The notes beneath the pieces were generated by a model. The model worked only from the letters and a program-made list of their open reading frames with translations, did no database searches and was not told the DNA's origin. Below, one piece after another: positions 1 to 64,000 of a stretch of DNA of 64,000 nucleotides; position 1 is the stretch's first letter; each line of letters begins with the position of its first letter. The position numbers and the translations under genes were made by a program. Origin of the DNA: Anabaena sp. UHCC 0187 (GTDB taxonomy: Bacteria; Cyanobacteriota; Cyanobacteriia; Cyanobacteriales; Nostocaceae); assembly GCF_009712035.1 (NCBI RefSeq), contig NZ_VILB01000001.1, positions 124,001 to 188,000 on the forward strand. Reading direction: 5' to 3'.

Positions 1-2
1 CA

Positions 3-482
3 TTATTTTCCTTATATTTTAGCCCCAGTGTGTTAGAAGTACCTACATGGAGTGAAGCATGGCGTGATGCTCAAAAAGCTCCAGAACGTTCGAGAAAAGC
101 CTATTTCGGGTTTTTCCCTTTCCAATGGCAAGAAAATTGGCAAGATTCATTTAATATTTTGCGAGGAAATGGGCGGATATTTGTTGCCCCAATTTTACAA
201 AGTTTGATTTTAAATCGCGCCCCACAGGAAACTATAAATTGGGCTGATAAAGTTGCAAGATGGGATTTTCAATGGATTATTCCCTGTCATTTTGATGCCC
301 CAATCAAAGCCGAACCGCAACAATTCCGTCAAGCATTTGCGTTTTTAGAAAAACAGCCTGTTGGGGGTTTAGTTAGTAGTAATAGTTATCTTTTACCGGA
401 GGATGATTTTAAGTTGTTGAGAAATATTGATGCAGGTTTGAATAAGCTTGGTATTGTGCCACCAGCAAGGGAAAGGGTGTAA
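3..482 (+). CDS. DUF4336 family protein, C-terminal part (cut by window start)
   Basis: The reading frame is open to the first base of the window, so this is the C-terminal part of a longer protein; the GTG at 30 lies inside the frame and is probably not the true start. The visible part is rich in Trp and Phe and has motifs RSRKAYFGFFPFQWQ, GRIFVAPILQ and WIIPCHFDAPI. These match my memory of the cyanobacterial DUF4336 family, which is thought to be related to metallo-beta-lactamase folds. No activity can be assigned. It ends 58 bases before the next gene on the same strand. Confidence 0.7.
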   Translation, partial: LFSLYFSPSVLEVPTWSEAWRDAQKAPERSRKAYFGFFPFQWQENWQDSFNILRGNGRIFVAPILQSLILNRAPQETINWADKVARWDFQWIIPCHFDAPIKAEPQQFRQAFAFLEKQPVGGLVSSNSYLLPEDDFKLLRNIDAGLNKLGIVPPARERV

Positions 483-540
483 GAATAAAATCTTGAAGTC
501 TTGCAAATTTTTATTTTTTCTTATTTAGGTAGATAAAAAT

Positions 541-1620
541 ATGATTTTAGATATTCCATCTTCTGATGATTTCATTGAATCTGGTGTAGATTTTCTCAAT
601 ATAGCTTGGGTTAAAATAATCAAATTATTACTTGATTTAGAAGAAAACAAACAATTATTAGAGCCAGAAAATTCTAATGAAGAAGATAAAAGTGAAGTGG
701 AAATTAAGCTATTGGCATACTCAAGAATGGTAGCTGAATGCACGGATGAAGTAGTTGTTGATAAAATAGATACTGATCAATACTGGAAAAAAGCACAACG
801 TATTCTTGCGACATCTCTTTCACTTATTCAACAAGGTACTGAGTTTATTCTCAAAGGATATATTGCTCAGGTTAGCCCTTTCTTGCTTCTTTCAAAAGAT
901 TCAAGTAATTGGACAAGCGATTCACAGAATAAAGATATTAGTTTTAGTGAGTTTAAAACAATTGATGCACATGATTTAATCAAAGTCTACAACGCAGTCG
1001 CATTTCGTCGTTTACCAGAAAACAATACAATTATAAGTCATCGGTTGCCAAAGGAATTTCAGCAGCGATTTGAAGAAATTAGAAATCAACGGAATAAAAT
1101 TATGCACAGTGTAGATAAAAATTTACAACTAACTGGCAAAGATTTATTGATTCACATCTTAGAAATTAGTCATGATTTAATTAGTCCCCAATCATGGATT
1201 AAAACTCGGAACGAGTTAATTAGAAATGAACCTAACTCTGAATTCTTTAAACTGGCAGAGTGGGACATTGATTTCGACTACTATCTTCGTAGAATAGCTA
1301 TTGAAATAGATTTGGTAATAAAATTATTGCCACGTGCTAAGGCTCTTAAATATTTTGGATTTCACAAGAATCAAAGAAGCTATATTTGCCCAAATTGTTA
1401 CGATTTAGCATTTAGAGATTATTATCAAGACTATGGTGAAACACCAAAACTAGCTCAACTTAGACCAAATGAACCAACTAGCACTACTGTATACTGTCTA
1501 GTTTGTAATCAAATTAGTCAAGTTACTCGTGATGATTGTAATCATGAAGGATGTCCTGGTAATGTTATTAGTGATTTAGGAATTTGCCTTACTTGTGAAC
1601 ATGAATTTGATGAATCATAA
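541..1620 (+). CDS. HEPN-like protein with C-terminal zinc-finger cysteines
   Basis: A 359-aa hypothetical protein. Residues about 80-215 are helical and contain R184-N-K-I-M-H189, an R-x4-H motif as in HEPN-domain ribonucleases, preceded by a helix around QGTEFILKGYI. Residues 283-352 carry C283xxC286, C319xxC322, C333/H335/C338 and C349xxC352, which suggests one or two zinc ribbons. HEPN proteins with this motif are often toxins or defence effectors that cut RNA; that role is inferred here, not shown. A small ribbon-helix-helix-like gene follows 113 bases downstream on the same strand. The alternative is a structural HEPN protein without nuclease activity. Confidence 0.55.
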   Translation: MILDIPSSDDFIESGVDFLNIAWVKIIKLLLDLEENKQLLEPENSNEEDKSEVEIKLLAYSRMVAECTDEVVVDKIDTDQYWKKAQRILATSLSLIQQGTEFILKGYIAQVSPFLLLSKDSSNWTSDSQNKDISFSEFKTIDAHDLIKVYNAVAFRRLPENNTIISHRLPKEFQQRFEEIRNQRNKIMHSVDKNLQLTGKDLLIHILEISHDLISPQSWIKTRNELIRNEPNSEFFKLAEWDIDFDYYLRRIAIEIDLVIKLLPRAKALKYFGFHKNQRSYICPNCYDLAFRDYYQDYGETPKLAQLRPNEPTSTTVYCLVCNQISQVTRDDCNHEGCPGNVISDLGICLTCEHEFDES

Positions 1621-1733
1621 TAGACCTCTTGCAAGAACTCTCTGAAACCCTCTTTCCTTCGTGGTTCATTTTCCCATTACTTGTACATAAGTCATAATAA
1701 TATCAATTAACCAAAGTAAAGAAAGATAATCTT

Positions 1734-2018
1734 ATGAAGATTGAAACATTAAAACAACGCTTAGACAAAAATCGCCCCATGATTACAGTTACTCTCAGAA
1801 TGCCAGAAGATGTAGTCGAAGAATTGAAACAACTTGCACCCATACTCGGTTTTTCTGGTTATCAACCCTTGATTCGTGCATACATTGGACAGGGAATGAG
1901 AGCAGATTTAGAAAAGTTAGAAAATAATACAGTTAATGCTTTAATTGCTAGTTTAAAACGACATGGTGTGAGTGATGATATTATCCATGAAGCATTAAAT
2001 GAAGTTGTTAGTCAATAA
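1734..2018 (+). CDS. small ribbon-helix-helix-like protein
   Basis: 94 aa. Residues 15-55 (MITVTLRMPEDVVEELKQLA then a helix ending GYQPLIRAYIGQGM) fit a ribbon-helix-helix DNA-binding fold of the CopG/Arc or BrnA-antitoxin type: a short beta strand followed by two helices. The C-terminal 35 residues look like a helical tail. Such proteins usually autoregulate toxin-antitoxin operons. The nearest possible partner is the HEPN-like gene just upstream, but the 113-base gap does not prove an operon. Start chosen at the first ATG. Confidence 0.55.
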   Translation: MKIETLKQRLDKNRPMITVTLRMPEDVVEELKQLAPILGFSGYQPLIRAYIGQGMRADLEKLENNTVNALIASLKRHGVSDDIIHEALNEVVSQ

Positions 2019-2069
2019 ATAAAATAGCAGAAATTAACAGTCTAATATTTCCCCCATAACAAAGAAATA

Positions 2070-5000
2070 TCAGGAGTGATGAAATTCACACTTGCGAAGG
2101 GCGGCTTCTAATTCTTCTCTGTGAATGGGTTTGCTAATATAATCATTCATACCTGCATTTATACATTCTTCTCTATCTCCCTGCATAGCATTAGCCGTCA
2201 TGGCAATAATCCGTGGACGAGAATCAGTTTGCCATTCCTGGCAAATATGACGGGTAGTTTCTAAACCATCCATTTCTGGCATTTGCACATCCATTAACAC
2301 CACATCATAGGATTGACGATGTAAAGCTGCCAAGACTTCTAAACCATTGGCAGCCACATCTGCCCGATACCCCATGCGTTGGAGGATTAGCAATGCTACC
2401 TTTTGATTAACTAAATTATCTTCAGCTAAAAGAATTCGTAAGGGCAATGTTTCAGCCAAATTAATATTAGAATATGCAGCCTTGGGGGAATGTTGATTGA
2501 GTCTGATGGGTATTGTACCTAGTGCATGGGTGAGGAGTTCATAAAGTTGAGATTGTTTAATTGGTTTACTCAGACAATTGACAAAATGAGCAGTGATTAC
2601 TTTAGCACAAGCATCTACTTTCCCGATGGAAGTCAGCATTAATAAAGGTAAATTGAGACAATTAGGATGCTGATGGATTTTTTCTGCTAGGGTGAGTCCG
2701 TCCATTTCTGGCATTTGCATATCAAGAATAGCAACATCAAAAATCTCTCCTTGTTCAAGCCAACTCAATGCTTCAGCACCAGATTCGGCAGCACGAATGA
2801 TCATTCCCCAAGTTTCGGCTTGCAAAGTGAGAATTTTCCGGTTTGTGGGATTGTCGTCCACGATTAATAGTCGCTTTTCTGATAGATTTCCTGATATCTC
2901 CACCGGTTCTACTAACGCTGAATCAAATGCAGCTTGGGCGACAATTGTAAAATAGAATGTTGATCCTGATGTGGTTATGGAGTGATTTACAGGGGGTTGC
3001 CATTGGGGAGGAGAATTTCCCGCAATATTACCTTGACTTTCTACCCACATCGTACCAGCCATCATTTGAGCCAGTCGTTTACTGATGGCTAGTCCTAAAC
3101 CCGTGCCTCCATAATGGCGTGTGGTTGAGGCATCCACTTGACTAAAAGACTTAAATAGGCGATGAAGGCGATCGCTCGGAATACCAATACCAGTATCCTT
3201 TACAGCTATCTGAATTTCATAAACATCGGCATTGATGATAGATGCTTTCACAGAGAGGATAACTTCTCCAGTCCCCGTAAACTTAATGGCATTACTTAAT
3301 AAATTCACCAGAATTTGCCGTAGCCGAGTCACATCTTGGAGAATAACCCTAGGAGTTTCCGGGTTAATTATGTAGCCCAGTTCAATATCTTTGTCGGCTG
3401 CTTTAGCTGCCACTAAGTCCATTGCACCTTCGATGCAGTTCCTCAAATTGAAGGGATGTATTTCTAAATCTAGCTTGCCGGATTCTATTTTGGAAAAATC
3501 CAGGATGTCATTGATGATGCTCAGAAGAGCATCCCCGCTATAACGAATTGTCTCAATAAAGTCTTGCTGTTGGAGGTTGAGTTCTGTATCTAGGAGTAAT
3601 CCCGTCATGCCAATGACAGCATTCATGGGGGTACGGATTTCATGGCTCATCATCGCTAAAAACTCGCTTTTGGCAAGATTGGCCAATTCTGCTGCTTTTT
3701 TTGCTTCCTCTAAGGCAGAATTTTTGAAGATCAGTTCTTCTCGTTGGCGAGTTTCTTGTTTGAGTAGATTGGCTTGTGTTAAGGCGATACCCAATTGGGC
3801 GGCAACTGCTACTAATAATTCAATTTCTTCCTCAGTCCACTGACGAAAATGGCTAAACTGCTGTAACATTATCATCCCATTCGGATTTTCTTGATAGGAG
3901 GTACGGACTGTTAACATAGACTTTAGCCCTATCTGCCGAAAGGTTGGTTGGCTATCCGCAAGTAAATCATCAACGTAGACATCAGCAGTAGCGATCGCCT
4001 CATCCTGTGTCATGATTTTTTCAGCATAAGGATTGCCAGTTAGCAAAATCTCCAGTGCTACCATATTGCTATAATCAGCAACAACATATTCTGCTACCAG
4101 GGGAATCTGTGGATTGGGGTGGCTAGAGTAGGAATGAATTGTACAGCGATCTACTTGAAATGCTTCTCCAATCTGAATCGCAGCCGTATTAAATATTTTT
4201 TCGGTATCCAGGCTTTGACGAATTTCCTGAGTGATTTGTCTCAGCAGCAAGGTTTGGCGAAGTTGCCGTTGTATTGCTTCTTCCGATAGTTTGCGATCAG
4301 TAACATCTTTCATGAAGCAATGATGCCCAATAAATTGCTGCTGTTGATCGTATATAGATATCATTACAAGCTGCTTGTAAAAAATACTCCCGTCTTTTTT
4401 AATTCCTCTGGCTTCAACTTCTACTCTGCCATCCCTGAGCATTTGATGATAGACATTGATGAGGCGTTCAACATCGTCAGGATAAACAGTTTTTTGCCAA
4501 TCCATCCCTAACATTTCTTCAGGTTCATAACCTGTAATCCCAGCGTAAACTTCGTTGACGGCTATATAGCATCCCTGTGGATTAATTCTAGAAATTCCTG
4601 TGACTGCGTTTTTTAAAGCAGTATTCATTTCCCCTAATTCGGCATCGTCCTGTTTACGTTCGGTAATATCTTCAACTATGTATGAAAGTTGAGGAAGCGA
4701 ACCAAGGGGACGGTCAATGGGAGTCACGATTGCAGATAGCCACTTTTGACCGTCAGCAGTGGTGTGTAAATACTCAAATCTGACTGGAGCTTGATTCTGC
4801 AACGCCTCCCGGTAGTGACCAATCCAGAGGTATAAGTGCGATCGCTCTAGTCCCAAATCAGACGCAAATTGATTCTTTAATCCCTCTGGTGTAGTCCCAA
4901 AAAACTCAGCAGCGGTGATATTATCGGCAAGATGGCGAATATCGTTGTCATGTAACTCCACAATCCCCATCATCATTGCTCCACTGTTGAAGAAACTGCT

Positions 5001-6455
5001 CAGAGTAGATTCACTTTTTAACAAAGACTGTTCAGCTTCTTTCTGTCTTTGGATATTTCTGCCAATCCCCAAAAATCCGGTTAACTGACCCTTTTGATCC
5101 TGTAGTGTAGTCACGGACAACAATACGGGAAAACGAGAACCATCTTTAGCAACATAAGTCCATTCCTGTTCATCAATTTGTCCCAATCTGGCTTTGGCCA
5201 CAAACACTTCAAAACCTGGTTCAATTAGGCAATTGAGTTCTTGGGAGAGTTTTTTCGCCCGTTGCACCACTTCATCTAAATCATGGATAATTGCCGGAGT
5301 TGTTTTACCAACTACTTCAGCAGCCTTATATCCCAGCCATTTTTCCGCCGTACTATTAAAGCTGCAAATCAAGCCATTAGTGTCAGTGGAGATAATTGTA
5401 TAGTTGGCACTATCAAGAATAGCTTGCTGGAATGACATAGTTGATTGCAAAGCTATGTCTGTTTGCTGAAGTTGCAAAATATTCAGATCCAGTTGCCGAT
5501 TCATAGACTGAATCCGGCGATTGTTCCATCTAGCAACTTGGGCAAGATACACAGATAACCCTAAAGTGCCAGCGATGAAAAGACCACCAATCAGTACCAG
5601 GGTGGGGAAAAGTGATTGTTTTTTCTTTAATAAAGCTGAACTAGGAGCAATCTTAATTTGCCAATTAATCCCATCTAATTGAATAGCCGATGTCTGAAGC
5701 CAAGTTGAATTTGCGACAGAACTAGATCCATGACTGTAGATCAGTTGATCCTGATCAAAAATTGCTATCTGGTAATTCTGACTGATTTCTGCGGGTAAAA
5801 TGCGATCAAGTAGGGATTGGATCTGAAAAACTCCTACCAAGTAGCCATCAAATCGTTCCCCAATATACAAGGGAAAAAATACCAGGAAGCCTTTACCACC
5901 CTGTTTTAGGTCTAGGATGGGAGTTAAGGTCATTTTTCGCAAATTGCGGGCAGTTAACATTGCAGTTCGTCGTTGCGGATTCTGACTGATATCTAAATTC
6001 AGTACCGCTTCATTCCCATTTGCAGGAGCAATCCAACGCACATAACCATTAGCATCAACCCATTCAATCGCTTGATATCCGTTTAAATCTTGTAAATAGG
6101 CACTCGTATCAACTTCCCATACTTGCCGAGGAGTGCCACCACCAGATTGCCAACGCTTTGCCATCCTTTCTAATGCTAGAATCCGTGTGTTAATGCGACT
6201 ACTGATTTCAGTTTTCACACTTGTTGCTTCTTGAGTAACCAAGTGGGTAATCTCAGTCTGCTGAGAGACTAGGATGTTATACCAGAATAATAAAATAGCA
6301 ATGGCAATGAGGATGCCCATAGCAATGGGGAGCGATCGCCTGATATGATCTTCAGCAAAAACATGATCAGAGGATTTTTGATTAATAGGACGAAAAATAA
6401 ATTTAACTGTAGATGTAAGCCAGGATAGTAAACGGGATTTTTTCATCTTTGTCAC
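2070..6455 (-). CDS. hybrid sensor histidine kinase (CHASE-PAS-PAS-PAS-GAF-HisKA-HATPase-REC-REC)
   Basis: 1,461 aa membrane sensor. A TM helix (about 42-62) and a second (about 283-305) flank an extracytoplasmic CHASE-like domain. Then come three PAS segments (about 340-470, 480-600, 605-722), a GAF domain (about 735-895), HisKA with phosphorylated H938 in the SHEIRTPMN motif, and HATPase (about 1040-1170). Two receiver domains follow, with phosphoacceptors D1245 and D1389, each in a MPEMDG context. The layout implies a phosphorelay from an external ligand to an unknown HPt partner or output. No response-regulator gene is adjacent. It is transcribed away from the RDD gene on the other strand. 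Confidence 0.9.
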
Positions 6456-6570
6456 CTATAAAAATTTGAGATAAATTCAGCGTCTGACTAGAAATAAATA
6501 ATAAGTTTGCTCTTTAAAACAATGATTTATCCCATGATACGTTACCTCTAGCACCACTAAGGGAAAGGCT

Positions 6571-7125
6571 ATGACTATTGTTAAAGTCAATCAAAGACAC
6601 TACCAAAAAGGAGATATTACCCGTCGAGTCCTGTCCTTCGCAGTTGACTTCTGCGGTGCATGGTTTCTCAGTTCTATTGTCAGAAATAATCAAATCGGTA
6701 TTCAATTTGCCCAAATATTTGTGTTTATTTTTGCTTGGCTGATTTTCCGGGTAATCGTAGTTTATAACAATCAGGGACAAAGTTTAGGACGTTGGGCATT
6801 TGATTTAAAGGTGCTAGAAGTCGCAAATGGCGCAATCGTGAACAGAATCCCCCAATTTCAGACATTATTACTGCGAGAAGGGGTTATTTGCTTTTCAAGC
6901 TTGTTATTATCCATTTTCTTGGGGAATATCATCCTCAATCCCGCTGCTGTGGTGCTATTGCTTCCCTTAGTCATTGACGGAGGTGCAGCTTTATCGGATA
7001 CCCAAATGCGACAGGCTTTCCATGACCGCTTTTTTCGGACTATCATCATTTCTTCCCAGCGTGGTTATTCATTAGATATAAAAATTAAACGGCTAGTTGA
7101 AAAAATGCAGCGAAATATGAGATAA
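6571..7125 (+). CDS. RDD family membrane protein
   Basis: 184 aa. Begins with an RDD-type segment ([19 protein letters not shown], with the Arg and Asp of the family), followed by hydrophobic helices at about 45-70 and 105-135. It also has the family motif [17 protein letters not shown] proteins are small polytopic membrane proteins of largely unknown role; some are linked to cation or stress tolerance. It lies upstream of the rpmG-rpsR pair in the same direction, with a 47-base gap. Confidence 0.75.
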
Positions 7126-7172
7126 TAACCATTTGTGTTAATTATCTCGACTGCTTTACAGTTTGTAAGATT

Positions 7173-7367
7173 ATGGCTAAGAGTAAAGGTGCGCGCATAA
7201 TAGTGACACTAGAATGCACCGAGTGTCGGACAAATCCAGATAAACGTTCCGCTGGCGTATCCCGTTATACCAGCACCAAAAACCGTCGGAACACAACCAA
7301 CCGCTTAGAACTGAAAAAGTTCTGTACCCACTGCAACAAACACACAGTTCACAAGGAAATTAAGTAA
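7173..7367 (+). CDS. rpmG: 50S ribosomal protein L33
   Basis: 64 aa, full length for bL33. Begins [18 protein letters not shown] and has a C-terminal zinc ribbon formed by C36-type residues: the pair in ECTECR and the pair in FCTHCNKH. This is therefore the zinc-binding (C+) paralogue type. It is the structural partner of the large subunit near the E site. It is followed after two bases by rpsR, a conserved pairing in cyanobacteria. Confidence 0.97.
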
Positions 7368-7369
7368 GA

Positions 7370-7585
7370 ATGAGTTACTATCGTCGTCGCCTTTCTCCTA
7401 TTAAGCCCGGAGATCCCATTGATTACAAAGATGTAGATTTATTGCGGAAGTTTCTCACCGAACGTGGTAAAATTTTACCTCGGAGAATCACCGGTTTAAC
7501 CTGTCAGCAACAACGCGCTCTGACTTTAGCGATTAAACGCTCTCGAATTGTGGCTTTGTTGCCCTTCATTAACGCCGAAGGTTAA
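7370..7585 (+). CDS. rpsR: 30S ribosomal protein S18
   Basis: 71 aa, the usual length of bS18. The motif [20 protein letters not shown] and the tail [19 protein letters not shown] are diagnostic. It begins two bases after the rpmG stop and is surely co-transcribed with it. S18 binds the 30S platform next to S6. Confidence 0.97.
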
Positions 7586-7883
7586 GAATATTTTGGATTT
7601 TGGATTTTGGATTATTATCCAAAAAAGTAGCAGTTGCATGGATATGCCCAGTTACTTTGAGTCCAAAATCTAAAATTTAATATTTAATGTTAGGAAATTG
7701 CCAAAAACATTTAATTAATTCATTCTCAAAGATGGTACGATATCGCTAAATTTGAGGATGAAATTCTAAACTGGAATAGCATTTCTCACAGTAATTTATT
7801 AAATAAAGGATTAAATACCCGTTATTTAATCCCAAATCTCCAGTCTAAAAATCTCAAAATATTAAAATTAAAGTGCGACAGTT
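7586..7883. other. intergenic region with a heptamer STRR, leader of the RNase gene
   Basis: 298 bases without a gene. The first part holds three tandem ATTTTGG units (7590-7610), a cyanobacterial STRR. The rest is AT-rich and probably carries the promoter and 5' leader of the RNase II-type gene, but no clear -10/-35 pair or riboswitch was recognised. Confidence 0.5.
7590..7610 (+). repeat. STRR, (ATTTTGG)x3
   Basis: Three perfect tandem copies of a 7-base unit just after rpsR. Short tandemly repeated heptamers between genes are typical of heterocystous cyanobacteria. Confidence 0.8.
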
Positions 7884-9944
7884 GTGGATAAGGGGACGTT
7901 AGTTGAATTTAGGGTTAAAGGCGATCGCCGTCTTGCAGTGATAGATCGTCCAGACGGTAAAACTAGTTGGTTTGTAGTCGATGAACGTGGTCAATCCCAT
8001 AACATCAAAAATAACCAATTTACCTACACGGTTAACGGACAAACCTATAAACCAGGCGAAATCGCTGAGTTTTTAAGTCAAGTTCAGCCTTATCTAGACC
8101 CATCAAGTCTGGAAGTAGCTTGGGAACTACTGATTGAAGATGGGGAAACTGTTACTCCTAGCCAATTGGCAAATATCCTATTTTCGGAATCCACATCTCC
8201 CCAGTGTTATGCAGCCCATTGTTTGTTATCAGACGATAAACTCTATTTCAAACAAAAAGGAGACGCTTACGAACCCCGCAGCGCGGCGCAAGTAGCAGAA
8301 CGCAAGCACCAGATTGAAGTAGAATCACAAAAAGCCAAGGGACAGCAGGAATTTTTAGCCCGTATAGAACAGGCACTACAGGGACAAGTAGTAGAATGGC
8401 AACGACTGGATCGCCAGCGTTTAGACGCATTAGAAAAATATGCGACTCTACTGGCAGATGTTGTGATACTGAAAGTGAACTATGATTCTTTAGCTCGTGC
8501 TTGTCCGCCTCCAGCCTCAGTATTAGAAACTATGAATATGTTGGGACGTTCTGCTACGCCCCAGGCGGCCTTTCAACTCTTGATAGATTTGGGTTTGTGG
8601 ACTGCCCATGAAAACCTGTTCCTGCGCCGTTCATCAATTTCCGTTCAATTTCCTCATCAGGTATTAGAAGTGGCGCAAGAAAGTTTGGATTTCCCTCCCA
8701 CAGATTTAGATACAAACCGTCTCGATCTCACACATCTCAAGGTATATACCATTGATGATGAAAGCACTACAGAAATAGATGATGGTTTAAGTTGGGAGGT
8801 ATTACCAGATGGTAAAGAACGGTTATGGGTACATATTGCCGATCCCACTAGATTATTAATCCCAGATGATGAATTAGATTTAGAAGCCAGAAAACGTGGC
8901 AGTACGGTTTATTTACCGACGGGGATGATTCCCATGTTCCCAGAGGTGTTGGCCACAGGTCCCATGAGTTTGGTGCAGGGGAAAGTCTGTTGCGCCCTTA
9001 GCTTTGGGGTGATTTTAGATGCAGTTGGGGCTGTAGCAGACTATTGTATCCACGCTGGTTTAATTAAGCCTACCTATCGTCTCACCTACGAAGATGTTGA
9101 TGAGATGTTGGAATTGGGAGTACAGGCTGAACCAGAAATTGAGGCGATCGCTAATTGGGCAAAAATCCGCAAAACTTGGCGTTATGGTCAAGGTGCTATT
9201 AGTATCAATATGCCCGAAGCGATGATCAAAGTCAAAGACGATGATATCAATATTGATGTTTTAGATGATTCCTCATCCCGGCAATTAGTCGCAGAAATGA
9301 TGATTCTTGCGGGAGAAGTCGCTGCCCGTTACGGACAAACCCATAATATCCCGCTGCCCTTTCGCGGCCAACCCCAACCAGAATTACCTCCAGAGGAAGA
9401 ACTACTTCTGCTTCCAGCCGGTTTCGTCCGTTCCTGTGCGATGCGCCGTTGTATGCCTAAGAGTGAAATGAGCATTACACCTGTGCGTCATGCTGGTTTG
9501 GGTTTAGATACCTACACTCAGGCTACTTCCCCTATTCGGCGTTATAGCGACTTACTCACCCACTTTCAATTAAAAGCGCATTTACGTGGCGAAGGTTTAC
9601 CTTTCTCTGCTGAACAACTCAAAGAAGTGATGATGACGGTCAGCAGCATCACTCAAGAAGCAACAATGGTGGAACGACAAACTAATAGATATTACGCTTT
9701 AGAATATTTACGTCGTCATCCTGAACAAGTTTGGCAGGTAACGGTATTAATGTGGTTACGAGAAGATAGTAATTTAGCACTAATTTTATTAGAAGATTTG
9801 GGTTTACAGTTGCCTATGTCTTTCCGGCGTTCTGTTAGTTTGGGAGAAAATTTATTAGTGAAAGTTAGTTTGGCTGATCCCCAAAAAGATATGATTCACT
9901 TCCAAGAAATTATGTATCAGGAAGCCCAATCAGTTACGAATTAG
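7884..9944 (+). CDS. RNase II/RNase R family 3'-5' exoribonuclease
   Basis: 686 aa, GTG start. The RNB catalytic domain starts near residue 280. The segment YTIDDESTTEIDDGLS carries the clustered Asp residues that bind the two metal ions; HIADPTRL and the later ATSPIRRYSDLLTH are family signatures. The N-terminal part (VEFRVKGDRRLAVIDRPDGK) resembles a small OB-type domain. The last 70 residues (VTVLMWLRE to LVKVSLADP) fit a short S1-like domain. It degrades RNA processively from the 3' end. It follows rpmG-rpsR, a neighbourhood common in cyanobacteria. It may be the Zam/RNase II paralogue rather than canonical rnr, so no symbol is given. Confidence 0.92.
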   Translation: MDKGTLVEFRVKGDRRLAVIDRPDGKTSWFVVDERGQSHNIKNNQFTYTVNGQTYKPGEIAEFLSQVQPYLDPSSLEVAWELLIEDGETVTPSQLANILFSESTSPQCYAAHCLLSDDKLYFKQKGDAYEPRSAAQVAERKHQIEVESQKAKGQQEFLARIEQALQGQVVEWQRLDRQRLDALEKYATLLADVVILKVNYDSLARACPPPASVLETMNMLGRSATPQAAFQLLIDLGLWTAHENLFLRRSSISVQFPHQVLEVAQESLDFPPTDLDTNRLDLTHLKVYTIDDESTTEIDDGLSWEVLPDGKERLWVHIADPTRLLIPDDELDLEARKRGSTVYLPTGMIPMFPEVLATGPMSLVQGKVCCALSFGVILDAVGAVADYCIHAGLIKPTYRLTYEDVDEMLELGVQAEPEIEAIANWAKIRKTWRYGQGAISINMPEAMIKVKDDDINIDVLDDSSSRQLVAEMMILAGEVAARYGQTHNIPLPFRGQPQPELPPEEELLLLPAGFVRSCAMRRCMPKSEMSITPVRHAGLGLDTYTQATSPIRRYSDLLTHFQLKAHLRGEGLPFSAEQLKEVMMTVSSITQEATMVERQTNRYYALEYLRRHPEQVWQVTVLMWLREDSNLALILLEDLGLQLPMSFRRSVSLGENLLVKVSLADPQKDMIHFQEIMYQEAQSVTN

Positions 9945-9965
9945 ATATAGCAGGAAGGAACAATT

Positions 9966-10394
9966 TTAAATTTCTTCAGTTAAAAATAATTGAACTAATT
10001 TCAATACTGCATAATTATCTGAAGAATAATTTGTTGACATTAACCTGTCTTTAGCTGCTGCATTAAACTCTAAATTTCCATTTTCATTAAAGTGGATATC
10101 TTCTGGCTTGAATTCCCAAGCCAGTAGTTTTTCATTTAACTTTTGAGTAACAATAATTTTAATATCAATTTCTGGTTGTAAATAAGTTGGATTTTTGAAC
10201 AGCCAATATATTTTTTGTGGTTCTGTGTCAATAAGCTGGTTAATTGCAGTGATGAGAATTTGCTTAATTTTTTCTCGACTGGGAACGATGGTGAGAAAAT
10301 CTTTTAAGCTACTTATATCTTCTGGATGCTCGCTTTTAAGCAAATAAATAGCTATATTGGTAAGCTGATTGATTCTCTTCTGTGAAAAAGGCAT
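9966..10394 (-). CDS. conserved hypothetical protein overlapping a pseudo-receiver gene
   Basis: 142 aa, not recognised. It is soluble, with no signal peptide. It starts inside the upstream gene and overlaps it by 59 bases in another frame, so the two are probably translationally coupled. The N-terminal half is helical; the C-terminal part has ENGNLEFNAAAKDRLMSTN. A frameshifted fusion with the upstream receiver cannot be excluded, but both frames remain plausible through the overlap. Confidence 0.55.
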   Translation of the reverse strand: MPFSQKRINQLTNIAIYLLKSEHPEDISSLKDFLTIVPSREKIKQILITAINQLIDTEPQKIYWLFKNPTYLQPEIDIKIIVTQKLNEKLLAWEFKPEDIHFNENGNLEFNAAAKDRLMSTNYSSDNYAVLKLVQLFLTEEI

Positions 10395-10836
10395 TTTGAT
10401 GAGTATATCCTATGTTACTAAGTGATTTTTGTTTTTGCTCAGTTTGGGATTTATTTTGGGAAGATTGCAAATGACTATGGATTTTTTGCAGCAAAACTTG
10501 AGAGTTAAATGGTTTTAGTAAAATGTCTTGAGATGTCAGGTAATTCTGCCAGTTATGAATTGTTTGTAAATCAGATCCAGCCATGAAGATAAAGGGAATA
10601 TTTGCAGTTTCTAACTCTTGGCGAAGTTTTGTGAGAAATGTCCAGCATTTTTCATAACTATTCAGATAGGTGCTTGAATGACCACATAAAATTAAATTGG
10701 GCTTTTCTTGTTTAGTTAGCTCATATCCTTGCTTAAATGATGTGGTAGCAATCGGATATAAATCATATAAAGTAAGTAGTTCTGCCAAAAGACTCAATAG
10801 TAAGGGTTCAGGTTCAACTATCAAAATCTTGTTCAT
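10336..10836 (-). CDS. degenerate receiver-domain (pseudo-REC) protein
   Basis: 166 aa. Fold and spacing match a response-regulator receiver: MNKILIVEPEPLLLSLLAEL, then PNLILCGHSST, then IPFIFMAGSD and ILLKPFNSQVLL. The acidic pocket is changed to EPEP and the phosphoacceptor Asp of the LILxD strand is Gly, while the final Lys of LLKPF is kept. It therefore cannot be phosphorylated in the usual way. The tail of about 45 residues after the receiver is polar and Gln/Ser rich. Its gene overlaps the 142-aa hypothetical protein, suggesting joint function. Confidence 0.7.
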   Translation of the reverse strand: MNKILIVEPEPLLLSLLAELLTLYDLYPIATTSFKQGYELTKQEKPNLILCGHSSTYLNSYEKCWTFLTKLRQELETANIPFIFMAGSDLQTIHNWQNYLTSQDILLKPFNSQVLLQKIHSHLQSSQNKSQTEQKQKSLSNIGYTHQNAFFTEENQSAYQYSYLFA

Positions 10837-10970
10837 AATTACCGCCAGAATTTCTAAAGTTTATTCATCCTATAAGCTATAGGCTAAACAAAATTTGTGA
10901 ATTATTTATGAATTGTCAGTTGTTAGAAGGTACGAGTTTTATTTTTCCCCTACTTCTCAGTTCCCTGCTT

Positions 10971-11345
10971 CTACCAACTAAGAAGTGATCGCATTTGCTG
11001 TACCAAGTCCGGAGCTTTGAAGGGTTTCGTAATAACTCCAATAATGGCTAATTCCGTAAATAAATGCTTTTCAGTGCTTTGAGCTTTGGCAGTTAGGAAA
11101 ATGGTGGGTATAGATTGCAATACAGGATTTGTTTGCATCTGTTTAAATGTAGAGATTCCATCCATTTCTGGCATCATCACATCCAAAAGTATAGCATCGG
11201 GAAGTTCTGCCATCGCCATAGCTATTCCTTCCTGACCAGAAGCCGCAAGTAATACTTCCCATTGAGCAATAGCTTTGAGAGAAATCTGCACAATCTGCCG
11301 AATAGCTGGTTCATCATCAATAATTAAAATTCGCTTAGTTCCCAT
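10971..11345 (-). CDS. CheY-like response regulator (single receiver domain)
   Basis: 124 aa, a stand-alone receiver. The acidic pocket (IIDDEP), phosphoacceptor Asp in AILLDVMMPEMDG, Thr in IFLTAKA and Lys in ITKPFKAPD are all present. The start overlaps the end of the upstream histidine kinase gene by 11 bases, so it is probably the direct phosphate acceptor of that kinase. It has no output domain, so it must signal by protein contact. Confidence 0.92.
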   Translation of the reverse strand: MGTKRILIIDDEPAIRQIVQISLKAIAQWEVLLAASGQEGIAMAMAELPDAILLDVMMPEMDGISTFKQMQTNPVLQSIPTIFLTAKAQSTEKHLFTELAIIGVITKPFKAPDLVQQMRSLLSW

Positions 11346-14300
11346 TGCTAACCTCCTTAATTGGCAGTGTAAAGTAAAAAGTGCTACCCTCTCCTAAAAC
11401 ACTTTCTGCCCAAATACTACCTTCATGCTGTTCGACAATATTACGACAAATAGCCAGTCCTAAACCAGTTCCACCTTTAGAGCGGGAGTCAGAAGCATCA
11501 ACTTGCTGGAAACGATCAAAAATACTTTCCAGACTGTCATGAGGAATACCTCTTCCCTGATCTTTAACTGCAAAAAGTAAGTAGGGAGCGTGGGGAGAAT
11601 AATCTTCTCTTTCTTCTCTCCTGACAACTGACCACTGACCACTGACCACTGACTCTACAGTTAACCAAACATTTGCGCCACATGGAGAAAATTTAATAGC
11701 GTTACTGAGGAGATTAATTAATAGTTGCAATAGACGATCTGAGTCAGCATAAACTTGGTAAGATGGGGATGTAGCATGAAGGATGATACCTGCTTGAATT
11801 GCCATATCTTGCATTTGATCAATGGCAGTATTGATTAATTCAGCCGTGTTATAAACAGATTTTTCGAGACTGATTTTGCCCGATTCTAGTCTTTCCAAGT
11901 CCAGAATATCATTAACTAGACGGACTAGGCGATCTACACCTTCTGTGGCAATTTCGATAGTCGCTTCACCTTCTGGGGAATTGGGATCTATAATTTTGTC
12001 ATAGAGTAAACTCAACCCAGCTTGCATAGAAGTTAGTGGAGTTCGCAGTTCATGACTAACGATAGAAATAAACTCAGCTTTCATGCGTTCTAATTTGTAA
12101 CGCTCGGTAATGTCTTCACCAATGCTAATTGTCCCAATGGGATTTCCTTCTGCATTTCGTAATAGGGTATTACTCCAGGAGATGATCCTTTCTTCACCTG
12201 ATTTAGTGAAAATCGTATTTTGATAGTGAGGATGGAAATTTTTTTCTATTACTTCTTGAAAGCATATTTCTACTGAATCTTGTTGACTATCAGGCAGAAA
12301 ATTATTAAACCAGTTTTTGCCTAAAACTTCAGATTCAATGTAATTCGTGAGTTGCAAAAAGAAAGGATTAGCATAGTCCACATTACCATTGATATCTAAA
12401 CCAATCACTATTAACTGGACATTATCAAGTAGTGATTTCCAGCGACGATTTGATTCTTGAAGAGTGGCTTCATTTTGCTTTTGCTCAGTAATATCCCGAC
12501 AAATGGTAGATATATATTGTGTGTAATTCTTACCAAAAGTTTGAGCAATCACCACTTGAGAAATAGGAATTTCCCGCCCTTCATGGTTTAAAAAAGCTGT
12601 TTCTCCCACCCAAACACCATGTCGGACTGCGGCAGGAATGCCGTGTTTTTGGACAATTTCTAAAGCCCATTGGGGATACATATCAGCAATAGAAATGTGA
12701 TCAACTGGTGCATTGTCCGCTAAACCAAAAAGACGACGACCAGCTTTATTAATATATTCTGCTTTTTGCGTATCAAATCTAACTGTACCAATAATATCGG
12801 AAGTAGCTTCTATAATAGCAATCAGTTTTTCTCGCTCCATTTCTAGGCGTTTGCGCTCAGTTATTTCGATGACAATACCACCTATTGCTACTGAATTTCC
12901 CGTTTCTCCCAGAATTGGAAAATAAGATACAAGCCAATAACGAATTACTTTTGGTTGACTAGGAACAATACCGCTAATTTCTAAATTAGAAATTGCTTGT
13001 TTGGTATCCAGAATAGTCTGAAACAAAGGTACAACAGTTGGTGCAATATCTGGCAACAACTCTATCACCGATTTTCCTATATGTGCTTCAATAGAATAGC
13101 CATTGGTGTCTGCTAATGCTTGATTAATTTTTAAGAAATTTAGAGTGGTATCAAATATACACAAGCCTACATTTACTTGGCTGGCAGCATAGAAAAATCC
13201 ATCTAATAATTGTTCCCGATTTCTTAATTCTCGTTCCAATTTCTCTCGTTGCAACAGTTCTATTTGTAGTTTATCGTTAGCCTGAGAGAGTTGGGCTGTG
13301 CGTTCTGTAACTCGCGCTTCTAGTTGAATATTTAATTGTTGCAATTCTATTTCTATTTGTTTGCCTTGAGTAATATCTTCAGAGAAAATAATGATCCCAC
13401 AAATCTCATTGTTGTTATTATACCAAGGACGAACTTCCCAGCGTAACCATTGATTTACGCCATCTTTCCTCACAAATAAATCTTCCTCACATTTCTCAAT
13501 TGCACCAGCAAGACAACGTTGATGAATTTGTCGCCATCTGTCTGTAATTTCTGGGAATATCTGATAATGGGATTTACCAATTATGCTGGCAATAGACTCA
13601 AGTTGATAATCATTAATCCAGCGCTGACTGGCAATTACATAGTGCATATTCCGGTCAAGCATGGCAATACCCGCAGGTGCATATTTAGCAAACAATTCTA
13701 ATTGTTTTTCCCGTTCTTGTAGGGCTATTTCTGCTAATTTGCGCTCACTAATATCACGCATGATAGTAGAAGTGTATAAAATTTCTTGATCCACAGATTT
13801 ATGAGCAACAATCAGTTGAGATACGGGAATTTCTGAACCGTCTTGACGCAAAATTGCGGTTTCTCCCAACCAACTACCAGTTTCAATGGCGGTAGGTATG
13901 CCTTGATTTTGAATAATATCCAAAGCCCATTCGGGATGACTTTTAACCACTGTAAAATCCTGAATATCCGCAATTCCCATCATTTTCTTAGCAGCGGGAT
14001 TGAGCCAAATCACCTGTCCTTGGGGTGTGGCCATGCCTACAAAATCGGGAGTAGCTTCTAATATAGAGGTTAATCTTTGTCGTTGTGCTAGTTCGGTTTG
14101 TAGCTGTTCTATCAGTGATGCTTGTTGAATGGCAATACCTACCTGAATTGCCAATTGATTTATAAATTCTACTTCGGTGCTTGTCCATTGCCGGGGTGCT
14201 GTACACTCATGGGCAATCAGTAATCCCCAGAGGTGATCTTCTTGGATAATGGGAACAATCAAATTTGCTCGGATATCAAAATTTTGCAGAAATTGTTGAT

Positions 14301-15138
14301 AACATTCATTGATATCAAGCTCGGTGTATATATCATCAATAGTTTTGGTACGTCCTTGTTGATATAATTCCACCCAGCTTTCTCCAAAGCATTGATCTAT
14401 AACAATGCGATCTAAAATTGAAAATTTCTGATCTCCGACAGATTCTTTGACAACTAAGCCAGTACCATCAGGTTGAAATTGATAGATAATGATGCGATCG
14501 CTCTTGAGAATACTTCTAATTTCTGTAACTGTAGTATTGAGAATATCCTCAACATTCACACAATCACGAATAGAAAGTGCAGTGCGGCCAATTAATTGTT
14601 GTCGTTGTTGTTGCCATTCTTGCTCTTGAATCAGTTGGGTTTGGTGTAAAACATTGTTAATGGCTTGATGTAAATTTTCAGCAGTAATGCAGCTTTTTTC
14701 TAAATAATCCTGTGCGCCACTTTTGAATAAATCAACAACCACCTCTGTGTTATCTTGTCCCGTAATCATAATAACGGGAATTCTGTCTTTACCTGTCTGT
14801 TGCCGTAATTCCTGCAAAAATTCCAACCCATCCATATCGGGTAAGAAGTAGTCAATCAGCATCACATCTGGCATTTGCTGTTGACACCACAGTAAGGCAT
14901 CCTCACCATTATCAAACTCAATAATCTGGTAATTACGAAGTTGATTTTGGGTAAGATATCGCTGATAAGTGCCACAATCAGCCGTTGAATCATCCACCAG
15001 CAAAATTGTGTATTGTTTTTGTCCCTCTATACTTCTGCGCTTCTGCCATGCCGCCTGTCGCTTCAGTGCTGATACTTCTGCCCGCAAGGTTTGCAATTCA
15101 GTTATCAATTGTTGTCTAGTTTTAAAGTCATCTTCCAT
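11335..15138 (-). CDS. REC-GAF(candidate cyanobacteriochrome)-multi-PAS sensor histidine kinase
   Basis: 1,267 aa, soluble. An N-terminal coiled coil is followed by a receiver (43-165, phosphoacceptor D96). Next is a phytochrome-type GAF (about 185-345) with DQCF (C250), C279 followed by Tyr, and the motif LWGLLIAHECTAPRQW. That motif plus two Cys resembles DXCF cyanobacteriochromes. About five PAS segments follow (about 355-1020), then HisKA with SIVSHELRTPLTSMQ and an HATPase domain. The HATPase is interrupted by about 24 odd residues encoded by an STRR-containing insertion (11583-11653). The gene starts inside the end of the GGDEF frame and overlaps the CheY gene, forming one operon. Light sensing is an inference. 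Confidence 0.85.
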   Translation of the reverse strand: MEDDFKTRQQLITELQTLRAEVSALKRQAAWQKRRSIEGQKQYTILLVDDSTADCGTYQRYLTQNQLRNYQIIEFDNGEDALLWCQQQMPDVMLIDYFLPDMDGLEFLQELRQQTGKDRIPVIMITGQDNTEVVVDLFKSGAQDYLEKSCITAENLHQAINNVLHQTQLIQEQEWQQQRQQLIGRTALSIRDCVNVEDILNTTVTEIRSILKSDRIIIYQFQPDGTGLVVKESVGDQKFSILDRIVIDQCFGESWVELYQQGRTKTIDDIYTELDINECYQQFLQNFDIRANLIVPIIQEDHLWGLLIAHECTAPRQWTSTEVEFINQLAIQVGIAIQQASLIEQLQTELAQRQRLTSILEATPDFVGMATPQGQVIWLNPAAKKMMGIADIQDFTVVKSHPEWALDIIQNQGIPTAIETGSWLGETAILRQDGSEIPVSQLIVAHKSVDQEILYTSTIMRDISERKLAEIALQEREKQLELFAKYAPAGIAMLDRNMHYVIASQRWINDYQLESIASIIGKSHYQIFPEITDRWRQIHQRCLAGAIEKCEEDLFVRKDGVNQWLRWEVRPWYNNNNEICGIIIFSEDITQGKQIEIELQQLNIQLEARVTERTAQLSQANDKLQIELLQREKLERELRNREQLLDGFFYAASQVNVGLCIFDTTLNFLKINQALADTNGYSIEAHIGKSVIELLPDIAPTVVPLFQTILDTKQAISNLEISGIVPSQPKVIRYWLVSYFPILGETGNSVAIGGIVIEITERKRLEMEREKLIAIIEATSDIIGTVRFDTQKAEYINKAGRRLFGLADNAPVDHISIADMYPQWALEIVQKHGIPAAVRHGVWVGETAFLNHEGREIPISQVVIAQTFGKNYTQYISTICRDITEQKQNEATLQESNRRWKSLLDNVQLIVIGLDINGNVDYANPFFLQLTNYIESEVLGKNWFNNFLPDSQQDSVEICFQEVIEKNFHPHYQNTIFTKSGEERIISWSNTLLRNAEGNPIGTISIGEDITERYKLERMKAEFISIVSHELRTPLTSMQAGLSLLYDKIIDPNSPEGEATIEIATEGVDRLVRLVNDILDLERLESGKISLEKSVYNTAELINTAIDQMQDMAIQAGIILHATSPSYQVYADSDRLLQLLINLLSNAIKFSPCGANVWLTVESVVSGQWSVVRREEREDYSPHAPYLLFAVKDQGRGIPHDSLESIFDRFQQVDASDSRSKGGTGLGLAICRNIVEQHEGSIWAESVLGEGSTFYFTLPIKEVSNGN
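11622..11653 (+). repeat. STRR inside the kinase coding sequence, TGACCAC units
   Basis: One TGACAAC and three TGACCAC units in tandem, inside the histidine kinase ORF. On the coding strand they translate as part of SVVSGQWSVVR. Such repeats are normally intergenic in Nostocales; here the frame stays open. Confidence 0.85.
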
Positions 15139-17517
15139 ACAACTTCTCTCCTAAAGTTGCCGCACAAATCCGGTTTCGTCCTTGTGATTTAGCCTCGTAA
15201 AGTGCGATATCTGCTTTTTGATAAAGTGTTTGTATATCTTGTCCGTGATCTGGAATTTGAGCAATTCCCCCACTAAATGTGACCTGAAATCTAGTTCCAT
15301 CCAAGGATGTGAATGAATATTGACTAAATTGTTGAAGAAGCTGTGTTAATCTTCCGATTCCATCTTTTATCCCTGTTCCATACATTCCGACAACAAATTC
15401 TTCACCACCCCAACGACCAACTATATCTTCCTGTCTAAAGCATTGATTGAGAAGTTTACCAAACCAAAGTAGTTAAGAACACGGTCGCCCATTTCATGCC
15501 CATATTGATCATTTACAGATTTGAAATAATCTAAATCTAGCACTGCTAAACTAAAAAGTTGTTCTTGCCGTTGTGCTAACTGCAATAACCTCGTTAAATC
15601 TTGTAAAGCTTTTCGACGCAGATTTAATCCCGTGAGGACATCTATTTCTGTCAATCTCCACATTTTGCGTTGTTCTAACCGGGTTCGCACACGGGTTAGT
15701 AATTCCGTTGGCACAATGGGTTTAGTCAAAAAATCATCAGCACCAACGGTAAAACTACGCTGCATAGTTTCAATTTCAGTATGGGCGGATAAAAACAAGA
15801 TGGGCAAACGATTCCAGCGGGTATCACTGCGAACTACTTGACACAAATCAAACCCACTCCAAAAGATTGTGCTTTCTTGCCAATGCTGAGAAGAAACTGC
15901 TTTAAATTCAATATCCAAAATCAATAAATCAGGAACTGTTTGCTCTAGCACTTCCCAGAATTTATCCGGCTGATCTAGTAAAATAAGTTGATAACCAGAT
16001 GGTTCTAACAAAGTCCGGAGAAGATTTAGCAACCCTGGATCATCATCAATAATCAATAACTTAGCTACCGACTGATTGACTTGTTGGATTACTTGGGTTA
16101 GTGTCGCTAATACTTCAGTAGGAAGGATGGGTTTTTGCAAAAAGCATTGACTTCCTAAACGCGCGGCTTCTACCCGTTGGATCAAGGAATCCTCAGCAGT
16201 CAAGATGACAACGGGAATTTCTGGATACTGCTTATGGACTAATGCGAGTAAATCTAAACCATTTCCTGTGGAATCAGAAAAGTTGATATCTAACAAAATC
16301 ACATCATAGGAATGAATAGCTAAAAATTGCTGTGCTTGCTGGAGATTAACGGCAATTTCCCCTTGCAATCCCCAATTTACTGCTTCTATTGCTATCTGCT
16401 GGGCTAGAGTCAAGTCATGATCTACGATCAGTAAAGATGCTGAAATAATAGGGGCTGAAGGTAAATATTCTGCTTGCTGTTCACAGCCGTGGTGGGAAAC
16501 CTCCTGCTGTAACTGTGTCAGCAGTTGTCCCATTTGGTCAATTTCCGATGGTTGTAATTCTTGCTTTTGCTGGAGAAGTTGCTGAATCTGCCGAGAAATT
16601 TGGGAAGCTTGATCTAAACCAAAACAGCCCAAAGAACCTATGAGGGTATGTGCTTCTCGTTCCGCTTGCTGCTGCTGTGTGGGTGTGATAGTTCCGTTTT
16701 GTATCGCAGTCAAGGCTTCTTGAATGATAACTAAGCGATCGCTATAGGACTGACGATATTGTTCCCAGATCGCTTTTAGTTCCGACGCAACACCAGTAAC
16801 AGGGGTTGGTGCAGGGGTAATAACTTCCTGTTGTTTCAGCCGATACCCTTGTTTATAAATAGTCTCTAATATATCCGCCGCACCCGCTCGTTTCAGTTTT
16901 TGCCGCAAACCCTTAATATGTGCGCGAACTGCTCCATCACTAGGGAATTCTTCCGCTGTCCAGAGGCGATCTAGTAAGCGACTAATGCTAAAAATTTGCT
17001 CAGTATTTCGCAGAAATAATTCCAAGATTGCATATTCTTTTGCAGCCAGATAAATCGGCTTTTCTCGATATCTAACGTCACAACTATTCGGGTTGAGGCA
17101 CAAATCACCCCAAGTCAATAGAGGTTTTCTTTGTGATTGGTTGCGTCGTAATAATGCCCGAATTCTAGCTAATAACTCATCTAGATCAAAAGGTTTTGCT
17201 AGGTAATCATCTGCACCAGCATCCAAACCAATGACTTTATTCGTCACCGCATCTAATGCTGTCATTAATATAATTGGGGTGTCCCGATTGGGGTTGAGAG
17301 TAGAAGATTGATTAGTCCGCAGTTTTTTACAGAAACTAATACCATCTAACTTAGGTAACATTACATCTAAAATAATCAAGTCATAGGGATAAACTTCTGC
17401 TAAGTCCCATCCTGCTTGTCCATCTTCAGCTAAATCAAGCTGATAACGTTGTTTGTCCAATGTTATTTGTAGCAACTGACCTATGTTTTTATCATCTTCC
17501 ACACAAAGAATTTTCAC
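15128..17517 (-). pseudogene. REC-wHTH-HPt-REC-REC-GGDEF response regulator, GGDEF domain frameshifted
   Basis: The first frame (17517-15421, 698 aa) encodes a receiver (D51), an OmpR-type winged helix (about 135-235), an HPt domain (about 250-340, phospho-His in REAHTLIGSLG), two more receivers (about 365-480 and 485-610) and the first half of a GGDEF domain (LAVLDLDYFKSVNDQYGHE). The second half (IVGRWGGEEFVVGMYGTG onward) continues in another frame from about 15460 to 15128. The break is a 5-bp tandem duplication, CCAAACCAAA on the plus strand at 15459-15468; removing one copy restores GKLLNQCF between the halves. The regulator part may still work, but diguanylate cyclase activity should be lost unless the repeat slips. 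It lies in an operon with the downstream kinase. Confidence 0.88.
15459..15468 (+). repeat. 5-bp tandem duplication causing the GGDEF frameshift
   Basis: CCAAA is present twice in tandem. Deleting one copy joins the two halves of the GGDEF domain in one frame (YFG to KLLNQCFRQEDIVGRWGG). Confidence 0.85.
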
Positions 17518-17538
17518 ATTTGCTGATCCTGAATGAGT

Positions 17539-17940
17539 TCATCTGGTATGAATACTGGAAATCCTGATATTATCACTTTGTAGCCAATCAAGATACCAGT
17601 TTTCATGAATAGGAAGCCAGCGAGGATTAACTGCTTGCCCATGATACCAATCAAAAGTAACTAAACTGAAGGCAGCAGCAGATAAATCTTCGCACTGAGA
17701 AAAATCATGCTCAATCCACACTACAAAATTCGGATTTAGCTCAAATTCCTGGACTACCAGATTTGCCAGATTTTGCACATCTTGCATGGTCAAAAAACCT
17801 GTTTTTGCTTTGATCTTGGAAAATATGACTATTTGTATTTGTGGGTAAGGTGAGTATATAAGCAGTCGGTACTGGTGTTTTTCTGAACCAAATACTTTCT
17901 GAATCGCACTGTGAGATGAAATTTGATGAATAGATTGCAT
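17539..17940 (-). CDS. conserved hypothetical protein
   Basis: 133 aa, not recognised by function. No signal peptide or TM helix. The middle has TMQDVQNLANLVVQEFELNP and VVWIEHDFS, and the end is Trp-rich (DWYHGQAVNPRWLPIHENWY). It lies directly upstream of the large response regulator (21-base gap) and downstream of a broken zinc-ribbon gene, all on the minus strand. I believe it is a cyanobacteria-specific family, but that is memory rather than proof. Confidence 0.55.
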   Translation of the reverse strand: MQSIHQISSHSAIQKVFGSEKHQYRLLIYSPYPQIQIVIFSKIKAKTGFLTMQDVQNLANLVVQEFELNPNFVVWIEHDFSQCEDLSAAAFSLVTFDWYHGQAVNPRWLPIHENWYLDWLQSDNIRISSIHTR

Positions 17941-17979
17941 GATTTTTGACTTTTTGATATATATTCTCTAATGGCACAA

Positions 17980-18144
17980 TTAAACTAAAACGAAAGGGCG
18001 TTTTGGCAATGCCTGAAGGAGTGTATAAGGATTTTTTTGCTCTAGTACGGGCATTTCTTGCCAGCAACTGCGACAAAATCAATAAATATGATGTTGACGA
18101 AAGTTGCGAGTCATGGTGTCGGAACAGCAAGGACAGATATTCAT
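17980..18144 (-). pseudogene. small zinc-ribbon protein with an in-frame stop
   Basis: Reading from ATG at 18144 gives MNICPCCSDTMTRNFRQHHIY, then TGA (18079-18081), then FCRSCWQEMPVLEQ and on to TAA at 17980. The two CxxC pairs (CPCC and CRSC) fit a short zinc-ribbon protein that I recall as common in cyanobacteria, where Trp sits at the stop position (IYWFCxSCWQEMP). A TGG-to-TGA change would explain it. Intact, the product would be 54 aa. A sequencing error or read-through is possible. Confidence 0.6.
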
Positions 18145-18361
18145 AAAATTTTTGAAAGCTGGTAGAAAATTTATTTTGCCTCTGAATATTGGGAATAGAA
18201 GACTAGTGCCAACTTCAGATGCTTAGACAATAGGGAAAATTTATGAAATATTTGTGAATAGAGATTTGGTATTCTCAAGCCTTTACAGACAAATTTTTCA
18301 GTAAATCCTAAGTAATGATATTCCGCATCTGTCAAACAAAAAATTATTAGGAACATCAGGA

Positions 18362-21190
18362 ATGAATAAATTTACTTTATCTATCATTTTGTTTAATAGT
18401 CTATTCATTGGAGTAGAAACTGCTAACGCTCAATTATTAACCAATAATCACCGCAATTTAGGAAAAATAGAACCACAAAATTCTCAATATTTAAAATTAT
18501 CATCTTCCAAGATAGCAGTAATTGATCAAAATAATCAGGTAAAACAACAAAATTTTGTTTGGGTATTTAAGGATTTAAAGCAAGTTGGAAAACAACCATT
18601 TCTCCAAGTTAATAAGGAAACAGATAAACCGAAGACTGAACCCTATCCTAAACAATCTAGAGAAGATGAATTAGAAGATTTTGCTGAAGTTACTAAAGAT
18701 ACTCAAAAATCAGAGGGAATCTTTACTATTTATCGTCATAAGCATAAAAATAAAATCTATTTAGAAATCAAACCAGAACAACTCCAAAAAAACTTTCTAG
18801 CAAACTCAACTTTAGAATCTGGAATTGGGGAAAGAGGTATTTATAGTGGAATGCCATTACAAGACTTCTTATTCTATTTACAAAAGGTAGATAATCAAAT
18901 CCAGTTTGTGGTTCGTAATGTCAATTTTCGGACTCGTGAAGGAGATCCCCAAGCGAGATCAATAGCGAGATCATTTAGTGATTCTGTTCTGTACACTATT
19001 CCCATTAAAAGTATTCATGCACAACGCAAAACCATTCTGATTGATTTAGGTGATTTACTACTCACAGATTTAGCCGGATTATCTACTAATTTAGAATTAG
19101 CTGCCAGTCCAGAACAGGCTTATCTTGGTAATGCGAAAGTATTTCCCAGTAATTTAGAAATTGAGTCTATTTTCAATTTTGCTAATGCGGGCAAGAATTC
19201 GGATGTATTGCCCGATAGTCGCGGCTTTACCTTAAAAGTTCATTATAGTCTATCGGAATTACCACAAAGTAAATATCAACCTCGGTTAGCAGATGAACGG
19301 GTAGGTTATTTCCTCACAGCTTATCAAAATTTATCTAAAGATGAACAGAGAGATCCTTTCGTTCGTTATATTAATCGCTGGAATTTAGAAAAACAAGATC
19401 CTACAGCCGCAATTTCTCCACCGAAAAAACCAATTGTTTTTTGGATTGATAATGCCGTACCTCTAGAATATCGTCAGTCTATCAAAGAGGGGATTTTGAT
19501 GTGGAATCAAGCCTTTTTGAAAGCAGGATTCAAGGATGCAATTCAAGTGCAACAAATGCCTGATAATGCCACCTGGGATCCAGCAGATATTCGCTATAAT
19601 ACCATCCGTTGGATTAATACCGTAGATGGTTTTTTTGCCATGGGTCCATCCCGTGTTAATCCCTTGACAGGGGAAATTTTGGACGCAGATATTCTAGTTG
19701 ATGGTAGTTTTGTTCGCTTACTAAAAAACGATTATCGGCAAATGGTGCAACCTCAAAATACACAAACTCGCACTTCTTTGTCAGGATTGATCAATAATGG
19801 GCGTTTGTGTGGCAAAGGTAATCAGAAAAAACCCAAATCATTAGGCAATTTGTCTAAACTAGCGACAGATTATGATTTATGTTATGGCATGGAAGCATCT
19901 AATCAGTTGGCTTTTGGTTCTTTGTCCATGTCAATGTTAGGAAATACTACACCAACTCCAGAGCAGTTAAAAGATTATATCCATCAATATTTACGTTTAA
20001 TTATTACCCATGAAGTTGGTCATACTTTAGGTTTGCGGCATAATTTCCGGGGTAGTACCTTACTATCTCCAGAGGAGATGAATAATCCAGAAATTACGAG
20101 AACTAAAGGTTTAACAGCATCTGTCATGGATTATATTCCCCCAAACATTGCCCCTAATGGTGTCAAGCAGGGAGATTATTTTCCGAATATGGTGGGACTC
20201 TATGATGAATGGGCAATTCAATATGGTTATACTCCTAGTGAAGCAAAAACTACTATTGGAGAAAAGTCGTTTTTAGCAGCAATTGCGGGACAATCTAACC
20301 AACGAGAGTTAAGTTATGCTCCTGATGAGGATTTATCTAATAGTGATCCGACTGTGAATCCTTGGGATCATAGCAGTAATGTATTGGTTTATTCTCAGTC
20401 ACAATTGGCCAATGCGCGGCGGATGTGGGAACGATTAAATCAGGGATATACTATAGATGCAGAGAATTCTAGCGATGTAGAAGAGCGTTTCAATACCATC
20501 CTCAGAAATTATTTGCAGAATTTATACTATACCAGTAAATACATTGGTGGTCAGTCTTTTTACCGAGTTAAACCAAATGATACTAAAGGACAATTACCAT
20601 TTGTGCCTGTGCCGGTAGAACAACAGCGACAAGCATTAATGACCATGCAAAAGTATGTTTTTGCCGAAGATGCTTTGAAATTTCCTCCGGAATTACTGAA
20701 TAAATTAGTACCTTCGCGGTGGTTACATTGGGGGACAGAAATTCAACTAGGACGGTTAGATTATCCGATTCATGATTTAGTGTTGTTAATTCAGACTGCG
20801 GTGTTGCGAGATTTATTGGCAAGCGATCGCTTAACACGGATTAAGGATTTAGAATTAAAAAGTGCAACAGGAAAATCTCTCACCTTGCCAGAACTATTTG
20901 ATACTTTACAAACTGGGATTTGGTCGGAAGTTTTACAACCTAAAGGTAAAGTACAAATTTCCAGTCTGCGGAGAGGTTTACAACGGGAATATTTGGAAAT
21001 ACTGATGGGAATGGTGTTGAGAAAAGAAGCTGCTCCCGAAGATGCACGCACCTTAGCTTGGTATAAACTCAAGCAGTTAAATAGTAAATTGAGACGGGTG
21101 AATTCCCAAGATGAATATACTCAAGCCTTCTTACTAGAAACACGCGATCGCATTGAGAAAACTTTAAACGCACCATTAGTAGGAAATTAA
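18362..21190 (+). CDS. secreted zinc-dependent metalloprotease (DUF5117/M10-like)
   Basis: 942 aa. A signal peptide of about 23 residues ends in ETANA before Q. The central catalytic motif HEVGHTLGLRHNFRGS is the extended HExxHxxGxxH zinc site of the metzincin clan, with a downstream SVMDY Met-turn. The N-terminal 350 residues match the all-beta region of the family once called DUF5117/DUF5118, and the C-terminal third is helical. It is expected to be exported and to cut proteins outside the cytoplasmic membrane; the substrate is unknown. It is a single gene, convergent with the ferrochelatase-like gene downstream. Confidence 0.85.
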   Translation: MNKFTLSIILFNSLFIGVETANAQLLTNNHRNLGKIEPQNSQYLKLSSSKIAVIDQNNQVKQQNFVWVFKDLKQVGKQPFLQVNKETDKPKTEPYPKQSREDELEDFAEVTKDTQKSEGIFTIYRHKHKNKIYLEIKPEQLQKNFLANSTLESGIGERGIYSGMPLQDFLFYLQKVDNQIQFVVRNVNFRTREGDPQARSIARSFSDSVLYTIPIKSIHAQRKTILIDLGDLLLTDLAGLSTNLELAASPEQAYLGNAKVFPSNLEIESIFNFANAGKNSDVLPDSRGFTLKVHYSLSELPQSKYQPRLADERVGYFLTAYQNLSKDEQRDPFVRYINRWNLEKQDPTAAISPPKKPIVFWIDNAVPLEYRQSIKEGILMWNQAFLKAGFKDAIQVQQMPDNATWDPADIRYNTIRWINTVDGFFAMGPSRVNPLTGEILDADILVDGSFVRLLKNDYRQMVQPQNTQTRTSLSGLINNGRLCGKGNQKKPKSLGNLSKLATDYDLCYGMEASNQLAFGSLSMSMLGNTTPTPEQLKDYIHQYLRLIITHEVGHTLGLRHNFRGSTLLSPEEMNNPEITRTKGLTASVMDYIPPNIAPNGVKQGDYFPNMVGLYDEWAIQYGYTPSEAKTTIGEKSFLAAIAGQSNQRELSYAPDEDLSNSDPTVNPWDHSSNVLVYSQSQLANARRMWERLNQGYTIDAENSSDVEERFNTILRNYLQNLYYTSKYIGGQSFYRVKPNDTKGQLPFVPVPVEQQRQALMTMQKYVFAEDALKFPPELLNKLVPSRWLHWGTEIQLGRLDYPIHDLVLLIQTAVLRDLLASDRLTRIKDLELKSATGKSLTLPELFDTLQTGIWSEVLQPKGKVQISSLRRGLQREYLEILMGMVLRKEAAPEDARTLAWYKLKQLNSKLRRVNSQDEYTQAFLLETRDRIEKTLNAPLVGN

Positions 21191-21243
21191 CCTCTTTCCT
21201 CTGCGTCCTCTGCGCCTCTGCGGTTAGATAAATTCCAAAGTTT

Positions 21244-21266
21244 AGGGGCGCAGACCCTGCGCCCCT
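21244..21266. terminator. GC-rich hairpin between convergent genes
   Basis: AGGGGCGCAG and CTGCGCCCCT form a 10-bp perfect stem with a 3-base loop between the metalloprotease (+) and the ferrochelatase-like gene (-). It is likely a bidirectional terminator and belongs to a hairpin family scattered through cyanobacterial genomes. Confidence 0.6.
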
Positions 21267-21277
21267 ACAGATTCCTT

Positions 21278-22399
21278 TTAATGATGGTGATGGTGGTGAG
21301 TAATAGCTGATTGGGAATTAACAGCCATACCTTCAGTTTCCATCAACTCTGCTATATGTGCATTTGCCCATTCAGCAACCATCGCTAAAAATTGGGGATC
21401 ATCATTAACACAAGCCATTTGTAAATAATCTACATCTGGATGTTGTTTTTCTAAATCATGAATAATGTGATGCACATCTAACAAAGTTTCATGATTTTCT
21501 GTGGCAAAACCAATAGGCATAAATAGCAACGCCTTTGCACCCAATTGAATCAAATTTTGAGCGGCTACAGTAGCATTTGGTTGAGTCCATTCAATTAATG
21601 GGGTATCGTGATTCAACCAACCCACAGAAATTAACGGGTAATTGTTAATTAACTTATTTCTAACTAATTCATACATTGCTTGACTTTCATCAATTCCCGA
21701 AGTAAAGCCTTTAGCTTTGTGGGGACAACCATGATTCATCAAGATAATCCCAATTTGTGAAGGTAAATAACCTGTAGCCAAATCAGTATGAATTTTTTCT
21801 TCTACCAAATGCGCCATCAAATCAATATATTTTGGCTCATTATAGAACGAAGGAATATATCTTTGTGCCTTAATCCAATGTTCATCACCATCAGCTAATT
21901 CTACCAGAGCATTATTTACTTGTTCAAGAGCAATACCGCTGGTAAAAATAGAATCAACAACCAATAATGGATAAATCAGAAGTTTGCTAAAGCCTTGATC
22001 TTTAATTTCGGCTAAAACTTGGTTTGGTAAAAAAGGAGCGCAAAAGTTAAAAGCTTTGAAAACTTGAACACCATTACCCCATTTATGTTGTAATTCGTGT
22101 TCAATCCCCGCTCTTTGTCTTTCAAAGATGGCATTGTGTGGGGAAATAAAATCGTGATGTGTGTGTCCCCATTCATGACGATCAAATATTGCCAAAAGCT
22201 TGGCTAAAGGGGGATAAATCCAAGTAGGAACAGGAGCGAATTTAGCCGTCAGTAAATTTAAAGCTTGTTCGTTATAGTTAGCAAAATCTTCGTAGCTTTC
22301 GACTTCGCCATAGCCCATAAGCAATACGGCTACACGGTCTTTGCTGGGTATATGCTCGTGGCTATGGGTAGCGTGCAGTTTTTCCGGGGTTGCAACCAC
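21278..22399 (-). CDS. ferrochelatase-family protein with natural His6 C-terminus
   Basis: 373 aa. The two-domain chelatase fold is suggested by AVLLMGYGEVESYEDFANY at the N-terminus and IILMNHGCPHKAKGF and FMPIGFATENHETLLD later. These correspond to the catalytic His and Glu regions of HemH-type ferrochelatases. It differs from canonical cyanobacterial HemH and lacks the C-terminal chlorophyll-binding (CAB) helix. The protein starts with a His-rich stretch (HATHSHEH) and ends in THHHHHH, so both ends could bind metal. The exact reaction (heme, siroheme or another metal-tetrapyrrole insertion) cannot be fixed from sequence. Confidence 0.75.
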   Translation of the reverse strand: MVATPEKLHATHSHEHIPSKDRVAVLLMGYGEVESYEDFANYNEQALNLLTAKFAPVPTWIYPPLAKLLAIFDRHEWGHTHHDFISPHNAIFERQRAGIEHELQHKWGNGVQVFKAFNFCAPFLPNQVLAEIKDQGFSKLLIYPLLVVDSIFTSGIALEQVNNALVELADGDEHWIKAQRYIPSFYNEPKYIDLMAHLVEEKIHTDLATGYLPSQIGIILMNHGCPHKAKGFTSGIDESQAMYELVRNKLINNYPLISVGWLNHDTPLIEWTQPNATVAAQNLIQLGAKALLFMPIGFATENHETLLDVHHIIHDLEKQHPDVDYLQMACVNDDPQFLAMVAEWANAHIAELMETEGMAVNSQSAITHHHHHH

Positions 22400-22563
22400 A
22401 ATGAGTTCCTCAAGATAACTAAAACAGGGAGAGAACTCTAGAAAATCACTAGATGATCTCTCTCAATTTGTAGCATAATATCCTATCCAGGGGGATAGGA
22501 TATCTATAAACATAAAAATAAACATTGTAAAGAAAAGTAAAATCGCCCAAAGCTTCTTCGCTC

Positions 22564-22596
22564 TTGCCTATTGCCTATTGCCTATTGCCTCTTGCC
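22564..22596 (+). repeat. STRR, TTGCCTA units
   Basis: Four to five tandem heptamers (TTGCCTA, the last ones imperfect) just outside the 3' end of the aldo/keto reductase gene. Confidence 0.8.
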
Positions 22597-22604
22597 TTCT
22601 CATC

Positions 22605-23585
22605 TCACTGTGTCTGAAAAATATTTTGTACCATTTTTTTCTCCACCCTATCAGCAGCATTATCCAACTCTATCACCTCACCATCACTCAAAAACCAACC
22701 CAAAGCCCCAATATTCTCTTGTGCTTGTTCCACACTTTTAGCACCAGGAATAGGAATTGTACCTTTACTAATACACCAATTAATAGCCACTTGAGACATA
22801 GTTTTATTTCTCGTATTTGCTATTTCCTGTAAACAGCCTAAAAGCGGTTTCATTCCTGGTAATAACTGCTTACACAAAAATCCGCGAATACCTTGGGGAA
22901 AACGCCCATTTTCCGCAAACTTTCCTGTTAATAAACCCAACCCCAAAGGACTATAGGCAATTAATGTAATTCCCAAATCATCACAAACATCCTTTAAACC
23001 TAATTCCGTCACTGGATAGGTAGATAAAAGTGAATATTGCACCTGTAAACTTTTAATAGGTATACCTCTTTCCTGAAATCTTTGATGCACCCATTGGAGT
23101 CTTTTAGTCCCATAATTAGATAAACCCACACCCTTCACCAAACCTTGCTCATATAAATCAGCTAAACCATCTAATAAACCCACCTCTTGCCAAGGTGCAT
23201 AATTAGCAGTAGACCAGTGCATTTGCACCAAATCAACATTGCGTCCTAATCTTTTTGCCGAAGCATTACAAGCTGATATAATTGAATTTCTAGTCCATCG
23301 CCAAGGGTAAGCAGCTAACTTAGTAGCAATGCAAATATTTTCTTGATTTATTCCCTGATACTCTTGGGCAAACTTTCCTAAAAGTAGCTCACTGCGTCCC
23401 TTTAATTTACCTGTACCATAGGAATCACCCGTATCAAATAATGTAATCCCATTGCTAATACAGAGATTAAATACCTCTTGCAATTGGTTATCCATACTTT
23501 CATTGTATCCCCAGAGCAGTTGGTTTCCCCAAGCCCAAGTTCCGCAACCCATGAGAGGGAGATTTAGTAAATTGTTAGTTTGCAT
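22605..23585 (-). CDS. aldo/keto reductase
   Basis: 326 aa, a TIM-barrel NADPH-dependent oxidoreductase. The catalytic tetrad is visible: Asp and Tyr in LFDTGDSYG, Lys in CIATKLAAYPWRW and His in LVQMHWSTANY. The C-terminal NADP-binding segment is GTIPIPGAKSVEQAQENIGAL. The substrate is unknown; cyanobacterial homologues are often annotated as pyridoxal or general aldehyde reductases. It is a stand-alone gene. Confidence 0.93.
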   Translation of the reverse strand: MQTNNLLNLPLMGCGTWAWGNQLLWGYNESMDNQLQEVFNLCISNGITLFDTGDSYGTGKLKGRSELLLGKFAQEYQGINQENICIATKLAAYPWRWTRNSIISACNASAKRLGRNVDLVQMHWSTANYAPWQEVGLLDGLADLYEQGLVKGVGLSNYGTKRLQWVHQRFQERGIPIKSLQVQYSLLSTYPVTELGLKDVCDDLGITLIAYSPLGLGLLTGKFAENGRFPQGIRGFLCKQLLPGMKPLLGCLQEIANTRNKTMSQVAINWCISKGTIPIPGAKSVEQAQENIGALGWFLSDGEVIELDNAADRVEKKMVQNIFQTQ

Positions 23586-23824
23586 ACTTAATAATTTTTA
23601 TTAACTACCTATTTATTGAGTGAATATAGCGGTACGCACTTGAATGAGGTACATCATAATTCCCCTCCTCTTATACAACCATAGGATAACCAACTAATGG
23701 TACGTATGTCAATAGCTAGACATATAATAGTTAGCTATCTAGTAGATAGATTGCATTCAGATTTCCTAATACCTATAATTAGACTACCAAGAGTATGTAA
23801 TACTATAAGTAGGTTATTTCTGTA

Positions 23825-24046
23825 ATGACTGTGAAAATTAGACTCAAAGAACTTAGAAATGCTCAAGAAATTTCACAAAACGAATTAGCGCGGTTGTTAG
23901 AAATGTCTTTGGCTAATATTCAGAAAATTGAATACAACAAGGCTAAATCCATACCACTGGACACGCTAGAACGTATTTGTAAAGTGCTTAACTGCCAAGT
24001 AGGTGATTTACTCGTCATTGTTGATGAGGAGAAAGTTGCAATTTAA
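23825..24046 (+). CDS. XRE-family HTH regulator (small)
   Basis: 73 aa made almost only of a Cro/CI helix-turn-helix: RLKELRNAQEISQNELARLL, then SLANIQKIEYNKAKSIP and LDTLERICKVLNCQVGDLL. Such stand-alone XRE proteins in cyanobacteria often regulate themselves or are antitoxin-like. The next small gene starts 22 bases after its stop. Confidence 0.88.
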   Translation: MTVKIRLKELRNAQEISQNELARLLEMSLANIQKIEYNKAKSIPLDTLERICKVLNCQVGDLLVIVDEEKVAI

Positions 24047-24068
24047 CCCGATTACATACCCAAAAACC

Positions 24069-24332
24069 ATGACAAGCGATACTCGAATTGATGACATCTA
24101 TACACGGCTTAATGATCTTACCCACGATGTCACCAATCTGAAGATACAAGCCGGGACTATAGGAACTTCTCCGGTTGCTATAGCCACAAATTTAACTCTA
24201 ACAACAGGGTTGGCTTCTGATATGAGAGAAGTTAAAAGCGATATTCGACAAATGAAATCAGATATCAGAAATATTGACGCGAGTATTAATGAAATACTGC
24301 GATTATTACGCAGCCAAAACAATCAATCATGA
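24069..24332 (+). CDS. small coiled-coil protein
   Basis: 87 aa from the ATG at 24069 (MTSDTRIDDIYTRLNDLTHD). An upstream in-frame start at 24003 would overlap the XRE gene and adds residues with no family look, so it is not preferred. The C-terminal half shows a heptad-like pattern (DMREVKSDIRQMKSDIRNID) typical of coiled coils. It is probably co-transcribed with the XRE gene. Function unknown. Confidence 0.6.
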   Translation: MTSDTRIDDIYTRLNDLTHDVTNLKIQAGTIGTSPVAIATNLTLTTGLASDMREVKSDIRQMKSDIRNIDASINEILRLLRSQNNQS

Positions 24333-24380
24333 ACTAATCGCATCGGCTCAATAATATCATCCATGTAACGTAAACATTAA

Positions 24381-24938
24381 ATGCCCATTATTATTTGTCC
24401 GGGAATCCATGCACCAGAATTAACTAAAAGCTTTATCCAAGGGTGCTTAAATCAAGCTATTGAAAAGCCCATAGATATACTTATTTTTCCCGAACAGGGT
24501 TATTTAACTTTATCAACATTTCATATTTTACATTTTTTGCACAATCGCCTCAGTAATAAGCTAGAATCGCCTGTTATATTCATTTGCTTTAGTGCTGGTG
24601 TCATTGGCGGTATAGGTGCGGCTACAGCGTGGCAACTTTTGGGAGGTCATGTGCAGGCCTTTATTGCTATTGACGGTTGGGGAGTCCCTTTAGGGGGCAA
24701 CTTTCCCATTCATCGTTTAAGTCATGATCATTACACCCATTGGACTTCAGCTTACCTCGGTATGGGCGAAAATAACTTTTACGCCGATCCAGCAGTTGAC
24801 CATTTATCAATGTGGAGTTCCCCCCAATCTGTCCAAGGACAGTGGACAAATCCCTCCGTTGGCTTCTCTCCACCCAAAAACTACCTGAGTGCATCTGAAT
24901 TTCTCAATTTCCTCTTAGAACGTTATAACAAGAAATAG
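24381..24938 (+). CDS. alpha/beta-hydrolase-like conserved protein
   Basis: 185 aa. It starts MPIIICPGIHAPELTKSFI and has a nucleophile-elbow-like stretch ICFSAGVIGGIGAA (Ser within F-S-A-G). Together these suggest a small alpha/beta hydrolase or thioesterase-like fold; the acid and His are not certain (His residues occur in HDHYTHW and VDHLSMW). It is a cyanobacterial family of unknown role. The MFS gene starts 31 bases after it in the same direction. Confidence 0.55.
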   Translation: MPIIICPGIHAPELTKSFIQGCLNQAIEKPIDILIFPEQGYLTLSTFHILHFLHNRLSNKLESPVIFICFSAGVIGGIGAATAWQLLGGHVQAFIAIDGWGVPLGGNFPIHRLSHDHYTHWTSAYLGMGENNFYADPAVDHLSMWSSPQSVQGQWTNPSVGFSPPKNYLSASEFLNFLLERYNKK

Positions 24939-24969
24939 TGATTATTTATTCCCCATTCCCAAGTATCTG

Positions 24970-26226
24970 ATGTTTCCTACTGAACCTACTACTGTTAATA
25001 ATGGTTTTGCTGCACTGCTGAAAAACCGGGGTTTTATGCTCCTATGGATTGGTCAACTGATTTCCCAATTGGCAGATAAAGTATTCTTTGTCTTAATGAT
25101 TGCCTTACTCAAACTCTACTTGCCTGTTAATAACTCCGGGGACGACGGACGCTTTTATTTGTATATGGCATTTACTGTTCCAGCCATGTTGTTTGGTTCT
25201 GCCGGTGGTGTCATTGTTGACCGTGTGCCAAAAAAACTGATTATGGTAGGTTCAGATCTGGTTCGTGGGGTGTTAATGCTGTTAATCCCCTTCCTCCCAC
25301 GGGAATTTGCAATTCTATTATTTTTCACCTTTTCTATCTCCACCGTGACCCAGTTTTTTGCCCCGGCAGAACAGGCTTCAATTCCGCTGTTGGTGAAAAG
25401 AGAAGGTTTAATGGCTGCCAATGCCTTATTTAGCAGTACAATGATGGCAGCATTAATTATTGGGAATGCGGTGGCTACTCCCATGTTGAATTGGTTTGAA
25501 AGCTTCAACAAAGGCTTTGGCAAAGAATTGGTAGTCGGCTGCTTATACATACTGTCTGCGGTGATTATGATGCCGATTCAGTTTCGAGAACACAGACACA
25601 TTAACGAAGAAACAGCCGCAATTAATCCCTGGGCTGAATTTCTGTTAGGACTGCGCTATCTTAAACAAAATCGGCTGGTATGGAATGCCATGCTGCAAAT
25701 TGTCACTTTATACTGCGTATTTGCTGCCCTGATAGAATTAGCCATTGGTATGGCAGCAAAGTTACACTTAGCGCCCGAAGAGTTTAGCTCTTTCGTGGCT
25801 TCCGCTGGGGTAGGGATGGTGATAGGTGCAGCTATTTTGGGGAATTTTGGTCATAGATTATACAATAAACCCTTGCCTTTAATTGGGTTTATGATTATGG
25901 CGTTGTCGTTAGGGTTATTTACTTTTATTGATAACCAACCCCTAGCATTAGGACTTTGTATTTTCTTGGGTGTGGGTGCAGCTTTTGTCAATGTGCCAAT
26001 GCAAACTTTAATTCAGCAACAAACTCCACCAGAAATGCACGGTAAGGTATTTGGCTTTCAAAATCATGCAGTCAATATTGCTCTGACTGCACCTCTATTA
26101 ATTACCACCAAGCTAGTTAATGCCTTTGGTTTATCAGCGGTGTTGTTAGGAATGAGTGTAGTTGTTGGGGCTGTCGGTGTCTGGGCTTGGCAAAATACTC
26201 GCAAGGTATTGCAAGATGTGATCTAA
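24970..26226 (+). CDS. MFS transporter
   Basis: 418 aa with about 12 hydrophobic segments. The family loop 2-3 motif appears as GGVIVDRVPKKLIMVGSDLVRG. The N-terminus FMLLWIGQLISQLADKVFF is typical of the MFS_3/enterobactin-exporter-like group of drug or metabolite efflux proteins. The substrate is unknown. It probably forms an operon with the preceding hydrolase-like gene. Confidence 0.88.
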   Translation: MFPTEPTTVNNGFAALLKNRGFMLLWIGQLISQLADKVFFVLMIALLKLYLPVNNSGDDGRFYLYMAFTVPAMLFGSAGGVIVDRVPKKLIMVGSDLVRGVLMLLIPFLPREFAILLFFTFSISTVTQFFAPAEQASIPLLVKREGLMAANALFSSTMMAALIIGNAVATPMLNWFESFNKGFGKELVVGCLYILSAVIMMPIQFREHRHINEETAAINPWAEFLLGLRYLKQNRLVWNAMLQIVTLYCVFAALIELAIGMAAKLHLAPEEFSSFVASAGVGMVIGAAILGNFGHRLYNKPLPLIGFMIMALSLGLFTFIDNQPLALGLCIFLGVGAAFVNVPMQTLIQQQTPPEMHGKVFGFQNHAVNIALTAPLLITTKLVNAFGLSAVLLGMSVVVGAVGVWAWQNTRKVLQDVI

Positions 26227-26361
26227 AAATTGTACAATCATATATCTATTCTCAATGTTGATAAATACGGTTTTCTCTGCAATTGTGAGAATTTTTAAAT
26301 TAAAATGAAGTTTTAAACACAAAATCTAAGCGTTAATTTTAGCTATACTTTGAGGTTAACC

Positions 26362-28254
26362 GTGCTTTCGTCTTCTCAAATCAGTCTCCCAAAATCTGAA
26401 AATAACCAGCAATCTCCTATATCTAATTCATCAGTTACCGCACCCCAACGGGCATCTGGCGGTTTTGCACTGATAGATAGTCTCATCCGTCATGGCGTTG
26501 AACATATTTTTGGTTATCCCGGTGGCGCAATTCTGCCGATTTATGATGACCTCTATAAAATAGAAGCCGGGGGTAATGTTAAGCATATCTTAGTTAGACA
26601 CGAACAAGGTGCATCCCACGCCGCTGACGGTTACGCCCGTGCTACTGGTAAAGTGGGAATATGCTTTGGTACTTCTGGACCTGGGGCAACTAACTTAGTT
26701 ACAGGTATTGCTACAGCTTACATGGATTCTATTCCCATGATTGTAGTCACGGGACAAGTACCTAGAGCTTCTATTGGTACAGATGCTTTCCAGGAAACAG
26801 ATATTTACGGGATTACCTTACCCATTGTTAAGCATTCTTATGTAGTCCGTGATGCCAAAGATATGGCGCGGATTGTCGCTGAAGCTTTTCACATTGCCAG
26901 CACTGGTAGACCGGGACCCGTTTTAATTGATGTTCCCAAGGATGTGGCTTTGGAGGAATTTGATTATGTGCCTGTTGCACCTGGTTCAATTAAGTTACCG
27001 GGCTATCGTCCTACGGTGAAGGGAAATCCCCGCCAAATTAATGCGGCTATTCAATTAATTCGAGAAAGTCGCCGCCCATTGTTGTATGTTGGGGGAGGAG
27101 CGATCGCTGCTAATGCCCACGAAGAAATTAAACAACTGGCAGAATTATTTAATCTCCCCGTCACTACCACCTTAATGGGGATCGGTGCATTTGACGAACA
27201 TCATCCCCTGTCATTGGGAATGTTGGGAATGCACGGTACTGCTTACGCCAACTTTGCCGTGACAGATTGCGATTTATTAATTTGCGTTGGGGCGAGATTT
27301 GATGACCGGGTTACAGGTAAATTAGACGAATTTGCCTCTTTAGCCAAAGTCATTCACATTGATATTGACCCCGCAGAAGTCGGTAAAAACCGCGTTCCCG
27401 AAGTCCCCATTGTTGGTGATGTTAAAAACGTCTTAAAAGACTTGTTAGTGCGATGTAAAAACGCAAATACTCAAGCCACACCCAACCAAACCCAAGAATG
27501 GTTAAACTTAATTAACCGTTGGCGGCAAGATTATCCTTTAATTGTCCCCCATCACGCCGATAGCATTTCTCCCCAAGAGGTAATTGTCGAAGTTGGTAGT
27601 CAAGCACCCCAAGCATTTTACACCACCGATGTTGGTCAACATCAAATGTGGGCGGCTCAATTCCTCAAAAATGGTCCAAGACGCTGGATTTCGAGTGCCG
27701 GTTTAGGAACAATGGGTTTTGGTGTCCCTGCGGCTATGGGTGTAAAGGTAGCATTCCCGGATGAAGAAGTGATCTGTATTAGCGGTGATGCCAGTTTCCA
27801 AATGTGTTTGCAGGAATTGGGAACACTAGCACAATATGGCATTAATGTCAAGACTTTGATCTTAAATAATGGTTGGCAGGGAATGGTGCGACAGTGGCAA
27901 GAAGCCTTCTATGGCCAGCGTTATTCATCTTCTAACATGGAAGTCGGAATGCCTGATATTGAGCTTCTAGCCCAGGCTTATGGCATCAAGGGGATGGTAA
28001 TTACTAAACGGGAAGAATTGGCGGATAAAATTGCCGAAATGCTGGCACACAATGGACCCGTGATTGTCAATGTTCACGTTACCAGAGATGAAAATTGCTA
28101 TCCCATGGTAGCCCCTGGTAAGAATAACTCGCAAATGGTTGGTTTGCCTAAGCCAACACCAAGAACCGCTGTGGAATCAATTTCTTGCAGCAATTGTGGA
28201 ACTCAAAACCAAGCTAATCATAATTTCTGTTCTGAGTGTGGAACAAAGTTGTAA
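26362..28254 (+). CDS. ilvB: acetolactate synthase large subunit with C-terminal zinc ribbon
   Basis: 630 aa from GTG at 26362, preferred over TTG at 26350 because GAGG at 26352-26355 sits 6 bases upstream. It is ThDP-dependent: Glu in [20 protein letters not shown] activates ThDP, and the GDASFQ to LNN region binds ThDP-Mg. The FAD-binding middle domain is present. It makes acetolactate or acetohydroxybutyrate for Val, Leu and Ile. Unusually, after the normal end a tail adds [20 protein letters not shown], a four-Cys zinc ribbon. The last about 130 coding bases and the following 40 bases are duplicated at 35301-35471. Confidence 0.95.
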
Positions 28255-28295
28255 TTAGATGTTGTAGGGGTTTAGCATTGCGCTTTACCCTTATA
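28126..28295 (+). repeat. direct repeat, copy 1 (native 3' end of ilvB)
   Basis: This stretch covers the ilvB zinc-ribbon codons, stop and downstream hairpin. It reappears in the same orientation at 35301-35471 with about ten mismatches counted by eye. The two copies flank the accessory island. Confidence 0.85.
28264..28293 (+). repeat. palindromic hairpin repeat (GTAGGGGTTTAGC family), copy A
   Basis: Related to the near-perfect palindrome GTAGGGGTTTAGC-ATT-GCTAAACCCCTAC. Copies are also at 28962-28990, 29440-29465 and 35439-35468. It may act as the ilvB terminator. Confidence 0.6.
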
Positions 28296-28371
28296 CAAAA
28301 TGGTAATTTATGATTTTAAGCCACATTAATTAATTAAGTTGCTAGTTATCTACTTGAGGCTAGTAATTGGT

Positions 28372-28435
28372 GATAAAATCTATATTTTAATCCTGTTCAT
28401 CCTTTAATCCTGGATATCCTGATTCAGACAATAGA
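28372..28435 (-). repeat. dispersed repeat, inverted partner of 33870-33939
   Basis: On the minus strand it reads ATTGTCTGAATCAGGATATC and continues with CCAGGATTAAAGGAT. The same sequence occurs on the plus strand at 33870-33939, so the two copies are inverted near the two sides of the island. Confidence 0.65.
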
Positions 28436-28485
28436 GTTTTTGGTTCTGCTAGGAAAGCTACCAAATATTGTCATCTGTCTAGTTT

Positions 28486-28713
28486 TTATAGGTTTTCTAT
28501 AAATTCTTCAGGAGTAATTTGTGCTTGTTTAAGAATACCGCTTAATGTACCAACTTTTAATTCTGGATGTAGTGGAACAACACAACCAACTTCACCATTA
28601 ATTGTTTGTTTTTTCATGATTACATGACTACCAGTTTGTCTAATTTGATAAAATCCCAGACGTTCTAAAGTCCGAATTGCTTCTTTACTAGAAATTCGTG
28701 GTAATTTAGGCAT
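28486..28713 (-). CDS. hicA: HicA-type mRNA interferase toxin
   Basis: 75 aa, typical HicA (YcfA) length with a dsRBD-like fold. The catalytic His lies in TGSHVIMKK, and KVGTLSGILKQAQIT is the usual C-terminal helix region. It cleaves mRNA when free of HicB. The start overlaps the end of the hicB gene by 8 bases, an arrangement that keeps translation coupled with antitoxin first. Confidence 0.92.
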   Translation of the reverse strand: MPKLPRISSKEAIRTLERLGFYQIRQTGSHVIMKKQTINGEVGCVVPLHPELKVGTLSGILKQAQITPEEFIENL

Positions 28714-28915
28714 AAGTAACCTCTATGCTAGTCACATATCTAGGAGAGGTTTCAGGTAAAGGAAATTCTTCTAAATAAAGTCGTGTTGCTTCTTTTAAAC
28801 CTGTTATTGCTTGTTCTATTGTTTCTCCTTGATCTACTGTACCAACTTCTGGACATTCAGCTATATACATATCATCTTCTTTGTAAACAATCACTGTAAA
28901 ACTGTGAGTTTTCAT
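28706..28915 (-). CDS. hicB: HicB-type antitoxin
   Basis: 69 aa. The partially degraded RNase H-like fold of HicB is seen in FTVIVYKEDDMYIAECPEVG, followed by TVDQGETIEQAITGLKEAT. There is no clear DNA-binding HTH or RHH tail, as in short HicB forms. It neutralises HicA encoded directly downstream. Confidence 0.92.
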   Translation of the reverse strand: MKTHSFTVIVYKEDDMYIAECPEVGTVDQGETIEQAITGLKEATRLYLEEFPLPETSPRYVTSIEVTYA

Positions 28916-28961
28916 AGGTCTTGTTATTGAGGCTTACATCTAGGTTTATTTTAACATTAAA

Positions 28962-28990
28962 GTAGGGGTTTAGCATTGCTAAAGCCTTAC
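28962..28990. repeat. palindromic hairpin repeat, copy B
   Basis: GTAGGGGTTTAGC, loop ATT, then GCTAAAGCCTTAC. It lies between hicB and the next minus-strand gene and could also end transcription of that gene pair. Confidence 0.65.
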
Positions 28991-28996
28991 AGAATA

Positions 28997-29209
28997 TCAA
29001 TCATATTCAATAATGTAATTGCTTGATTTTTCACGAATAGCAGACAATAAATAACGTAAAACACGATTGATTGCTTCTGATGTTTGAAAAACTTTAGCAA
29101 CATCAGGATCAAGAATTACAGTAATTTTATTTTCTGAGGTAATAGCAAAACGATTAGGACGAGCTTTAGTATAATCAAAATTATACTCTGATAATAAATC
29201 ATTGTTCAT
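28997..29209 (-). CDS. small TA-like protein (second member of pair)
   Basis: 70 aa. Central ITVILDPDVAKVFQTSEAIN and RVLRYLLSAI give a strand-helix-helix pattern like BrnA or other ribbon-helix-helix antitoxins. It overlaps the preceding 60-aa gene by 11 bases. I recall the same two-gene pair in many cyanobacteria near mobile loci; toxic activity is not shown. Confidence 0.6.
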   Translation of the reverse strand: MNNDLLSEYNFDYTKARPNRFAITSENKITVILDPDVAKVFQTSEAINRVLRYLLSAIREKSSNYIIEYD

Positions 29210-29381
29210 AAATCTTTTCTCTGTCTAAATATTCTTCTTTGATATCGAGTTTAAATGTAGGAAAATGATACTTACATTTTTTGATGGGAATGATGACAAT
29301 TTCCACTTCATCACCATTGTGTAAGGTATCGGGTAAACTGTCTTGGAGAATAATTGTTTGATTTTGGATATATCCTTTCAT
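29199..29381 (-). CDS. small AF2212/DUF104-like antitoxin
   Basis: 60 aa starting MKGYIQNQTIILQDSLPDTL then NGDEVEIVIIPI. This is the beta-rich pattern of DUF104/AF2212-like or AbrB-like small antitoxins (a short strand, then 'goals' region with NGDEVEI). It overlaps the following 70-aa gene by 11 bases, so the two form one unit. Confidence 0.6.
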   Translation of the reverse strand: MKGYIQNQTIILQDSLPDTLHNGDEVEIVIIPIKKCKYHFPTFKLDIKEEYLDREKIYEQ

Positions 29382-29439
29382 ATTTTTGAATAAACTGATA
29401 AAGGACTTTTTTGTTGTACTCTAATATAACATAAAAATA

Positions 29440-29465
29440 AGGATTTAGCATTGCTAAACCCCTAC
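29440..29465. repeat. palindromic hairpin repeat, copy C
   Basis: AGGATTTAGC, loop ATT, GCTAAACCCCTAC. It directly abuts the truncated VapC frame, as if its insertion removed the 5' part of that gene. Confidence 0.65.
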
Positions 29466-29466
29466 A

Positions 29467-29640
29467 GATGAAAATGCTTTAGATGCAACTTTTAAACTAG
29501 CAAGACGGGAAGGTTTAGCTGCTGATGATGCTGCTTATTTAGAGTTAGCTTTGCGGTTAATTTTACCATTAGCAATTCTTGATTATCGGTTAGCAGATTG
29601 GGTAATTTGTTTGTTGTGGTGTTTGTTTGGTTGTTTTTGA
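29467..29640 (+). pseudogene. VapC-type PIN-domain toxin remnant
   Basis: An open frame without a start codon encodes DENALDATFKLARREGLAAD and continues as DAAYLELALRLILPLAILDYRL. This is the C-terminal third of a PIN-domain (VapC) toxin, including the conserved D-A-x-Y-LELA and LPLAxLDxRL blocks. After that the frame drifts into an unrelated tail ending at 29640. No N-terminal half or VapB partner is present. The 5' edge coincides with a palindromic repeat. Confidence 0.75.
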
Positions 29641-29700
29641 TTAGGGTTGGTTAATGTCTGGGTAGAGAATAGAAGGTAAAATTAGGAATGAGAATATAGG

Positions 29701-32337
29701 TTATAATTTATTCAATAATTCCTGTACTCTTTGATATTTCTGTATATTACCTTGCTGTTGAAATAGTTGTTTTGCCGTTTCTAAATCTTTAATTGCTTGT
29801 TCTTTATTACCTTGTAAGAAATAAGCAACTCCGCGATTATTATAAGCATCTGCATATTGAGGATTAATGGCAATAGCTTGGGTATAATCAGCAAGAGCTA
29901 ACTCTGTCTTTCTTTGTTTATTATAAGCCACCCCGCGATTATAATAAGCATTTGCATTTTGAGGATCAATGGCAATAGCTTGAATATAATCGACAATAGC
30001 TAACTCTATCTTCCCTTGGTTTTCATAAGCAACTGCTCTCATAGTGTAAGCATTTGCATTTTGAGGATTAATAGCAATAGCTTGATTGAAATCGGGAATA
30101 GCTAATTCTATCTTTCCTGCCTGTATGTAAGCAACTCCACGATTTGTATACGCATCTGTAAATTTAGGATTAATAGCAATAGCTTGATTGAAATCGGAAA
30201 TAGCTAATTCGGTCTTTCCTTGTTTACCATAAACAATCCCGCGATTATTAAAAGCATCTGCAAGTTGAGGATTGATGACAATAGCTTGCGTATAATCGGC
30301 AATTTCCAAGTCTATCTTTCCTTGTTTACCATAATTAAGTCCACGATTAGAGTAAGCAATTGCAAATTGAGGATTAATAGTAATGGCTTGTGTATAATCG
30401 GCAATAGCTTCATCATATAGTTTTAATTCACCAAATAATTCTCCACGCACTGCATAAAGTAGAAAATCATCTTTATTTTCTTTCTTGGCTTCCAAAATTC
30501 CTTGGTTTAGTGATTCTAAAGCATTGTTATATTGCTTATAATCACGAAAAATAAAACTTTTTAACAAATAGGAACGATAAAAATTTTGTTGTTTACTAAT
30601 TGCAGTATTTATAGAATTTAAAGCTAAATTATATTTTTTATGTTCATAGAAAATTCGAGCAAAATTGTAATGAGACTGCCAAGAGTTTGGATCTTTAATA
30701 ACTGCATTTCCGAGTGCTTTGATTGCTTTATTTGTATCATGAACTCGCCACAATTTAATACTATAATTCAACCAATCCTTACCCGTACTATTTACAAGAT
30801 CAGGAACATAAGAAGTAGGTGATGATGCTAACATAAAAGAATTAACATCTACTGATAATCTGACATCTGCTGATAGTGATTCATTCCTAGCAATATCTAA
30901 TTTAGATTGAGGTAATTGCCATAAATTTTCTTTTTGATAAAACAAAAAACTCTGGATAGATAAACCTAAACTAAAGCCTAAAATATCCGTTTCCGAATAA
31001 TTATGAATACCAACTAATTGCCCTTTTGTATCCCAAATACCTCCTCCACTCATTCCCGGATAACCTTCATTCGTATATGCTAATTCATACCCTCTCGGTT
31101 TTGCCCAAAAATCTCTTCCATCTTCATCTTGCATAGTTCCCGCACTAAACAAAGAAGGATGATTTTGTTCTTCTCCCTTCCATCCATAGAGAAAAACATA
31201 TTGTTGTATGAATTTAAGAGAATTCCCGAATTTATCTATTGATGTTTTATCAGAGAGTTTATAATCCCCCAAAGTAGCAACTTGATAAACCTGAGAACTA
31301 CGAAACTGTAAAACAGCCATATCAAGTCCATTTCTGGTGCGAATAGTCTGATTATCCACCTTATATACTTGTTTATCAGGTGCAACAACTTGATACTCCT
31401 GTTTATCTTCTACCACATGACCGGCAGTTAACACATAATAAATATCATTATCCTTAGCAATAATTACCCCGCTACCAATACCACCAGTAGCTTGTTTAAT
31501 CTGCACCGAAGACTGTTTAGCAATATCTAAAACCTTAGCCGGAATACCGCCAATTTTCCTAATTACCCTCTCAGGAAACAAAGCTAAATCAGGTGTAGCT
31601 TCATCAACTAAATTAACCGCAATACCCCAACTATAATTACCCCATTCCTTTAATGTTTTCTCATCAGGTTGTTCACCTTGTAAATAGCGAAAATCAGTTT
31701 GTAAAACCGGGTTAGCAAGTTTACTATTTATCCCCACCAAATAACCTTTTTCATTAATAATTGCTCCTCCACTCATCCCCTGTTGAATATCATTATTATA
31801 AGCTATTTGCTGTCCTTTAATTAAAGGTTGATTTAAAAATAATTTCGCTGTACCTTTGGTAGTTTGCAAATTACCTTTAACATATCCTCCAGCAAAAACC
31901 TTTTCTCCTGGTTTAATATTCTCTTCCCCTAAACCAGCAACTAAATAAGTGGTTTCACTGCTAAAAGTCAACTTAGCTAAATCATATAAATCATCTTTTT
32001 TATTATCTTGTCTATCTACCTTAGAAAATTCAACGGGATAAATTTGATTATCTGGAGTGACAACTTTCACAGATTTAGCATTTTCTATCACATGATAATT
32101 AGTGAGAACAGTATAAAAACCGTTTTGTTTTTTAATAATAGTTCCTGAAGCTGCTTCTTTATCATCAACTAGGACTTTAACTGTAATTTCTTTTAAGACA
32201 TTCTTTAATTCTGATTCTGATAATGTCCCTGGTTTGCGTGCGAATAGGGAAGAACTACAACCAGTGATAATAATCGGAGAAGCGGGAAATAGGAGGATGA
32301 AGAATAATAATAAATGGGATAATTTGTATAATTTCAT
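29701..32337 (-). CDS. lipoprotein with two tandem trypsin-like protease domains and TPR repeats
   Basis: 878 aa. The lipobox is IITGC after a hydrophobic signal. Protease domain 1 (about 45-245) has His in LTNYHVIE, Asp in YDLAKL and Ser in QGMSGGAI. Domain 2 (about 265-480) has LTAGHVVE, LDMAVLQF and YPGMSGGGI. So both look catalytically complete. The C-terminal about 330 residues are TPR repeats (AIAINPxxAxAYxNRGxAY). It is likely anchored in the envelope. The downstream genes on the same strand order are the Rpn nuclease, COP23 lipoprotein and Ser/Thr kinase lying upstream of it, a set suggesting a stress-signalling locus. Confidence 0.88.
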   Translation of the reverse strand: MKLYKLSHLLLFFILLFPASPIIITGCSSSLFARKPGTLSESELKNVLKEITVKVLVDDKEAASGTIIKKQNGFYTVLTNYHVIENAKSVKVVTPDNQIYPVEFSKVDRQDNKKDDLYDLAKLTFSSETTYLVAGLGEENIKPGEKVFAGGYVKGNLQTTKGTAKLFLNQPLIKGQQIAYNNDIQQGMSGGAIINEKGYLVGINSKLANPVLQTDFRYLQGEQPDEKTLKEWGNYSWGIAVNLVDEATPDLALFPERVIRKIGGIPAKVLDIAKQSSVQIKQATGGIGSGVIIAKDNDIYYVLTAGHVVEDKQEYQVVAPDKQVYKVDNQTIRTRNGLDMAVLQFRSSQVYQVATLGDYKLSDKTSIDKFGNSLKFIQQYVFLYGWKGEEQNHPSLFSAGTMQDEDGRDFWAKPRGYELAYTNEGYPGMSGGGIWDTKGQLVGIHNYSETDILGFSLGLSIQSFLFYQKENLWQLPQSKLDIARNESLSADVRLSVDVNSFMLASSPTSYVPDLVNSTGKDWLNYSIKLWRVHDTNKAIKALGNAVIKDPNSWQSHYNFARIFYEHKKYNLALNSINTAISKQQNFYRSYLLKSFIFRDYKQYNNALESLNQGILEAKKENKDDFLLYAVRGELFGELKLYDEAIADYTQAITINPQFAIAYSNRGLNYGKQGKIDLEIADYTQAIVINPQLADAFNNRGIVYGKQGKTELAISDFNQAIAINPKFTDAYTNRGVAYIQAGKIELAIPDFNQAIAINPQNANAYTMRAVAYENQGKIELAIVDYIQAIAIDPQNANAYYNRGVAYNKQRKTELALADYTQAIAINPQYADAYNNRGVAYFLQGNKEQAIKDLETAKQLFQQQGNIQKYQRVQELLNKL

Positions 32338-32367
32338 AGATGATACTCCTGGTATTTGATGATTTTA

Positions 32368-32429
32368 CCTCTCTCCAAACAAGGAGAGAGGCTTTGAATT
32401 TTCCTGTTCCCTCTCCTCTTAGGAGAGGG
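32368..32429. repeat. two adjacent perfect hairpins
   Basis: CCTCTCTCC/GGAGAGAGG (32368-32376 with 32383-32391) and CCCTCTCCT/AGGAGAGGG (32409-32417 with 32421-32429). These belong to a common dispersed CTCTCC repeat of cyanobacteria. They lie between two minus-strand genes and could act as terminator. Confidence 0.6.
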
Positions 32430-32447
32430 TTAGGGAGAGGTTCTTTT

Positions 32448-33302
32448 TTATTGATTAGGTTGATTTTGTTGCAACCAATTTTCTAAATCTGTCAACACAG
32501 AAAAATCTAACAAATCTTCAGCTAATGTTTCTATTTGTTCTCTAGATAACTGTTCAATTTTTGGTAATAACTCTTGAGGAACTGTACCAAAACGACGGTT
32601 TAATTGTCGTGTCACGAGCAACACAGCTTCTTTTTTTGATGCTTCTTCTTTCCATTCTCTAATTGCTCTAGGTTCTTCTGTAATTGGTCCTAATAACATG
32701 GCTTCTACTTCCTCTCTACTTAATTTGTTGAATTTGTAAGTCATTATTTTCGTAACTAAATCTATTATCGCTTGTTTTTCTAGGTTTTCTACCTCCGTAT
32801 TTTGGGCTTTTTTTAGTAAAGTTTTAGCGGCTTCTCTGGCTTTATTTTCAGGAGTATTGGTTAGTAACATTAACCCTATTCCTAAAGATTGGTTTTCTAA
32901 ATCTCCTAATTCATCAAGATATATTCTCTTGACTTTGTAACTATCTATTAATACATCATGAATGAGGTAATTAGATGGTTCTAAACTACGTGATGGAAAA
33001 ATGATGACTCCAAACCAATTGTCATACCTAATTTTATGACGATAGAGAAAAGTCATGATTTCAGTGAAGAACCGATGATACAAATCTTTATCTTCTTGAA
33101 ATTGCACTTCAGCAAAAAATGCTATTTTTGGATTAGCATGATCTGGAGGTAAAAATACTCCATCAATTCTAAATGCTGTTTCTTTGACTTCGATAGAATC
33201 AAATTGATAGTCTGCTGCTTCTGGTGGTTTTTGATCTACCAGTTCAAAGATTAAACCGGGAAATTGTTTAAATAGCTGATAAAAAAGGGTGTCTCGACGC
33301 AT
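32448..33302 (-). CDS. Rpn/DUF2887-type PD-(D/E)XK nuclease with DUF4351 tail
   Basis: 284 aa. It starts MRRDTLFYQLFKQFPGLIFE, the standard opening of the Rpn/DUF2887 family often labelled 'recombination-promoting nuclease/putative transposase'. The nuclease core shows RIDGVFLP and IAFFAEVQFQ (D and ExQ of the PD-(D/E)XK site). The C-terminal AVLLVTRQLNRRFGTVPQEL region is a DUF4351 domain. These proteins are abundant in filamentous cyanobacteria and linked to DNA mobility or defence. The next gene upstream ends 8 bases before this start. Confidence 0.85.
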   Translation of the reverse strand: MRRDTLFYQLFKQFPGLIFELVDQKPPEAADYQFDSIEVKETAFRIDGVFLPPDHANPKIAFFAEVQFQEDKDLYHRFFTEIMTFLYRHKIRYDNWFGVIIFPSRSLEPSNYLIHDVLIDSYKVKRIYLDELGDLENQSLGIGLMLLTNTPENKAREAAKTLLKKAQNTEVENLEKQAIIDLVTKIMTYKFNKLSREEVEAMLLGPITEEPRAIREWKEEASKKEAVLLVTRQLNRRFGTVPQELLPKIEQLSREQIETLAEDLLDFSVLTDLENWLQQNQPNQ

Positions 33303-33310
33303 GGTGAATT

Positions 33311-33844
33311 TTATTTATCCTCAAATACTTTGAATATATCAACAGTACAAGTTAAATTACCACCAGTTTGTTTTGGTGCTGCACAGGAAGAAGCTTCATA
33401 TTCTTTAGAAGCATCACCATTTAACACCGCAGTAAAAGCTTTTAATTCTTTATTACTATCATCTGATTCTAATAACGTTAAAATCAAAGTATGACAATCT
33501 TTCCCTGTTGTGGTACATAAAGACTTAAATCTTTTATTAGGATCATTTTCAGCTTCAGAATAACCCCAAGTTAAATCTTTCAAAGTTCCATTATTATAAG
33601 CAGTTTGTAATTTTGGTGTTACTTCGTCACATCTCCGTTGAGGAGGAAAACCTGCTTTTACAAAATTGGTGCGTTTCCACTCTATTAAATCTCGCGTTTT
33701 GTCTTGGTATTTAACTTTAGTAACAGATTCTCCATTACCTTCTGTTTCACAGGAGAAAACAACCTCTTCAGATTTTTGACACGCTGTTAATGTGAGATTT
33801 AAAATGAGCAGAGTCGGGAATAATAGCCACTGATAACTTTTCAT
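33311..33844 (-). CDS. COP23-domain lipoprotein
   Basis: 177 aa. A signal peptide with lipobox LTAC gives a lipid-anchored mature protein starting CQKSEE. The rest (VVFSCETEGNGESVTKVKYQ, then IEWKRTNF and CTVDIFKVF) fits the cyanobacterial COP23 (circadian oscillating protein) domain with conserved cysteines. Function unknown. COP23 proteins are often encoded beside trypsin-TPR proteins and Ser/Thr kinases, as here. Confidence 0.75.
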   Translation of the reverse strand: MKSYQWLLFPTLLILNLTLTACQKSEEVVFSCETEGNGESVTKVKYQDKTRDLIEWKRTNFVKAGFPPQRRCDEVTPKLQTAYNNGTLKDLTWGYSEAENDPNKRFKSLCTTTGKDCHTLILTLLESDDSNKELKAFTAVLNGDASKEYEASSCAAPKQTGGNLTCTVDIFKVFEDK

Positions 33845-33869
33845 AATTGGGATTGTGTTGATACTGGAT

Positions 33870-33939
33870 TATTGTCTGAATCAGGATGTCCAGGATTAAA
33901 GGATATATAGGATGAATATGGGGATTTTATCATCAATTA
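33870..33939 (+). repeat. dispersed repeat, inverted partner of 28372-28435
   Basis: ATTGTCTGAATCAGGATGTC and the following CCAGGATTAAAGGATA. It lies between the kinase and COP23 genes and runs into the kinase 3' end. Confidence 0.65.
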
Positions 33940-35271
33940 CCTATCTGTCACCCAAGCTTTAATTACATAATTACCACTTGCTGCTTTTGATGATGTAATT
34001 TTAAATTGATAAATACCCGGTTCTATCATAATAGAAGCGGTGAAATCATTATCTTTTGTTCCTACATTGGGTACAGGATTAAAGTATTTATCATCTGGTT
34101 TGAAAATGCTAAGTTGTGGCTGAAAATCATTGCTGATTATTTGCACTGTTAAATATTGTTTTTTATCAGTTTTAAAGGTATAAACATCATAATTTTTATC
34201 ACTGGATAACTCTTTTTGATCTGATGATGTTAATTGTCCTGATTTGGCTTTACCATCTGTTATTAGTTGATCATTAGATTTGGATAATATGGATATGACA
34301 GCTACAACTACACCAATAATAATGATAATTCCTGAAATTGTGCCAAGAATTAATTTCCAGGGAATTTGAGGTGCTGGAGGTACTGGAGGTGGTGGAGTTT
34401 GTTGATTTTCTGTTAATGCTTGTAAGGCTTCTTTGGCATTTTGAAAGCGTTTTTGATAATCATAACAAATCATTTTATTTAATACAGCAGCTAATTCTGA
34501 ACTAACATTTGCTTTTGTTTGCCAAGTTTGAGCTAATGTCAGGTTATGAGAAGGATTTTCCCCAGTAATAGCAAAAACCCCAATCATACCAATAGAATAA
34601 ATATCACTGGCAAAAGATACTATTTTTGATGTAATTTCCGGTGCAATATATCCTTCTGTCCCTCCAAGAATTGAACCTACTTTTATTCCTGGAACAGTTA
34701 CCTCTTTCGCTAAACCGAAATCAATAACTACTAATTGATTATCTTCACTTCTGCGAATAATATTATCTGGCTTAATATCTCTATGAATCACCGAATAACC
34801 AGGATTAGTTTGAATATATTCAAAAACTTCCAAAATCTCAATTAACAAATCTATAGTTTTTTGTTCTGATAATTTTTGACCTTGTTTAACTTCTGCACTT
34901 AAAGAATGTCCTTGAATATATTCTTGCACATAAAACTCTTCTCCACCTTCCTCAAATCGTTCATAAATTCTGGGAATTTGTGCATATTTTTCACCGAGTT
35001 TAGCTAATGCTTGAGTTTCTATTCTGAACAGTCTTAAATATTCTTGCCAATATTGATTTAATATCTCTTCCTGTTCTAAATTAGGTAAATTTTGAATATT
35101 TAATGTAGGTGCAGTAGGTTTTTTAAGTTGTTTTAAAATCAGAATTGGCTGATCTGGATGATTATTATCTCTGACTTTATAAGTAATGCCAAAACCACTA
35201 TTTTTGGATAAAAGATCGGTAATTGTATAACGTTCTCTCAGCAAAGTGCCTATTCGCAAGATATTATTCAT
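33937..35271 (-). CDS. membrane Ser/Thr protein kinase
   Basis: 444 aa Hanks-type kinase. Lys in ILILKQLKK, catalytic loop VIHRDIKPDNIIR, and VIDFGLAKE (DFG) are present, followed by GGTEGYIAPE. A TM helix spans about 306-332 after a Pro-rich linker. The outer domain (about 340-440; SSDQKELSSDKNYDVYTFKT then YVIKAWV) resembles the PPC-type beta sandwich. It signals from outside to inside. It lies at the promoter-proximal end of the island's minus-strand group, next to the duplicated ilvB tail. Confidence 0.92.
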   Translation of the reverse strand: MNNILRIGTLLRERYTITDLLSKNSGFGITYKVRDNNHPDQPILILKQLKKPTAPTLNIQNLPNLEQEEILNQYWQEYLRLFRIETQALAKLGEKYAQIPRIYERFEEGGEEFYVQEYIQGHSLSAEVKQGQKLSEQKTIDLLIEILEVFEYIQTNPGYSVIHRDIKPDNIIRRSEDNQLVVIDFGLAKEVTVPGIKVGSILGGTEGYIAPEITSKIVSFASDIYSIGMIGVFAITGENPSHNLTLAQTWQTKANVSSELAAVLNKMICYDYQKRFQNAKEALQALTENQQTPPPPVPPAPQIPWKLILGTISGIIIIIGVVVAVISILSKSNDQLITDGKAKSGQLTSSDQKELSSDKNYDVYTFKTDKKQYLTVQIISNDFQPQLSIFKPDDKYFNPVPNVGTKDNDFTASIMIEPGIYQFKITSSKAASGNYVIKAWVTDR

Positions 35272-35300
35272 AAATTATCTAAATTTAATTGTTGGCAGGG

Positions 35301-35471
35301 AACTCGCAAATGGTTGGTTTACCTAAGCCAACACCAAGAACCGCTGTGGAATCAATTTCTTGCAGCAATTGTGGAACTCAAAACCAAGCTACTCATAATT
35401 TCTGTTCTGACTGTGGAACAAAATTGTAGTTAGATTTTGTAAGGGTTTAGCATGATGCTTTACCCTTATAA
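35301..35471 (+). repeat. direct repeat, copy 2 (displaced 3' end of ilvB)
   Basis: It contains the codons for the ilvB zinc ribbon ([20 protein letters not shown]), the stop and the downstream hairpin, without any ilvB body. It is about 94% identical by eye to 28126-28295. It lies between the Ser/Thr kinase and TonB-receptor genes. Confidence 0.85.
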
Positions 35472-35493
35472 CTTTGCGAAAGTCGCTACAATT

Positions 35494-37575
35494 CTATAAA
35501 CTAGAAGTTAAACCTATGCGGAAAGTAAACCCTGGGCTATAGATACGATTAACCCGCTCATATTGTTCACCTAAAATATTTTCCAAGTAAAAAGTTAGCC
35601 CCAAATTTTTGTTGACAGGAATCCGCCCACTAAAATCTAAATTAAAGAAAGACGGCGCGAAATCTGTACTGCGTTCTCCCGGTATATTTCTACTAAACAC
35701 AGAACGACGAGAACCACTATTATAAGTAGCATATAAATTAGCTTGCCACCCATGCTTTTGATATCCAATACCAGTTTGTAACAAAGAGTAGGGAATTAAT
35801 CCTAACTGTAATCCTTTTTCAGTTCCTGTTTTGATTTGGGCATCTGTATAAGTGTAGTTGAGAAAAGTTGACCATTCACGAGCAATTTTGAATTGTAAAG
35901 CTGCCTCTAAACCATTGGTATCTACTAAACCAATATTTTCCCATTTGCCATTAATAATTCCCAAGCGATTATCTAAACTATTACCAAAATAAGTGAATTG
36001 TCCTAATAGATTTTCCGACAATCTCACATCTATTCCCGCAGTCCAAGTTGAACCTGTTTCTGGTTTTAAATCGGGGTTAGGATTCCAATTATGAACCGTG
36101 TCAAAAACATATAATTGATCTAATCCAGGATTACGTTGCGCCCCCGCCCAACTTCCACGAAATGCAACTGCTGGATTAACTGCATAACGTAAGCCGACGC
36201 TGGGATTAAAATAACTCCCAAATTGGCTATCAAAGTTTTGTCTTACCCCTAAATCAGCTTGCAAAGCATCGCTAATTTTCCAAGTATTAACAGCAAATAA
36301 AGCTGTATTAAAGACGCTTCTATCTTCTTTTTCATTTTTAGGAATTAGGGCAGGATTTGTACTCAAAACATCGCCCATTAAATCGGTATTTTTTAAATCT
36401 AACCCCCAGCGCAATTGATTATTAGGGGTAATTTTCCATTCATGATCTATCCTAGCTTTAAATTGTTGTGTATCTAAAACTCCGGTTCGGTAAAATGTCG
36501 CTCCCGTTGGTCCATAGGTGCTAAAATAATCTCGATTGTAACCCAATGTGGTTGTTAAATTGGAATTTTCTCCCTTACCAAGTCGAGTTTTCCAAGATAA
36601 GCCAATATTCAAGCCATCATGATCTAATCGGTCTTTTTGGAGAGGGAACCCGAAATAAATTAAACCCCGACGGCTACTGAGTGCAGTCACATCCAAATTC
36701 ACAGAGTTTTTGGGATCTAAATCTATGCCGACACTACCAAAATAAGTGCTTGTAGCTGTATCTGCATTAGATAAATATCCTTGAGAATCACGATTTGCCG
36801 CACCAACAGGAACACGATAACGGTTATCTACAAAGAACCGTTCAAAGCTAAAGTTGTATTTAACTTTATTTGTTGCACCACCATAAGTTACCTGTTGATT
36901 ATTTAAATTTAATGAGCCAAATTCTGCACTAGCATTTAATTTGGGTTTACCATAACCTTCTTTTGTAATGATATTGACAACTCCTCCAAAGGCTGAAGAA
37001 CCATATAAGGAAGCAGCGGTACCGCTATATAATTCAACTCTTTCTATAGCCTCTATAGGAATACTATTTAAATCAGTTCCTCCATGATATGTACTGATAT
37101 TACTATTAATTGGTCTGCCATTAATCAGAAATACAGACTGATTAATTGAAGCTCCTCGATAGTATGTACCTGTGTGAATATCTGCACCATGTCCAACATC
37201 ATTGATAGCAAAACCGGGCATTCTTTTCAAAATATCAGCAACGCTGGTTGCACCCTGTTTTTGAATTTCTTCTTTTTCAATTACATAAGTGGGAGTGGAT
37301 TCAGGGAGAACGTCTTTTTCGCCAATGGTTTCTATGGAAATATCTGCATCATTTGTAGGAGTTAAATCTAGTTCTAACCTAGGTTCTGGCTTAACTTCAT
37401 TTGCTGCTGGTTGTTGAGTTAATAATCTAGCATTTGTGGCGGGTAATTCAATTTCACTTAAATTAGGAATATTTGAATTTACTACATTTTTATCTTCATT
37501 GTCAGCAGCAACGACAGGAAATACTACCAGCAAACTTAGTAAAGAAACTGGCAGGAAACAATAACTCTTATTCAT
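35494..37575 (-). CDS. TonB-dependent outer-membrane receptor
   Basis: 693 aa. The signal peptide ends near VVAAD. The plug domain (about 95-210) has TYVIEKEEIQKQGATSVADIL and VELYSGTAASLYGSSAFGGV; the remainder is a 22-strand barrel ending in FTFRIGLTSSL. A TonB-box-like region may lie around ISIETIGEK. It imports a siderophore, vitamin or other scarce ligand across the outer membrane. The tonB gene lies just upstream in the same direction (137-base gap), so the two may be induced together under iron limitation. Confidence 0.92.
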   Translation of the reverse strand: MNKSYCFLPVSLLSLLVVFPVVAADNEDKNVVNSNIPNLSEIELPATNARLLTQQPAANEVKPEPRLELDLTPTNDADISIETIGEKDVLPESTPTYVIEKEEIQKQGATSVADILKRMPGFAINDVGHGADIHTGTYYRGASINQSVFLINGRPINSNISTYHGGTDLNSIPIEAIERVELYSGTAASLYGSSAFGGVVNIITKEGYGKPKLNASAEFGSLNLNNQQVTYGGATNKVKYNFSFERFFVDNRYRVPVGAANRDSQGYLSNADTATSTYFGSVGIDLDPKNSVNLDVTALSSRRGLIYFGFPLQKDRLDHDGLNIGLSWKTRLGKGENSNLTTTLGYNRDYFSTYGPTGATFYRTGVLDTQQFKARIDHEWKITPNNQLRWGLDLKNTDLMGDVLSTNPALIPKNEKEDRSVFNTALFAVNTWKISDALQADLGVRQNFDSQFGSYFNPSVGLRYAVNPAVAFRGSWAGAQRNPGLDQLYVFDTVHNWNPNPDLKPETGSTWTAGIDVRLSENLLGQFTYFGNSLDNRLGIINGKWENIGLVDTNGLEAALQFKIAREWSTFLNYTYTDAQIKTGTEKGLQLGLIPYSLLQTGIGYQKHGWQANLYATYNSGSRRSVFSRNIPGERSTDFAPSFFNLDFSGRIPVNKNLGLTFYLENILGEQYERVNRIYSPGFTFRIGLTSSL

Positions 37576-37712
37576 CTTTCTGAACCCACACCCTGTAAAA
37601 ACAATTACTTATTGGAATTTTCTCTATGAATAGGAATTGTGTCAAAAGACAAGCTGTCATAGTTAAATTAATCACAGCTTAGATACCGGATTTCTTAAAG
37701 AAGTTCGGTATC

Positions 37713-39305
37713 TTATTTATCTGAATCACTACTAGACTCAGTAGGTAATGTAGTTACAGGTTCTGGTGCTGGATGTGCTTCTGCTGGTGGTGACTCAGAG
37801 GACTTTTGACGACGACGGAGAATTTCTTCTAAGCGTCTCCGACTTTTTTGAATTCTTTCGGCTCTACCTTCATCAACTTGATTATTTGTATCAGATTTGA
37901 CTGGCTGAGGTGAACGACGACGAGGTTTAGATTCTTCTGTTTCCTTTGGTTGCTCAGGTTCTACACGCTGACGACGTGGTGAAACTGGTTTACTTTCAGA
38001 AGGTGGAGATTCTTGTCTATATCTAGTGGTATTTTCGGGGATAACATCAGTAATAATAGAAGTTTTTTTCCGTTGAGGTGATTCTATGGGGGTGGAAGTA
38101 GAATCTGCTTTTTCAGGTTTGTTTTGTGGGGCTTCTCTTTCTTTTTTGATTTGCCGTTCTTGAAGTTTGCGGTGACGCTGTGATCCTTTGATAGCAAAGT
38201 TAACGGAGGCTCTTACCCCTTCTCTTCCTGCTTCTGTGGGTGTTAATTTCCACTCTTGAGCAGCTTTTTGAGCCGCTTCATCTAGTTCACTATCACCACT
38301 GGAACGGATTAACCGAACTCTCGTAACATTACCTCTATTGTCAGTATCAATAGCAACTTCTGGATTTCCTTCTGCACCCCGTCGTCTGGCTCTATCTGGG
38401 TACTTAATTTGACACTGGAGACAATCCGCACGATTCAATTTAGAACTATTTTCTATAGTCGGTTTGGGTGCGGTAGCTATTGGTGTATTTTCTGGTTTTG
38501 GTTTATTCCCAGTTTCATTCCCAACACCCGTACCTGTACCGTTTCCAACACCCGTACCTGTACCGTTTCCAATTTCATTATCAGCACCATTACCTGTACC
38601 TAAACTATTTCTCAAGTGATCGCCTAAATTGCCTAAAATATTTTTATTCTGCGGTAACTGTGTGGAAGCGGTGGAGTTGCTAGGGATATTGTTGGAACTA
38701 GCATTAGGTTGAGTTTCTGACTTTAATGGTGTGATTTTTGTGGGTTTTGTCTGCACTTGGGGTTGAGTAGACGCTAGGGTATTTGCGTTTTCATCTAATT
38801 TTTGTATTGGTTTGGTTTGTACTGGGGGTGGTGTTGTCGCAGGTTCAGGAGTTGTATTTTCTATTGGGTTAGTTTGTACTGGAGTTGTTTTTTTTGCAGG
38901 TTCAGAAATTGTTAGTATTTGGGATTGTTTACTAATCAGGTTATGAGTGATTTTTGCATGAGGCTGTTTGGCTATAGGTGCGACAGATGACTTTATTCTC
39001 CTGGGTGCTATTTCTGTGGGTATGGAAATTTCCCCACCGTTATTTCCACCACCACCAGAATTTATCTTTGGTAGGGATTTTATCTCTACTTGTGGTTGAA
39101 CTACTTCCTGGGGCATGGTTTCCAGAATTGTCACTTCAATAGGTTTTTCTGTAATTTCAGGTACTCTGAAGAAAAACCTGTTAATAGCTAAAGCTAGTAC
39201 CCCCATATGTAAGGCTACTGAACCAATGAAACTAAAGAATAGAAAAGTCTTTAATGCTTCAGCTTCTTTTTCGCGCTGTTCTATAGTGACACCAGACAAA
39301 CCCAT
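37713..39305 (-). CDS. tonB: TonB family energy transducer
   Basis: 530 aa. N-terminal TM helix about 24-45 (TFLFFSFIGSVALHMGVLAL), then a long Pro/Thr/Gln-rich periplasmic spacer with a Gly-rich repeat (GTGTGVGNGTGTGVGN, encoded by two 24-bp repeats at about 38528-38572). The TonB C-terminal domain (about 295-380) has YPDRARRRGAEGNPEVAIDT and VRLIRSSGDSELDEAA. Unusually for TonB, about 150 charged, Arg/Glu/Pro-rich residues follow that domain. No exbB or exbD is nearby. A candidate Fur site lies just upstream. Confidence 0.85.
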   Translation of the reverse strand: MGLSGVTIEQREKEAEALKTFLFFSFIGSVALHMGVLALAINRFFFRVPEITEKPIEVTILETMPQEVVQPQVEIKSLPKINSGGGGNNGGEISIPTEIAPRRIKSSVAPIAKQPHAKITHNLISKQSQILTISEPAKKTTPVQTNPIENTTPEPATTPPPVQTKPIQKLDENANTLASTQPQVQTKPTKITPLKSETQPNASSNNIPSNSTASTQLPQNKNILGNLGDHLRNSLGTGNGADNEIGNGTGTGVGNGTGTGVGNETGNKPKPENTPIATAPKPTIENSSKLNRADCLQCQIKYPDRARRRGAEGNPEVAIDTDNRGNVTRVRLIRSSGDSELDEAAQKAAQEWKLTPTEAGREGVRASVNFAIKGSQRHRKLQERQIKKEREAPQNKPEKADSTSTPIESPQRKKTSIITDVIPENTTRYRQESPPSESKPVSPRRQRVEPEQPKETEESKPRRRSPQPVKSDTNNQVDEGRAERIQKSRRRLEEILRRRQKSSESPPAEAHPAPEPVTTLPTESSSDSDK

Positions 39306-39321
39306 ATTTTTTACTAGTTAT

Positions 39322-39340
39322 GATAATGATTTCCTTGATT
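39322..39340 (-). promoter_or_regulatory. candidate Fur box upstream of tonB
   Basis: GATAATGAT followed by TTCCTTGATT matches the first nine bases and about twelve of nineteen overall of the Fur consensus GATAATGATAATCATTATC. It lies 17 bases before the tonB start. The match is partial, so it is only a candidate. Confidence 0.35.
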
Positions 39341-39548
39341 AGAATACAGCAAAATCTGAAATCAGGACTATCTTTTATTTTGTAAACTTATCTTTTGAGG
39401 AGGAAATAATTTATTTTTTGTCTTCCCTAAATGGGGACTTTCTAAAAATATCAAAATATTAAATAATTCCTTTGCCATTTTTCTGTAGGTTGGATTGAGC
39501 GGGACAAACAGCCCCGCACATTGTTAAGCCATCAAATTAGATGTAAAC

Positions 39549-39887
39549 TTACTTTTTCCAGTCTTTATCAGCTTGTTCTAGTACATAAGCAGCTACGTCT
39601 TCAGCCTGAGCTAGTTTTAAACGACCTTGAAAAGCAGGCATAGCATTTTTACCATTAGTAACTTGGGCAATAATAGCTTCTGCTGAGTACATACCGTATT
39701 TTTCCAAATCTGCTTTTTTCAGGCTTTTGGCAGCATTAACTAAATTTCTACCGCCAGCATGACATGAAGCGCAATTAGCACTAAATATTTTAGCTCCACT
39801 GGCTGCGTCTGCGGCCAAAGCGGGACTACTGAAGGCAAAGGTGAAGATAGCTACGCTTAACAGTAATACTGAGATAATTCTTTTCAT
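39549..39887 (-). CDS. petJ: cytochrome c6 (soluble electron carrier)
   Basis: 112 aa precursor. The signal peptide ends SPALA before ADAASGAK, giving a mature protein of about 86 residues. Heme is bound by CASCH, and the sixth ligand is Met in KNAMPAFQG. It carries electrons from the cytochrome b6f complex to photosystem I or cytochrome oxidase in the thylakoid lumen, replacing plastocyanin when copper is low. It is a single gene. Confidence 0.95.
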
Positions 39888-40390
39888 CTGGTGTTCTCTC
39901 TACAACAATTGTGGAAACTGTGCAAATATCCTTTCTAATTCTGATTTGATCTGGTAGGATTAGTCAAACGACAGGCTGTAAAACTTGGCTTGAATACTCA
40001 ATTATTCAAGGTCAATTGATTGTGATACAAAGGATCGAGGAAAAATATAAAATTAATATGATCCAATCTTGTGGCATGGGCATACTATGGCTAACGCCAC
40101 GCTATGCTATCGACAAGCTCAGTACAAGTCCTGCCTGTCCTTGTATTATTGTTCAATAATAATATTAGCTAAAACACACAGATAATATTTTTTGTCAAGC
40201 GGTAAGTCCTGGTTAATCGTGAACACAAGTAAGGTTGTAAATTGATACTGTGTACGTAAATTATTATATAAATCTAAAGACGATTGTAATAAGCAAGCTA
40301 TTAATGTTTAAAGCTAATTCTTAATAAATATTTAGAAAATATTTAGAAAATAATGCAACAAGAAAGAACAAATATATGGTATAAATTTCT
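39888..40390. other. intergenic region upstream of the halogenase gene
   Basis: 503 bases without a gene. It includes a dispersed cyanobacterial repeat around 40082-40135 (GGCTAACGCCACGCTATGCT followed by ATCGACAAGCTCAG). The AT-rich last 200 bases probably hold the promoter of the halogenase operon. No riboswitch or clear operator recognised. Confidence 0.5.
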
Positions 40391-41188
40391 ATGTATATTT
40401 ACTCACATGGTGAAATGACAAATTTTACAAAAGTGAACGTCTGGGAAGAAGAAATTCAACAAAATATTGCTAATAATTTCTCCGAATCATCTTTAACATT
40501 TCTCTCTCACCAGTTTAAGCGTGATGGGTTTCTTAAAGTTCCTCAAATCATGCCTCTCCAGATCCGTCAAGAAATGAAACAAGAGGCTCTAAGATTGTTA
40601 GAATTGCACTCTGAACGACGTGATTTAAAACTAGCAACAACGGGAAATACTCCCAGAAATATGAGTGTAGTAACCAGCGAAAACATTGCTGAAAGCAGTG
40701 AATTTGTTAATACTATCTATAGATCCGAAGCACTGAAAAATATACTAGAAAAATTGGCTGGTGAACCTTTCTTAGCTTGTCCATCAAAAGATGAAGAATT
40801 TTTGATTACCAGACATGAAAAAAGCGGAGATACCCACGGTTGGCACTGGGGAGATTATCGTTATGCGCTAATTTGGATTTTAGAAACTCCACCTATCGAA
40901 CATGGTGGAATGTTGCAATGTGTTCCTCATACCAGTTGGGATAAAACTAATCCAAGAATTCATGAGTATCTGTGTGAGAATCCTATCAGCACCTATGGTT
41001 TTGTTACTAGTGACATTTACTTGTTGAAGTCAGATACAACTCTTCATCGAACAGTTCCCTTAAATCGTGATTCTACACGCATTATGCTCAATATGACTTG
41101 GGGATGTCTTGATGATCAGAAAAGAAATCTCAATGAGAATGATCGTTGGTGGGCAGAGAAAGAAGTAGTAGCTGGTAATTACAGCTAA
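40391..41188 (+). CDS. BesD-like Fe(II)/2-oxoglutarate amino-acid radical halogenase
   Basis: 265 aa. The metal-binding motif is H152-W-G154 followed by D155 and a second His, H219, in TTLHR. In hydroxylases of this fold the site is HxD/E; here the acid is Gly, as in radical halogenases where chloride takes its place. The His-His spacing of 67 equals that I recall for BesD (H137/H204). Further family blocks are RRDLKLATTGNTPRNMSV, ITRHEKSGDTHGWHWGDY, GGMLQCVPHTSW and R230 (2-oxoglutarate). BesD chlorinates free lysine at C4; the substrate here is inferred. A second possible start is Met9 (40415). A heme-oxygenase-like diiron oxidase gene follows after 127 bases. Confidence 0.8.
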   Translation: MYIYSHGEMTNFTKVNVWEEEIQQNIANNFSESSLTFLSHQFKRDGFLKVPQIMPLQIRQEMKQEALRLLELHSERRDLKLATTGNTPRNMSVVTSENIAESSEFVNTIYRSEALKNILEKLAGEPFLACPSKDEEFLITRHEKSGDTHGWHWGDYRYALIWILETPPIEHGGMLQCVPHTSWDKTNPRIHEYLCENPISTYGFVTSDIYLLKSDTTLHRTVPLNRDSTRIMLNMTWGCLDDQKRNLNENDRWWAEKEVVAGNYS

Positions 41189-41315
41189 ATTTTAGCTGTG
41201 TCAGCATGAGATTTGATATTTTTTAAACATCACCTGTCAAAATGTTAGAAAATTGCCAAAAAGCAATGCAAACATCTTCTCAAAAATGTAATCTATCTGT
41301 GTAGGAGAACCGAAA

Positions 41316-42059
41316 ATGACAGCTTTACAAGTACAAGAATTTGAGAAAATCCAAGATCCAAATGTTCGTCAACGCTTAGATGTTGATGGCCCAGAGATCA
41401 AAGACTATTTGAACGGGAAGATGGAGTATATTCTCAATCACCGCGCAGTCCAACATCCTCTGCTCAATTACTATCGCAAAAACGCATTTACTAAAGAACA
41501 AGAAAAGAAATTCTACCTGGAAACTTGGTATTACTTTAAAAACGAACCTTTCTATATTACGAGTATGGCAGTAAATACTCGTGATTATAAAGTATTGAAG
41601 GAAATTATCCTCAATGTTTATGATGAAGTGGCTGGAAAAGTAACCCATGAAACTTTGTTTCGTGAACAACTGAATGCTATGGGGATTACTGATGAAGAAA
41701 TTGCTAATCATCAATGTTTGCCTAGCACTACAGCTATTAATAAAGGTGCAGAAAAACTTTATTGTGAACCCCCAATTGAAAGAAACTTAGGGGCGTTCTA
41801 TGCTGATGAAACTATGTCAGCAGTATTGTCAACTCAATTCAATGATGCCTTGCTGAATCAAGGATATGACAAGAACGTGAGAAAGCATTGGATAATGCAC
41901 GTAAATGTAGAAATTAGCCATAGCAATAATGCTTTTAATGCGATCGCACCCTATTTGGTTAATCAAGAGGGACGAGACTTATTTGAAGAAGGCATCAATA
42001 CATATCTACAACTATTGGAAACCTATTGGGACGGCGTTGATGCCATTGTCAGAGGATAA
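41316..42059 (+). CDS. heme-oxygenase-like diiron oxidase (HDO), BesC/UndA/CADD type
   Basis: 247 aa, start supported by AGGAG at 41303-41307. All six expected metal ligands are visible: E104-x6-H111, E165, H195-x3-E199-x2-H202. The spacing closely follows CADD as I recall it (E81/H88, E142, H174/D178/H181). HDOs use O2 for C-C cleavage, N-oxygenation or decarboxylative desaturation. BesC cleaves 4-chlorolysine to 4-chloroallylglycine, formaldehyde and ammonia, and the gene directly upstream is a BesD-like halogenase. Alternative activities are SznF-like N-oxygenation of a guanidine or UndA-like alkene formation. It is annotated in many databases as TenA/PqqC-like. Confidence 0.75.
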   Translation: MTALQVQEFEKIQDPNVRQRLDVDGPEIKDYLNGKMEYILNHRAVQHPLLNYYRKNAFTKEQEKKFYLETWYYFKNEPFYITSMAVNTRDYKVLKEIILNVYDEVAGKVTHETLFREQLNAMGITDEEIANHQCLPSTTAINKGAEKLYCEPPIERNLGAFYADETMSAVLSTQFNDALLNQGYDKNVRKHWIMHVNVEISHSNNAFNAIAPYLVNQEGRDLFEEGINTYLQLLETYWDGVDAIVRG

Positions 42060-42063
42060 AAAA

Positions 42064-42250
42064 CTAGTACCGCACGGCGTAAATAAACCAACCATTCTTA
42101 ATCGCCAAAAAGCTTGCTGAATATTACTTTTGACTTTTGACTTTTGACTTCCGCCTTGCGATACTAGTACCGCAGTGTGGAATTGATAATTAAAAATTAA
42201 GAAAGCAGATTCTACAAGCTTTTGGTGAAATTTTTAATAGTTGGTTAACG
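42064..42250. mobile_element. MITE-like repeat (CTAGTACCGCA family), rearranged copy
   Basis: CTAGTACCGCACGGCGTAA (42064-42082) begins an inverted right end, and CTAGTACCGCAGTGTGGAAT (42164 on) begins a left end. The latter continues as in the copy at 51133-51269 (AAGCAGATT, AAGCTTTT). Between them lie three TTTTGAC heptamers (42128-42148). No transposase is encoded. It separates the HDO gene from the exporter gene. Confidence 0.6.
42128..42148 (+). repeat. STRR, (TTTTGAC)x3
   Basis: Three tandem heptamers between the two half-elements of the MITE-like repeat. Confidence 0.75.
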
Positions 42251-42299
42251 AAGGAAATAAATTTTTTAAACTAATGCAGGAGAGATAATTTTGGAAAAA

Positions 42300-43253
42300 T
42301 TAATTTTTGCTTACATCACCTGATTCAGCAATGTAAATACCCAATAAAACAACGAAAAAAGCGATCCAATTCACGAAACTTAAATATTCTTGAAAAACTA
42401 TCCATGCCAGAATAGCTGCCATAATTGGTTGTAGTAACATGAATAGAGAAACAAAGCCAGAAGAAAATTGTTTTAGTTGATAGATAAAAATAACAGAAGC
42501 AATAACTTGACAGAGAATACTTAAAGAAAATATGTTTAACCAACCTAATAGTGAAGTTGGGAAAACTTGATTTTCAAATATGAGAACAAAAGGTAACAAG
42601 AGGAGACTTGAAAGGACACAATACCATAGTGAAATAGTCAACGAAGAAAATTGAGATCGGAGTTTTTCTATAGTTAAAAAATAACCTGCATAAACCACAG
42701 CAGATAATAAAGCCCAAGCATCACCTATCAGGTGATTATGAGAAACGTGTAAATCTTGAATTCCAATGGATATTGCTCCACCTACAGCAACAATCATGCC
42801 AATGATAAATCTTCGATCAAACTTTTGACCTAAGAATAACCAGCCACCAAGCACAGCAAAAACTGATGGCAAGTTATGAAGAAGATTAGAATTAGCAACG
42901 GTAGTTTGAGTTAAAGATAAAGCCCAAGTAACTAAACATATTTCTCCCAACATTACCCCAATTAGGAATATAGCTAAAGTGCTAAAAGTAATTGGTTCTG
43001 AATCTTTAGACAATGATGAATTACTATATTGACTTTCCCAGATTATAACTATTCCTTGCCAAAATAGGAATATTACGGCAGCTATTAATTCCCGATTAAA
43101 AACCGTAGCATTAGGACCTAGTTCGTCTTCACTCAATCTTGTAAATATAGGATCTAAGGATACGAGTAATACTGCTATCAATAACAAAACTAAATCCAAA
43201 ATTCCTGGCTTTAATGCTACTTTATCTACTGGCTTCTCAACAACATTAGTCAT
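42300..43253 (-). CDS. DMT/EamA-type exporter
   Basis: 317 aa with about ten TM helices in two EamA repeats (LDLVLLLIAVLLVSLDPIFT at the start; GDAWALLSAVVYAGYFLTIE opening the second). Such drug/metabolite transporters export amino acids, their analogues or secondary metabolites. It is divergent from the amidinotransferase gene across a shared 109-base promoter region, and next to the halogenase/HDO pair, so it is a good candidate for export of the product. The substrate is unproven. Confidence 0.85.
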   Translation of the reverse strand: MTNVVEKPVDKVALKPGILDLVLLLIAVLLVSLDPIFTRLSEDELGPNATVFNRELIAAVIFLFWQGIVIIWESQYSNSSLSKDSEPITFSTLAIFLIGVMLGEICLVTWALSLTQTTVANSNLLHNLPSVFAVLGGWLFLGQKFDRRFIIGMIVAVGGAISIGIQDLHVSHNHLIGDAWALLSAVVYAGYFLTIEKLRSQFSSLTISLWYCVLSSLLLLPFVLIFENQVFPTSLLGWLNIFSLSILCQVIASVIFIYQLKQFSSGFVSLFMLLQPIMAAILAWIVFQEYLSFVNWIAFFVVLLGIYIAESGDVSKN

Positions 43254-43362
43254 TATAAAAATTGTATATCTTGATTTCGTGTTTCATAATACCATAATAT
43301 ATGTGAGCAATTCACTTGCATAGCTTCCAGAAATTATACATTGTTCTTAACTTGACATAGAT

Positions 43363-44457
43363 ATGGCATTTAATCCGCAATCAACCGCACCAACAACACC
43401 CGTTGTCAATTCATTTAACGAATGGGATCTTTTAGAAGAAGTAATTGTTGGCCGATTGGATGGTGCAGTTATACCACCTTGGCATATTACAGTTAAAGCA
43501 ACAATGCCACAGCGTTATTGGGATGTGTTCCGTACCTATGGTGGTAAATTATTTCCAGAAGAGTTAATTAAAGCTGGAGAAAAAGAACTAGAAGAACTTA
43601 CCCACATTTTAGAAGCAGAAGGTGTCAAAGTTCGCCGTCCCGACGCGGTAAATTATACTGTTCCTTATGGAACTCCAGACTGGCAAAGTCCTAGTGGTCT
43701 TTACGGAGCAATGCCCAGAGATGTGATGATCGTCATTGGGGATAAACTAATTGAAGCTCCCATGCCTTGGCGGTCTAGATATTTTGAAATTAATGCCTAT
43801 CGTTCACTCATCAAAGAGTATTTTCATGCTGGCGCACAATGGCTTCCCGCACCTAAGCCTGAACTACGCGATGAACTATATAACTATCAATATGAAGAAG
43901 CAGACAAAGATGCACTATTTAACTCTTCACTAACTGAATTTGAACCAGTATTTGACGCGGCTGAATTTAGTAGATGTGGTAGAGATATCTTTGTTCAACA
44001 AAGTCAAGTAACCAATCAATTTGGGATAGAATGGATGCGGAGATGTTTAGGAGATGAGTACAGAATTCATGAACTCAAATTCAAAGATCAATCTGCCATG
44101 CACATTGATGCCACCTTTGTTCCTCTCGCTCCTGGTAAGCTTTTAATCCATCCTTACAAACTTGATAAACTTCCCGATATGTTCCAAAGTTGGGATGTAA
44201 TCCAAGTTAAAGAATTCGCTCTTCCTGACGATCATCCCCTGTATATGAGTAGTAAGGGAGTAGGGATGAATGTTTTATCAATTGATGAAAATAGAGTGAT
44301 CGTGGAAAGGCAAGATGAACCCATGATTAAACTATTAAAAAATTGGGGATTTACACCAATTCCTTGTAATTTCCGGAACTTTAATACCTTTGGTGGTTCT
44401 TTCCATTGTGCAACTTTAGATATTAGAAGAAAAGGCACACTGCAATCTTATTTTTAG
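43363..44457 (+). CDS. arginine:X amidinotransferase
   Basis: 364 aa of the glycine amidinotransferase (AGAT) superfamily. Catalytic residues are visible: D208 in CGRDIFVQQSQV, H247 in AMHIDATFVPL and C349 in GGSFHCATLDIRRKG. It moves the amidino group of arginine to an amine. Relatives are CyrA (glycine, cylindrospermopsin), SxtG (saxitoxin) and AmtA (lysine to homoarginine, phaseolotoxin). No PKS, NRPS or sxtA gene is present here, so it belongs to a different pathway. The neighbours (halogenase, HDO, exporter) suggest a small guanidino or homoarginine-type product; the acceptor is unknown. Confidence 0.85.
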   Translation: MAFNPQSTAPTTPVVNSFNEWDLLEEVIVGRLDGAVIPPWHITVKATMPQRYWDVFRTYGGKLFPEELIKAGEKELEELTHILEAEGVKVRRPDAVNYTVPYGTPDWQSPSGLYGAMPRDVMIVIGDKLIEAPMPWRSRYFEINAYRSLIKEYFHAGAQWLPAPKPELRDELYNYQYEEADKDALFNSSLTEFEPVFDAAEFSRCGRDIFVQQSQVTNQFGIEWMRRCLGDEYRIHELKFKDQSAMHIDATFVPLAPGKLLIHPYKLDKLPDMFQSWDVIQVKEFALPDDHPLYMSSKGVGMNVLSIDENRVIVERQDEPMIKLLKNWGFTPIPCNFRNFNTFGGSFHCATLDIRRKGTLQSYF

Positions 44458-44496
44458 GATTTAAAAAAGCAGGTTTTTCCCCCCTAAGTAATGTAG

Positions 44497-44513
44497 GGTG
44501 GGCAATGCCCACC
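44497..44513 (+). terminator. hairpin after amidinotransferase gene
   Basis: GGTGGG-CAATG-CCCACC, 40 bases after the amidinotransferase stop. The GGGTGGGCAATGCCCACC repeat is common between cyanobacterial genes; it may work as a terminator though no T-run follows. Confidence 0.45.
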
Positions 44514-44565
44514 AATATTTCAAAAATCAAATATTAGTGCTATCAAGTCATAGGAACAGCAAAAA

Positions 44566-45033
44566 ATGGAACAGGAGTTATTAATTCGTAGGGGTGAATT
44601 GCAGGATTTAGATATTTTAGTTGAGTTTAATCAAGCTTTAATATATGAAACAGAAAAGAAACAACTCCCCGTCAATGTTATAACTGGGGGTGTAGAAACA
44701 TTATTAAAAACGCCGAGTTTGGGATTTTATTTATTAGCTGAAAAGAATCATCAGGTTGTTGGTTCATTAATGATCACCACGGAATGGAGCGACTGGCGTA
44801 ATGGTTTATATTGGTGGATACAAAGTGTATATGTTCACCAAGATTTTCGTCGGCAAGGAATTTTTAGAACCCTTTATAAATTTGTGAAACAACAGGCAGA
44901 AAATCCAGGAAATGGGCTGAAAGTCTGCGGATTTAGACTTTATGTTGAGCGTGAAAATACAGTCGCTCAAAAGACTTATCAAGCTCTAGGAATGAAGGAA
45001 AGCTATTATCATATTTATGAAGAATTAAAGTAA
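44566..45033 (+). CDS. GNAT family N-acetyltransferase
   Basis: 155 aa. Starts MEQELLIRRGELQDLDILVE. The acetyl-CoA-binding motif A is VYVHQDFRRQGIFRTLYKFV, and motif B contains GFRLYVERENTVAQKTYQAL. The substrate is unknown. It is in the same direction as the amidinotransferase, 109 bases after it, but a hairpin lies between. It could modify or detoxify a product of the neighbouring genes, or be unrelated. Confidence 0.82.
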   Translation: MEQELLIRRGELQDLDILVEFNQALIYETEKKQLPVNVITGGVETLLKTPSLGFYLLAEKNHQVVGSLMITTEWSDWRNGLYWWIQSVYVHQDFRRQGIFRTLYKFVKQQAENPGNGLKVCGFRLYVERENTVAQKTYQALGMKESYYHIYEELK

Positions 45034-45051
45034 AGATTAAAGAAAGATTAA

Positions 45052-45084
45052 AGATCCCCGACTTCTTAGAGAAATCGGGGATCT
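45052..45084. terminator. bidirectional hairpin between convergent GNAT genes
   Basis: AGATCCCCGA and TCGGGGATCT form a 10-bp stem between two convergent genes. A related hairpin (GACTTCTTTGAGAAGTC) is at 55631-55647, so it is also a dispersed repeat. Confidence 0.6.
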
Positions 45085-45096
45085 GATTGATTATTA

Positions 45097-45588
45097 TCAA
45101 TTATTTGCCAACTTAATTAAATTCTCTTGATTAAGACGACAAATACGCCAATCTTCTATCATCTCTGCTCCCATGCGATAATAAAATTCTTGGGCTGATA
45201 CATTCCAATCTAAAACATTCCATTCTAAACGTCCACAATCCCTTTCTACAGCTATTTGAGCTACCTTAATTAAAAGTGCTTTGCCAATACCTTGCTGACG
45301 ATATTCTGGGATAATATAGATATCTTCTAAATAAATTCCAGGCTTGGTCAAATAGCTAGAATAATTATGGAAGAACATGGCAAAACCTACTGCCTGTCCA
45401 CCAATTTCTGCTAATATTGCCTCTATATATTTTGGTGAGCCAAATAAATGCTGGTGGAGTTTTTCAACGTCGCCAGTCACAGTATGAGATAATTTTTCGT
45501 ATTCTGCCAATCCCTGAACCAATTCAAATAATACAGCAGAATCACTAGGTTCAACAGCACGGATAATTAAATTAGTATTAGCAGTCAT
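45097..45588 (-). CDS. GNAT N-acetyltransferase, SSAT2/thialysine-acetyltransferase-like
   Basis: 163 aa. The segments FFHNYSSYLTKPGIYLEDIY, RQQGIGKALL and GRLEWNVLDWN followed by AQEFYYRMGAE are the hallmark of the diamine/thialysine acetyltransferase (SSAT) group. Human SSAT2 acetylates thialysine, a lysine analogue. Such genes are widespread in cyanobacteria. Its place near a possible chlorolysine pathway is therefore suggestive only. Confidence 0.85.
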   Translation of the reverse strand: MTANTNLIIRAVEPSDSAVLFELVQGLAEYEKLSHTVTGDVEKLHQHLFGSPKYIEAILAEIGGQAVGFAMFFHNYSSYLTKPGIYLEDIYIIPEYRQQGIGKALLIKVAQIAVERDCGRLEWNVLDWNVSAQEFYYRMGAEMIEDWRICRLNQENLIKLANN

Positions 45589-45653
45589 CAGTTATTAATC
45601 TATAGTCCACAGTCCATAGTTTATACCGCAGTGGATGATTTTTTTCAAAACTA

Positions 45654-45709
45654 ACAACTGACAACTGACAACTGACAACTGACAACTGACAACTGACAAC
45701 TAACAACTG
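45654..45709 (+). repeat. STRR, eight ACAACTG heptamers
   Basis: Eight tandem copies (one with A for G at the last base) just downstream of the sigma factor stop. This is a typical STRR of heterocystous cyanobacteria, not a CRISPR: there are no spacers. Confidence 0.9.
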
Positions 45710-45718
45710 ACTAATAAC

Positions 45719-46888
45719 TTAGACCAACCATCCTTTTAAACGCTTGGCTATGTGAGGACGGCGTAACTTTCGCATGGCTTTACTTTGGATTTGACGGACT
45801 CGTTCGCGGGAAAGGTTAAACATATTCCCCACTTCTTCCAGGGTGCAGGGTTCGCTGCTGGTGAGTCCATAGCGCAGGGAAATGACATCTTTTTCCCGTG
45901 GGGTGAGTACGTCACCCAAAACTTCCCAAATCTCCTGACGCATCATGTTTTCGTTCATTTTTGCTTCGGGAGACTGGTTGTCTTCATCTTCTAGCAAATC
46001 CATTAACTCTGTGTCTTCTTCTTTACCGACACGGTGGTTAAGGGAAAGGGCTTGACGACGTAGTTGTTGCAGTTGACGCAGTTGGTGAACCGTAATTTCT
46101 AAAGCTTCGGCCATTTCGGCTTCTGTGGGGTTACGAGCAAGTTTTTGCTTGAGTTCCCGTTGGGCTTTTTTTAGTTTATTAAGTTTTTCAACAATATGGA
46201 TTGGTAAACGAATAGTTCGAGCATCATTAGCGATCGCTCTTGTAATCGCTTGTCTAATCCACCAATAAGCATAAGTAGAAAACTTATATCCTTTATCGGG
46301 ATCAAATTTTTCGGAAGCGCGGTTTAAACCCATTGCTCCTTCTTGAATTAAATCCAGAAAAGGGACACCACGATTTAAATATCGTTTAGCAATAGATACG
46401 ACTAACCGGAGATTAGAGCGAATCATTTTCCGCTTGGCGACTCTACCCTGATACAAGCGGCTTTCCAGTTGTTTTTCTGTCATTTCCAACTGAGAAGCTA
46501 CCTGGACTTTACTAGGGTTTGTTCCTAGTTCTAATTCCAAAGCTGCTTGTAGTTCTTTGACTTCTTCTAAAAATCTAACTCGTCTGGCTAATTCCACTTC
46601 TTCATCGGGTTTGAGGAGTGGATAACGCGCCATTTCCTTAAAAAATGCGCCGACAGCATCATCATTTTCGGTTTTATTATATCCCGAAGGACGGGCTGCG
46701 GCCATATCATCGCCGTTGCGTTCTTCTGATTCCAAGTTTTCGACAATTGCAGTATCTTCATATACTACTTGATCTAAACTCTCAATTGATGGTTCTTCAT
46801 GATCAGTAATATTCTCCAGTATTTCCATTGTTCCCAAGTCAGCAAGATTCATAGTTTCCTTTAGGGATGTTTGCTTTGTTTGGTACAT
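45719..46888 (-). CDS. group 2 sigma-70 factor (SigC-like)
   Basis: 389 aa. Region 1.2 (AVGAFFKEMARYPLLKPDEE), region 2 (FLDLIQEGAMGLNRASEKFD; TYAYWWIRQAITRAI), region 3 and region 4 (GNMFNLSRERVRQIQSKAM) are complete. The N-terminus is acidic and lacks the long SigA-type region 1.1 and Lys-rich part. The wording GAFFKEMARYPLLKPDEEVE resembles SigC of Anabaena/Synechocystis more than SigA, B, D or E. It recruits RNA polymerase to -10/-35 promoters under stress or stationary conditions. Confidence 0.9.
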   Translation of the reverse strand: MYQTKQTSLKETMNLADLGTMEILENITDHEEPSIESLDQVVYEDTAIVENLESEERNGDDMAAARPSGYNKTENDDAVGAFFKEMARYPLLKPDEEVELARRVRFLEEVKELQAALELELGTNPSKVQVASQLEMTEKQLESRLYQGRVAKRKMIRSNLRLVVSIAKRYLNRGVPFLDLIQEGAMGLNRASEKFDPDKGYKFSTYAYWWIRQAITRAIANDARTIRLPIHIVEKLNKLKKAQRELKQKLARNPTEAEMAEALEITVHQLRQLQQLRRQALSLNHRVGKEEDTELMDLLEDEDNQSPEAKMNENMMRQEIWEVLGDVLTPREKDVISLRYGLTSSEPCTLEEVGNMFNLSRERVRQIQSKAMRKLRRPHIAKRLKGWLV

Positions 46889-48015
46889 AATTTAATGACA
46901 ACAGCCTGTTTCAGGCTTGGTAGTTTTAGTGTAAATATTCATCTGTCAGTCGTCAGCTATCAGCTTTCAAGGTGGAAATACAGGTAATTAAAACTAATTG
47001 CCTGGGTGTAATTTCGGTGTAAGTTTAAGGAAATAAATATTTCCTTTTCTTTGCTATTCCTGCTCTTAGCTAACGGCTGATAGCTGAATGCTGAATGCTT
47101 ACGTTTTCCCCTCAGGACAAATACAGCCTTCTTCTCTAGCAAAATACTTTCTTTTTAATCATTCCTCATCTGGAACGGAAATCAGTATTTGTCCATTATT
47201 TTTAGTTTTGGCTAGATACAACCTATGATCATTACTGACTTTAGCACCCACAAAAACTAGCTTTTTTGGCAGATCAATAGACATATTCTTCATTTTTTTT
47301 CTTAATTACCAAATATGTCAAACCCCCTTATAGCAACTTTAACAAATATCAAAAATCTAGGTAAACAACCCTATGTATCTATCCTAAATGATCTGTGAAA
47401 AAACCTGTTATTTGTTGCCTGTTGTCTATTCAGCACCTCCACAAATCAGCAAGCACAGCTATATATTAATTTTTTGTGTATTTTTTGCAAAGTTTTCAGG
47501 TTTGTCCGGTTTGGGTGATGGGAGTATTTGAATGAATCGCCATTTTGGTACTAGAGTTATTTATCTCTACGAAAATTTACTAAATGATCCAAAATACAAA
47601 AATGGTAACTTCCAATCCGGATAATATTTATCGTTTAAAAGCATCTCACATTGAAAAAGTATTTAATATCTACCAATGGGTGGAAAAACTCTATGCCTTA
47701 TTTAGTAGTTCAATCTCATTATTGATTAATAACACAATTTATTACTTATCAAGATGTTATAAATGACATAAATATTAGGAAGTTTAATTAAGCATTCAGT
47801 AGTTCATGAGTTCAATAGCTAAGTAATATTTTTAATGTTCAATTATTTATGGCACGGATATTAGGAGCTAATTTGTCTAGTAGATTACATAAATTCAAGA
47901 TTATCAACTATTATGAGTAATTGAAGTATTGTAAAATACTATTTACACAAGGTAAACCCAAGGGATAGAATTAAGTAAGCTTGGACAAAATTAACCAAGT
48001 CTGTGAACAAAATAT
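46889..48015. other. long intergenic region between sigma factor and priA
   Basis: About 1.1 kb with at most one tiny ORF (47159-47293). It has inverted copies of an interspersed repeat: TCAGCTATCAGCT around 46951-46963 and GGCTGATAGCTGAATGC around 47074-47090. The rest is AT-rich with scattered poly-T runs. No RNA gene was recognised. Confidence 0.45.
47159..47293 (-). CDS. possible small protein of 44 aa
   Basis: Reads MKNMSIDLPKKLVFVGAKVS then NDHRLYLAKTKNNGQILISV, ending DEE. The composition looks protein-like and the frame ends cleanly, but it is too short to recognise. A purine-rich stretch (AGAAAAAAA) lies just before the ATG. Low certainty. Confidence 0.3.
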   Translation of the reverse strand: MKNMSIDLPKKLVFVGAKVSNDHRLYLAKTKNNGQILISVPDEE

Positions 48016-48036
48016 TTGTTTATAAATCCAGAAGTT

Positions 48037-50637
48037 ATGTATAGTATTAGTGCCAATTCATCGGTTATAGCCGTAGCTGAACCGGGGGGATCATATCAAT
48101 CTCAAACAAAATTGTCTCAATGGGTGGAAGTGCTTGTAGATCGTCCAAAATATCTAGATCGATTGACACAGAAGACACCAGCACAGGACTTATTGATACA
48201 GAAGACATCAGAACAGGACTTATTGATAGATGAAATACCAGAACAGAACCTATGGACTGATAAAATACCAGAAGAAGACCAATTATTAACCTATAAAATA
48301 CCCGAACATTTAGAAATTAAACCAGGGGATATTTTAACTGTTCCCCTTGGTCAGATGCAGGTAGGTGGTGTTGCTATTCGTTTGTTAACTCAACCACCAG
48401 CAGACTTAGCACTGGAGAAAATTCGAGAAGTAGAAGATGTGGTTGTTCAAGCATTTTTTCCTTCTACTTATTTTACATTACTCAATCGTGTTGCAAGCTA
48501 TTACTACACGCCCCTGATTCAGGTAATTCGTGTCGCTTTACCACCGAGTTTATTAAGAAAATCGCAACGTCGTCTGCGTCTTCGACCAGAAAATATTCCT
48601 CATGGTGCAGAGGAGTTTTTGCGTTCAAAAGCTGCACGCGAAATCCTGAAAATACTCCAATCTCAACCAGATGGAGACTATAGTTTTAAATACCTTAAAC
48701 GTCAAGTTCAGGGCTTTGATTGGGGAAAAAAACAATTACTAGATCGAAAGTGGGCGGAAATCTATTTAGAATTACCTAGACGGTCTAAACCTCAAACAAA
48801 ACAAGCAGTAACGCTAGTTGATAAGGGATTATACATGAACCTCAATAAGCGTCAATATGAAATCTTGAAACTTTTAGGAGATCATGGTAGTGAGTTGTGG
48901 TTGACTGAGTGTGTAGAGATTTGTAAAACAACAGCATCTACTTTAAAAGGGTTAGAGCAAAAAGGTTGTATTGTAATTGAAGACAGAGAAATATTACGCC
49001 GAGAAAAAGGGCCCACAGTAGCGGGAGATTGGGCGAAATCCTTAACACCAGCCCAAAATAACGCCTTAGAAACGATTAATTCCTTAACTGGATTTGCTCA
49101 AGTATTGTTACATGGGGTAACAGGTTCAGGAAAAACAGAAGTATACTTACAAGCGATCGCTCCCTTAATTGAACAAGGAAAATCCGCCTTAGTTTTAGTT
49201 CCTGAAATCGGACTCACACCTCAACTCACAGACAGATTTCGCGCCCGATTTGGTCAGAAAGTCCACGTTTATCACAGCGCCCTTTCCGACGGTGAACGTT
49301 ACGACACCTGGCGACAAATGCTCACGGGAGAGCCACAAATCATCATCGGGACTCGCAGCGCCATTTTCGCTCCTTTACCCAATATAGGCTTAATTATCCT
49401 GGACGAAGAACACGATAGTAGCTTTAAACAAGATTCCCCCATTCCCACCTACCACGCCCGCACCGTCGCTCAATGGCGAGCCGAATTAGAACATTGTCCT
49501 CTAATTTTAGGTTCAGCAACTCCCTCTTTAGAAAGTTGGGTAAGCCGAAATCATCAATATTTATCATTACCAGAACGCATTAATTCCCGGCCATTACCCC
49601 CGGTAGAAATAGTGGATATGCGTCGAGAGTTAAAAGAGGGAAATCGGTCTATTTTTAGCAGAAAGCTGCAAAATGCTTTACAACAATTAGAAGAAAGACA
49701 ACAACAGGGAATTTTATTTATCCACCGTCGCGGACATAGTACCTTTGTTTCTTGTCGCAGTTGTGGTTATGTGTTGGAATGTCCTCACTGTGACGTTTCC
49801 CTGGCTTATCATCATGTGGAAGAGGGAGCGCCAGAATTATTACGCTGTCATTATTGTAATTATGGGCGCTTACATCCTCCCCATTGTCCCGAATGTAGTT
49901 CTCCATATTTGAAGTTTTTCGGAAGCGGTACTCAACGGGTAGCCCAAGAATTAACTAAACAATTTCCCAATTTGAAAATAATTCGCTTTGATAGTGATAC
50001 TACTAGCAAAAAAGGTTCGCACCGTGAACTCCTGACTAGATTTGCTAACGGTGAAGCCCATTTATTAGTGGGAACACAAATGTTGACGAAAGGATTAGAT
50101 TTACCCCAAGTTACCCTTGTGGGTGTAGTCGCTGCGGATGGATTATTGCACTTATCTGATTATCGCGCCAATGAACGCACATTTCAAACTCTTACCCAAG
50201 TTGCAGGGAGAGCCGGAAGAGGAGATGATCCAGGTAGGGTAATTGTTCAAACTTATACTCCAGAACATCCGATTATTGAAGCGGTACAAAAACATGATTA
50301 TCAATCTTTTGCTGATGCAGAACTAGCACAAAGACAGGCATTAAATTATCCTCCCTATGGCAGATTGATTTTATTGCGGTTAAGTAGTTTAGATCCCATT
50401 CAAGTCCAAAATACAGCCCAAATCATCGCCACCTTTTTGAATGATAAGGAAGGATTTGAAATATTAGGCCCCGCACCAGCTAGTATTTTACGAGTAGCTA
50501 ACCGTTACCGCTGGCAAATATTACTTAAATTTGCTCCTGACGCATTACCAAATTTACCAGATTGGCCAGAAGTGCGATCGCTTTCTCCCGCTTCTGTGAG
50601 TTTAACAATTGATGTTGATCCTATTAATATTATGTAG
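48037..50637 (+). CDS. priA: primosomal protein N' (PriA helicase) with amplified N-terminal repeats
   Basis: 866 aa from ATG 48037 (an in-frame TTG at 48016 is less likely). Walker A is HGVTGSGKTEVYL, DEEH box LIILDEEHDSSF, and the eight zinc-binding Cys lie in CRSCGYVLECPHC and CHYCNYGRLHPPHCPEC. It restarts stalled replication forks by loading DnaB. Near residues 45-85 a unit like DKIPEEDLLI is repeated four extra times (48169-48291) before the normal TYKIPEHLEIKPGD strand, an expansion not expected in PriA. Confidence 0.93.
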   Translation: MYSISANSSVIAVAEPGGSYQSQTKLSQWVEVLVDRPKYLDRLTQKTPAQDLLIQKTSEQDLLIDEIPEQNLWTDKIPEEDQLLTYKIPEHLEIKPGDILTVPLGQMQVGGVAIRLLTQPPADLALEKIREVEDVVVQAFFPSTYFTLLNRVASYYYTPLIQVIRVALPPSLLRKSQRRLRLRPENIPHGAEEFLRSKAAREILKILQSQPDGDYSFKYLKRQVQGFDWGKKQLLDRKWAEIYLELPRRSKPQTKQAVTLVDKGLYMNLNKRQYEILKLLGDHGSELWLTECVEICKTTASTLKGLEQKGCIVIEDREILRREKGPTVAGDWAKSLTPAQNNALETINSLTGFAQVLLHGVTGSGKTEVYLQAIAPLIEQGKSALVLVPEIGLTPQLTDRFRARFGQKVHVYHSALSDGERYDTWRQMLTGEPQIIIGTRSAIFAPLPNIGLIILDEEHDSSFKQDSPIPTYHARTVAQWRAELEHCPLILGSATPSLESWVSRNHQYLSLPERINSRPLPPVEIVDMRRELKEGNRSIFSRKLQNALQQLEERQQQGILFIHRRGHSTFVSCRSCGYVLECPHCDVSLAYHHVEEGAPELLRCHYCNYGRLHPPHCPECSSPYLKFFGSGTQRVAQELTKQFPNLKIIRFDSDTTSKKGSHRELLTRFANGEAHLLVGTQMLTKGLDLPQVTLVGVVAADGLLHLSDYRANERTFQTLTQVAGRAGRGDDPGRVIVQTYTPEHPIIEAVQKHDYQSFADAELAQRQALNYPPYGRLILLRLSSLDPIQVQNTAQIIATFLNDKEGFEILGPAPASILRVANRYRWQILLKFAPDALPNLPDWPEVRSLSPASVSLTIDVDPINIM
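48169..48291 (+). repeat. degenerate 30-bp coding repeats in priA
   Basis: Four units of 10-11 codons: QKTPAQDLLI, QKTSEQDLLI, DEIPEQNLWT and DKIPEEDQLLT. They resemble the following native YKIPEHLEIK. The first two are nearly identical in DNA. Confidence 0.8.
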
Positions 50638-50874
50638 TTGCGGAAAATGAAGAAGGAGTCAGGAGGAAGAATATAATACGTTTCCCCTAGTACATCAAAG
50701 AAGTTGTCGCCACAAGCAACACAGAATTTTAGTAGCAAAAAAGAAGTGAAAAATTTTCCCTCTTTTTGAATAAAACTTAATGCCAATTTGACTATACTAT
50801 TATTGATATTAGTTGAGATTGCTTCAAAACTATTAGCTACAGTCAATGTTTGTTACATAGAAAAACGACAAATT

Positions 50875-51117
50875 ATGAACAACAAATTATTTACTAGCAT
50901 ATCTATTAAAGAACAAGAAAATACTTCTGGTGGTGCGGGTATTCCTGATATTTCTGGTATTCTTGATATTTCTGGTATTCCTGATATTACTGGTATTCCT
51001 CCTTCTCTAATTTCACCACTAGGAGCTATCTATAGTACAACAGTGGTTGATTTATTAACTAACATATTACCAATATTTGGTTATAGAGGTCAAATTCCTA
51101 GTTCCATTAGTTTTTAG
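50875..51117 (+). CDS. small peptide with double-glycine leader and IPDISG repeats
   Basis: 80 aa from ATG 50875; a longer in-frame start at 50788 is not preferred. The first 20 residues (KLFTSISIKEQENTSGG) resemble the double-Gly leaders of exported cyanobacterial peptides (LxxLSxEEQExxxGG). The core begins GIPDISGILDISGIPDITGI, encoded by 18-bp repeats (50938-51000), and ends in a hydrophobic segment. No peptidase-transporter or modifying enzyme lies next to it. It may be an orphan RiPP or bacteriocin-like precursor; this is inference. Confidence 0.5.
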   Translation: MNNKLFTSISIKEQENTSGGAGIPDISGILDISGIPDITGIPPSLISPLGAIYSTTVVDLLTNILPIFGYRGQIPSSISF

Positions 51118-51132
51118 TTAATCAGCAAAAAC

Positions 51133-51269
51133 AAAGCCTCTAGTACCGCAAGGCGGAATTAAGAATTAACAATTAAAAATTAAAAAAGCAGATTGTATAA
51201 GCTTTTTAGGAATTTTCAATGGTTATCTTACTTACGCCGTACTGTTCTAGAAGCATTTCTAGAGGCTTT
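51133..51269. mobile_element. MITE-like element with 11-bp inverted ends
   Basis: AAAGCCTCTAG (51133-51143) and CTAGAGGCTTT (51259-51269) are perfect inverted repeats around a 137-bp AT-rich, non-coding element. An internal CTAGTACCGCAAGGCGGAAT is mirrored by CTTACGCCGTACTGTTCTAG. Parts recur at 42064-42250. Confidence 0.65.
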
Positions 51270-51326
51270 TTATAGTAATTCCAAGAGTCAAAATTATTGG
51301 TTTATTCTGACTCCTTCTGCAATAAT

Positions 51327-52067
51327 TTATCTTCTAAACTTCCGTTGTAAAAAAGCAATAATTTGTTCCCACGCTGAAGTAGTAGCAGCAGCATCATAAC
51401 GATAACCATCATCTCTCATAAAAGTATGTTCTGCTTCATACGTGAAAAATTGATGGTGGACTTTGGCATTTTCTAAGGCATTAATTATAGTATGTCGATC
51501 ATGTTCAGAAATATGGGGATCTTCAGTTCCAAAAATTAATAACATCTCTCCTTTAATTTCTGCAAATCTGTGCAAAGTATCCGCCACACCTTTACCTAAT
51601 TTACCGCTAGGAATACCAGTCGGATAGCAACAAACAGCCGCTGCAATTTCACTTTCAAAAGCAGCGCGAAAAGCCAAATGTCCACCAATACAAAAACCCA
51701 AAGTTCCGATTTTATCAGCAATAACTGAACTATCATTTTTGAGAAAATCAATCACCGCACGAGTATCAGCATCATATTCAGATATTAACGTTTTTCGGGC
51801 ATCATCATTACCGCGCATTCTACCAAGATCATTAGGTTCAATTATAGAACCCACAGGTTCAATTCGGTGAAAAATTTCCGGAGCAGCGACAACATAACCA
51901 AAACCAGCTAAATAATTAACTAACCGAATTATGGCATCACCTAATTGATAAATATCACTGTAAAAAATAATTCCTGGATATTTACCTGCTGTTTTAGGTG
52001 CAGCAACATAAACCCGCATTAAACTATCATCAACTCTTAATTCAATATTGCGTTTAACAATTTGCAC
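51327..52067 (-). CDS. dienelactone hydrolase family protein
   Basis: 246 aa alpha/beta hydrolase. The nucleophile is Cys in LGFCIGGHLAF, the acid is likely Asp in FGTEDPHIS, and the His is in YEAEHTFMRDDG. The family hydrolyses lactones or esters; the substrate here is unknown. It is common in cyanobacteria. The plus-strand MITE-like element lies just beyond its 3' end. Confidence 0.88.
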   Translation of the reverse strand: MQIVKRNIELRVDDSLMRVYVAAPKTAGKYPGIIFYSDIYQLGDAIIRLVNYLAGFGYVVAAPEIFHRIEPVGSIIEPNDLGRMRGNDDARKTLISEYDADTRAVIDFLKNDSSVIADKIGTLGFCIGGHLAFRAAFESEIAAAVCCYPTGIPSGKLGKGVADTLHRFAEIKGEMLLIFGTEDPHISEHDRHTIINALENAKVHHQFFTYEAEHTFMRDDGYRYDAAATTSAWEQIIAFLQRKFRR

Positions 52068-52500
52068 TTTGCATATTTTGGTAATGTGTTAATTTGTAAT
52101 TCTCCAGATTTAATAATAATCAGTAAATTTTTAGAAAAATATCTTAGACTTTTTGAATTTGAAAAGGTTAGTCTTTCTAAGACAATGTTTTCAAAGTGAA
52201 CCCAAGTCAAAAATCATGTAAATCGTGAGTGAAGAAGTAATTAATATCGCTGGAAATTAAATATGAATTAATCTCATGGCTATTACTTATAAACAAAAAT
52301 TATATATGTATAAATATCACAATACAAATTTATTATTTTCACAGTTTTACAGCCATAACCAGACCTTGATATATTCACAGAAGTATTTATATAAACAAGG
52401 TAAAAAAAATAACACTGAAATTTTTAAATTTCTTTTATAAAAAACCAGCCTAGCCGTGCTAAGGTTTTGATCTTGTTATCTTCCTTAGCTGCTTCAGCTT
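52068..52500. other. AT-rich intergenic region before the CyRepA1 gene
   Basis: 433 bases, very AT-rich with no ORF. It could hold the promoter of the replication gene, and possibly an origin, but no clear iterons or DnaA boxes were recognised by eye. Confidence 0.4.
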
Positions 52501-55500
52501 ATGCATCTGCATTCTTTACATCCACAACACCTTGAAGAATTAGTCAAGAGTAGTGGTATAAACTTAGACTTAATTCGTTTAAATTTTACATCGCTCAATG
52601 GTACTAATGCTTATGAATATTTGCTAATTTCTGACCAACTTCCCCGCACTAATACGGGGATGATTAAAAATGCTTGGTTACAACGCTATACCCACATTAC
52701 AGAGGGTGGCTGGTGGTGTTCTGGATTAGATCCCCTTAATGATTGGCATAAGATGGAATGGGGATGTTTTAAACCCAACCAACCGCGACAAAATCAAAAA
52801 GGCAAATCAATCAAATATGAACATCCTCCCAGCACACCCACACGCGTATTTTGTTTACGCATATCTTTACAAATTTGGCAACAAGTTGGGCAACGTCACA
52901 ATTTAAGCTTACCGGAAAATATCACTATTAATCATGATGGTGAAGCCGAAGGTTTTTGGGAATGGGTAATTAAAAATAAAATATCTATTGTCATTTGTGA
53001 AGGTGTCAAAAAAGCCGCAGCCCTTTTAAGCCAAGGATATGCTGCTATTGCTATTCCTGGTATTAATAGCGGTTATCGAGTTATTAAAGATGAATTTGGC
53101 AAAGTTACCTGTCGGCAATTAATACCTGATTTAGCCGCATTCACAATTACAAAACGCAACTTTTATATTTGTTTTGATTTTGAAACTCAATCCAGAAAAA
53201 TTGCGGCTGTGAATAATGCTATTTCTCAACTAGGTTGTTTATTTCAACAAAAAAATTGTCCTGTTAAAGTTGTAGAACTTCCAGGAAAAGAAAAAGGAGT
53301 TGATGAATTTATCATTGCTAAAGGTGTCACAGCCTTTGATAAAATTTATCGTCAAAGTGTAGATTTAGATATTTATATTGCCCAAACTAAACCCCATACA
53401 GAGTTAACAATTCCCGCTGCACTTACTGTTAACTGTCCTTATTTGGGAAAAATTGCCTTTCCTACTTCTGGCTTAGTTGGTGTAAAATCAGCCAAAGGAA
53501 CAGGTAAAACCACAGCATTACAAAGTATTGTTCAACAAGCAAAAAGCCGCAACCAACCAGTTTTGTTAATTACCCATAGAATCATATTAGGACGTTTCTT
53601 ATGTGAAAAAATTGGAATTAAATGGGGTATTGATCATGCAGCATGGAGTATAGAAGCTGATGAATTACCTGTTAAATGTCCTTTACCAATTACCCCATCT
53701 TTAGGATTATGTGTAGATTCAATTTGGAAATTAAAACCTGAAGATTGGCAAGGAGCAATATTAATTTTAGATGAGGTTGAGCAGTCTTTATGGCATTTAC
53801 TCAACAGTGATACCTGTAAACAAAAACGAGTTAAAATTCTCCGCATTTTTCAACAACTAATTTCTACAGTTCTCACAACTGGAGGTTTAATTATTGCCCA
53901 GGATGCTGATTTATCAGATGTATCTTTAGAGTATTTACAGACTTTAGCAGGAATTAAGTTAACTCCTTGGGTGGTTGTGAATGAATGGAAACCAGAAAAA
54001 GGTTGGGATACCACTTTTTATGATTCACCCAATCCTACACCCTTAATTCATCAATTAGAATTAGATTTAATTGCTGGACGTAAATGCTATGTTACTACCG
54101 ATAGTCGTTCTGGTCGCTACAGTTGTGAAACTATTGAACGTTATTTAAAAGAACGGTTGCAAAAACTTAGAAGAGAATTTCCTGATACCTTAGTAGTTAG
54201 CAGTCATACTACTAATACACCTGGCCATGAAGCCGTTGATTTTATAGCTGCTATTAATCAAAAAATTACTGATTATGATACTATTTTTGTTACCCCTAGT
54301 TTGGGAACAGGAATTAGTATTGATGTTCAACATTTTGACCGAGTTTATGGTATTTTTCAAGGGGTAATTCCTGACTCAGAAGCCCGTCAAGCTTTAGCAA
54401 GAGTGCGTGATAATGTCCCCCGTGTGGTTTGGTGTGCTAAACGGGGTATTGGCTTAATTGGCAGTGGAAGTACCAATTATCGGTTACTATCTCATTGGTA
54501 TCAAGAAAATCAAAAAGAAAACTTAGCTTTATTAAGTCCATTGCATAAAATAGATGTAGATTTACCTCTAGTTTATGATCCTATTCATTTACGTACTTGG
54601 GCAAAATTATCAGCCAGAGTAAATGCTTCTATTCGTCTTTATCGTCAATCAATGCAAGATGGATTGATAACTGATGGACATCAAATTCAAATGCGAAGTA
54701 ATGAAGTCCAAAATAATATTCTTCGTGATTTGCGGTTAGCATTTTTTGCCACTGAGCGTAGTGATTTTGAAAACCGCAAACGGTTAATCTTAGAAATCGT
54801 CAAAGTTCAAAAAGATTGGGGACAAAGTATTCAAAAAGCCAAGGAAATTAAACGCAAAATTAAAGAAATTAAGCAGCAAAATCAATCAGCAGCAGCAAAT
54901 TCTGTAGCTACCGCTAAGGATATTGATTATGTGGAATATGAACAGCTATTAAATAAACATTCTCTCAGCAATGGAGAACGTCATCAACTTGATAAATATA
55001 TCCTCAGACAAAGGTATGGCATTGTAGTTACTCCCCAACTCAAATTACAAGATGAAAAAGGATATTATGGACAATTATTAATCCATTATTATCTCACTCA
55101 TGAAAGTGAATATTTTCATGTTAAAGATCAGCAAGAATGGAGTCAGCAGTTATTGTGGGGTGAAGGTAAGGTTTTTCTTCCAGATTTAAAAACTTATACC
55201 CTAAAAGTTGAAGCTATGCGGGCTTTAGGAATGCTGCAATTTCTGGAAATAGCAAGAGTATTTAAGGAAAATGACGCTGATTTAATTTGGCTGAAAAATG
55301 TGGCTGCACAAAGTAGTAGACACATTAAACGAGCTTTAGGGATTGATTTAGTCAGGGGAAAAGAATCTGTTTCAGGAATTAAAATATTAAGCCGACTTCT
55401 AAGTTTATTGGGTTTGAAGTTACAACAAGTAGATGATGGGTATAAAATTGACTTGAAAACTTTAAATGATGGTAGAGAAAAAATATTTGCAGTTTGGCAA

Positions 55501-55599
55501 CACCGTGATGATTTGATGCTGACTTCTTTACATAATATGAAACATGAAATGGTTGATTTACCTGAGAAGTCTCGATATGAAGCTGTACTCATAAGTTAA
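52501..55599 (+). CDS. CyRepA1-family plasmid replication protein (DUF3854/helicase-like)
   Basis: 1,032 aa. The N-terminal DUF3854/Toprim-like domain (about 110-290) has VICEGVKKAAALLSQGYAAI (E167) and FYICFDFE (D226). A P-loop follows at 325-338 (GVKSAKGTGKTTAL) with Walker B AILILDEVEQSL. The rest is helicase-like (ITDYDTIFVTPSLGTGISID; RQALARVRD). This matches the cyanobacterial replication initiator family CyRepA1. It sits among housekeeping genes, so it is either an integrated plasmid remnant or a chromosomal relative. No partition genes are adjacent. Confidence 0.8.
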   Translation: MHLHSLHPQHLEELVKSSGINLDLIRLNFTSLNGTNAYEYLLISDQLPRTNTGMIKNAWLQRYTHITEGGWWCSGLDPLNDWHKMEWGCFKPNQPRQNQKGKSIKYEHPPSTPTRVFCLRISLQIWQQVGQRHNLSLPENITINHDGEAEGFWEWVIKNKISIVICEGVKKAAALLSQGYAAIAIPGINSGYRVIKDEFGKVTCRQLIPDLAAFTITKRNFYICFDFETQSRKIAAVNNAISQLGCLFQQKNCPVKVVELPGKEKGVDEFIIAKGVTAFDKIYRQSVDLDIYIAQTKPHTELTIPAALTVNCPYLGKIAFPTSGLVGVKSAKGTGKTTALQSIVQQAKSRNQPVLLITHRIILGRFLCEKIGIKWGIDHAAWSIEADELPVKCPLPITPSLGLCVDSIWKLKPEDWQGAILILDEVEQSLWHLLNSDTCKQKRVKILRIFQQLISTVLTTGGLIIAQDADLSDVSLEYLQTLAGIKLTPWVVVNEWKPEKGWDTTFYDSPNPTPLIHQLELDLIAGRKCYVTTDSRSGRYSCETIERYLKERLQKLRREFPDTLVVSSHTTNTPGHEAVDFIAAINQKITDYDTIFVTPSLGTGISIDVQHFDRVYGIFQGVIPDSEARQALARVRDNVPRVVWCAKRGIGLIGSGSTNYRLLSHWYQENQKENLALLSPLHKIDVDLPLVYDPIHLRTWAKLSARVNASIRLYRQSMQDGLITDGHQIQMRSNEVQNNILRDLRLAFFATERSDFENRKRLILEIVKVQKDWGQSIQKAKEIKRKIKEIKQQNQSAAANSVATAKDIDYVEYEQLLNKHSLSNGERHQLDKYILRQRYGIVVTPQLKLQDEKGYYGQLLIHYYLTHESEYFHVKDQQEWSQQLLWGEGKVFLPDLKTYTLKVEAMRALGMLQFLEIARVFKENDADLIWLKNVAAQSSRHIKRALGIDLVRGKESVSGIKILSRLLSLLGLKLQQVDDGYKIDLKTLNDGREKIFAVWQHRDDLMLTSLHNMKHEMVDLPEKSRYEAVLIS

Positions 55600-55626
55600 A
55601 TTCCCATATCCACAATACCTATATCT

Positions 55627-55653
55627 CTGACTTCTTTGAGAAGTCGGGGATCT
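55627..55653. repeat. dispersed hairpin related to 45052-45084
   Basis: GACTTCTTTGAGAAGTC followed by GGGGATC. It lies between the CyRepA1 gene and the TPR gene and may act as terminator. Confidence 0.5.
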
Positions 55654-55711
55654 ATCTGTGGTAAAATCAGTTTTGTATCTGGACAAAGTATGAACAAATT
55701 TTTTACCATTT

Positions 55712-57022
55712 ATGAATAAGAATATCAATTTTGATGTTGTTAATGCTTTACACCAACAGGGTTTAGATCATTATCATAGTGGTAATTATCAACAAGCAAT
55801 TGCTAATTTTGATGCGACTTTAAAATTATATGCTAATTTTTCCATGGCTTATATTAATCGAGGTAATATCTTTCATATTTTAGGTAATTATGAAAAAGCT
55901 ATTGCTGATTATAACCAATGTATAAAAATCAATCCTAATTTTGCTGAGGCTTACCATAATCGTGGTAATAGCTATTATGCTTTGCAAGAATATCAAAATG
56001 CGATTTCTAATTATAATCGTTCTCTAGAAATTAATCCCAAATTTAGTGCGGCTTACTACAATCGGGGTTTAATTTATGCCCATCTTCAAGATTATCACCA
56101 AGCAATTAAAGATTATAATCAAGCATTAGCAATAGTTCCTGATGATATTCAAGCATACTATGAACGGGGTTTAGCCCATAGCAATTTAGGAAATTATGAA
56201 AATGCAATTATTGATTATAATCAAGCATTACAAATTAATCCTACACTAGCTTTAGTCTATGGTTTTCGAGCCAAGGCACATCACCAACTGGGAAATTATG
56301 AAAATGCAATTATTGATTATAATCAAGCATTACAAATTAATCCTCATTTAGCTACAGCTTACTATGGCAGGGGTATGGTACAGGAAGCTATGCAGGATCT
56401 TGTTGGTGCAGTTGCAGATTATACCCAAGCTATAGAAATATCCCCGGAATTTGCTCCAGCATACTGTAAACGGGGTGATGCTCACAAGCTGTTAGGGAAT
56501 ATACAAACAGCAATTCAAGACTATAACCAAGCCTTAACAATAGATTCCGATTTTTTAGCCGCTTATTATCACAGAGGCAATAGTCGTTATATAGTTAAAG
56601 ATTTTACTGGAGCAATTAGTGATTTTACTGAAGCTTTGCGGTTAGATTCCCAGTCTGCTGTATTTTATAGCGATCGCGCTAATGCCCGTTATGCCCTCAA
56701 AGACTATCAAAAAGCAATATCAGATTATACTCAAGCAATCAAGATTAATCCTAATTTAGCTGAAGACTGGTTTAATCGTGGTCGTAGTCACTTTCTTTTG
56801 GGAGAATTAAATAAAGCATTAACAAATTTAAACCAAGCTATACAATTACAGCCGCGTTATTCTTTAGCCTATTTAGTTAGAGCAGATATATATAGGCATC
56901 TAGGAAATAAGCTAGACGCAATTAATGATCTACGCAAATCCGCTGATCTCTATTCTCAGTCAGGAAATACGCGATACTACCAGGAAATTATCAATCTGAT
57001 TTCCAGAATCGCTGAGTTATAG
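55712..57022 (+). CDS. TPR-repeat protein
   Basis: 436 aa made of about twelve 34-residue TPR units with the consensus YYNRGxxxxxLxDYxxAIxD. There is no signal peptide. Two neighbouring repeats (NYENAIIDYNQALQINP) are nearly identical in DNA (56193-56243 and 56301-56343), showing recent internal duplication. It presumably acts as a protein-interaction scaffold; partners are unknown. Confidence 0.9.
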   Translation: MNKNINFDVVNALHQQGLDHYHSGNYQQAIANFDATLKLYANFSMAYINRGNIFHILGNYEKAIADYNQCIKINPNFAEAYHNRGNSYYALQEYQNAISNYNRSLEINPKFSAAYYNRGLIYAHLQDYHQAIKDYNQALAIVPDDIQAYYERGLAHSNLGNYENAIIDYNQALQINPTLALVYGFRAKAHHQLGNYENAIIDYNQALQINPHLATAYYGRGMVQEAMQDLVGAVADYTQAIEISPEFAPAYCKRGDAHKLLGNIQTAIQDYNQALTIDSDFLAAYYHRGNSRYIVKDFTGAISDFTEALRLDSQSAVFYSDRANARYALKDYQKAISDYTQAIKINPNLAEDWFNRGRSHFLLGELNKALTNLNQAIQLQPRYSLAYLVRADIYRHLGNKLDAINDLRKSADLYSQSGNTRYYQEIINLISRIAEL

Positions 57023-57304
57023 TTGTAATGGTTATCACTTAGATGAGATCCGGCAAAACCTTTGATTAATCAGCTTTACACTACTTGTTTATGTCCCTGA
57101 TCTGAGAAAAAATTTTTTTGATGCCCACTTTGATAGAATAGGAATGGATTCTATATTCATTTTACTGTCAAACTCCCAGCAGCGACGGTAAAATTAAAAT
57201 ATCCGATTGAGTCCTATAATTAAGGTAAAAGTCCATATTCTTTAAGGTATTGCTTATTTGCTATTAATTAACTTAAAATATTCAAATTATTGACTATTGT
57301 TAAA

Positions 57305-58084
57305 ATGATCAAATTAATCTTTTTAGGATCAGGTTCAGCATTCACAGTTGGAGCAGATAATTTTCAGTCAAATATGTTGATAGTTAATGAGCAAAACCAG
57401 AAGCTGTTAATAGATTGTGGCACAGATATTAGGTTTTCTCTTCATCAAGCCGGATTTTCTCATTGTGATATTACTGATATTTACATTAGTCACCTCCATG
57501 CTGATCATGTCGGGGGACTAGAATATATTGCTTTTAATACATTATTTGATCCCAGATGTAAAAAACCAAAACTATATACAAGTAAAGATATTGCTAGTGA
57601 TTTGTGGGATAGAACCTTATCTGGTGGACTTAGGTTTCTGAATGATGATATTGCCGATATAGGTAGCTTTTTTGAACAGGAAAAAATCAAACATGAAGGT
57701 TATTTCCATTGGCAAGAAATCCAATTTAATCTTGTCCGAGTTACTCATGTTGATAGTGGGTATTATCTAATGCCTAGCTATGGACTATTTTTTCAATTAG
57801 CAGGAGTCAAGATATTTATAACTACAGATACTCAATTATGTTTAAATACAAATAATAAATTCTATGAGCAAGCTGATATGATCTTTCATGATTGCGAAAC
57901 CTCTCTCTATCCCAGCCCTGTTCATGCTACTTACCAACAATTAAGCAACTTACCAGAAACAATTAAAAGCAAAATGTGGCTTTATGGTTATCAACCAATA
58001 GCACTTCCCGATGCTAAAAAAGACGGATTTTGTGGCTTTGTTCAACGGGGACAAATTTTTGAATTTCCTGCATTAACTAAATAA
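57305..58084 (+). CDS. MBL-fold metallo-hydrolase
   Basis: 259 aa from ATG 57305 (MIKLIFLGSGSAFTVG); the TTG at 57290 is less likely. The metal motif is SHLHADHVGG with further ligands in VTHVDSG, TTDTQL and the late HDCETS. This layout is close to RNase Z/AtsA-like beta-lactamase-fold hydrolases, but the protein is shorter and no exosite is clear. Substrate unknown. It is convergent with pyrE. Confidence 0.88.
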   Translation: MIKLIFLGSGSAFTVGADNFQSNMLIVNEQNQKLLIDCGTDIRFSLHQAGFSHCDITDIYISHLHADHVGGLEYIAFNTLFDPRCKKPKLYTSKDIASDLWDRTLSGGLRFLNDDIADIGSFFEQEKIKHEGYFHWQEIQFNLVRVTHVDSGYYLMPSYGLFFQLAGVKIFITTDTQLCLNTNNKFYEQADMIFHDCETSLYPSPVHATYQQLSNLPETIKSKMWLYGYQPIALPDAKKDGFCGFVQRGQIFEFPALTK

Positions 58085-58114
58085 TATTTATCTTACTAAA
58101 AATAAACTTATTAG

Positions 58115-58141
58115 GGTGGGTTAGACTGTTGTTAACCCACC
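58115..58141. terminator. bidirectional hairpin between the MBL and pyrE genes
   Basis: GGTGGGTTA and TAACCCACC form a 9-bp stem with a 9-base loop between convergent genes. The sequence is also a common dispersed repeat (GGGTGGGTTA). Confidence 0.6.
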
Positions 58142-58180
58142 ATTCTTTAAGCAAATAATCCTAAATTTCTCAACTAAGAA

Positions 58181-58810
58181 TTAATTAACAGATGAATTAA
58201 TTTCTCGATACCGTTCCTGAAGATCCTGAATCGTAAATAAAGCCTCAAATTGCAACCCAGCAGACTCATATAACTCCCCACCTCCTTGCAACCTATCTAT
58301 CAGGGAGATTACTCGATCTACCGTATAACCTGCTGCCTGTAAACGCTCCACAGCCTTGAGCGCAGATTGTCCAGTGGTGACGACATCTTCCAAAACTACG
58401 ACTTTTGCCCCTGGAGATAAATTGGGGCCTTCAATATAAGCCATTGTCCCGTGTCCCTTGGCTTCCTTGCGAATAATCAAAGCTGGCAGCGGTCTATTTT
58501 CATACACAGAAACCACACTTACTGCTGATACAATGGGATCAGCCCCCAAGGTTAAACCGGCTACAGCCTGAGTATCTGCTGGTAACAGGGGTAACAGCAA
58601 TCTTGCCATAGCCAAAGCGCCTTGGGGATGAAGTGTTACTTGTTTACCATTAATATAGTAAGAACTACGTTGACCAGAGGAAAGAACAAAATCACCTTCT
58701 TGATACGCAAGCTGGCAAAATAAATCTAGTAGCTTTTGACGGAGGGTAGTTAAATCAGTATTAGCTGCCCAAATATCTGAGTTGCTAGGGGTTTGAGTGG
58801 AATAAAACAT
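58181..58810 (-). CDS. pyrE: orotate phosphoribosyltransferase
   Basis: 209 aa. The PRPP-binding motif is VVVLEDVVTTGQSALKAVE, with Lys in IIRKEAKGHG and the family start GDFVLSSGQRSSYYINGK. It makes OMP from orotate and PRPP in UMP synthesis. It is a single gene, in the usual full length. Confidence 0.96.
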   Translation of the reverse strand: MFYSTQTPSNSDIWAANTDLTTLRQKLLDLFCQLAYQEGDFVLSSGQRSSYYINGKQVTLHPQGALAMARLLLPLLPADTQAVAGLTLGADPIVSAVSVVSVYENRPLPALIIRKEAKGHGTMAYIEGPNLSPGAKVVVLEDVVTTGQSALKAVERLQAAGYTVDRVISLIDRLQGGGELYESAGLQFEALFTIQDLQERYREINSSVN

Positions 58811-58911
58811 TACAAACCATTAAAAGTTGTGTTACACCAAAGTTGAAACTCAACAGAGTTCTCAAATTAAGCATAAATTAAGATTCACCCAAAAATTGAG
58901 GAGTTGGCAAT

Positions 58912-59346
58912 ATGGGTATAAAATTTAAAGCCTTGAGTGGATTACTGGTACTTCTAGCTACCAGTTCCGCCTTTCCTGGGGTGGTTACGGCTCAAACTGA
59001 AACACCTAACGAGGAAACAACCAGTAATGCTTTTGAACGAGCTTACTTTCGCCATGATCCTAATTTTTACGATAATGGCAGTTTAAAACGGCAGGTAGAT
59101 TCTTTACTTGGGCCTGGGAGTAAATTTGGTACTACCTTCCCTGACAATGAAATCGCTAAAGATGCTGAGTTAGTAAATACTCTCTATCATGATGCACTCG
59201 CGCAACAAGCGACAAATGATCCCTATCTTCGCACACCTGATTTACCCAATCCCTACGACTCTTCTCTGTTAATGTCTCCCCGCTATAATGGCAACAAGCT
59301 CAAAATCGGTACTGAATACCGTTTTGAAAACTTACCATCTCGGTAA
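58912..59346 (+). CDS. secreted hypothetical protein
   Basis: 144 aa. A signal peptide of about 27 residues ends GVVTAQ. The mature part (ERAYFRHDPNFYDNGSLKRQ, FPDNEIAKDAELVNTLYHDA) is a conserved cyanobacterial family of unknown function as far as I can tell. It is convergent with the rdgB gene. Confidence 0.7.
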   Translation: MGIKFKALSGLLVLLATSSAFPGVVTAQTETPNEETTSNAFERAYFRHDPNFYDNGSLKRQVDSLLGPGSKFGTTFPDNEIAKDAELVNTLYHDALAQQATNDPYLRTPDLPNPYDSSLLMSPRYNGNKLKIGTEYRFENLPSR

Positions 59347-59354
59347 ACATCATC

Positions 59355-59387
59355 AGTTCTGGGTTTTGATTCACTCATCCCAGAACT
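59355..59387. terminator. hairpin between convergent genes
   Basis: AGTTCTGGG and CCCAGAACT form a 9-bp stem with a 15-base loop; it serves both the secreted protein gene and rdgB. Confidence 0.6.
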
Positions 59388-59965
59388 TACTTTAAAACTT
59401 TTATTAACTGCGGAACTAAAGATTTTAAAGCATTACCACGATGACTAATTGACTTTTTTAAATCTGTCGTCATTTGGGCAAAAGTCAATTGTTTCTCTGG
59501 TACATAAAAAACTGGATCATAACCAAAGCCACCATCTCCACAGGGTGCAAACAAAATTTCACCGTGACAAATACCTTCAGATTGAATTACTATTTCTCCT
59601 TGAGGATTGGCAACGGCCATCGCACAAACAAACTGGGCTTGGCGATTTTTTTGATCACCTAATTCTTTTAATAACCTAGCAATGCGTTCTAGATCATTGT
59701 TACCATAACGAGCAGAATACACTCCTGGCGCACCATTGAGGGCATTTACCGCTAAACCAGAATCATCAGCGATCGCCCAATTACCTGTAACTTTGGCAAT
59801 TTCAGAAGCTTTTAAACAAGCATTTTCCGCAAAAGTTTCTCCTGTTTCTTCTACATCTAAATCTTCCGGTTTTAAAGTTAATTCCCAACCAGAATCAGCT
59901 AAATAAGCTTGCATTTCCCGCAACTTTCCGGGGTTTCCTGTGGCTACTACGAGTAATTTAGTCAT
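59387..59965 (-). CDS. rdgB: XTP/dITP diphosphatase
   Basis: 192 aa, the HAM1/RdgB family. Starts TKLLVVATGNPGKLREMQAY; core motif DDSGLAVNALNGAPGVYSAR and the end segment KKSISHRGNALK are diagnostic. It removes non-canonical purine nucleotides (ITP, XTP) from the pool. Confidence 0.96.
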   Translation of the reverse strand: MTKLLVVATGNPGKLREMQAYLADSGWELTLKPEDLDVEETGETFAENACLKASEIAKVTGNWAIADDSGLAVNALNGAPGVYSARYGNNDLERIARLLKELGDQKNRQAQFVCAMAVANPQGEIVIQSEGICHGEILFAPCGDGGFGYDPVFYVPEKQLTFAQMTTDLKKSISHRGNALKSLVPQLIKVLK

Positions 59966-60020
59966 TAGTTAATTGTCAGTTGTTAGTTGTGAGGAAATAG
60001 GTAAAAGATAGGGATTTTAT

Positions 60021-60047
60021 CAATTACCAATTACCAAATTACCAATT
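60021..60047 (+). repeat. STRR, CAATTAC units
   Basis: CAATTAC, CAATTAC, CAAATTAC, CAATT in tandem, reaching the stop codon of the phosphohexomutase gene. Confidence 0.7.
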
Positions 60048-61488
60048 AATTTGATTCCGCCCAAGTTTTCGCCCAAGCTAGAGTTTGGTGAACTTGTTCT
60101 ATTGTCGGGGCTTCACAATAAAGGCGTAAAACTGGTTCAGTTCCGCTAAATCTAATCATTAACCAACTTTGATCAGCTAGACGGAATTTATAACCATCAA
60201 TTGTTTGACAACCGATTACCGTTTTACCCGCAATTTCTGTGAGAGGTTGAGATTGTAACTGTTGTAATAGTCGCCCTCTGACTTCCATATTTGCTAAAGG
60301 TAAATCAATGCGATCATAGGTTGATGAAAAATCAGTTTGTTGTTGTAAATAGCGATAATACTCGCCTAAATCCAACCCTGATTCCACCACAGCTTCTAAT
60401 ACATAAAGCGCCGATAATAAGGCATCACGTTCGGGAATATGGCTACCATAACCAATGCCGCCGGATTCTTCACCACCTAGTAATACCTGTGTAGCTAACA
60501 TTCGGTCAGCAATGTATTTATAACCTACTGCCGTTTCATGGACAGAAAGGTGATGTAGGGCGGCTACACGGGGAATTAAGTCAGAACCGCTCACAGTTTT
60601 GACAATTTCGCCCTGAAAGTGACGGCGTAGGGTGAGATGGTCAATTAAAATGGGAATCAAGATTTGAGAACTGAGGAAATTAGCATCTTGATCTACTGCG
60701 GCAATGCGATCGCAATCGCCATCAAATACTAAACCTACCGTTAAACCCGTTTTATTGGTTTCTCGATGAGTTTTCATGACTGTAAATAGCCGGGAAAGAT
60801 ACTTTGGTAAAGGTTCAGGCGCACCACCTTCAAACAGAGGATCACGTTCGCTATTAATTTCCTGAATTTGTTCCCCTAATAGTCGTGCTAATCCTCCAGC
60901 CGCCGCCCCGTGCATGACATCCACAAATATTGTTAATTTGCCAGAAGCAATCACTTTTTTAATTTTGCCAAGATCCACTTTAGCCGCTAATGCTTGACAA
61001 TAACTCGGCCAAGGATCAAAGGTTTCTTCTTTGCCTGGAGTTGCTGCCGGTTCAACTGTTTCTGATAATAAGGCTTCTATCTCTTGCGTAACTTCCTGTG
61101 GGACTGAACCACCAAAAGCACTTTTAACTTTTAATCCTAAATATGCACCAGGATTATGGCTGGCTGTAACAACTAATGCCCCCAACGCCTTGAGTTCTTG
61201 CGCCGCCCAGCTATAAGCCGGAGTTGGTGCAAAAGTTTCGCTAAATAAGACATTAAAACCAACTGCGGTGACAGCATTAGCCACAACCCGGGCAAATTCT
61301 TCCGCCATAAATCGGCGGTCATAACCGACAATAATTGTCCGACTACCCACTTCAGAAAAGTAAGTTTTATGTAAAACTTTGGCTGCTACAGTTGCTACTA
61401 AGGCCAGGCGTTCAAAGGTAAACTCCTCACCTATCACACCCCGCCAGCCATCCGTACCAAACTTGATTGGGTTAGTTAAAACTGGCAT
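60046..61488 (-). CDS. phosphoglucomutase/phosphomannomutase family protein
   Basis: 480 aa alpha-D-phosphohexomutase. The phosphoserine loop is VVTASHNPGAYLGLKV, the metal loop is FDGDCDRIAAVD, the sugar loop is GGEESGGIGY and the phosphate-binding loop is IRFSGTEPVLRLYCE. Substrate choice (glucose, mannose or glucosamine phosphate) cannot be settled from sequence. Confidence 0.93.
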   Translation of the reverse strand: MPVLTNPIKFGTDGWRGVIGEEFTFERLALVATVAAKVLHKTYFSEVGSRTIIVGYDRRFMAEEFARVVANAVTAVGFNVLFSETFAPTPAYSWAAQELKALGALVVTASHNPGAYLGLKVKSAFGGSVPQEVTQEIEALLSETVEPAATPGKEETFDPWPSYCQALAAKVDLGKIKKVIASGKLTIFVDVMHGAAAGGLARLLGEQIQEINSERDPLFEGGAPEPLPKYLSRLFTVMKTHRETNKTGLTVGLVFDGDCDRIAAVDQDANFLSSQILIPILIDHLTLRRHFQGEIVKTVSGSDLIPRVAALHHLSVHETAVGYKYIADRMLATQVLLGGEESGGIGYGSHIPERDALLSALYVLEAVVESGLDLGEYYRYLQQQTDFSSTYDRIDLPLANMEVRGRLLQQLQSQPLTEIAGKTVIGCQTIDGYKFRLADQSWLMIRFSGTEPVLRLYCEAPTIEQVHQTLAWAKTWAESN

Positions 61489-61548
61489 AAAAATATCCTA
61501 AATTTCTAGTTGACGATTTTAGCATTTATACAGGTAATGGGTCATGGC

Positions 61549-62205
61549 CTATTTCCTTTGACTTAACAGGGAAATTGCCATTGGTAAAATTCGATGCTCC
61601 TGTACTTGAATTCTAGCGTGTAGTGTTTCCGATGTATCATTGGCTAGAACTGGAACAGCCGATTGGATTAAAATTTCGCCACTATCAACTTCTAAAGAAA
61701 CAAGATGTACACTACAGCCAGTAATTTTGACTTTAGCGGCTATTGCCTGTTCTACAGCTTGTACTCCCTTAAAACTCGGTAATAAACTGGGATGGATATT
61801 AATGATGCGATTAGGAAAAGCGTCAATTAAAACTTGTGTTACTAATCGCATCCATCCCGCCATAATTACGAATTCCACATCATACTGCTGCAATGTTTGG
61901 ACAATTTTACTATCAAATTTTTCCCGATTTTTGCAGTCACGATGATTCAATAGTACAGCTTCTACACCCCATTTTTCAGCCCTAGCTGCTGCCTTCGCTT
62001 CAGGATTATTGTAAATTAAAACTTGAATTTGGGCGTTAATTTTACCCTCGGCAATAGCTTGGGCAATTACTTCAAAATTACTCCCATTTCCAGAAGCCAT
62101 AATTCCTAGTTTCAAAGGCTTGTCAGATGAAACTTGGCAATTATAAATATCAGGAGAAATGAGACTAGCCGTAGTATTTATTAGGGAATCATGAATCATA
62201 AACAA
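61549..62205 (-). CDS. purN: phosphoribosylglycinamide formyltransferase
   Basis: 218 aa. Starts KLGIMASGNGSNFEVIAQAI; catalytic Asn-His-Asp set is seen in IINIHPSLLPSFKG and GCSVHLVSLEVDSGEI. It formylates GAR with 10-formyl-THF in purine synthesis. The pilin-like gene ends 4 bases upstream of its start on the same strand. Confidence 0.95.
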   Translation of the reverse strand: MFMIHDSLINTTASLISPDIYNCQVSSDKPLKLGIMASGNGSNFEVIAQAIAEGKINAQIQVLIYNNPEAKAAARAEKWGVEAVLLNHRDCKNREKFDSKIVQTLQQYDVEFVIMAGWMRLVTQVLIDAFPNRIINIHPSLLPSFKGVQAVEQAIAAKVKITGCSVHLVSLEVDSGEILIQSAVPVLANDTSETLHARIQVQEHRILPMAISLLSQRK

Positions 62206-62208
62206 TGA

Positions 62209-63144
62209 TTATTTTAACAAAATTGAGCCTGTTGGACATTGAACTTGCCCAGATGCTTTGGTGGGAATTTTAGGAATTGCTGGGGCTTTAGTTGCAGGTT
62301 TTACAGTTTCACAAATAGCGGTATTTGTCAATGTTTCTCCTTTAACTTTTGTGATAAATACAATTCCTGTATAGCTTTTTAATTCAGGTTTTTTAGCAGT
62401 AGCCGTGTTAACGACATTTTGATTATTTTTACCTTGAGAAATGATCTGATAACGGTAATTCTCAGTTTCCGACTCTATCCCCATTTGTAGGTCTTGAATG
62501 GTTTTTGCAAACTTATTTTGCTCTACAAAATAAGCCTGTTGGCTGCGATTCATTGATTTTACTATGGTTTCAGCTTCAGCTTGGGGATTATTAGCTGATT
62601 TTTCCGTATTCGGATCAATTAATTCAACATTTTTAGGTAATATTGCATTGTCAGAAACTTTTTTAAATAGAGATACATCCTCAGAAAACTTCGTAGGTCT
62701 TAGTTCTCCGGGATTAGTACCCTGTATTTGTAGCCGCATTTGACCATCCGCCGTAAAATCAAAAATAGTTAAAACTGGTTTAGGATTGTCAGGGAGAGTA
62801 ATATCCAGATACATTGGGTTTGGTGTGGAGTTAATCTCATACTTTAATGGGTAGGCAGCAGATTTGTCACCAATTTCCATAACTAAAAACATTTTGCCAT
62901 CAGGAGTGAAGACAAAACCGATATTTGGACCTGAAGAATCTTTACTTTCCCATTGTCCCACCAGTTTTTTCATAATAGTATCTTTATCAGAATTACCTGG
63001 TTGAGATACCATAGGTGTTGGTGTTGTTGTCGGTTGCGCTAGTACATTTGTTTGAAATGTCAATGGTAAAGCTACTAATAAGCTGTAAGTCAGGACTTTA
63101 CTAGCAGTTTTGAGTTGATCAAGTTTAAGAACAATTTGTGGCAT
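62209..63144 (-). CDS. type IV pilin-like G/H family protein
   Basis: 311 aa with a signal/anchor helix (TYSLLVALPLTFQTNVLAQP). The C-terminal part (SMNRSQQAYFVEQNKFAKTI, ETENYRYQI, LKSYTGIVFIT) matches the cyanobacterial 'type IV pilin-like G/H' domain. The middle (MKKLVGQWESKDSSGPNIGF) resembles a lipocalin-like region. The canonical N-terminal prepilin methylation site is not seen. Function unknown; probably extracytoplasmic. Confidence 0.75.
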   Translation of the reverse strand: MPQIVLKLDQLKTASKVLTYSLLVALPLTFQTNVLAQPTTTPTPMVSQPGNSDKDTIMKKLVGQWESKDSSGPNIGFVFTPDGKMFLVMEIGDKSAAYPLKYEINSTPNPMYLDITLPDNPKPVLTIFDFTADGQMRLQIQGTNPGELRPTKFSEDVSLFKKVSDNAILPKNVELIDPNTEKSANNPQAEAETIVKSMNRSQQAYFVEQNKFAKTIQDLQMGIESETENYRYQIISQGKNNQNVVNTATAKKPELKSYTGIVFITKVKGETLTNTAICETVKPATKAPAIPKIPTKASGQVQCPTGSILLK

Positions 63145-63265
63145 TTAGGTAGATTCCAATTTATTAACAGGATCTTAGCAGTCCTGATAGAGATTATGTA
63201 AACTTATCTATAAAGTTTGTTATTTTGCTGATATATTATGCCATTTTTCAGTCCTATTTAATCAC

Positions 63266-64000
63266 ATGATCATGAAACCATCCCATTCTTCTCAGGTAAA
63301 ATTGCTAGATAATGATACCGTTGCTGCTTGGATTTTTCTCACTCCAGCACTGATTTTGTTAACTTTGTTTATAATTTGGCCAATTATCTATTTGTTTTAC
63401 CTGAGTTTTACTGCTGGTAGTTTCACTTCTAGAGGTATTTATTGGGTAGGATTAAAAAATTATTGGCGATTATTACTCAACTCCGATTTTTGGCAAGTTA
63501 TTTTTAATACGGCTTATTTTACCACCGCTACCCTCATTCCCAGTTTAGTGATTCCTCTCGGACTCGCGGTATTATTAAACCGTTCCATTGCCATGCGGGG
63601 AATTTTACGAAGTGCCTATTTTCTCCCCTCTATTATCTCCCTTGTGGCTGCGGGTTTAGGATTTCGTTGGTTATTTCAAGATACAGGTCCAGTCAATGGG
63701 TTGTTAAGTATATTTGGTATTGCTAAAGTCTCCTGGTTAGGAGATACATTTTGGGCAATGCCAGTAATTATTTTATTCAGTATTTGGAAACAAATCGGCT
63801 TTAATATGGTGGTTTTCTTAGCTGGGTTACAAGCAATTCCCCCTAGTCGTTATGAAGCTGCGGAATTAGACGGGGCTAATGATTGGCAACAATTTTGGCA
63901 TATTACTTTACCGGGATTAAGATCAACGGTGATATTTGCCACTATTACTACTGCAATTTTCACATTACGTAGTTTTGAATCTGTTTATATCTTGACTGGT
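63266..64000 (+). CDS. ABC sugar transporter permease (cut by window end)
   Basis: 245 codons are visible and the frame is open at the window end. ATG at 63266 or 63272. It is a MalF/UgpA-type permease: TM helices start AAWIFLTPALILLTLFIIWP, and the EAA loop is YEAAELDGANDWQQFWHITL. It forms half of an importer channel; related cyanobacterial systems take up glucosylglycerol or glycerol-3-phosphate. The other permease and ATPase lie beyond the window. Confidence 0.9.
   Translation, partial: MIMKPSHSSQVKLLDNDTVAAWIFLTPALILLTLFIIWPIIYLFYLSFTAGSFTSRGIYWVGLKNYWRLLLNSDFWQVIFNTAYFTTATLIPSLVIPLGLAVLLNRSIAMRGILRSAYFLPSIISLVAAGLGFRWLFQDTGPVNGLLSIFGIAKVSWLGDTFWAMPVIILFSIWKQIGFNMVVFLAGLQAIPPSRYEAAELDGANDWQQFWHITLPGLRSTVIFATITTAIFTLRSFESVYILTG

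Follow-up and report, generated by a model that had tools for sequence, protein, structure and literature searches.

In the Streptomyces bes pathway for beta-ethynylserine (BesD, BesC, BesB), the genes for the halogenase and the HDO are adjacent. In mangotoxin biosynthesis (mboA-F), an HDO and the amidinotransferase-family protein MboE belong to one small-molecule cluster, where MboE serves as an arginine deiminase with a peptide substrate, alongside ATP-grasp ligases; the portions of PMC13185094 available to us, from which this description is taken, mention no BesD-like halogenase. The 64,000-nucleotide stretch of Anabaena sp. UHCC 0187 DNA analysed here (the window) resembles both systems. 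As in bes, a halogenase gene and an HDO gene lie side by side in the same order with the same predicted first two steps, and as in mangotoxin, an HDO and an amidinotransferase-family protein are found in one cluster. Unlike bes, the window carries an amidinotransferase and an EamA exporter instead of a BesB-like PLP enzyme. A sequence-only reading of this DNA had found no BesB in the window, and one BesB-like query likewise gave no match there at 1e-5; BesB also had no match at 1e-6 in the searched flanks of six cyanobacterial loci (L081-L086), two of these flanks being short. A BesB-like gene was present near nine of ten actinobacterial halogenase-HDO pairs. The CC-licensed PMC literature that was searched, as far as its text was accessible, described no such cyanobacterial pathway. 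The account we favour, as somewhat more probable than all others together, is a horizontally moving small-molecule pathway in which lysine would be converted to 4-chlorolysine and 4-chloroallylglycine, followed by amidination and export.

Halogenase and HDO

All four open reading frames that the sequence-only reading had placed within 4 kb were found. The first (40391..41188, plus strand, 265 aa) encodes a BesD-like Fe/2OG radical halogenase that matched Pfam HalD at 4.2e-92 in a profile search and BesD in the PDB (6nie) at 3.6e-82. The second ATG, at 40415, is probably the true start rather than 40391, because it is where the orthologues begin. Because the NCBIfam BesD score of 331.9 bits falls under the equivalog cut-off of 450, the protein is filed as BesD-like and not as BesD. 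The same model gave 464 for a Streptomyces locus (L095) and 324.9 for an HDO-less Pseudomonas locus (L087); as the latter value is so near that of the window enzyme, the score cannot settle C4 versus C5 chlorination, and assignment to C4 on this basis was dropped.

The enzyme had been described as HxG-type, and the motif is seen in the alignment as H152-W153-G154, with H219 as the second His. All 13 BesD active-site positions compared are identical in the window halogenase, and the lysine-contact positions R77, E123, H137, D143, D239, and W241 (PDB numbering) are without exception those of BesD. According to the available text of PMC13244439, these R, E, H, D, D, and W residues hold lysine in BesD by simulation. 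For comparison, the best 80 of 199 relatives were taken as loci, and one survey covered 388 evenly drawn genomes of the class; 34 of the 80 loci carry the same 13-position set, and the remaining loci differ. It is very unlikely that nothing is chlorinated because the halogenase candidate lacks activity or hydroxylates instead: the fold family does include hydroxylases (PDB 7jsd), and HWD replaces the motif in 6 of 82 aligned rows, but the window enzyme and its five cyanobacterial orthologues have HWG and are intact proteins.

In the halogenase tree, the six cyanobacterial sequences form one clade (SH-aLRT 98) that adjoins an HDO-paired gene from Acidobacteriota (SH-aLRT 96), and both belong to a wider group of 21 sequences (SH-aLRT 84), 19 of them with an HDO partner, which leaves the HDO-less Pseudomonas group outside. 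This grouping with HDO-paired BesD and the conserved lysine cage make a chlorinated, terminally unsaturated amino acid derived from lysine the best reading, and this part of the product proposed in the sequence-only reading is retained. The free amino-acid halogenases HalB and HalD (PDB 7u6i and 7u6h) share Pfam HalD with the window halogenase, but the latter is HDO-paired and falls with BesD in the tree, and C4 rather than C5 is its predicted site. By homology, it would carry out the first step, chlorination of free L-lysine at C4.

The HDO gene (41316..42059, plus strand) encodes a protein that matched BesC (PDB 7twa) at 1e-72 and scored 287.1 bits with NCBIfam BesC, under the equivalog cut-off of 500. 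The six metal ligands reported earlier were located at E104, H111, E165, H195, E199, and H202, with HDO spacing and in alignment with BesC 7twa; we take these residues to be the ligands from the CADD/BesC motif spacing. The earlier reading of the pair as a BesD-like halogenase and a BesC-like HDO is supported. In the second step, again predicted from homology, the HDO would cut the C4-C5 bond of 4-chlorolysine and release 4-chloroallylglycine, formaldehyde, and ammonia. Chlorinated unsaturated amino acids belong to a class of inhibitors of amino-acid enzymes, with propargylglycine and allylglycine as known examples of such inhibition. Since the halogenase and HDO should accept free amino acids, the route could be rebuilt in Escherichia coli at once.

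Amidinotransferase, transporter, and acetyltransferase

An AGAT-family amidinotransferase (ADT) is encoded at 43363..44457 on the plus strand and matched human AGAT in the PDB at 6.3e-122. With AGAT, CyrA, SxtG, and AmtA, it shares the fold family, the D/H/C triad, and a Met at AGAT 302; the Cys-His-Asp set noticed earlier is kept in the alignment as D198, H247, and C349. Its 300-flap, DQSAM, departs from DPNPM in AGAT, DMHPM in AmtA, and DIFPS in CyrA (PMC4887976, available portions) and matches neither the glycine enzymes (AGAT, CyrA) nor the lysine enzyme AmtA. This flap was present in all five pathway orthologues and in none of the 19 further ADTs from cyanobacteria that were aligned, and such a private flap may offer a new acceptor specificity. 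The same portions of PMC4887976 state that AmtA retained its specificity when the flap was mutated, which means that substrate choice is not set by the flap alone. We consider that the ADT probably amidinates 4-chloroallylglycine. In this third step, the amidino group of arginine would be moved to an amine of that compound, most simply the alpha-amine, which would give an N-amidino (guanidino) chlorovinyl amino acid.

The sequence-only reading had also suggested homoarginine as an example, in which case the ADT would act first on lysine and the halogenase and HDO would then act on homoarginine. A lysine ADT of this kind, AmtA, is known from a related toxin pathway (PMC4887976, as far as available), but the halogenase retains every BesD lysine-ammonium contact, the flap of the ADT is not that of AmtA, and the guanidine would be lost when the HDO cleaves C4-C5. 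We regard this order of steps as very unlikely, and homoarginine was set aside as the halogenase substrate because the lysine cage is conserved.

The gene on the minus strand at 42300..43253 encodes an EamA/DMT-family transporter (Pfam EamA, 8.4e-34), in agreement at the family level with the DMT exporter named earlier; a search of the PDB gave no match at 0.001. An orthologue at 72% occurs in Kamptonema. Judged from its family and the distribution of its orthologues, this protein is the probable exporter of the product and would carry out the fourth step of the favoured pathway, presumably in the outward direction. Other halogenase-HDO pairs also have transporter genes beside them, encoding EamA at L137, L138, L153, and L155 and LysE at L091, which we read as independent exporters of the amino-acid type. 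The interval between the HDO and exporter genes is occupied by a dispersed intergenic repeat (42062..42249) with many matches on both strands of its own genome, which we do not think is part of the mechanism.

A GNAT acetyltransferase gene (44566..45033, plus strand) adjoins the ADT gene here and in Cuspidothrix (76%). Its link to the pathway is weaker, and it was set aside as a core gene because relatives at 61-72% occur in some of the 217 family genomes described below where a close HDO was not found. Protection of the cell or tailoring of the product are possible roles of the acetyltransferase.

Linkage and co-occurrence in cyanobacteria

The HDO, ADT, exporter, and GNAT were used to query 217 genomes of the family. 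A close HDO with a halogenase alongside, read from the HDO neighbourhood, was identified in four genomes (G000, G394, G431, and G419), and one further HDO was found at 24%. The same four genomes were the only ones with an ADT at 82-100% (next match 57%) and an exporter at 76-100% (next match 53%); for the ADT, exporter, and GNAT, part of the ranked matches was taken up as loci. In all six cyanobacterial loci of at least 70%, the HDO adjoins the halogenase. A single Kamptonema contig encodes a methyltransferase, an ABC importer, the exporter, the halogenase, the HDO, a ureohydrolase, and the ADT, and in Oscillatoria the order halogenase-HDO-methyltransferase-ADT runs in one direction on one contig. 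Linkage of the set, whose absence from related genomes would by the sequence-only reading have refuted the proposal, is conserved in these genomes, and the four genes form a genuine linked set.

It is conceivable, if unlikely, that two independent modules have nothing but the neighbourhood in common, with the halogenase and HDO producing (chloro)allylglycine and the ADT, exporter, and GNAT serving another guanidino metabolite. In the Cuspidothrix and Brasilonema assemblies, the ADT and exporter are indeed on a different contig from the halogenase and HDO, and the GNAT also occurs without the pathway; against this stand the restriction of close ADT and exporter orthologues to the four halogenase- and HDO-containing genomes of the 217, and the presence of the ADT and the pair on one contig in Kamptonema and Oscillatoria. 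No ADT was found in a 3.0-Mb Microcoleaceae MAG with a halogenase-HDO pair or in the searched flanks of 74 non-orthologous loci. Neighbours were counted by tblastn; ORF picking lost halogenase or HDO genes in several G+C-rich loci.

An agmatinase-like ureohydrolase accompanies the pair in Cuspidothrix, Brasilonema, and Kamptonema. The genome of the window has no agmatinase-type ureohydrolase at E 1e-30 and no close orthologue of the methyltransferase, so neither is essential to the core. In other lineages, these two enzymes may act further on the guanidino compound. Families F5 and F9, secreted proteins encoded close to the pair in Brasilonema and Kamptonema, could not be named: those proteins that were compared with Pfam had no match, and the PDB gave none at 0.01. 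The co-occurrence of amidino-adding and amidino-removing enzymes with the pair in the same three genera would suit a scheme in which free 4-chloroallylglycine, or an alkyne formed by an unlinked BesB-like enzyme, is the end product, the ADT serves only self-protection by masking that product, and in some lineages the ureohydrolase removes the mask, but the absence of such a ureohydrolase from the genome of the window at the threshold given above makes this scheme rather improbable. Under the favoured pathway, we tentatively propose a new class of exported cyanobacterial antimetabolite, an N-amidinated (guanidino) 4-chlorovinyl amino acid. Lysine and arginine would be its precursors, amidination would take the place of the gamma-glutamylation and alkyne steps of bes, and the amidino group would, in some lineages, be methylated or later removed by the ureohydrolase of the cluster. 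Culture-collection strains worth screening for chlorine isotope patterns can likewise be predicted from the gene set.

The island and its transfer

Genome alignment with sister genomes delimits a five-gene insertion at 40056..45136: the alignment with one sister (L080) breaks off after 40055 and that with another (L079) after 40022, and both resume at 45137. The corresponding empty site lies between a cytochrome-c-like gene and GNAT2, and the flanking genes are separated by no more than about 0.25 kb in 11 of 14 halogenase-less genomes of the genus. A search for a target-site duplication yielded a 9-base match (39998 and 45097), which is likely due to chance and was rejected. Aligned with Anabaena sp. 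UHCC 0204, the 5.9-kb block at 39772..45680 differs by a single substitution at 40101 and by two indels, one of 3 bp at 40155 and the other of 7 bp at 42126-42132, whereas the 500-bp bins outside it are 84-93% identical, with 97% in the edge bin. Such a near-identical block between diverged flanks indicates recent transfer as a unit. The gene set is mobile and occurs in a few scattered cyanobacteria, and on sequence grounds its probable product from lysine is a chlorinated unsaturated amino acid. Bloom-type and benthic cyanobacteria have here a defined, recently transferred five-gene set that should yield such a compound. The recent transfer, the GNAT, and the ureohydrolase and methyltransferase of relatives go beyond the earlier account of this DNA. 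A promoter scan was uninformative, with 16 matches against 19.9 expected, and a scan for terminator-like signals returned 7 against 2.5 expected, including a strong hairpin of 15 pairs on the minus strand at 45052-45084.

Family assignment, rarity and linkage

The four ORFs described in the sequence-only reading were present as stated and matched their named families with overwhelming scores. The first (40391–41188, + strand) encodes an Fe/2OG enzyme that matches Pfam HalD and has BesD (6nie) as its closest solved structure, the second (41316–42059, +) a BesC-like oxidase (HDO) closest to BesC (7twa), the third (42300–43253, −) an EamA-family transporter that is probably an exporter, and the fourth (43363–44457, +) an AGAT-family amidinotransferase (ADT). 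On the NCBIfam equivalog models, the halogenase scored 331.9 for BesD (cut-off 450) and the HDO 287.1 for BesC (cut-off 500); as both scores fall below the cut-offs, the proteins are labelled BesD-like and BesC-like rather than BesD and BesC.

The halogenase is rare. Among 388 genomes sampled evenly across the class, it was identified in its own genome only, besides matches of 43% and 23%, and among 16 genus genomes it was found here and in Anabaena sp. UHCC 0204. A search of 217 family genomes located the HDO in these two genomes, Cuspidothrix issatschenkoi CHARLIE-1 (83%) and Brasilonema sp. UFV-L1 (77%), plus one 24% match; in the three other genomes the halogenase immediately precedes the HDO, as in the window. 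Relatives of the ADT (E 1e-40) and the exporter (E 1e-30) occur in 37 and 100 of the 217 genomes, respectively, and identities of 82–100% (ADT; next 57%) and 76–100% (exporter; next 53%) are reached in the four HDO genomes only. The proposal that the four genes belong together was thus borne out by conserved linkage, close ADT and exporter orthologues being confined, among the 217, to the four genomes with both halogenase and HDO.

A scan of 84,980 species genomes resulted in 199 halogenase relatives, the best 80 of which were analysed as loci. Within these 80, halogenases of 70–100% identity were found in Anabaena sp. UHCC 0204, C. issatschenkoi CHARLIE-1, Brasilonema sp. UFV-L1, Kamptonema sp. 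UHCC 0994, a Microcoleaceae MAG and Oscillatoria sp. HE19RPO 122, and the HDO adjoins the halogenase in all six. The contig bearing the pair also encodes an ADT in Kamptonema (87%) and Oscillatoria (80%); none was found in the Microcoleaceae MAG (3.0 Mb), where the pair sits on a 3.7-kb contig. Within the flanks of the 80 loci, the ADT was found only in UHCC 0204 and Oscillatoria, the Kamptonema ADT lying just past its flank.

In the part of the open-licence literature covered, no single paper combining BesD, BesC and cyanobacteria was found, nor any cyanobacterial pathway of this kind among its reviews and enzyme papers; halogenase, amidinotransferase and BesD are absent from the main text of a study of Anabaena/Dolichospermum/Aphanizomenon genomes that covers UHCC 0204. 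Because this coverage is partial, these negatives do not prove novelty.

Insertion and transfer of the island

The gene set is real, conserved and mobile. In 11 of 14 halogenase-less genus genomes, the two genes that flank the island in the window, a cytochrome-c-like gene and GNAT2, lie within ~0.25 kb of each other; in the exceptions they are ~2.7 kb apart (G178) or in separate places (G136 and G389). Direct alignment to this empty site placed the insertion at 40056–45136, a five-gene island that includes a GNAT gene (44566–45033, +). The GNAT gene adjoins the ADT in Cuspidothrix (76%), and relatives occur in 21 of 217 family genomes, several of them (61–72%) without a close HDO; in Brasilonema, the gene (63%) looks like the copies in other members of that genus. 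It was counted as an island gene of uncertain role.

Across positions 39772–45680, a single substitution and two small indels separate the window from UHCC 0204, and 500-bp bins outside this block are 84–93% identical. Cross-contamination is unlikely since both copies are on contigs with strain-specific flanks, and recent transfer with flanking recombination is the natural reading. The halogenase, HDO and ADT of Brasilonema are 86–88% identical to those of Kamptonema and 77–81% to those of the window, despite Brasilonema and Kamptonema being in different families under NCBI taxonomy, which again points to joint transfer. The Kamptonema set adjoins a sigma-factor gene and priA, as does the one in the window and the ADT locus of Cuspidothrix, a shared position that may be inherited or coincidental.

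A dispersed intergenic repeat with many 70–92% copies in its own genome, on both strands, lies between the HDO and exporter genes (42062–42249) and contains the 7-bp indel relative to UHCC 0204. Left of the island (35494–39305) are a TonB-dependent-receptor-like ORF and a TonB-like ORF, the second replaced by an unrelated ORF in UHCC 0204.

Halogenase active site and other halogenase–HDO pairs

In a simulation of BesD, the lysine amine is held by D239, D143 and E123 and the carboxylate by R77, H137 and W241 (PMC13244439). When 13 BesD positions were compared over BesD, the window enzyme and the 80 loci (82 rows), the window halogenase was identical at 13/13, lysine-holding residues included. 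The full set is present in 34 of the 80 loci, the remainder deviating chiefly in the last four positions, and the motif is HWG in 76 rows and HWD in six. Six Legionella genomes (L101, L102, L105, L106, L109 and L149) encode HWG halogenase-like proteins with the full lysine cage and no HDO nearby.

In a tree of 81 rows (near-copy L081, from UHCC 0204, omitted), the six cyanobacterial rows form a single clade (SH-aLRT 98), next to an HDO-bearing Acidobacteriota gene (SH-aLRT 96). The enclosing group, whose SH-aLRT of 84 is not strong, is HDO-paired in 19 of 21 rows, and an HDO-less Pseudomonas/Paraburkholderia group falls outside it. The HDO-less Pseudomonas enzymes we take, from HalA and HalB, to be C5 chlorinases; HalB is a lysine 5-chlorinase (PMC10187165). 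Given this position amid HDO-paired enzymes, C4 is the better guess for the site that the window halogenase would chlorinate. The NCBIfam BesD score by itself cannot separate C4 from C5 chlorination, as the window's 331.9 is close to the 324.9 of an HDO-less Pseudomonas enzyme, with 464 for a Streptomyces enzyme from an HDO–BesB locus (L095). BesC splits 4-chlorolysine at C4–C5 into 4-chloroallylglycine, ammonia and formaldehyde (PMC13108848), and the first two steps of the route are well predicted.

Of the 80 loci, 22 place the HDO beside the halogenase. Ten of these pairs have a BesB-like PLP enzyme (Cys_Met_Meta_PP) nearby, namely nine of the 10 actinobacterial pairs and the one from Acidobacteriota; whereas such a neighbour is usual for actinobacterial pairs, none was found in the flanks of the six cyanobacterial pairs (a weak absence for L085 and L086, whose flanks are short), nor near gammaproteobacterial L091 or four Marinobacter/Pseudomonas pairs. 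EamA transporters downstream of these four pairs and a LysE translocator near the L091 pair support the view that exporting a free amino acid is a recurrent theme. The four pairs (L137, L138, L153 and L155) are of a different substrate type, L137 also having a semialdehyde dehydrogenase and a GNAT, and probably belong to another uncharacterised route. In the Acidobacteriota MAG locus L090 (8255–9970 and 10934–16387), the halogenase, HDO and BesB-like genes adjoin a 1817-aa ORF that, judged by its first residues only, looks like a nonribosomal peptide synthetase.

Amidinotransferase and additional genes

Within the predicted route, the third and fourth steps, by ADT and exporter, are plausible. 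The window ADT has an intact catalytic triad. Acceptor binding in AGAT-family enzymes is shaped by the 300-flap, which is Asp-Pro-Asn-Pro-Met in AGAT, Asp-Met-His-Pro-Met in AmtA and Asp-Ile-Phe-Pro-Ser in CyrA (PMC4887976). The window flap, DQSAM, differs from all three, and is found in 5/5 distinct pathway orthologues and 0/19 other cyanobacterial ADTs aligned. Met302 is retained in the pathway ADT, and its replacement by Ser abolished transfer in AmtA (PMC4887976), which favours a transferase. Swapping two AmtA flap residues for those of AGAT left specificity unaltered (PMC4887976); the flap by itself therefore does not identify the acceptor.

Several relatives encode proteins without a counterpart in the window. 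Cuspidothrix, Brasilonema and Kamptonema share an agmatinase-like ureohydrolase (77–81% mutual identity; 186 bits against TIGR01230, cut-off 174), found among the 217 family genomes in Cuspidothrix and Brasilonema only (third match 32%). A SAM methyltransferase is shared by Cuspidothrix, Kamptonema and Oscillatoria (61–76%), and in the family genomes is limited to Cuspidothrix (second match 43%); the Oscillatoria order, in one direction, is halogenase, HDO, methyltransferase, ADT. Cuspidothrix and Kamptonema also encode an amino-acid-type ABC binding-protein/permease fusion and a SnoaL-like protein. As ideas rather than results, an AGAT-type enzyme with a methyltransferase is reminiscent of creatine synthesis, and ADT with ureohydrolase suggests an amidino group put on and then taken off.

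Two families (F5 and F9) of large, mostly secreted-looking proteins, with no Pfam or PDB match among those tried, occur near the pathway genes in both Brasilonema and Kamptonema (L083 3029–6852, L084 16304–21981, L078 1017–2537). Kamptonema also has a second ADT (L166, G581:C144), unrelated to the island, which is 37–40% identical to the window ADT and whose flap (DLFPS) resembles that of CyrA.
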